The notes beneath the pieces are model-generated. The model saw nothing but the letters and a program-made list of their open reading frames with translations, had not been told where the DNA came from and searched no databases. This document shows, one piece after another, positions 1 to 23,962 of a stretch of DNA of 23,962 nt (within the stretch, counting starts at the first letter, position 1; each line of letters starts with the position of its first letter). The position numbers and the translations under genes were made by a program. The stretch is taken from positions 327,855 to 351,816 of the forward strand of contig WELB01000154.1 in assembly GCA_009602725.1 (NCBI GenBank), read 5' to 3'. Source of the DNA: Spirogloea muscicola (lineage: Eukaryota > Streptophyta > Zygnematophyceae > Spirogloeales > Spirogloeaceae).

Positions 1-102
1 CGCGCAGGACGCGCTCTGGCCGCGGCCTCCGGGTCTCGGCGGAGTGCCTCCTTCCCTGCCTCGAGCTACTCGGACCTGATGTTGCTCACTCGCGGGTACT
101 GA
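1..102 (+). mobile_element. 3' end of a LINE-A-like retrotransposon ORF, cut by the window edge
   Basis: Frame 1 is open from the first base to a TGA at 100-102 and reads RAGRALAAASGS at its start and SYSDLMLLTRGY at its end. This parallels the C-terminus of the full LINE-A ORF, which has RAGRALAAASGSG and then SISDLRLLSRGY before its stop at 16309. The last residues (LLTRGY/LLSRGY) are the family signature and recur in the LINE-B copies. The rest of the element lies to the left of the window, so whether it is full length cannot be judged. Divergence from the 16.3-kb copy shows it is a separate insertion or subfamily. Confidence 0.9.
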
Positions 103-322
103 GCTTCCCTAGTATGTTGTCGTGATTGGTAGAGTAGAGGAGTCCTTCCTCGGCTTCTCATTCTTCGGCTTTGGACATTGTCCATTCTTTTTGGGCTGGC
201 TTTGCCAGCCCCTCTTTCTTTATGGGCGAGCCTTCTTCCTTCCTCGTACTCTGTTCATTCTTTTTCGGGCTGGTTGTTCCAGCCCCTATTCTCAATGGGC
301 GAGCACTTTCTTCTTTTTTTCC
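103..322 (+). repeat. LINE-A 3' UTR with a second tail copy joined in tandem
   Basis: After the stop at 102 comes a 3' UTR with a perfect 8-bp hairpin, GGGCTGGC at 193-200 and GCCAGCCC at 204-211. A TATGGGCGAGCCTTCTTCC end follows near 221-240. A second tail starts near 241 (CTCGTACTCTGTTCATTC), repeats the hairpin as GGGCTGG TTGTT CCAGCCC, and ends with AATGGGCGAGCACTTTCTTC near 294-313. The second unit matches the tails at 720-790 and 16360-16433 almost base for base. Either a truncated insertion landed at the end of another tail or the unit was duplicated. Confidence 0.8.
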
Positions 323-952
323 TGGAATAGGGCGCTGGCGGGACGTCAGCACCGCACCAGGGTTTAGAGGGGCTGGCCACGAGTCCATGACGTCTATCGT
401 GACGTGGCCTGTACCGTGCAGGGAGCGGGCTAGGTCGCTAGCAGGGCAGCGATGCGATGCCTTCGATCTGGATGGAGGAGTACCGGCAAGTTCAGTTCGG
501 CCAATGGTGTTGACAGTCAGACAGCCCAGAAGATAAGCGGCTGCTGATATCAAAAGAGCGGCTGTGAAAGCCAGCCAGATGCATGCAGCCAGAAGAGAAG
601 AAGAGCCATAGAAAGGAAGGGAAAATAAGGCATCTCTGATCTGCGGCTGCTTAGCAGGGGTTACTGAGTGTCTCGTAGCAGCTTTGTTTCTGTTACTTAG
701 CGCTTCCCCTGGCCCCCTTCTCGTACTCTGTTCATTCTTTTTCGGGCTGGTTGTTCCAGCCCCTATTCTCAATGGGCGAGCACTTTCTTCTTGAAAATAA
801 GGGGGCTTTCCCCAAGGGGGCCGAGTGAACGGCCACAAGAGGAGAAGGCGCGCAAGGGTTATTAGGGGCCAAGTCGGCAGTTCCGCCAGACGCAGGGACC
901 GCAGTACCAACTGTAACGTAGGGATAAGTACCACTATCTGCCCGGCCAGCAA
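323..952 (-). other. Possible minus-strand coding segment interrupted by a LINE-A tail
   Basis: On the minus strand the stretch between the two tail copies (about 620 down to 330) is open and contains a strongly hydrophobic run, FYGSSSLLAACIWLAF followed by TAALLISAAAYLLGC, like a membrane anchor. If the 162-bp insertion and one 10-bp duplication at 631-802 are left out, another minus frame is also open upstream, from about 950 through PLGKAPLFSLP. No in-frame ATG, homologue or intron pattern was found, and the upper end abuts the NEET first exon. It could be part of a divergent gene, or chance openness in GC-rich DNA. Confidence 0.2.
631..792 (+). mobile_element. 5'-truncated LINE-A insertion (162 bp) with 10-bp target-site duplication
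   Basis: The insert starts inside the last codons of the LINE-A ORF (ISDLRLLSRGY and stop) and runs through the 3' UTR to CACTTTCTTCTT. It is nearly identical to 16271-16433. GAAAATAAGG is present immediately before it at 621-630 and again immediately after at 793-802. A 5'-truncated copy with an intact 3' end between duplicated target bases is the usual product of target-primed reverse transcription. The near identity to the long copy implies recent activity. Confidence 0.93.
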
Positions 953-979
953 GCCCCCTGCAGCCGAAGCCGGAGGATC

Positions 980-1880
980 ATGGCCGCCATGGCCAGCGCC
1001 GCGCCGGCGGCCTGCCTCCGCGCGCGCCTGCCGGCGCGCCTGGTTGCCGTCCCTGCTCTGTCAGCGGGCCGCCCCGCCCCGCAGCGGCTCATGGTCTGCG
1101 CTGCCGATGTGGAGGTGTGCTCCCCACCCTTGCCGCTGGCTGCCACAAAGTCCGTGGCGGACTTATGGTCGACATCATAACCGGGCCTGATGTCAAAGGC
1201 CTGCTGACTCTCCTCTGCCACCTGAGCCAGGAGATCTCGTCGCCTGGTGGGTTCGTGCATCGTACTTGCATCTGACCGGTCTCCGGTTGGTTCCATGCAC
1301 TCTGTCTGCCTTTGCTGCAGGTCGCGGCGGGGTCGCCCATCAACCTCAGCATCCAAAAGGACGTCGAGAAAGGCGCCGACACCGTCAAAATAAGCGAACT
1401 CACGAAGCCAGTGACTGCTTATTGCAGGTCCATCATCCTCGCAAAACCTGGTCTGACCTTCAAGTGGATGCCTTGATCGCGGTGGCTGCTTGTGCTTGTG
1501 TGCCTCTTTCCTGGCCACCCACTCTTGGACAAGCTCCCATTTGTTAAGGGCACCCAAAGCGTCCTGCTATGCTTGGCGCTACCTTGCTGCCTCTTGATTG
1601 CAAGCCACATACCTCCATACTTCGGGCCCCCACCTCTTGTACAGCAGAGTTACCTTCTGTGAACACAGGAGCAGACCGGCCAGAGACATTACCTCATCAT
1701 AGGCCAATGCTGACGTTGGCATCGCCTGTCTAATCACTCGGTCGAAAAACCGCTGACGAGAGCTATCTCGCTCAATTCAGGTGCTGGAGATCTGAGACAT
1801 TCCCCCTTTGCAACGGTGCTCATGTGAAATTTAACAAGGCCACTGGAGACAATGTTGGCCCTCTCGTCCTTAAGAAGTAG
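980..1880 (+). CDS. NEET: Plastid-type NEET (CDGSH-class) 2Fe-2S protein, three exons
   Basis: Exons by splice signal and phase are 980-1114, 1321-1427 and 1781-1880, giving 113 aa, close to land-plant NEET. The first 45 aa are Ala/Arg/Pro-rich with few acidic residues ([18 protein letters not shown]), as expected of a plastid or mitochondrial transit peptide. The mature part has [14 protein letters not shown] followed by [14 protein letters not shown], and ends [10 protein letters not shown]. Cluster ligands by family analogy are C80, C82, C91 and H95, the 3Cys-1His set of outer-mitochondrial and plastid NEET proteins, which handle or transfer 2Fe-2S clusters. The CDGSH Asp is Asn here (N92) and the Ser is Ala. 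A second ATG nine bases downstream (989) could also start translation. Confidence 0.93.
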
Positions 1881-2750
1881 AATCATGCAATGCAGGGCCG
1901 GTCAGTATTCGTGCTTGCTATCAGAGCATTGAGCTGGAACCCGGCCGTGATAGGGCAGGGGGTACATGGAAGAGCTCTCAGAAGTAGAGCACTGACAGTC
2001 ATCATAACCCTAAGTACAGGCAGATTGGACCAGCCACCTCACAGCTCTGTTATTTAAGGAGAGTCTAGCCTTGCTCCTGCGGTAATAGCAAGGCGAAACT
2101 GGATTGCACGCCGCATGCTGGGCGTATTTTGTCCTTTACCGTTTGGGCTTCCCTGATAGAGACTCCTCCACTTTAAGTCTGTATGACTTCATCAAATGAC
2201 TTGGGTTTGCTGAGATGCCCAAGACGCTCCCTTAAGAGATGAACGCTGCCCTGTCTTTTGTTTGTTCTACTTGCATCTTGCTATGCATGCCCCAACGTTG
2301 CAAAGAGAGAAGAGAGTGCGCGCAATGCGCATGACATGGGAGGGAGCCAAAGAAAGCCAATACACCTTGTGAGAAGAACGAAGACAACACAAGAGGGTCT
2401 AAGGTAACGAAACATAAAACACAACTGCAGGGGAACTCTAGTACCTACAAATGAGCACACATATATAGCACTCTGTGGCCCTTGCGGACCTTGTCTACTA
2501 GTTCGGGCGTCCTTGTGCAGCCCTCGCCCCATTTGGAAGAGCGCACTCTAACGGGCCGCTGGAGTACTTCCCCGCAAGTCAGTGCTGAGTTACTGCGAGC
2601 CCAGCACGCTGATGTCTGCCTAGAGCCAGGGAACCGTATGAAAGAGAAAGCGCGCGTGTAAGATAGAGAAGACTCTTCCAGTGGAGTTGATGGTTGTGAT
2701 CGGCCAGCTCGGCCAGCCCATGAACATAGAGAGGAGCGTAAAGAGAGGAA
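1881..2750. other. Intergenic stretch, no assigned feature
   Basis: This follows the NEET stop and would include its 3' UTR. Reading frames are short and show no recognisable protein. Near 2670-2730 an antisense stretch (ACTCTTCCAGTGGAG, then GGCCAGCTCGGCCAGCCC) resembles the decayed tail units at 11780-11880, so part of it is probably old LINE-A tail. Confidence 0.4.
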
Positions 2751-2751
2751 G

Positions 2752-2840
2752 GCGTGCGGGGCACATGAAATGAAAGGGAGGCCAATTCAAGCAATACATC
2801 GTTCAGGCAGTCTAGGGCAATTTAAACAAGGCTACATATT
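2752..2840 (+). repeat. Dispersed repeat shared with 6888-6975
   Basis: CATGAAATGAAAGGGAGGCC, then AATTCAAGCAATACATCGTT and CAGGCA-GTCTAGGGCAAT, align with CATGAAATGAAAGGGTGGCC and the following bases at 6897 onward, with scattered substitutions and small gaps. Both copies are close to GGCTGG tail-like sequence. The unit has no coding potential. It may be a fragment of a third repeat family or an older piece of the LINE tails. Confidence 0.6.
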
Positions 2841-3388
2841 AGGGAGAGAAGCGGCTCTGGACAAGAAAGGGGGGCCGTTGAGCCTCGAGACTTGTGGCAG
2901 CCGACGTGGCCAAGGCCCGCGGCTTATCTTCTGGTCTCGCAACCCAACACTTACCGCACCCATCTTGCCATTCTTTTTGTGGTCTGGCTTGTCACATCCC
3001 TCGACCCCTTGAGAAGAGCAGTTTCTCAGAGCCAAGAGGTGAGAGCAGAGAAAGAAGAATGCGGTAAAGTGGCACCCACTCTGACAGAGAAGCCCCTCGG
3101 CCGCGTCGCCTGGCCACTCGGCGAAGCTTCTGGGCTGGCTGTTCTTCTGGCTGGCTATTCAGAGTCCTTGCCCCTGTTTGGAAGACTACTTTCTTCTGGT
3201 CGCTCCCAGCACTCTCGCTGCAACCCGGCGCCACTCTGCCGCTGCTGGCCGCGCGGCTCAAGCCGGCCCCAACCAAATTCCCTCCCCATCTCCGCCTGCG
3301 GCACCGGCCTGTGCGACCGTCTGGTCTGCTGGGCACGCGCGGCTGCAAATTCTGCTAATTCTCGCCGGAAACTGGTGGCCCGGCGGCC

Positions 3389-4655
3389 ATGGCTTCCACC
3401 CTGGGCGGCTCTGCACTTGTGGTCCGGCCGCTCCTCGTCCAGCCGGTACCCGTACACAAGCCTGCGAGCTCAGGCTCTTCACGGACCTCCCCTTTATTGC
3501 GGACGCCCCTCCCCGTCTTCGTCAAAGCCGTGCGTCCGCCCTTGGCACGCTGTCGCGTGCCCACGCGAGCTGGCGGTGAAGCTGGTCAGGATGGTATTTC
3601 ACCGCCCGGGGCAGCGGCGAGGCGAGTCTCCACCTCCACCTGACCCGCCTTCTTCCCTTGACCTGCCTGTCTTTTGGCGCTCTCCATTCGTCAGTCACAC
3701 TGGAACAGTCGTTCCTTGCTGACCAAGGGCCGTGGTTCTATTTAGGGGTGGGTTTTCGAGATTTATGTGAAGCCAGGAAAGGATAGGGGGTTAAACGAAG
3801 CCCATGGCTTTTACATTGCACATAAATCTGGAGGTCTTGTGGGCCTCTCCCCTTGCAGTCCACTGTTTGTCCTGACCATTTGACTGCCGTGACGTGCAGG
3901 GAGGAGCTCCAGATATCACAGGACTTGCCTGCAGCCAGACTTGCAAGTGCCAGGTCGCTGGTAGCTTTGCTTGCAGCAGGGGCTCTGATAATGGCTCCAA
4001 CTGGCGACGCACTAGCGGCACAGGGAGGTGGGAGGATTGGCGGCTCTGCCTTCAGTGCTCCAAGGGCTGCTCCAAGAGCAGCTCCTAGGTCATCTCCTCG
4101 AATCGACAACAGTGGCCCAAGGTACATTGTCAATTGTCGTCCATCAAGCCTTGCTACGCTGTTGTCACACTTTCACCTGCTTGGCATATGTCTGTAATGC
4201 TAATCTTCAATAGTTGATTACTTCATTTCTCGATTGTGACACCTGTTAGATATGATTTTTGAATGTACTTGTATACAACAGGAGGTAGGTGGTGCGTTGG
4301 TCTGACATGCCTTCATGATTTAGGCCTCTCTCTGTTGGCAAGTTTCCTCTGTGTCATCAGAGTGGCTGTTGTAGACCTTGGCCTGACTGACAGCTGGCTA
4401 TCTGCTAACAGGACAAACAATATCTTCATAAATCCTGGTCTTCGCGTGGCGCCTCCGGTGTATGGCAACCCCTTTGGTGGCTATGGCTATGGAGGTTATG
4501 GTTATGGGGGCTCTCCTTTCTCGTACTATGGAGGACCCTCTTTATCAGTAGGCATTGGTGGTGGTGGTTTGTTCTCCTTTATCATTTTTCTCATGGTGTC
4601 CACTCTTGTTCTCTCAATTGTCCGCTCCTTCCTAGGCGGCCGACGCGATGATTGA
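3389..4655 (+). CDS. DUF1517 / FLAP1-like thylakoid protein, short form, three exons
   Basis: Exons are 3389-3529, 3859-4121 and 4412-4655, with consistent phases 0 and 2, giving 215 aa. The N-terminus MASTLGGSALVVRPLLVQ through VFVKA looks like a chloroplast transit peptide. A second hydrophobic stretch at about 80-92 ending GDALAA (near 96-101) looks like a thylakoid transfer signal with an AxA-type cleavage site. Then come GGGRIGGSAFSAPR, a Gly/Tyr-rich segment (GGYGYGGYGYGG) and one membrane helix at about 188-205, ending FLGGRRDD. This order matches the N-terminal half of DUF1517 proteins, to which Arabidopsis FLAP1 (non-photochemical quenching under fluctuating light) belongs. The usual C-terminal domain of roughly 180 residues was not found downstream. 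Function here is inferred. Confidence 0.82.
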
Positions 4656-5985
4656 AGTCAAATACATATTGCGCCAAAGACGGCGTGTTCGAATCTTGTA
4701 TAGAACGTCTTCTTTCCTGTGTGCCGCTCAGAAGTACATGGACGCATGTTTTCATGTAGGAAATTCACAATTTTGTTTTCTGTGAAAATGTTATGGATCG
4801 TGACTATCACTGGTACAGCTTCTGCTGGAGGCTTGTACTACAACAAACTTAACGTGGATGCGGTACTTATCATATAAGCTCACACGTTGGAAAGCCTGCA
4901 CCCTTTTCCAACGTCATCACTTACTACTTCCATCCATACAGTGGAAATGAGTGCTACTTTAGCAACTTATCGATGAGGAGAAGCGCCCAATCCTTACAGC
5001 ATCTGTGGACAACGTCCGTCTAGTGGATCATTCAAGGGTTGTGGTTGTGAGACAAAGGCCGCAAGTCTGTGCATCTGTCAAATTACCTCAGAGACTGATA
5101 TTATCTTGAAAAAGATATTGGTTCAGAGGATCAAATGTGCACTTACTCTGACCTGCTCACGACTTGATCTCTTTCTCAGTGAGAGCTACTTCAGATGATG
5201 GTGATGTCATTCACAATGCAGCATCCTTACATGAACCGGCTTATGAAACCTATTAGATAACTATAATTGTAAGCACAGCATTATTAAGTCATCAGCCACC
5301 CCACCAATGACCAAAGACACTGCTATTGCTACGATGCTCTACCGGTCTTTCCACTCCAATTCTAGGTCTTGCAGGAAGGACTAATGGCATTTCAACTTGG
5401 AGTCTTTTGTAGCATCTTATTCAGGAGCGAGCCAACTATGGCAGAGAAGGGCCGCAGAGGAACAGGAGGGTGTGTTTCCCAGCATCGTGTAACCTGTCCC
5501 GTGTCTCCATACCCTAGCCACTCTCAGCTTGTATGAAAACCACCTTGCCTCAATCTGGGCCGCAAAGTGACTTCTCCTAGAACCTCACTTCTTCCATGTC
5601 GCAGCCTATTTGGCAATGCTTTTTGTTGACAACTCCTAGTTGTTACTCACAGCTATTGTTTGCTTGGGAAGAGTGCATGCCTTCTTGTCTGTCACAGTAG
5701 AGCACTGGGATGACAACAAATGGCATGCAAGTTCACAGAGTCCCTCCACATCCTAGATTCCCTGGCTGGATTGAAGTTCACAGCAGGTCTAGATCGACTG
5801 ACGGCGTAGATATAAGTATTGCTGTTAAATCTGTTTCACGGTGTCGATGCTGTTGTACGGTACTAGCTTGACTAAACACACACTTGCCCACATGGCTGAA
5901 AAGTTCGTCTTATGCATGACATGGTGTGCGAACCAAGTTGGCGCCTTCTGCAGCTCGGCAAGAGCCTGTACAACAGTCTGTCCTT
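4656..5985. other. Intergenic stretch, no assigned feature
   Basis: This begins with the 3' UTR of the DUF1517-like gene. I searched all frames by eye for the missing C-terminal half of that protein and saw nothing like it. There are no long frames, tail hairpins or tandem repeats. Confidence 0.4.
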
Positions 5986-6168
5986 CTAGCAAGCTGAGGC
6001 AATGCCCGAGGTATCATACAAGGCAGCAAGATTGGCACGTAGCTTGATGCAGTTATTAGCAAGGTAGGCCTTCACAGACGAGAGACTGGAAGGGAGTGTC
6101 AAGTTCAGGCCAGAGAATGTAGCCTTGGTCTCATCTGCAGGTGCAAAGAGCGAGCTGCACTTACTCAG
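5986..6168 (-). CDS. Possible terminal exon of an unidentified minus-strand gene
   Basis: A minus-strand frame of about 60 codons is open between stops at 6171-6169 and 5988-5986. It reads TKATFSGLNLTLPSSL, then SSVKAYLANNCIKLRANLAA, then LYDTSGIASAC and stop. A good acceptor (TTTGCACCTGCAG) sits just upstream in the same direction, at about 6137. The composition looks protein-like, but I do not recognise it and see no partner exon. The LINE-B copy at 6264-6735 lies directly upstream on this strand, so a broken or pseudogenised gene is possible. Confidence 0.25.
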   Translation of the reverse strand: MSKCSSLFAPADETKATFSGLNLTLPSSLSSVKAYLANNCIKLRANLAALYDTSGIASAC

Positions 6169-6263
6169 CTAGGCAGTTTCCTAAGTTGGCATTGCCAAGA
6201 CGAGAAAAGCGCTCTTGCGACAGGGCCACAAGTCATGAGTGATGGGAAGGGGCTGCGGGCAGG

Positions 6264-6735
6264 AAAAAAAGGTTTTCGTGTATTTGAAACAAACGTAGGC
6301 CAAATGGACAAGTACAAAGGCAAGCTCATTTAAAGATCTACATAACCTACGGCAGATTGACCCGCTCAGTAACCACGGGTCAAAACATGAAGGTCACTGG
6401 TCGATGCATGAATACTAGATGCCCGAAACGAAGCCCTTCTGCCACCAACTAGAGCCCGCCCAGCTTTCTGGTGCAAGGCACTAGCCTGAGCACGCTGCAA
6501 ACAGGCCGAAACTCGTCGTCGCAAGAGCGACAGATATGCAGCTGGCAAGCCCATCTCAGCCGGAAACACATCTGCACGTCGAGTGTAGCCTTGATTGGCA
6601 ATGTTTTGAAGGAGAGTATGGAAACGAGGACCCAGACAGCCAAAGATGTCGATTGCCGCTGGCAGGAGCTGATCGCATTGGGGGTAATTGGAGTAGTGCT
6701 GCAGTTTTCTTTGTTCTGCACCGCCCACTGCGAAA
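6264..6735 (-). mobile_element. LINE-B, 5'-truncated antisense copy with intact 3' end
   Basis: On the minus strand the frame from 6728 to 6366 reads GGAEQRKLQHYSNYP, PAAIDIFGCLGPRF, ADVFPAEMGLPAA, then KAGRALVGGRRAS and SDLHVLTRGY before the stop. It aligns with the end of the LINE-A ORF (AIDTHGALGARW, VDFPAAGSL, RAGRALAA, SDLRLLSRGY), but is clearly a second family. The 3' UTR follows (GCCTTTGTACTTG, TTTCAAATACACG). GGCAGG at 6258-6263 and 6736-6741 may be a short target-site duplication. This copy carries the uninterrupted RAL/VGG site used by the big LINE-A insertion. Confidence 0.88.
6357..6383 (-). other. 8-bp hairpin spanning the LINE-B stop codon
   Basis: TTGACCCG at 6357-6364 and CGGGTCAA at 6376-6383 form a perfect 8-bp inverted repeat with an 11-nt loop that contains the stop codon of the antisense LINE-B frame. 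The same structure is seen at 16501-16527 and, with one mismatch, at 23215-23241. Confidence 0.75.
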
Positions 6736-6807
6736 GGCAGGGGGGAGGCCAGCTTGCGAGAAGCTCCTCAGAAGAAGAAAAGGCAGCTGTTCACGAGGAG
6801 GCTGTGA

Positions 6808-7030
6808 CCATTCTTTTCTGGGCTGGCTTTGCTAGCCCCTCTTCTTCTATGAGCGAGCAATTTCTTATTTGTGGCTGTGAGAGAAGGCGCGGTACGCATG
6901 AAATGAAAGGGTGGCCAATTTGAGCCGATGCACTGTTCAGGCAAAAGCTAGTGCAATATGTGGGGCTACATGGAACGAAGAAGAGGATAGGGGCTGGGAA
7001 AGGCCAGCCCAAAAGAGAATGAACAAAGAC
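6808..7030. repeat. Pair of LINE-A tail fragments in inverted orientation
   Basis: A + oriented tail fragment at about 6808-6862 (ATTCTTTTCTGGGCTGGC, TTTGCTAGCCCC, ATGAGCGAGCAATTTCTT) faces an antisense fragment at about 6976-7025 (AGGATAGGGGCTGGGAAAGG, CCAGCCCAAAAGAGAATGAA). The 100-odd bases between them include the repeat shared with 2752-2840. The pair lies a few hundred bases upstream of PIGQ. Confidence 0.7.
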
Positions 7031-7346
7031 AGGACAGCATTGGGGACACGAGTAAGGGGTAGACGGCTGATCAGATCAACGAAAGGACAATGCTTACCGA
7101 CAGGCTCTGATCCAGCAGCCCTTCTCGTCAGCAGCCCCAGGCCGCATTGACTGGCAGCAAGTGTTGAGCGGCAGGGCCAGAGCGGCCTGAGCACACACAG
7201 GCAAGCACACAGAGCACACACAGGCAGCAGGGCGATGGATGTCCTCCCAGCATCGTCTTGAAGCATTCGCGGCCACGGCGGATGCACTGACGGTGGCCTC
7301 CTGCTCCAGCTCCTCCCGGCGCAGCGGTCCTCGTCGTGCCGTGAGC

Positions 7347-10300
7347 ATGCCGACGTCCTGCCGCATCTGGTGGCCACACGCGCTCCTCAGCTCTCCCCCG
7401 TCCAGCAGCGCCGCAGGCGACGGGCCCCGTCTCCTCCTCGTCGGCTGGATGTTCGCGTCTTCCTCCGCGCAAGGCGCCGCTTGCAGCGTCGACGTAGTTG
7501 TAGCTGCAGCTTGCAATCCGGTCGATGCACGCCGAGTGCTGCTGGTGCCACTTAACACCTATAGCCTGGCTGAGCTTTTGCTTGCCAGACTGAGCCCCTT
7601 CACTATGTTTCTTAATGGTTTCCTCCAATGTTTGCATGGTCATGTTGAGCAATTGCAATGTCGCCGTCGCAGCTTCCTCTCTCAGAAGCTCGGTGCTGAC
7701 TCGAAGCTAAGCAGATGCATTACTTATCTATCCAGGAAAATGCTCAAGTACTCGGCGAGTACGTCCATCAGGAGCGCTCACAATCACCGCCAGAGGGGAT
7801 GTCATGCCAAGATTTCTGGCTGCTCCTCGGGCCAATTGCGTCTAACCAGGCCAAATCTACACAGTACCCCGGCTTCCGTGCCCTCGTCCTTCACGGGACT
7901 GCTTGCTCTGCAGTTGCTCAAGTGAGTCCTTCCTTTCTCCTGATTAGCTGTGCAGGAGGCTTGAGATGGCCGCTTCAACAGCTAACAGATTCTCTCAGGC
8001 ACCTCTACAAACAAGAGCACTCTGAGATGTACACAGCAGCTTGAGGAGCTTGCATCAGCTGCACCCATGCAGCATGCCTGCTTGGTTCTTGACAAGCAAG
8101 TGCTAGCAATGATAATCCTGCTCACCACCTGCAGTTTGTGATGTATAAAGACCTTAAGGCTGGAGAGGGGCATACCCTCTCAGATTCAAGCTCCGTGGAC
8201 GTAATCAAGCGAGGTAGCGGAAAGTGGCCTTTAGCTAGACCAGCGTGGCTCCGCGTGTTAGAGCAGAAGAAGGGAAATGAGGAGAGTGAAGATCCCTCTC
8301 AGCAGATGGTGAGGACAAAACTCCAACTTCCAGCTTCCAGCTTCTCCATCTTATGTTATGTAGGTCTGCTGTAGTAGCAGTGGCATGATGAATTACTGCT
8401 GCTGAGGACCCATGGCACTGAAAGGGAAAGCGATGTGCTTGCTGTCAGAAGCTCCATGTGTGCAGAATCAGTTATTTGCACATCTAGCAGGACCTTTGAC
8501 AGGGGTCCTTGCGACTTAGAATTAGCGAACACAGGATCGATCACGCTGTGTGCATGCAGTAAACAGTGGCCTTCGATCTGCATTGTTTCTATGGAAGGTT
8601 GATGTTCTGAGCATTCTCAGCATGTGCAAGGAGATCAGAGCATCTGTCAGCTCATCAGGAAGACAGTCATCTCATTCACTAAGCTCGGCACAACAACAGC
8701 GGCTGTCTGCACTTTCAAATATGTAAGAGCTACTGCTTCAAACTTCTTCTATCATGTTACCGCAGATCAAATACCTGTTGCCTTCACATTCTTGCTCCGC
8801 CAGAGGCAGCCTGTCTGAGCTGTGTACTTCTCTGTACCTTGTGTCTGTCGGACATGCTGCACATGCTTCTGAGCTTTGCATTTCAAAAAGTGTTTGACCT
8901 GAAATATGGAGGTCTGCCTCCTGGTCTTGAGTCAGACAAGAGGGTCAGTATGTTTCCTTGCTCACTTTTACTGCACGCTTATGCAGGGGGCGAATCCAGT
9001 CTGCAAATATTCAGAATCTTGTCAGGTGCAGCATTCAGCCTTTGGAGGCTGTGCACACTATCCTACCTTTTAGGCTGAAGGTTATACGCAACATAGTGCA
9101 GAAATGTCAAGACCTGATCATCTGGTGAGTTTCGACCACTTGCTAGCCCAATGCCTGCTATCTTGAGATCACCAATGGCTGAAGCATGAAGCCACTTGAT
9201 ACTTATACTACCGTGTATGGTCATACTCGGTAAGAAGGCCGGACATAACAAGTCTGTGATTGCTTGCAATAGCTGTATACATATCTGTTCTTCATTTGGT
9301 TGTCAAACAAGGGAATTCAATAGGAAGTACTTGTCAACTCACAGGGAGGGCAAGTGGCCAGCAGTTCTTGTGGACGTCTTTCTAGGGCTATGGGTCGCCT
9401 TTGCAACGATCTGTTGGCAGAACACTGTTGCACTCTACCTCACAAAGATCTCTGGCTTCATAAAGCAGATATTGCTGAAGGGCTGTGATTGGCTTCTGCA
9501 ATATCCTGTGGGCTTGAAGCTCAACACTGAGCTTGCACGCTTTTATGGATGGATCTCAATCATCAGCATCCAGTCTTGGTCTCACATTCTTTCTTTGACA
9601 TCCTTGCACTTACCGTTGCTTCTGACAATATCCGCACTTTTAAGCATGCCTATGGGTTTGTCAACTGCCCTATCGTTGATTGCGGATGCTCTTACAATCT
9701 CAGCTTCACCCATCATTCTCTTATACAACTTTCACCATGTAATATTCACACACCACACAAATCTCTTGACATCCTTGTGGCGCATGTTCAGGTGTGCTTG
9801 CCATGGCTTGCACTCTTCTACTCACAGGATCTATGCTTCAAATCTCTAACCGAAATCCACCTAGTACAGGATCTACGCTTCAACACTGTAGTTAAGTTTG
9901 TATGAAGGATGTGAACGTCGCTAAGCTAGTTGTCAGGCTCGCAATTGTCACGGGCTGGTCCATATATGCATATTTGGAAGCTTAAAATCATGGGTAGGGG
10001 TCACACTGCAGGGGCTTCGAATAACAGTAGCTACTGCCTTATTGTCTAGTCAGTGCACTTTGTCCTCTCAGAAGTGCTGTTTGAACATTTCAGAGGTGTC
10101 AAGAGGAATCCCTTACGAAAGAGGGTGGACTCATTCGAGTGCTCAATTGAGCAGCTCATCGTGGCATCCCTGTTCTTCACTTCTCTTCTCCTGCTACTGC
10201 CAACAACGCTGGCCTATGTGGTGTTCTACTCTATTCTCTTTATCGCCATCCGTTGCTTGCAGATTTTCCTGAGACTGTCGGAGATATCATTGACATGTTT

Positions 10301-10409
10301 TCCTTACCAAGAGTTGATCCAGAGATTCTTGGAACCAAAGTCATTCCCATCTGGAATCTCATTCAAGCCTGTCAAGCCATGTAAGCTGCTCGCTGCCAGC
10401 AGCCTGTGA
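7347..10409 (+). CDS. PIGQ: PIGQ/GPI1, subunit of GPI-GlcNAc transferase, multi-exon
   Basis: The protein belongs to the ER membrane complex that adds GlcNAc to phosphatidylinositol, the first step of GPI-anchor synthesis. The start MPTSCRIWWPHALLSS with LLLVGWMFASSS and SVDVVVAAACN matches the plant GPI1 N-terminus. Supported exons: 7347-about 7544; 7736-7921 (LGEYVHQERSQSPPEG); 8135-8308 (FVMYKDLKAGEGHTL); near 8530-8720 (VDVLSILSMCKEIRA); 8987-9124 (FRLKVIRNIVQKCQDLIIW); 9345-9791; 10094 to 10380 or 10409. The last two hold the hallmark core: LVDVFLGLWVAF, YPVGLKLNTELARFYG, LSTALSLIADALT, LTSLWRMFR joined to GVKRNPLRKRVDS, and LLLLLPTTLAYVVFYSILF. Borders of exons near 8000-8120 and 8780-8945 are unresolved. 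The end is uncertain: a good GTAAGC donor follows 10380, so more exons may lie in 10.5-11.1 kb. Confidence 0.92.
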
Positions 10410-11140
10410 GATCAATGTTGCTGGCTCTGCGGTAAACTGTTCACTCAAGAGACATGCCTCAATGATGCATAACATTGAGCCACAATCTCAGGATGATAAG
10501 CAACCAAGCATAGCCTGCTTAGCTCTGCGCTGTGCTTGACATTTGGCAAGCTAAAATACTTGGAGTGCTTATACACGCTTGCATAATTCGAGCACATCAG
10601 CATTACCAAGTACAGATTCTGCGCTGCACAAGGCAGGATACTTCAGGCTGGTGATCAATTACAGGCCCTCAGGTACTGCTGAAGTCGCCACGATGCGAGT
10701 GGAGGACTCTTTATGCATGTTTGAGAGGACCACTGCACCTGCTTCTTATTGATGTGTCTGTGCTTATCTGCTTGACATCATGGTAATGCTGTGCTTGTCT
10801 CCTTGTCATACCTGTTACCTTGGGTTTGCGTGTAGTAGGTCACCTGTCAACTAATCTCCATGTCCACCGTGACTGCAGGTTGCTGTATGCACTGCAATAA
10901 GCACTTGTCTTGACTGTTGTTGACAGGACAACTTTTTCAGCCGTTAATTGATGTCTTATTGGAGGAACTTACCACCAGCATCTTCCTGTAGAAGAAGCTC
11001 AGTGGCAGAGGACCTCTAGATGCAGAAGAGCAGGTCGTGAGAGGTGTTCCACTCACGTGCCAGGCCATAGGAGCAAATCTAGTAAGTGCAGGAGGGTACT
11101 TGAACGTGTAACCTCTTCTCACTCATTGGTGCATTCATCG
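10410..11140 (+). other. Unresolved stretch downstream of PIGQ
   Basis: Several short open stretches here could be C-terminal PIGQ exons. Examples are DSALHKAGYFRLVINYRPSG near 10616-10676 and SGRGPLDAEEQVVRG near 10999-11045. None matches a conserved part of the family that I can recognise, and phases could not be closed onto the donor at 10380. No tail hairpins are visible until about 11150. Confidence 0.3.
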
Positions 11141-11142
11141 TC

Positions 11143-11914
11143 TTTTGGGCTGGCTTGCACTGATCATGCTAATCAGGACCAACCTTTCCATCATCAGCAT
11201 GCAAATTTTACTAGGTGGAGATTCCCCAGTAGTGGAGTTGGAAGTAGGGTGCTGATTGTGCACTTGCTCGCATATGGCTTGAGGCAGGCTTGTGGAGTCC
11301 TCATTGATTCTCTATCTCTTGCCTCTTTGCAGGCATAGTGCATCCTTCCAAGAGAGTGCATTTGTCAGAATGATTGTGCAGGCATTGCAGGGGACTTGGG
11401 GAGCCCATTGCAGATGTCAAGCGACTTGCCAATGGAAGGGGTCACTAGAGCGGACCCTGCCCAAGACGTCTCAACCTCAGACGTCTCAACCTCATCCGCG
11501 CCACGTCTAAGGGCTGGCCTCTCACAAGCATTGCCTTTCTTTTACTGAGCTACTGCTGTCTTTTTCTCTTCTTTTGGGCTGGCCTCTCACAGCCATCTTC
11601 TTACTTTGACAGTCTTGTCCATTCCTTTCCTGCGGCTGCTTAACAGGCAATACTGAGCACCCAATGGCCACTTGAGTCGCTGTGTGCTTCAGCTGCTGAC
11701 TCGGGGTTATTGATCGCCCATTCGCTGTAGTGTCTAGCATAGCTGTGTGGTTTTGGCGCCATTGGACCTTGTTCAATTTTTTGGGCTGGCCTTTCACAGC
11801 CCCTGCCTTATATTTGGAAGAGCTGGTGATTGGTGGGCTGGCCTCTCCACAGTCTTTGCCTTACACTGGAAGAGCTGTTTCAGTTCATTTATGTACCTTG
11901 TTCATTTCTTTCAT
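11143..11914 (+). repeat. Cluster of decayed LINE-A-type tails
   Basis: At least four GGGCTGGC-type motifs occur (about 11149, 11575, 11782, 11837), two followed by CACAGCC arms. There are also CATTCTTTT-like leaders, the phrase TTTGGAAGAGCTG, and a corrupted tail start, CTGCGGCTGCTTAACAGG, near 11630. Homology fades between copies, so these look like old insertions layered on one another. A perfect 15-bp tandem pair (AGACGTCTCAACCTC) sits at 11464-11493. Confidence 0.6.
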
Positions 11915-12274
11915 CGCCGCACACTTGACATTGTGGGCGTGCAACCTGGTGGAGGACCACGGGCATTGGTCGATGTCGTTGTTACTGAGGCGTGTAAAGG
12001 TCCAGCATCGACACACATCGCTGGTCACGCAGTGGGGGGTGCAGAACAAAGAAAGCTGCAGCACTACTCCGACTACCCCCAATGCAATCAGCTCCTGCCA
12101 GCGGCAGTCGACATCTTTGGCTGTCTGGGTCCTCGTTTCCACAAACTCCTCCAGAATATGATGAATATTGCCAGTTTAGGCTACACACATTGTGCAGATG
12201 TGTTTCCGGCTGAGATGGGCTTGCCAGCTGCAGTGTGTCATTCTTGCAACGACAGGTTTCAGCCTGTTTGCAGT
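11915..12274 (+). mobile_element. LINE-B host copy, first segment: endonuclease domain and C-terminal region
   Basis: The frame reads RRTLDIVGVQPGGGPRALVD followed by VVVTEAC, parallel to LINE-A RRVDLVATRQAGGPRLLLD and VVTTDAY, so it carries the restriction-like endonuclease core. It continues GGAEQRKLQHYSDYP, PAAVDIFGCLGPRF and ADVFPAEMGLPAA, as in the antisense LINE-B at 6264-6735. It breaks at TTGCAGT (12268-12274), where a LINE-A tail is inserted. The reading frame has small shifts near 12160 and 12240, so this copy is inactive. Its continuation is at 12461-12510 and then 16431-16610. Confidence 0.85.
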
Positions 12275-12460
12275 ACCCTAGCCTCTCTGATTTGCGGCTG
12301 CTTAGCAGGGGTTACTGAGTAATTTGTAGCTGCTTTCTTTCTTTGTGTGCTTTGGTTTCTTAGCGCTTCCTCTGGCTTCCTCTGGCCCCCTTCTCGTTCT
12401 TTGTTCATTCTTTTTTGGGCTGGCTTGTCCAGCCCCTATCCTCAATGGGCGAGCCCTTTC
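12275..12460 (+). mobile_element. 5'-truncated LINE-A insertion (186 bp) inside LINE-B, 7-bp duplication
   Basis: The insert contains the end of the LINE-A ORF (SDLRLLSRGY and stop, 12285-12319) and the 3' UTR with hairpin GGGCTGG CTTGT CCAGCCC, ending AATGGGCGAGCCCTTTC. TTGCAGT flanks it at 12268-12274 and 12461-12467. Left and right LINE-B flanks join across a single TTGCAGT exactly as in the antisense LINE-B near 6500 (TTTGCAGCGTGCTCAGG). It is more diverged from the long LINE-A than the copy at 631-792, so it is probably older. Confidence 0.9.
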
Positions 12461-15400
12461 TTGCAGTGTGCTCAGGCTAATGCTTTACACCGGAGAGCTG
12501 GGCGAGCCCTCGCCGCCTTCCATGCCGCCACCACGCCACCTCCGCCGCAGCCCCCCCTTCTTCCGCCGTCGCCACCCTCGCCTGCGAAGCCCCCGCGCGC
12601 GCCGTGCCCCACCTGCCCGCGGGATTTCGCAACTCCCCATGGTGTCTCTGTGCATCGGCGACACTGCAAGGGGCATGCCAGCCCCACCGGCCCGCCGCCC
12701 GCAGCGGCCGTCGCGGCTTGCAGCCCCATCGTCCAGGCCCTGGCATCCACTCGGGCGGAGCATTCCACGGAGCATTCCACGGAGCATTCCACGGAGGCCA
12801 CTACTCTATCGCCTCCCGCCCGAGAGAAGTGTCGGGCACCAACGTTATCGCCTCCACCCCTGAGAAGCGAGGGGACCCACGAGGTGACCACGCTCCTCCA
12901 TCCTCAGGGTACCATGTCCCATGTGCTCGGCCCTGACGCCCCTGAGTGTGCTTCTCCGGCGACAGTGGTGCGGCAGCCGCTACCGCCCGCCGAGCCGTCG
13001 TCACCACAGCCGCCGACGTCCCCACCGCCCCCACCTCCTCCGACGCCGCCTTCCCGATCATCCGCCATCCCGCCTCTCGAGCCGCCCAGCCTTCCACAGT
13101 CGGCGCCATCGACGCCCCCCCCATCTCCGCCGCCTCCACCCCCGCCGAGCGAGCCGGCTCCACCGCCGTCGCCCTCTCCTCCCTCGCCCGACCCGCCTCG
13201 GTGCCAGCTTTGCCAGAGGACCTTCACCACGCGGTCCGGCCGGTCCAACCACCAGCGAACTTGCGCGGGCAACATCAACCGTGCGGAGCAGGCGCGGAGC
13301 GCAGCGGCGGCGGGTGGTCGTCGGGGCAGACCAGGCAGGCCTCCCGCGCCGTCCCCGCCCACGCCTCACCACTGGCAGTGGCTGGCCGACCTTGACCTGG
13401 CCGCAGTTCACCGCCAGGCGGCCCTGCCGCTCCTACGCCATGTTCCACGCTGGGCACGCCCACACCTCCGCCGCGCGCTCCGCCCGGTGACACAGCGGAT
13501 CGTCGTGGACCACAGAGACGAGGCGGCGTGGAAGCTGTTCATCCTCTTCCCCCGGCTGTTGCTCGGGCGGGTCTCTCTCGACAGCCGCAAGCAGGGCCAG
13601 CAGCCCCTCTTGGAACGCGTCCAGTTGTTCGAGAGCGGGCACTGGGAGGAGCTCCTGGCGAGGCACGACGCAGCCGTGGCGGCATCCGAAGCCAACCGTG
13701 GTGGTCGAGGGGCAACACACGACCGGGCCGCCAGCGTCCGCAGGGCTCTTCGCTACGGCCACGCGGGCGAGCTCTCCCGGGCTGTGCAGGCCCTGGACGA
13801 TGCGATGCTGGCGCCGACCAATGCGGCAACCCGGGCGGCTCTGGACTCCCTCCACCCCCCGTCCAGCTCCCCCCTGCCACCGTGGTTGGCCGCGTTCGCC
13901 CCGCCGGAGGAGGTGGTCTTGGACGCCGACGCCCTCATGAAGGCTCTCCAGACCAGCCGTCGCGCAGCCGCCGGCGGCCCCTCCCGCATGCTAACTGAGC
14001 ACCTGCGGGAGATCTTCCTTGAGGGTGAGGCAACAGACTTCAACGCGCTGCTGCAGATCTGCCAGCATATGGCCCGCGACAATGTGCCGGCCAGCATCCG
14101 CGGCGTACTGTGCACCAGCACGCTGCTCGCCCTCGACAAGCCGAGCGGGGGAGTCAGGCCCATTGCCATTGGGGAGGTCCTGTACCGCCTGGTGAGCCGC
14201 GTACTCTGGCAGCAGCATGCGGGGCCGGCGCAGGTGCACATGGCGCCACACCAGTACGGCGCGGGGCTGCGGAGTGGGGGCGAGGCCGTCGTCCATGGGG
14301 TTCGTGCGACCTTGGACCAGCACCCGGGGTGGCTGGTGCTGGCCGTTGACGTGAAGAATGCCTTCAACACTGTGGAGCGCGCCAGCATTGCGGAGGAGCT
14401 CCGGGCATCCTTCCCCTCCCTGGTACCCTTTTTCCGCTTGGGGTACGGTCAGCCCAGCGACCTCCTCTGGCGGACAGGGGGAGATCAAGTGGAGGTCCTG
14501 CAGTCCCAAGCGGGCACGCGGCAAGGAGACCCCCTCGCCGGCTTCTACTTTGCGCTCGCTCACCACCGGGCCCTGCAGGCAACCGCCGCGGCACACCCAG
14601 GAGTCCTACTCCCCTCCTTCGCGGACGACACCACCATCGTCGGCCCTCCGGAAGACGTGGCGGCGGCCTTCATCACCCTTGAGCTGCAGCTGGCCACCCT
14701 CGGCCTGTCCACCCGGGCGTCAAAGTGCGCGGCCTGGTCTCCCAGCGGCCTCCCACCCAACCTGACGCTGCCCACCGGCTGCCAAACTCCAGCAGATGGC
14801 TTCACCCTGCTGGGGGTCCCCATCGGCGCGCCGTCCTTCGTGGAGGGGCAGCTGCGAGCCCGCCTGGCGGAGCACCTTCAGCCTGCGGCCCGGCTTCCCG
14901 AGCTGGACGACATGCAACTATCGCTGGCCATGTTGACCAGGGCCATTGGGCAGCGGCCCCAGTACCTGACGCGGGCCACTCCGCCGTCCCCTGGGGCGTT
15001 GGCAGCGTATGCAGATTTCGATGCAAGCATGGTGGCGAGCTTGGCGGCCCTGGTCCGCCACCAGGGCTTCCTCCAGTCGCCAGCAGCTATCCACCAGAGG
15101 GCGCTACCCCTCAGCCACGGTGGTCTCGGCCTGCGCCCGCTCGCTCGTTCTTGCCGGGCGGCATACCTCGGCAGCTGGGCGCAGACTGCCGCCTCCGTGG
15201 CCCAGCGCTTCTTGGTCCACGGCCGGCGGGCACTGGAGCAGGCGGTGGCGGAGGTCGACATGGGCCCGCTGCCGTTCCAGGTGTCGCTTCGCTCCGCCCA
15301 CCAGGAGCTGCTCGCGGCGCACCCGGACCTGGCCGGCCAGGCGGTATCCTTTGCGCACCTCGCGCACACCGCCGACTTGCGCGTCCAAGCGCGCATCGCG

Positions 15401-16309
15401 GCAGTGGTCGACAAGGCCGCCTACACCACCGCCGTGCTCCAGCTCCCCGAGGCCGACTTGCGCGGGCGCGCGAGACTCCACTCGGCCTCTTCCCCGGGGG
15501 CTGCGGCGTGGCTCCAGGCCCTCCCCCTCTACGACGCCCTCACCCTCCCGGACGAGGTATTCCGAAGTGCCGTCCACCGGCTCCTGGGCCTACTGCCGCC
15601 ATGTCTCCAGGGTGTGCGTCAATGTGAGTGTGGCGAGCGCGGGACCGAGCCTGGAGAGCTGGCTGCTCATGTTCTGCGCTGTTCCCACGGCGGAGAGCGG
15701 ACAGCGGCCCACGACCGCCTCCGCGACGTAATGCATGGCATCCTGTTGGAGGCTGGTTTCTCCGTGGCAGCAGAGCACTCCGGAATCATGCCAATCCAGC
15801 ACAGGGCCGACGGTCTCCATGCCAGGCGTGTAGACCTGGTGGCCACCCGACAGGCCGGCGGGCCACGTCTTCTCCTGGACGTGGTGACTACTGATGCCTA
15901 TGACCGCTCACACCCAGCCAAATGTGCCACCACGGCTGGGTATGCGGTCGCCTGCGCTGCTCGGGCCAAAGAGCTGAAGTACGCGGATCATCCGCGGGAA
16001 GACGAGTTCTTCCCGTTGGCCATCGACACACATGGGGCGCTGGGCGCTCGGTGGCTCGAGCTGCTCACCCAGCTCGCCCGCCACACCATCGCCCGGCGCT
16101 TCCATGGGGAGCCGGTTGACTTCCCTGCAGCCGGGTCGCTGGCGCAAGTGTATCGAATGCGCCTGGCCGTCTCGCTGCAGAGGTCCATGGCCCGGGCGCT
16201 GCACCTTCGTGCCGGCAGAGCCCTCGCTGCTGCCTCTGGCTCTGGCCAGGGGACCCACTTCCAGGAGCCCAGCATCTCTGATCTGCGGCTGCTTAGCAGG
16301 GGTTACTGA
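12347..16309 (+). CDS. LINE-A polyprotein: zinc fingers, reverse transcriptase, CCHC, RLE endonuclease
   Basis: The frame is open for about 1320 codons. Numbered from 12347, residues 1-55 are LINE-A tail and LINE-B sequence, so the true element begins near residue 56. Domains: C2H2-type fingers at C87/C90 (CPTCPRDFATPHGVSVHRRH) and C286/C289 (CQLCQRTFTTRSGRSNHQRT), separated by Pro/Ser-rich linkers; RT core with LDKPSGGVRPIAIGEV, catalytic DVKNAFNTV (D668), RQGDPLAGF (725) and FADD (758-761); CCHC knuckle C1093, C1095, H1108, C1112; then RRVDLV (D1163), LLLDVV (D1178) and a downstream K1211, consistent with an R2-type restriction-like endonuclease. It ends SDLRLLSRGY. There is no in-frame ATG between the junction and finger 1; the first is at 12914 (residue 190). 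The ORF is therefore either 5'-truncated, non-AUG initiated, or read through from LINE-B. Confidence 0.95.
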   Translation: MLWFLSASSGFLWPPSRSLFILFWAGLSSPYPQWASPFLQCAQANALHRRAGRALAAFHAATTPPPPQPPLLPPSPPSPAKPPRAPCPTCPRDFATPHGVSVHRRHCKGHASPTGPPPAAAVAACSPIVQALASTRAEHSTEHSTEHSTEATTLSPPAREKCRAPTLSPPPLRSEGTHEVTTLLHPQGTMSHVLGPDAPECASPATVVRQPLPPAEPSSPQPPTSPPPPPPPTPPSRSSAIPPLEPPSLPQSAPSTPPPSPPPPPPPSEPAPPPSPSPPSPDPPRCQLCQRTFTTRSGRSNHQRTCAGNINRAEQARSAAAAGGRRGRPGRPPAPSPPTPHHWQWLADLDLAAVHRQAALPLLRHVPRWARPHLRRALRPVTQRIVVDHRDEAAWKLFILFPRLLLGRVSLDSRKQGQQPLLERVQLFESGHWEELLARHDAAVAASEANRGGRGATHDRAASVRRALRYGHAGELSRAVQALDDAMLAPTNAATRAALDSLHPPSSSPLPPWLAAFAPPEEVVLDADALMKALQTSRRAAAGGPSRMLTEHLREIFLEGEATDFNALLQICQHMARDNVPASIRGVLCTSTLLALDKPSGGVRPIAIGEVLYRLVSRVLWQQHAGPAQVHMAPHQYGAGLRSGGEAVVHGVRATLDQHPGWLVLAVDVKNAFNTVERASIAEELRASFPSLVPFFRLGYGQPSDLLWRTGGDQVEVLQSQAGTRQGDPLAGFYFALAHHRALQATAAAHPGVLLPSFADDTTIVGPPEDVAAAFITLELQLATLGLSTRASKCAAWSPSGLPPNLTLPTGCQTPADGFTLLGVPIGAPSFVEGQLRARLAEHLQPAARLPELDDMQLSLAMLTRAIGQRPQYLTRATPPSPGALAAYADFDASMVASLAALVRHQGFLQSPAAIHQRALPLSHGGLGLRPLARSCRAAYLGSWAQTAASVAQRFLVHGRRALEQAVAEVDMGPLPFQVSLRSAHQELLAAHPDLAGQAVSFAHLAHTADLRVQARIAAVVDKAAYTTAVLQLPEADLRGRARLHSASSPGAAAWLQALPLYDALTLPDEVFRSAVHRLLGLLPPCLQGVRQCECGERGTEPGELAAHVLRCSHGGERTAAHDRLRDVMHGILLEAGFSVAAEHSGIMPIQHRADGLHARRVDLVATRQAGGPRLLLDVVTTDAYDRSHPAKCATTAGYAVACAARAKELKYADHPREDEFFPLAIDTHGALGARWLELLTQLARHTIARRFHGEPVDFPAAGSLAQVYRMRLAVSLQRSMARALHLRAGRALAAASGSGQGTHFQEPSISDLRLLSRGY
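12461..12510 (+). mobile_element. LINE-B host copy, short middle segment
   Basis: The 50 bases read LQCAQANALHRRAGRAL in the long ORF frame, matching LQRAQASALHQKAGRAL in the antisense LINE-B. It is bounded on the left by the LINE-A tail and on the right by the 5' end of the long LINE-A. Homology to LINE-B stops after GGGCGAGCCCT. Confidence 0.88.
12757..12792 (+). repeat. Three perfect tandem copies of a 12-bp unit in LINE-A ORF
   Basis: GGAGCATTCCAC is repeated three times without change, adding EHST three times to the linker between the fingers. The unit keeps the reading frame and looks like a recent slippage expansion. Confidence 0.95.
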
Positions 16310-16385
16310 GTGTCTCGTAGCAGCTTTGTTTCTGTTACTTAGCGCTTCCCCTGGCCCCCTTCTCGTACTCTGTTCATTCTTTTTC

Positions 16386-16404
16386 GGGCTGGTTATTCCA
16401 GCCC
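16386..16404 (+). other. LINE-A 3' UTR hairpin
   Basis: GGGCTGG and CCAGCCC enclose TTATT. The same 7-bp stem with a varying loop occurs at about 259, 747 and 12417, extended to 8 bp at 193-211. Its position, about 25-30 bases before the 3' terminus of each tail, is constant. A role as the RNA structure recognised by the reverse transcriptase is inferred. Confidence 0.8.
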
Positions 16405-16430
16405 CTATTCTCAATGGGCGAGCACTTTCT

Positions 16431-16610
16431 TCTAGTTGGTGGCAGAAGGGCTTCGTATCTGACATCTAGTATTCAGGCATCGATTAGCGACCTTTATGTT
16501 TTGACCCGTGCTTACTGAGCGGGTCAATCTGCTGTAGGTTATGTAGGTCTTGAGATGTGCTTGCCTTTGTGCTTGGCCATTTCGCCTTCATTTGTTTCAA
16601 ATACACGAAT
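16431..16610 (+). mobile_element. LINE-B host copy, last segment with stop codon and 3' UTR
   Basis: Directly after LINE-A the sequence reads LVGGRRASYLTSS, then ASISDLYVLTRAY and a TGA at 16516-16518. This is the part of the LINE-B C-terminus missing from the segment ending at 12510. The 3' UTR follows (CAATCTGCTGTAGGTTATG, TGCTTGCCTTTGTGCTTGG, TTTCAAATACACG) and matches the antisense copies at 6268-6360 and 23126-23212. The perfect hairpin TTGACCCG (16501-16508) / CGGGTCAA (16520-16527) surrounds the stop. Confidence 0.92.
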
Positions 16611-16945
16611 TTTCTTCTTACGTCTTGCTGACTTTTAACAAGCCTTCCGTCGTCAGAGTCTCTCCGTCAGCTGCAGCAGCTCCGCAGCAGCCGCCTCCGC
16701 CGCAGCCGCCGCCTCAGGCAGCGCGAGCTCAACCCCCGCTCCCTCGATGCGGCTCGAAGCAGCGGCGTTGCGGGCTCGAGCGACGCGCTGCAGCGGCGAC
16801 GCCGCCTTTCCTGGACGGCCAGGAGCTGCGCAAGCTCCTGGAGGCTGCCCTCGAGCAGTGCGCCCTCAGCTCGTAGAAGAATATTAAGCGCGCGCCTGTC
16901 AAGCGACCCTGAGCCTGGCCCCGGGGTCCTCTGCTGGCCGGGTTG
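16611..16945 (+). other. Upstream region of the MINDY gene, with Pro/Ala-rich open frame
   Basis: Only about 335 bases separate the LINE-B 3' end from the MINDY start codon, so promoter and 5' UTR must lie here or inside the element. A + frame running out of the LINE-B tail is open to a TAG at 16874-16876, with a Pro/Gln/Ala-rich stretch and FLDGQELRKLLEAALEQCA. It might be an upstream ORF, a stray exon or chance. No TATA or other promoter motif is convincing. Confidence 0.35.
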
Positions 16946-19900
16946 ATGGCGGACGGGCCGAGCTTCACGCAGTGGGTGGACGTCAGTGTCGACAAGCACT
17001 TGAACAGCGTGTACAAGGTCAAGCGGATTGAGTTCCTTGGCCGGCACAACGTCCCCATCGTGCTGCAGAACGAGAACGGGCCCTGCCCGCTGCTAGCCAT
17101 CTGTGAGTTGCTCCTGCTTGGTTCTGCTGATTGACAGTCGCTGCCCCCTCGCTCGATGAGAGGTGCTGTTAGTGCCTGTGGCCCCCTGCAACAAACTTGT
17201 AATAGATACTCAGCAGTCTCTAGGGAACTCCATGAGCATCTATTTAGTTAAGGCACATCGAGAGAGCTTGAGTAAGGTGTTGTGTTTCTAGGTTTCTATG
17301 ACCTATCTCAAGGGCCAACACGGCATCACAGTACAAGCTTGGGAAAATGCAGGAGTAAATAGCAAAGTGTCTGTGTGTGCTTGGCGTTGGCTGCCGCAGT
17401 GCACGACTACGTCTGCAGCTGTTTTCAGCTGCCAGCCCTGTGCAACCTGCATGACGACTTAAAACAGATATCATCTGTGCAATTCCCTTGGCAGCCAATG
17501 TACTCCTCCTTCGAAACTGTATAAGCATCCATCCAGACTCTCCGGAGATCTCGCTCAGCGACCTACTCTCCCTGATTGCGGAGAGGTTGCTAGACACAAA
17601 CGTCGTCGCTCAGGTACTTGTGTGTAGGCGTGCGTGTCTTAAAGTATCATAAAGCAGCAGCTCAGCTAGACAGAATTGTTTGTTGTCATATTGGGGCAGC
17701 ACTGTCAAGCTGCCCTTTGGCTGCTCTGAGGCAGTGTCAAGACCACCTGTAGGCCTGGTGAACTTATGGGCTGCTTCCTCTGACTGATCTAGTGTACTAC
17801 TGTGTACTGCTGTGTTTTCCAAAGGGGAAGAGCCTTGAATATCTCAGAAACCAGCAGCAAAATATAGAGGATGCCATCTCGCGGCTCCCGCGACTAGCTA
17901 CCGGTATTGATGTCAATGTCCTATTCAGAAAGTAAGTGGCGGATGCCAGTAACATGCTATTTTTGCAATGCAGCAGCGACCACCTTCCTCTAGGGAGTGG
18001 TCAATCAATTTTCTATGCTAACCTGAATACACCATAATTTGCTCTGCTTGCTGAGTAGTGGCTCCACTTTTGGGAGTGACACGAGTGAAATAAACAGTAG
18101 CATGATTTAGGGCTGACTTTGGGTCAACTACTTCCTGGTCTGCAGGATCAACGACTTTGAGTTCACGCCAGAGTGTGCTATCTTTGATCTTCTAGATATT
18201 AGTTTGGTGCATGGTTGGATCATTGATCCACAGGTCAGCAACCCGTGCCTCTTGCATGCAGCATCTACTGTGTCCTGTGATTTCATTCCCCTTACCTTTA
18301 GCCCAGGTTGAGGCTCCACAACTTGTCTGTATGATACATTTTTGACTGGATGTGCAAGCGTACACTTGTACTGGCATTGGCTGCATTGCTGCTAAAGTAC
18401 AGGATGTCTACGGTTCTTGTCTTTGCTTCATGACTTATATGAGCTGAGGATGCAGGATTCTGCAACTTTCGAAGCAATTGGGAATTCTTCATACAATCAG
18501 ATCCTTGAGAAGCTGGTGGCTCTCCAAGTTGCTCAATCGGACCAAAAGGCTGGCACATCTGGTGCAACTTCTATTCCTCTCCGGAAATCGTTCGGCAGGT
18601 CTTTCAGCACCAGGATGGCAGAAGCGTCGCAGCCCAAGTTATTGCGGTCGACTTCTGGTGACCTAGTGCGGCGCACGAAGTTGGTGCTTCCTCCTCGCAG
18701 GTCTGGTGACTTTTCAAGAGAGCTGCAAATTCACAACGATGTTGCTGCGCCAGCGGTCGTTACAGTCCGAGGTGCTCAGGACTTGCCCAGTCCGCATGCA
18801 ACATTCACCAGAGAAGCGGAGGGTGACATGAACAAGCCAGGTGACGAGACTGAGGCAGCTCAAGCTACGTCCATTACCAGCGAGCACAGCCAGGCAGGTC
18901 ATGCAAACTCAAGCATTGGCTTATTTAGAAGTATGCAACCTGGCTCAGAGGATTCTCAGACTTCGGAGCCAGCTGGAATGGCGGGGCCTGGAGTTGATGA
19001 TGTACAGGATAGGCTATCAACAGTGACCTGTACTGATGCGAGAAGAGCACTCCAAGCTGAAGCTGTCAACCCAAGTCAGGTTGATATAATTTGATATACA
19101 AGATGCGATCAGGAATCTGCGATTGCTCCTGCCACATTCTGCATGTATGTGTCCGATAATGTATCGCTTTGTTGCTCTGCCATGTTGCCTACCAACATGT
19201 CATAGATGTCAAGACCACTGGCACATCAGGAAATCAGAGCGACAATAATAGAATATCACCAAGTTTGGAGCAATGTTGCCTCTCCAGGAGCTTGTAAACA
19301 CATCGATCTTGAATGATCCTGGACCGACAAGTGCGTCATCAAGAAGGTCAACATCTGAGCAACTGTTGGATGATGGCCTTGAAGATAGTGTACCTTTAGC
19401 ATTCAAACCGGATCCTGCCCTTGCACTTGGTAGAGACCATGAGCAGGCAGGCTCACGTGATTTGAACCTGGAAGATTTCAGCAAACAGGATGTCTCTGAA
19501 GTCACCAAGGAGCAAGGCTTGTCTGACACACAGCCAAAATCAGGCCTGTCGTGGCTCCAGCAGAGAAGCACTGAGCCAGCAGCTTCCAGCAGCCTTCCAC
19601 CCTCACCTAGATCCTGGGGAGAAGGATTGTCATCAACAACCCCAACGGTAGCCAATTCACAACACCCATCAGCATCGCCAGGAGTCAGCACCCTTGGAGA
19701 ATCCGCAACCAGCCCTCCTCCTAGATCACCAAGATCTGGTGGTTTCTCTGGACTGGGTGGCCTAGGTGCCTTCTTGACTTCTCCGGGTGACCATGCAAGC
19801 AGCACAGGACGGGGATGGTCAGCAGGTGATGTCAGTATGTCTTCAGAATCAAGCATTCATGCAGACAGCACACAGCAAGTGGCGCCAATTTTGTCAAAGA

Positions 19901-22812
19901 CGCTCAGCAAAGTTGATACATCATTGTTGGCCAAGGTTTTCATGAATGACGACATTGAGGACAAATACGACCACGATACAGTGGGCCCCCAAACAAGTGT
20001 CAGTGAGACACAGACTGAGTTAGCGGAAGCCCTGTCAGAGTGCTGCCCCAAGGGAGAGGTAGCATCCACCTCAGTGTCAACTGGAGGACAGGCTGCTGAT
20101 GAGCAACTCGTGAAGGCTAATCAAGACGGTAGACTGCCCAACATAGATCCTACTTGCTTTCTCATTCCTCCAGCTTAAAGATTGTGAGGGCAACATTCAC
20201 TACAAGCGATGTTTTGAGCAACTTATGCATCTCGCAACACCCATGCAGGCCTTATTGCTGAGAGCTTCCTGGAAGGCACGGCCAGCCAGCTTACTTACTT
20301 TGGGTGTGTCATCATCTCCCTTTTACGTTTCTTTCAAGTACGCATCACAAGTACGAGCATTATTGAAGCATAGTAACTCAGTCTTGTTTCATTTCATAGC
20401 CTGTAAGGTCGTGCAGGGCTACTGTTGAGTATTTACTTTGCACATCATGATCTTAAAAACAGTTGCCTGTTCAGAAGACTGATGGATGCTGGCCTTACTT
20501 GAGGTAATGCAGGCTCTTCAAGCTGCAGGAAGGAATCAAGGAGCGGGAGCTGTGTGTATTCTTCCGGAACAACCACTTCAGCACTCTGTTTAAGGTTGGA
20601 CTTCTTCTTTGTAACTGGTTTCTTTTGCTCTTGTATGTCCAGACAAGTACTTAGCTCTTGCACTTCTTGGCTACTTTCGGTCTACTGGCTGATCTGAAAG
20701 CTCGATCCAGATGAGACTGAACCCGAATCCTCTTGAGACAAATGTTCTAAGACATTTTTGTTCTTCATACAGATTGACAACAATCTGTACCTTCTGGCCA
20801 CAGACCAAGGGTACATGAATCAGCCCGACATAGTATGGGAGCGATTGCGAGAGGTGAGCGACCTTATGAATGACATTTTGTCCAGTTTGCTGTAGGCTAT
20901 TGACTTGTGAGGAGCTTGTGAGGCGGCAGTGTGATGGTCCACGTCTTTAAGGACTTAGAAGCAATTGAGCAGGGAGTCTATCTAGGGAGTGAATGACTTA
21001 CTGCTCTTCATCTTCAACAGTGTCTCAGTTTACCTGCATGATAGATGCAGAAAAGGCAGAGGTGCCAGAGTTAGAGCGTGCATTCGTTTTAAACATCAGT
21101 CCCATGTACCAAGTGACTGCAATGAACAGCATGAGCTCAGTGCCATTTGTCATGGTTCAGATGTTTGCTGAATATGTGCTGTCTCTGCACCAGGTTCTTA
21201 TGCATGTTCAGTTGGCAATAAAATTTTAATGCAGGTAGACGGAGACACCGTTCTTGTTGACAGCACCTTCTGCCCTTACAAGCCAAGCTTTGATCTTCCA
21301 GAGCAGCTGTGGCAGGACATTTCTACAGACAGTACTTCTGCTGTGAGTGATTCACGCTTAGCACCAATGGCTACTGACTTCCACATCAAGGTCGTGACGA
21401 AGTCAAAGTTTGTCTGCATATGCCCTGGCTATGTTGAACACATAAGATGGATGGAAGAACCGGCAAGAGAAATTGCTCAGATGCATGACCCCTTATTTGT
21501 AAGAGGCATCAGTAAGTGCATGTCCATCCTCAGTCATTGCTTGTAGGGGCGTCTGACAGGCAATTGGTTTTCCATCACTGCAAAGCTAGGTGGTCAGCAT
21601 TGACATTCTGTCAGCGAACAGCTCTCATCCACCTAATGTCAGGTCCTTGGTGATGCAGAAGCTCGGGAGTCAGTCTGTCTCCACCACTGGCCCTGCCACA
21701 GAAGATGTTTCTTCAGAGCAGAGGCATCATACATCAGGGGCTGCAGAGTCTGCGTACAAGTACGTCCTGTGCACTCAGATTTAGCTTACTACCTCACATG
21801 CATGACGTCCTTCAGAGGGGCGCCTTGCATCTCCTAAGGACAATGCATTACTATCCAGCAGCATTGGCCGCAGCATTTTACAAGGACCACTGTCAGGCAT
21901 CATTAGATGCTCTCTAGAAATTGGGCAGGACTTTCCAGCTGTCAGATACCAGATGCTTTTGTCCAGCCACGTCTGGGCTCCTTAAGTGCCCACATTGTTT
22001 GAACGTTGTTGAATGAATGGTCCTGTGGCACCGCTGACTACGCTGACTACTTGTTGCACTGATAAGTCTGTGGCCTGCTTTCTAGGCAGGCTCACTTGTG
22101 TGCCATGTGTGCTTTGCAGTGTTGTGCTTTGGAATCTCTTCATATCTTGCCCTACTATTGACAGCTGGACCATGGCTGGTGTATCTCTTGCAGTGCAGAC
22201 TTACAGCTGGCTATGGCTCTCCAGGAGCAGGAGCTACAGCAGGAACACATGCGTTCTGTTTCTCAGCAGGAGGTCGCTGGTCGCAGCAACCCGCCCAGCA
22301 GCAAGGCTTCACCACGTACAAGAAGTCGCCTCTCTGTGGTATGCATCACAGCTCTTCTCTGCCATAAGCTTAGATATCTTGCAGACCACTGGACTGCCAT
22401 GATTGAGGATCCTGGAGATCCTCAAGCTCCTGATTCTCGAGATGCAGAGCAACAACACGAACAACTTTCTTCACCCATGATCATAAGACCAGGAGCCACA
22501 TTTGCAAGGGGCGTTTTGGTAGTTGGAAGTTGCAATGCTTGGTTGAGGCTGAGGGTGAGGCAAGAGCTGTGCTGCTATCTTCGTAACTTAAAATAATATC
22601 GTGACACTAGACCTCTTACGCGGGTGAGGTTTGCACGTCGGCAATGTGTCAGCAGCAGCCAAAGTCTGTGAGCACCTGGGCAAGGCCAGCCCACTAAGTT
22701 TTGTTGTGCTTATGGTGGGGCCTCCCAGGATCCTGGAGTGGCCAAAGCTGGAGGCACAAGCCAGCCTCACAGGCTCAAGGTGGACAAGAAAAAGGACTGC
22801 TGTATCATGTAG
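16946..22812 (+). CDS. MINDY: MINDY-family (DUF544) deubiquitinase with MIU-like helix and CaaX box
   Basis: MINDY enzymes are cysteine proteases that trim Lys48-linked ubiquitin chains. Exons with matching phases: 16946-17102, 17495-17613, 17825-17931, 18146-18233, 18456-19079, 19288-20128, 20249-20303, 20513-20594, 20773-20853, 21235-about 21342 (possibly to about 21512), an exon near 22194-22340 and a last exon 22729-22812. Exon 6 uses a weak GTTGAT donor before it. Key sites: FLGRHNVPIVLQNENGPC (oxyanion Q41, nucleophile C47), LVHGWIIDPQ (catalytic H150), KERELCVFFRNNHFSTLFK, LYLLATDQGYMNQPDIVWE and VDGDTVLVDSTF. DLQLAMALQEQELQQE is MIU-like, and the protein ends KKKDCCIM, a CaaX box expected to be farnesylated. 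About 450 Ser/Thr-rich residues (roughly 190-640) interrupt the catalytic domain. Exons between 21343 and 22193 are unresolved. Confidence 0.95.
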
Positions 22813-23105
22813 GCGGCAACGCTCCGCTCAATCTATTCCATCTGGCTCCTGCAATTACAAGACACTGGCAGCCAGCCGGTGGCGGCATGCCTTGGTTATG
22901 TTGCAAGAGAGCTTGCTGGGCGCACTCAGGGCGTTCGGCGGTGTAGGGGGTACTAGGCGCTCATTGTGCTGCAGTGCCGGGGGGCACGCTGCAGGAGATG
23001 GCATCAGTCAGTCCCAGGGAGTAAGGGGGGCGCAGTGCAGTCCGAGTGCAGGCGTTGGGGTGGTGCTCCAGGGTGGTGGCAGCGCCCCTGGAGAATTGCG
23101 AGTGG
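22813..23105. other. Downstream of MINDY, no assigned feature
   Basis: This is GC-rich and G-rich sequence after the MINDY stop, probably its 3' UTR and spacer. Overlapping + and - frames are open here, but they look like frame shadows with no recognisable motif. Confidence 0.4.
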
Positions 23106-23107
23106 CA

Positions 23108-23397
23108 AGTGGCTACAATAAACGTGGAAAATTGCGTGTATCTGAAAGAAACGAAGGCCAAATGGCCAAGTGCAAAGGCAAGCACATCTAAATACCTATA
23201 TAACCTACAGAATTTTGACCAGCTCAGTAACCACGGGTCAAAACATGCAGGTTGCTAATTGATGCCTGAATACTAGATGTCAGATACGAAGCCCTTCTGC
23301 CACCAACTAGATCTCGCCCAGCTTTCTGGTGCAAAGCATCAGCCTTGAGCACGCTGCAACCATGCCGAAACTCGTCTCTCTCGCAAGAACGACAAAT
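23108..23397 (-). mobile_element. LINE-B, 5'-truncated antisense copy
   Basis: On the minus strand it reads the C-terminal codons around the uninterrupted site (GCTGGGCGAGATCTAGTTGG), then GTGGCAGAAGGGCTTCG and the stop within the conserved hairpin (23215-23241, one stem mismatch). The 3' UTR ends TTTCAGATACACGC. It is shorter than the copy at 6264-6735, with the 5' end near 23397. Single-base differences and small gaps against the other copies break its frame. Confidence 0.85.
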
Positions 23398-23439
23398 GGG
23401 TGCTTATAAATCCATAGGAGCCGCCAGAGGAAGTTCGTT

Positions 23440-23740
23440 CTTTCAGAGGGGGCGAGGGCTGTAATATGCCAGCCCAAAGTGAACAAGGTCCGAAGGGCCT
23501 GAAGACGCTAATAAAGAAATGGAAAGAGCTCGCCCATTGAGGATAGGGACTGGTTGGTAGCTGCTTTGTTTCTTTGTGTGCTTGTTTTTCTTAGCGCTTC
23601 CCCTGGCCCCCTTCTCGTATTCTGTTCATTCTTTTTTGGGCTGGCTTTTCCAGCTGGAAAAGCGCGGAAAAACGCGGCCAGATTATTGGTGGCTGTGAGA
23701 GGCCAGCCCAACGGGATGGACAAGGTCTGAAGTTGCTGGA
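23440..23740. repeat. LINE-A tail fragments, antisense then sense, head to head
   Basis: Antisense pieces carry GCCAGCCCAAAG (about 23469) and AGCTCGCCCATTGAGGATAG (23528-23547). A sense tail follows at once from about 23553 (GTAGCTGCTTTGTTTCTTTG) to GGGCTGGCTTTTCCAGC near 23639-23655, where it breaks off into GGAAAAGCGCGGAAAAACGC. A further antisense hairpin arm (GAGGCCAGCCCAACGG) is at about 23699. Repeated insertion or inversion among tails explains this best. Confidence 0.7.
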
Positions 23741-23753
23741 GTGCTAAATACTA

Positions 23754-23848
23754 CGCTGGGCGCTCGGTGGCTCGAGCTGCTCACCCAGCTCGCCCGCCAC
23801 ACCATCGCCCGGCGCTTCCATGGGGAGCCGGTTGACTTCCCTGCAGCC
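23754..23848 (+). mobile_element. 95-bp internal LINE-A fragment identical to 16038-16132
   Basis: Every base of 23754-23848 equals 16038-16132 by eye, covering the codons for ALGARWLELLTQLARHTIA through VDFPAA. It has neither the 5' end nor the 3' end of the element, so it is not a simple truncated insertion. It lies directly next to the 3' end of an antisense LINE-B copy (about 23863 onward). Confidence 0.93.
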
Positions 23849-23862
23849 AGAAATGCGTGTAT

Positions 23863-23962
23863 ATTAAGAGATGGGGAGGCCATGTGTGGCCAAGTACAAA
23901 GGCAAGCACATTGGATGGACAAATGTACGTCACCTGCTGCTAAGCTGACCCGCTCAGTAACC
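23863..23962 (-). mobile_element. LINE-B antisense copy running off the window end
   Basis: On the minus strand the window begins GGTTACTGAGCGGGTCAG, the GY codons, stop and right hairpin arm of LINE-B. A diverged 3' UTR follows (TGTGCTTGCCTTTGTACTTG, GGCCACACATGGCC) to ATACACGCATTTCT. The coding part lies beyond the window. Confidence 0.8.

What the first reader, a model, noticed from the sequence alone, without database searches (positions are those of the whole stretch)
11915..16610. LINE-A nested in LINE-B at codons for the C-terminal RAL/VGG motif, with empty sites in the same window
LINE-B homology stops at 12510 (RAGRAL codons) and resumes at 16431 (VGGRRAS codons), with a 3.9-kb LINE-A between. 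The antisense LINE-B copies at 6264-6735 and 23108-23397 carry the same site uninterrupted (AGCTGGGCGGGCTCTAGTTG and AGCTGGGCGAGATCTAGTTG). This gives direct pre- and post-insertion evidence. R2-superclade elements are known for sequence-specific targets, so a LINE that uses a sister LINE's coding end as its landing site would be unusual.
Basis: partly seen in the sequence, partly recalled or inferred. Interest (0 to 1): 0.82.

Follow-up and report, generated by a model that had tools for sequence, protein, structure and literature searches.

The report
Retrotransposon nested in sister retrotransposon's end
A jumping gene of the R2 type sits inside the tail end of a related jumping gene; the exact spot has been hit many times in this genome, but it is one of several preferred spots in the tails of such elements rather than a dedicated landing site.

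Summary
The nested insertion is real. LINE-A (12507-16433) splits the last codons of LINE-B; the joined flanks match two intact antisense LINE-B copies with only a 4-nt ambiguity. LINE-A is R2-like and 5'-truncated by about 185 nt. The same LINE-B copy also holds an older 188-nt LINE-A-like tail (12275-12462) with a 5-bp target duplication. The exact LINE-A 3' end occurs 1390 times. By pattern, 13 places (window included) have a LINE-A-type 3' end at this LINE-B site, 11 of them with LINE-B demonstrably to the right; 941 matching sites are intact. In a 60-nt test stretch 8 of 14 sense junctions fall on this point. So it is not chance, but it takes only about 1% of copies (1 of 98 sampled). Two further hot spots lie in LINE 3' UTRs (23 and 20 places). 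Of 98 sampled 3' flanks 82 match LINE-rich sequence, against 8 of 43 random places. Best reading: a relaxed-specificity R2-superclade LINE that favours certain points in LINE 3' ends, like Zepp's self-nesting but with R2-type machinery and dispersed. What it recognises is unknown: a 9-nt motif does not explain it, and selection or regional bias may add to the broad pattern.

The parts
11909..12274 (+). LINE-B C-terminal coding region, left part (ends in target duplication GCAGT 12270-12274)
   Evidence: protein similarity to the LINE-A C-terminus about 39%
12275..12462 (+). older nested insertion: 5'-truncated LINE-A-like 3' tail of 188 nt
   Evidence: 77% identical to the LINE-A 3' end; GCAGT on both sides
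12463..12506 (+). LINE-B middle part up to the LINE-A insertion point (GCTGGGCGAG)
12507..16433 (+). LINE-A, R2-like non-LTR retrotransposon, 5'-truncated by about 185 nt
12507..16309 (+). LINE-A ORF, open to the TGA at 16307-16309 but lacking its probable start
   Evidence: stop-to-stop frame 12323-16309; in two fuller copies the frame continues upstream with a possible start MGSAAACSS
14135..14821 (+). reverse transcriptase domain (RVT_1)
   Evidence: E 8.3e-16; three R2 proteins are the only solved-structure matches at E<=0.001
13199..13261 (+). C2H2-type zinc finger (below Pfam cut-off)
   Evidence: E 0.087-0.15; aligns weakly with an R2 protein's zinc finger
15623..15984 (+). CCHC motif and presumed restriction-like endonuclease region
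   Evidence: motif read by eye in the translation; predicted a-b-b-b-a-b core at low confidence
16310..16433 (+). LINE-A 3' UTR with GGGCTGG...CCAGCCC hairpin and TTCTTCT end; holds the hot-spot point 16334-16337
16434..16613 (+). LINE-B right part, stop codon TGA at 16516-16518
6274..6732 (-). intact LINE-B 3' end, empty site
23127..23397 (-). intact LINE-B 3' end, empty site

Best explanation
LINE-A is an abundant, recently active non-LTR retrotransposon of the R2 superclade. It inserts by target-primed reverse transcription, usually 5'-truncated, with short target duplications (clear in 22 of 54 copies examined). Its sampled insertions fall mostly in LINE-like sequence, above all the 3' ends (last codons and 3' UTR), and within these some nucleotides are hit again and again; the LINE-B codon site is one of at least three such points (shown). 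I infer that its protein or RNA recognises some feature at these points, with weak help from a T-rich start of the target. That recognition is not resolved: a 9-nt motif does not account for it.
For: 1390 exact copies of the 22-nt 3' end, 0 of the control pattern. Thirteen places by pattern with a LINE-A-type 3' end at the LINE-B site (8, 5 further, window included). In L157, L155 and L151 LINE-A pieces of 284, 234 and 25 nt have LINE-B on both sides, and the window copy is 3.9 kb: separate events. 8 of 14 sense junctions in a 60-nt stretch lie at the exact point (binomial 3.9e-6; 6 of 12, p 1.8e-4, without the window copy and one possible duplicate). 20 places at GTAGCTGCT of another LINE's UTR, 17 of them TTTGTAGCTGCT, and 23 at TTAGCGCTTCC. 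82 of 98 3' flanks match a LINE-rich set at E<=1e-6 against 8 of 43 random places; with LINE-A/LINE-B references only, 49 of 98 against 5 of 43. LINE-like coverage 0.46-0.52 within 300 nt of 28 insertions, 0.16 at 1.1-1.5 kb, 0.067 in 26 random places. Target duplications of 7 nt or more in 22 of 54 copies against 2.7 in shuffled pairs. Sense bias 39 to 20, 2 mixed.
Against: A 9-nt matrix from 97 sites ranks the LINE-B point 33rd of 458 in its best register and 79th to 303rd in four others; high-scoring positions are hardly denser in LINE flanks than in random DNA (5.5% against 4.8% at score 2 or more; 0.58% against 0.26% at 4 or more). 32 of 54 copies show no duplication of 7 nt or more. Two of the 8 places (L154, L158) show no LINE-B match next to the point. 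Coverage is still above background at 1.1-1.5 kb, so part of the pattern is regional. The offset test gave only a modest peak. By the three pattern counts about 96% of copies are not at the three named points.
Confidence: 0.62

Rival explanations
1. Insertion is nearly random; selection removes copies that hit genes, so survivors pile up in LINE islands.
For: Coverage by LINE-like DNA stays above background up to 1.5 kb away; copies with other flanks are common.
Against: Does not give recurrence at single nucleotides: about 300 times a uniform expectation at two points (a rough figure), 8 of 14 within one 60-nt stretch, and a sense bias.
Confidence: 0.2
2. Many LINE-A/LINE-X joints are chimeras made by template jumping of the reverse transcriptase, not nested insertions.
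For: Sense bias; 32 of 54 joints without a long duplication; two of the joints at TTAGCGC lack the upstream UTR on the left (L224, L226; left flanks). R2 template jumping is recalled, not looked up.
Against: LINE-B lies on both sides in the window and in L151, L155, L157; 22 of 54 have duplications of 7 nt or more; antisense cases exist.
Confidence: 0.12
3. LINE-A is a strictly site-specific element whose target is the LINE-B RAL/VGG codons.
For: 13 places by pattern at this point; 8 of 14 in the local test.
Against: 1 of 98 sampled copies is there; 941 intact sites remain; comparable recurrence at two other points.
Confidence: 0.02

Closest known systems
Zepp and Zepp-like LINEs of green algae
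   Same: Nested insertion that targets existing copies and builds up 5'-truncated 3' ends (passage in PMC8226300; clusters of nested elements in PMC3446292, passages).
   Different: Zepp is of the L1 clade and forms one cluster per chromosome (same passages); LINE-A has an R2-like RT, no apurinic-type endonuclease found, is dispersed, and enters several different LINE families.
R2 and non-site-specific R2-like LINEs
   Same: RT closest to R2 proteins; frequent 5' truncation; R2 families without target specificity are described (abstract of PMC5035012; title and passages of PMC7650587).
   Different: R2 proper targets 28S rDNA; LINE-A's recurrent targets are LINE 3' ends.
HERO, NeSL and Utopia LINEs with restriction-like endonuclease
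   Same: Same endonuclease class presumed; HERO holds many non-specific families and some Utopia families have weak specificity (passages of PMC4640811).
   Different: The targets named there are microsatellites, snRNA, tRNA or rRNA genes. Clade placement of LINE-A was not tested here.
Tx1-type LINEs in transposons
   Same: A LINE that targets another transposon (transposons are named among LINE targets in a passage of PMC4640811; the Tx1 detail is recalled).
   Different: Tx1 elements use an apurinic-type endonuclease (passage of PMC4640811); their greater specificity is recalled.

Membership tests
R2 superclade (restriction-like-endonuclease LINEs) | LINE reverse transcriptase closest to R2 proteins | tested here: met
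   RVT_1 E 8.3e-16; the only solved-structure matches at E<=0.001 are three R2 proteins. No tree with other clades was made
R2 superclade (restriction-like-endonuclease LINEs) | single long ORF with N-terminal zinc finger(s) | tested here: inconclusive
   one ORF, about 1,267 codons of it in the window copy; two C2H2-like motifs visible, Pfam below cut-off
R2 superclade (restriction-like-endonuclease LINEs) | C-terminal CCHC motif and PD-(D/E)xK endonuclease | tested here: inconclusive
   CCHC motif read by eye; model mean pLDDT 48 with a-b-b-b-a-b core; fold search had no match at E<=0.001, top ranks are Tdp2 chains, R2 proteins at ranks 13 and 46
R2 superclade (restriction-like-endonuclease LINEs) | no apurinic-type endonuclease | tested here: met
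   no such domain listed by Pfam up to E 10; the window copy lacks about its first 36 codons
R2 proper | insertion in 28S rDNA | tested here: not met
   flanks of 98 sampled copies differ, 82 of them LINE-like; rDNA itself was not searched
Zepp-type self-nesting LINEs | nested insertion into 3' ends of existing LINE copies | tested here: met
Zepp-type self-nesting LINEs | L1 clade with apurinic-type endonuclease | tested here: not met
Zepp-type self-nesting LINEs | one cluster per chromosome | tested here: not met
   1390 exact 3' ends; of the 100 places listed, 35 are spread over the 2.3 Mb of contig C1

The most novel reading that the evidence does not exclude
An R2-superclade LINE has shifted from host-gene targets to recognising the 3' ends of LINEs as a class, including its own UTR, so that LINEs serve as dispersed safe havens for one another across the whole genome; the LINE-B codon site is one of its recognised sequences.
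Probability: 0.3. Interest if true: 0.65.

Novelty: new variant of a known kind. Interest (0 to 1): 0.45.

Why it matters
Target choice of R2-type proteins is of practical interest for gene insertion, and members without a fixed target show how specificity is lost or changed. A family with more than a thousand copies of one exact 3' end, empty sites and recurrent insertion points is a natural data set for learning what such a protein recognises when it is not tied to rDNA. It also suggests a way in which LINEs could spare genes.

Tried and rejected
Rejected: strict site specificity for LINE-B (1 of 98 sampled copies). Rejected: a single duplicated composite (5' truncations differ). Rejected as full explanation: a short T-rich/TAG motif. 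T is 40-55% at +1 to +4 of 80 flanks against 23% further on, and TAGC is found in the first 8 nt of 11 of 98 flanks against a mean of 3.2, but the 9-nt matrix does not predict the LINE-B point.

Led nowhere: an offset test among 79 flanks gave only a modest peak at zero (29 of 216 sense pairs within 0-9 nt, the next bins about 16). Structure prediction of the C-terminus was of low confidence and its fold search inconclusive. Organism: one exon of a chlorophyll a/b-binding protein was compared; its listed matches are chlorophyll-binding proteins of green-lineage type by name, so a green-lineage host is likely but not identified. Clade placement by tree was not done. One search translated LINE-A in a wrong frame and was not used.

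Rows dropped: 14 of 40 and 3 of 20 random places were N and left out; if all 17 counted as LINE-like the contrast is 82 of 98 against 25 of 60, p 7e-8. Of the first 100 places listed (1390 in all), 98 were fetched; the last two were not, for want of region slots. Of the 20 longer copies, 7 had the exact 3' end at the expected place, 5 read N and 8 differed there; their flanks entered only. In one search, 54 of 58 copies had a readable left junction. One search used 28 of the 30 loci (L001 is the window; L002 lacks the exact 22-mer). The query included 47 nt of LINE-B, which favours copies at the LINE-B site, so its loci were not used for frequencies. The LINE-C reference is one of the sampled flanks; one search also gives the count without it.

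Full report
What is there. Window self-comparison shows LINE-B at 12028-12273 and 12461-12510, then LINE-A, then LINE-B again from 16431 to 16613. Two antisense copies (6274-6732; 23127-23397) are uninterrupted. Left and right flanks joined in a script align to both copies through the insertion point with a 4-nt gap (CTCT or ATCT) that either junction can supply, so the insertion removed or duplicated at most a few bases. A second, older insertion lies about 40 bp upstream: 12275-12462, a 188-nt tail 77% identical to the LINE-A 3' end, with GCAGT on both sides.

What LINE-A is. Its frame 12323-16309 holds a reverse transcriptase (E 8.3e-16). The only solved relatives at E<=0.001 are three R2 retrotransposon proteins, and no apurinic-type endonuclease is listed by Pfam up to E 10. 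C2H2-like fingers are visible but below cut-off. The C-terminal model is of low confidence (mean pLDDT 48), with an a-b-b-b-a-b core of the kind expected for a restriction-like endonuclease (the topology rule is recalled); its fold search had no match at E<=0.001 and its top ranks are Tdp2 chains, with R2 proteins at ranks 13 and 46. Two compared fuller copies share about 185 nt more upstream, with a possible ORF start there, so the window copy is truncated. LINE-B has a related C-terminus (33-39% for the two window copies compared).

How common. The 22-nt 3' end occurs 1390 times exactly, control 0. The genome holds 153 Mb in 471 contigs. It gives 68 matches, counted exon by exon, to the chlorophyll a/b-binding family, and the one exon compared is closest to green-lineage proteins.

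Is the site special? By pattern, thirteen places, window included, have a LINE-A-type 3' end at AGT(T/A)GGTGGC: 8 and 5 further. Of the 8, six have LINE-B on the right by BLAST (L151, L152, L153, L155, L156 = window, L157); L154 and L158 show no LINE-B match next to the point. The 5 further places contain a LINE-B anchor by the pattern itself. LINE-B lies directly on both sides of LINE-A pieces of 284, 234 and 25 nt in L157, L155 and L151, and of the window copy. L152 carries a related tail (52 nt at 82%) in a longer insert at the same point. In L153 the next LINE-B fragment on the left is about 1.4 kb away, as if several insertions were stacked. Within 60 nt before a fixed LINE-B anchor, 8 of 14 sense junctions lie at this point (p 3.9e-6, and 1.8e-4 for 6 of 12 after removing the window and one possible duplicate). 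Seven antisense junctions were found in the same region, two of them ten to twelve bases from the point. But 941 such sites are intact, and 1 of 98 sampled copies (L223) is there.

Other points. LINE-A 3' ends abut GTAGCTGCT of another LINE's 3' UTR in 20 places, 17 of them TTTGTAGCTGCT, and TTAGCGCTTCC in LINE-A-type 3' UTRs in 23 places; a longer form of this second sequence has 1948 exact copies. Six of 98 sampled flanks start at this second point (16334-16337 in LINE-A coordinates). Occupancy is about 1.2% and 1.4% per site for the UTR and LINE-B points, each about 300 times a uniform expectation; these are rough figures because numerator and denominator use different patterns.

General preference. 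I took 98 of the first 100 places listed. At E<=1e-6 the 230-nt 3' flank matched the window plus 29 LINE-A loci in 32 of 40, 35 of 40 and 15 of 18, in all 82 of 98. Random places matched in 6 of 26 and 2 of 17, in all 8 of 43. That reference set comes from LINE-A neighbourhoods, so it may favour the flanks; with only LINE-A and LINE-B references the figures are 49 of 98 against 5 of 43. Coverage falls from about 0.5 near 28 insertions to 0.16 at 1.1-1.5 kb, against 0.067 in 26 random places, so the preference is mainly local with a regional part. Orientation to the target LINE, where it could be read (61 of 98), is sense in 39, antisense in 20, mixed in 2 (p 0.018).

Mechanism. Target duplications are seen in many truncated copies; in 22 of 54 they are 7 nt or longer against 2.7 in shuffled pairs. 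This fits ordinary target-primed insertion for at least part of the copies. The target begins T-rich. Pairing of the UUCUUCU RNA end with the nicked target is a natural inference, but a 9-nt matrix ranks the LINE-B point 33rd of 458 in its best register and barely separates LINE flanks from random DNA. Recognition therefore rests on something longer or structural, or the broad pattern is helped by selection. Two joints at TTAGCGC lack the upstream part of the target UTR on the left (L224, L226) and may be template jumps; another, L187, keeps it.

Known relatives. Zepp LINEs of green algae nest into existing copies and build 3'-end arrays (PMC8226300, passage; PMC3446292, passages), but they are L1-clade and clustered. 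LINEs with a restriction-like endonuclease but without target specificity are known (PMC4640811 passages; PMC5035012 abstract; PMC7650587 passages). In the listings I saw no paper describing an R2-type LINE that prefers LINE 3' ends; these searches cover a held library of open papers only.

Verdict. New variant of a known kind.

Noticed in passing
12275-12462: A second nested insertion in the same LINE-B copy: a 188-nt LINE-A-like tail with a GCAGT target duplication.
   Followed up: yes
153-314, 630-791, 23579-23654: Further LINE 3' UTR tails of the same kind; 630-791 is 99% identical to the LINE-A 3' end.
   Followed up: no
23754-23848: A 95-nt stretch 100% identical to LINE-A 16038-16132: another recent fragment near the window end.
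   Followed up: no
16380-16423 and many loci: A GGGCTGG...CCAGCCC hairpin recurs in the 3' UTRs of LINE tails in the window and in sampled flanks, possibly the part read by the reverse transcriptase.
   Followed up: partly
L154 and L025: Several LINE-A-type tails close together, so nesting or chaining goes several levels deep.
   Followed up: no
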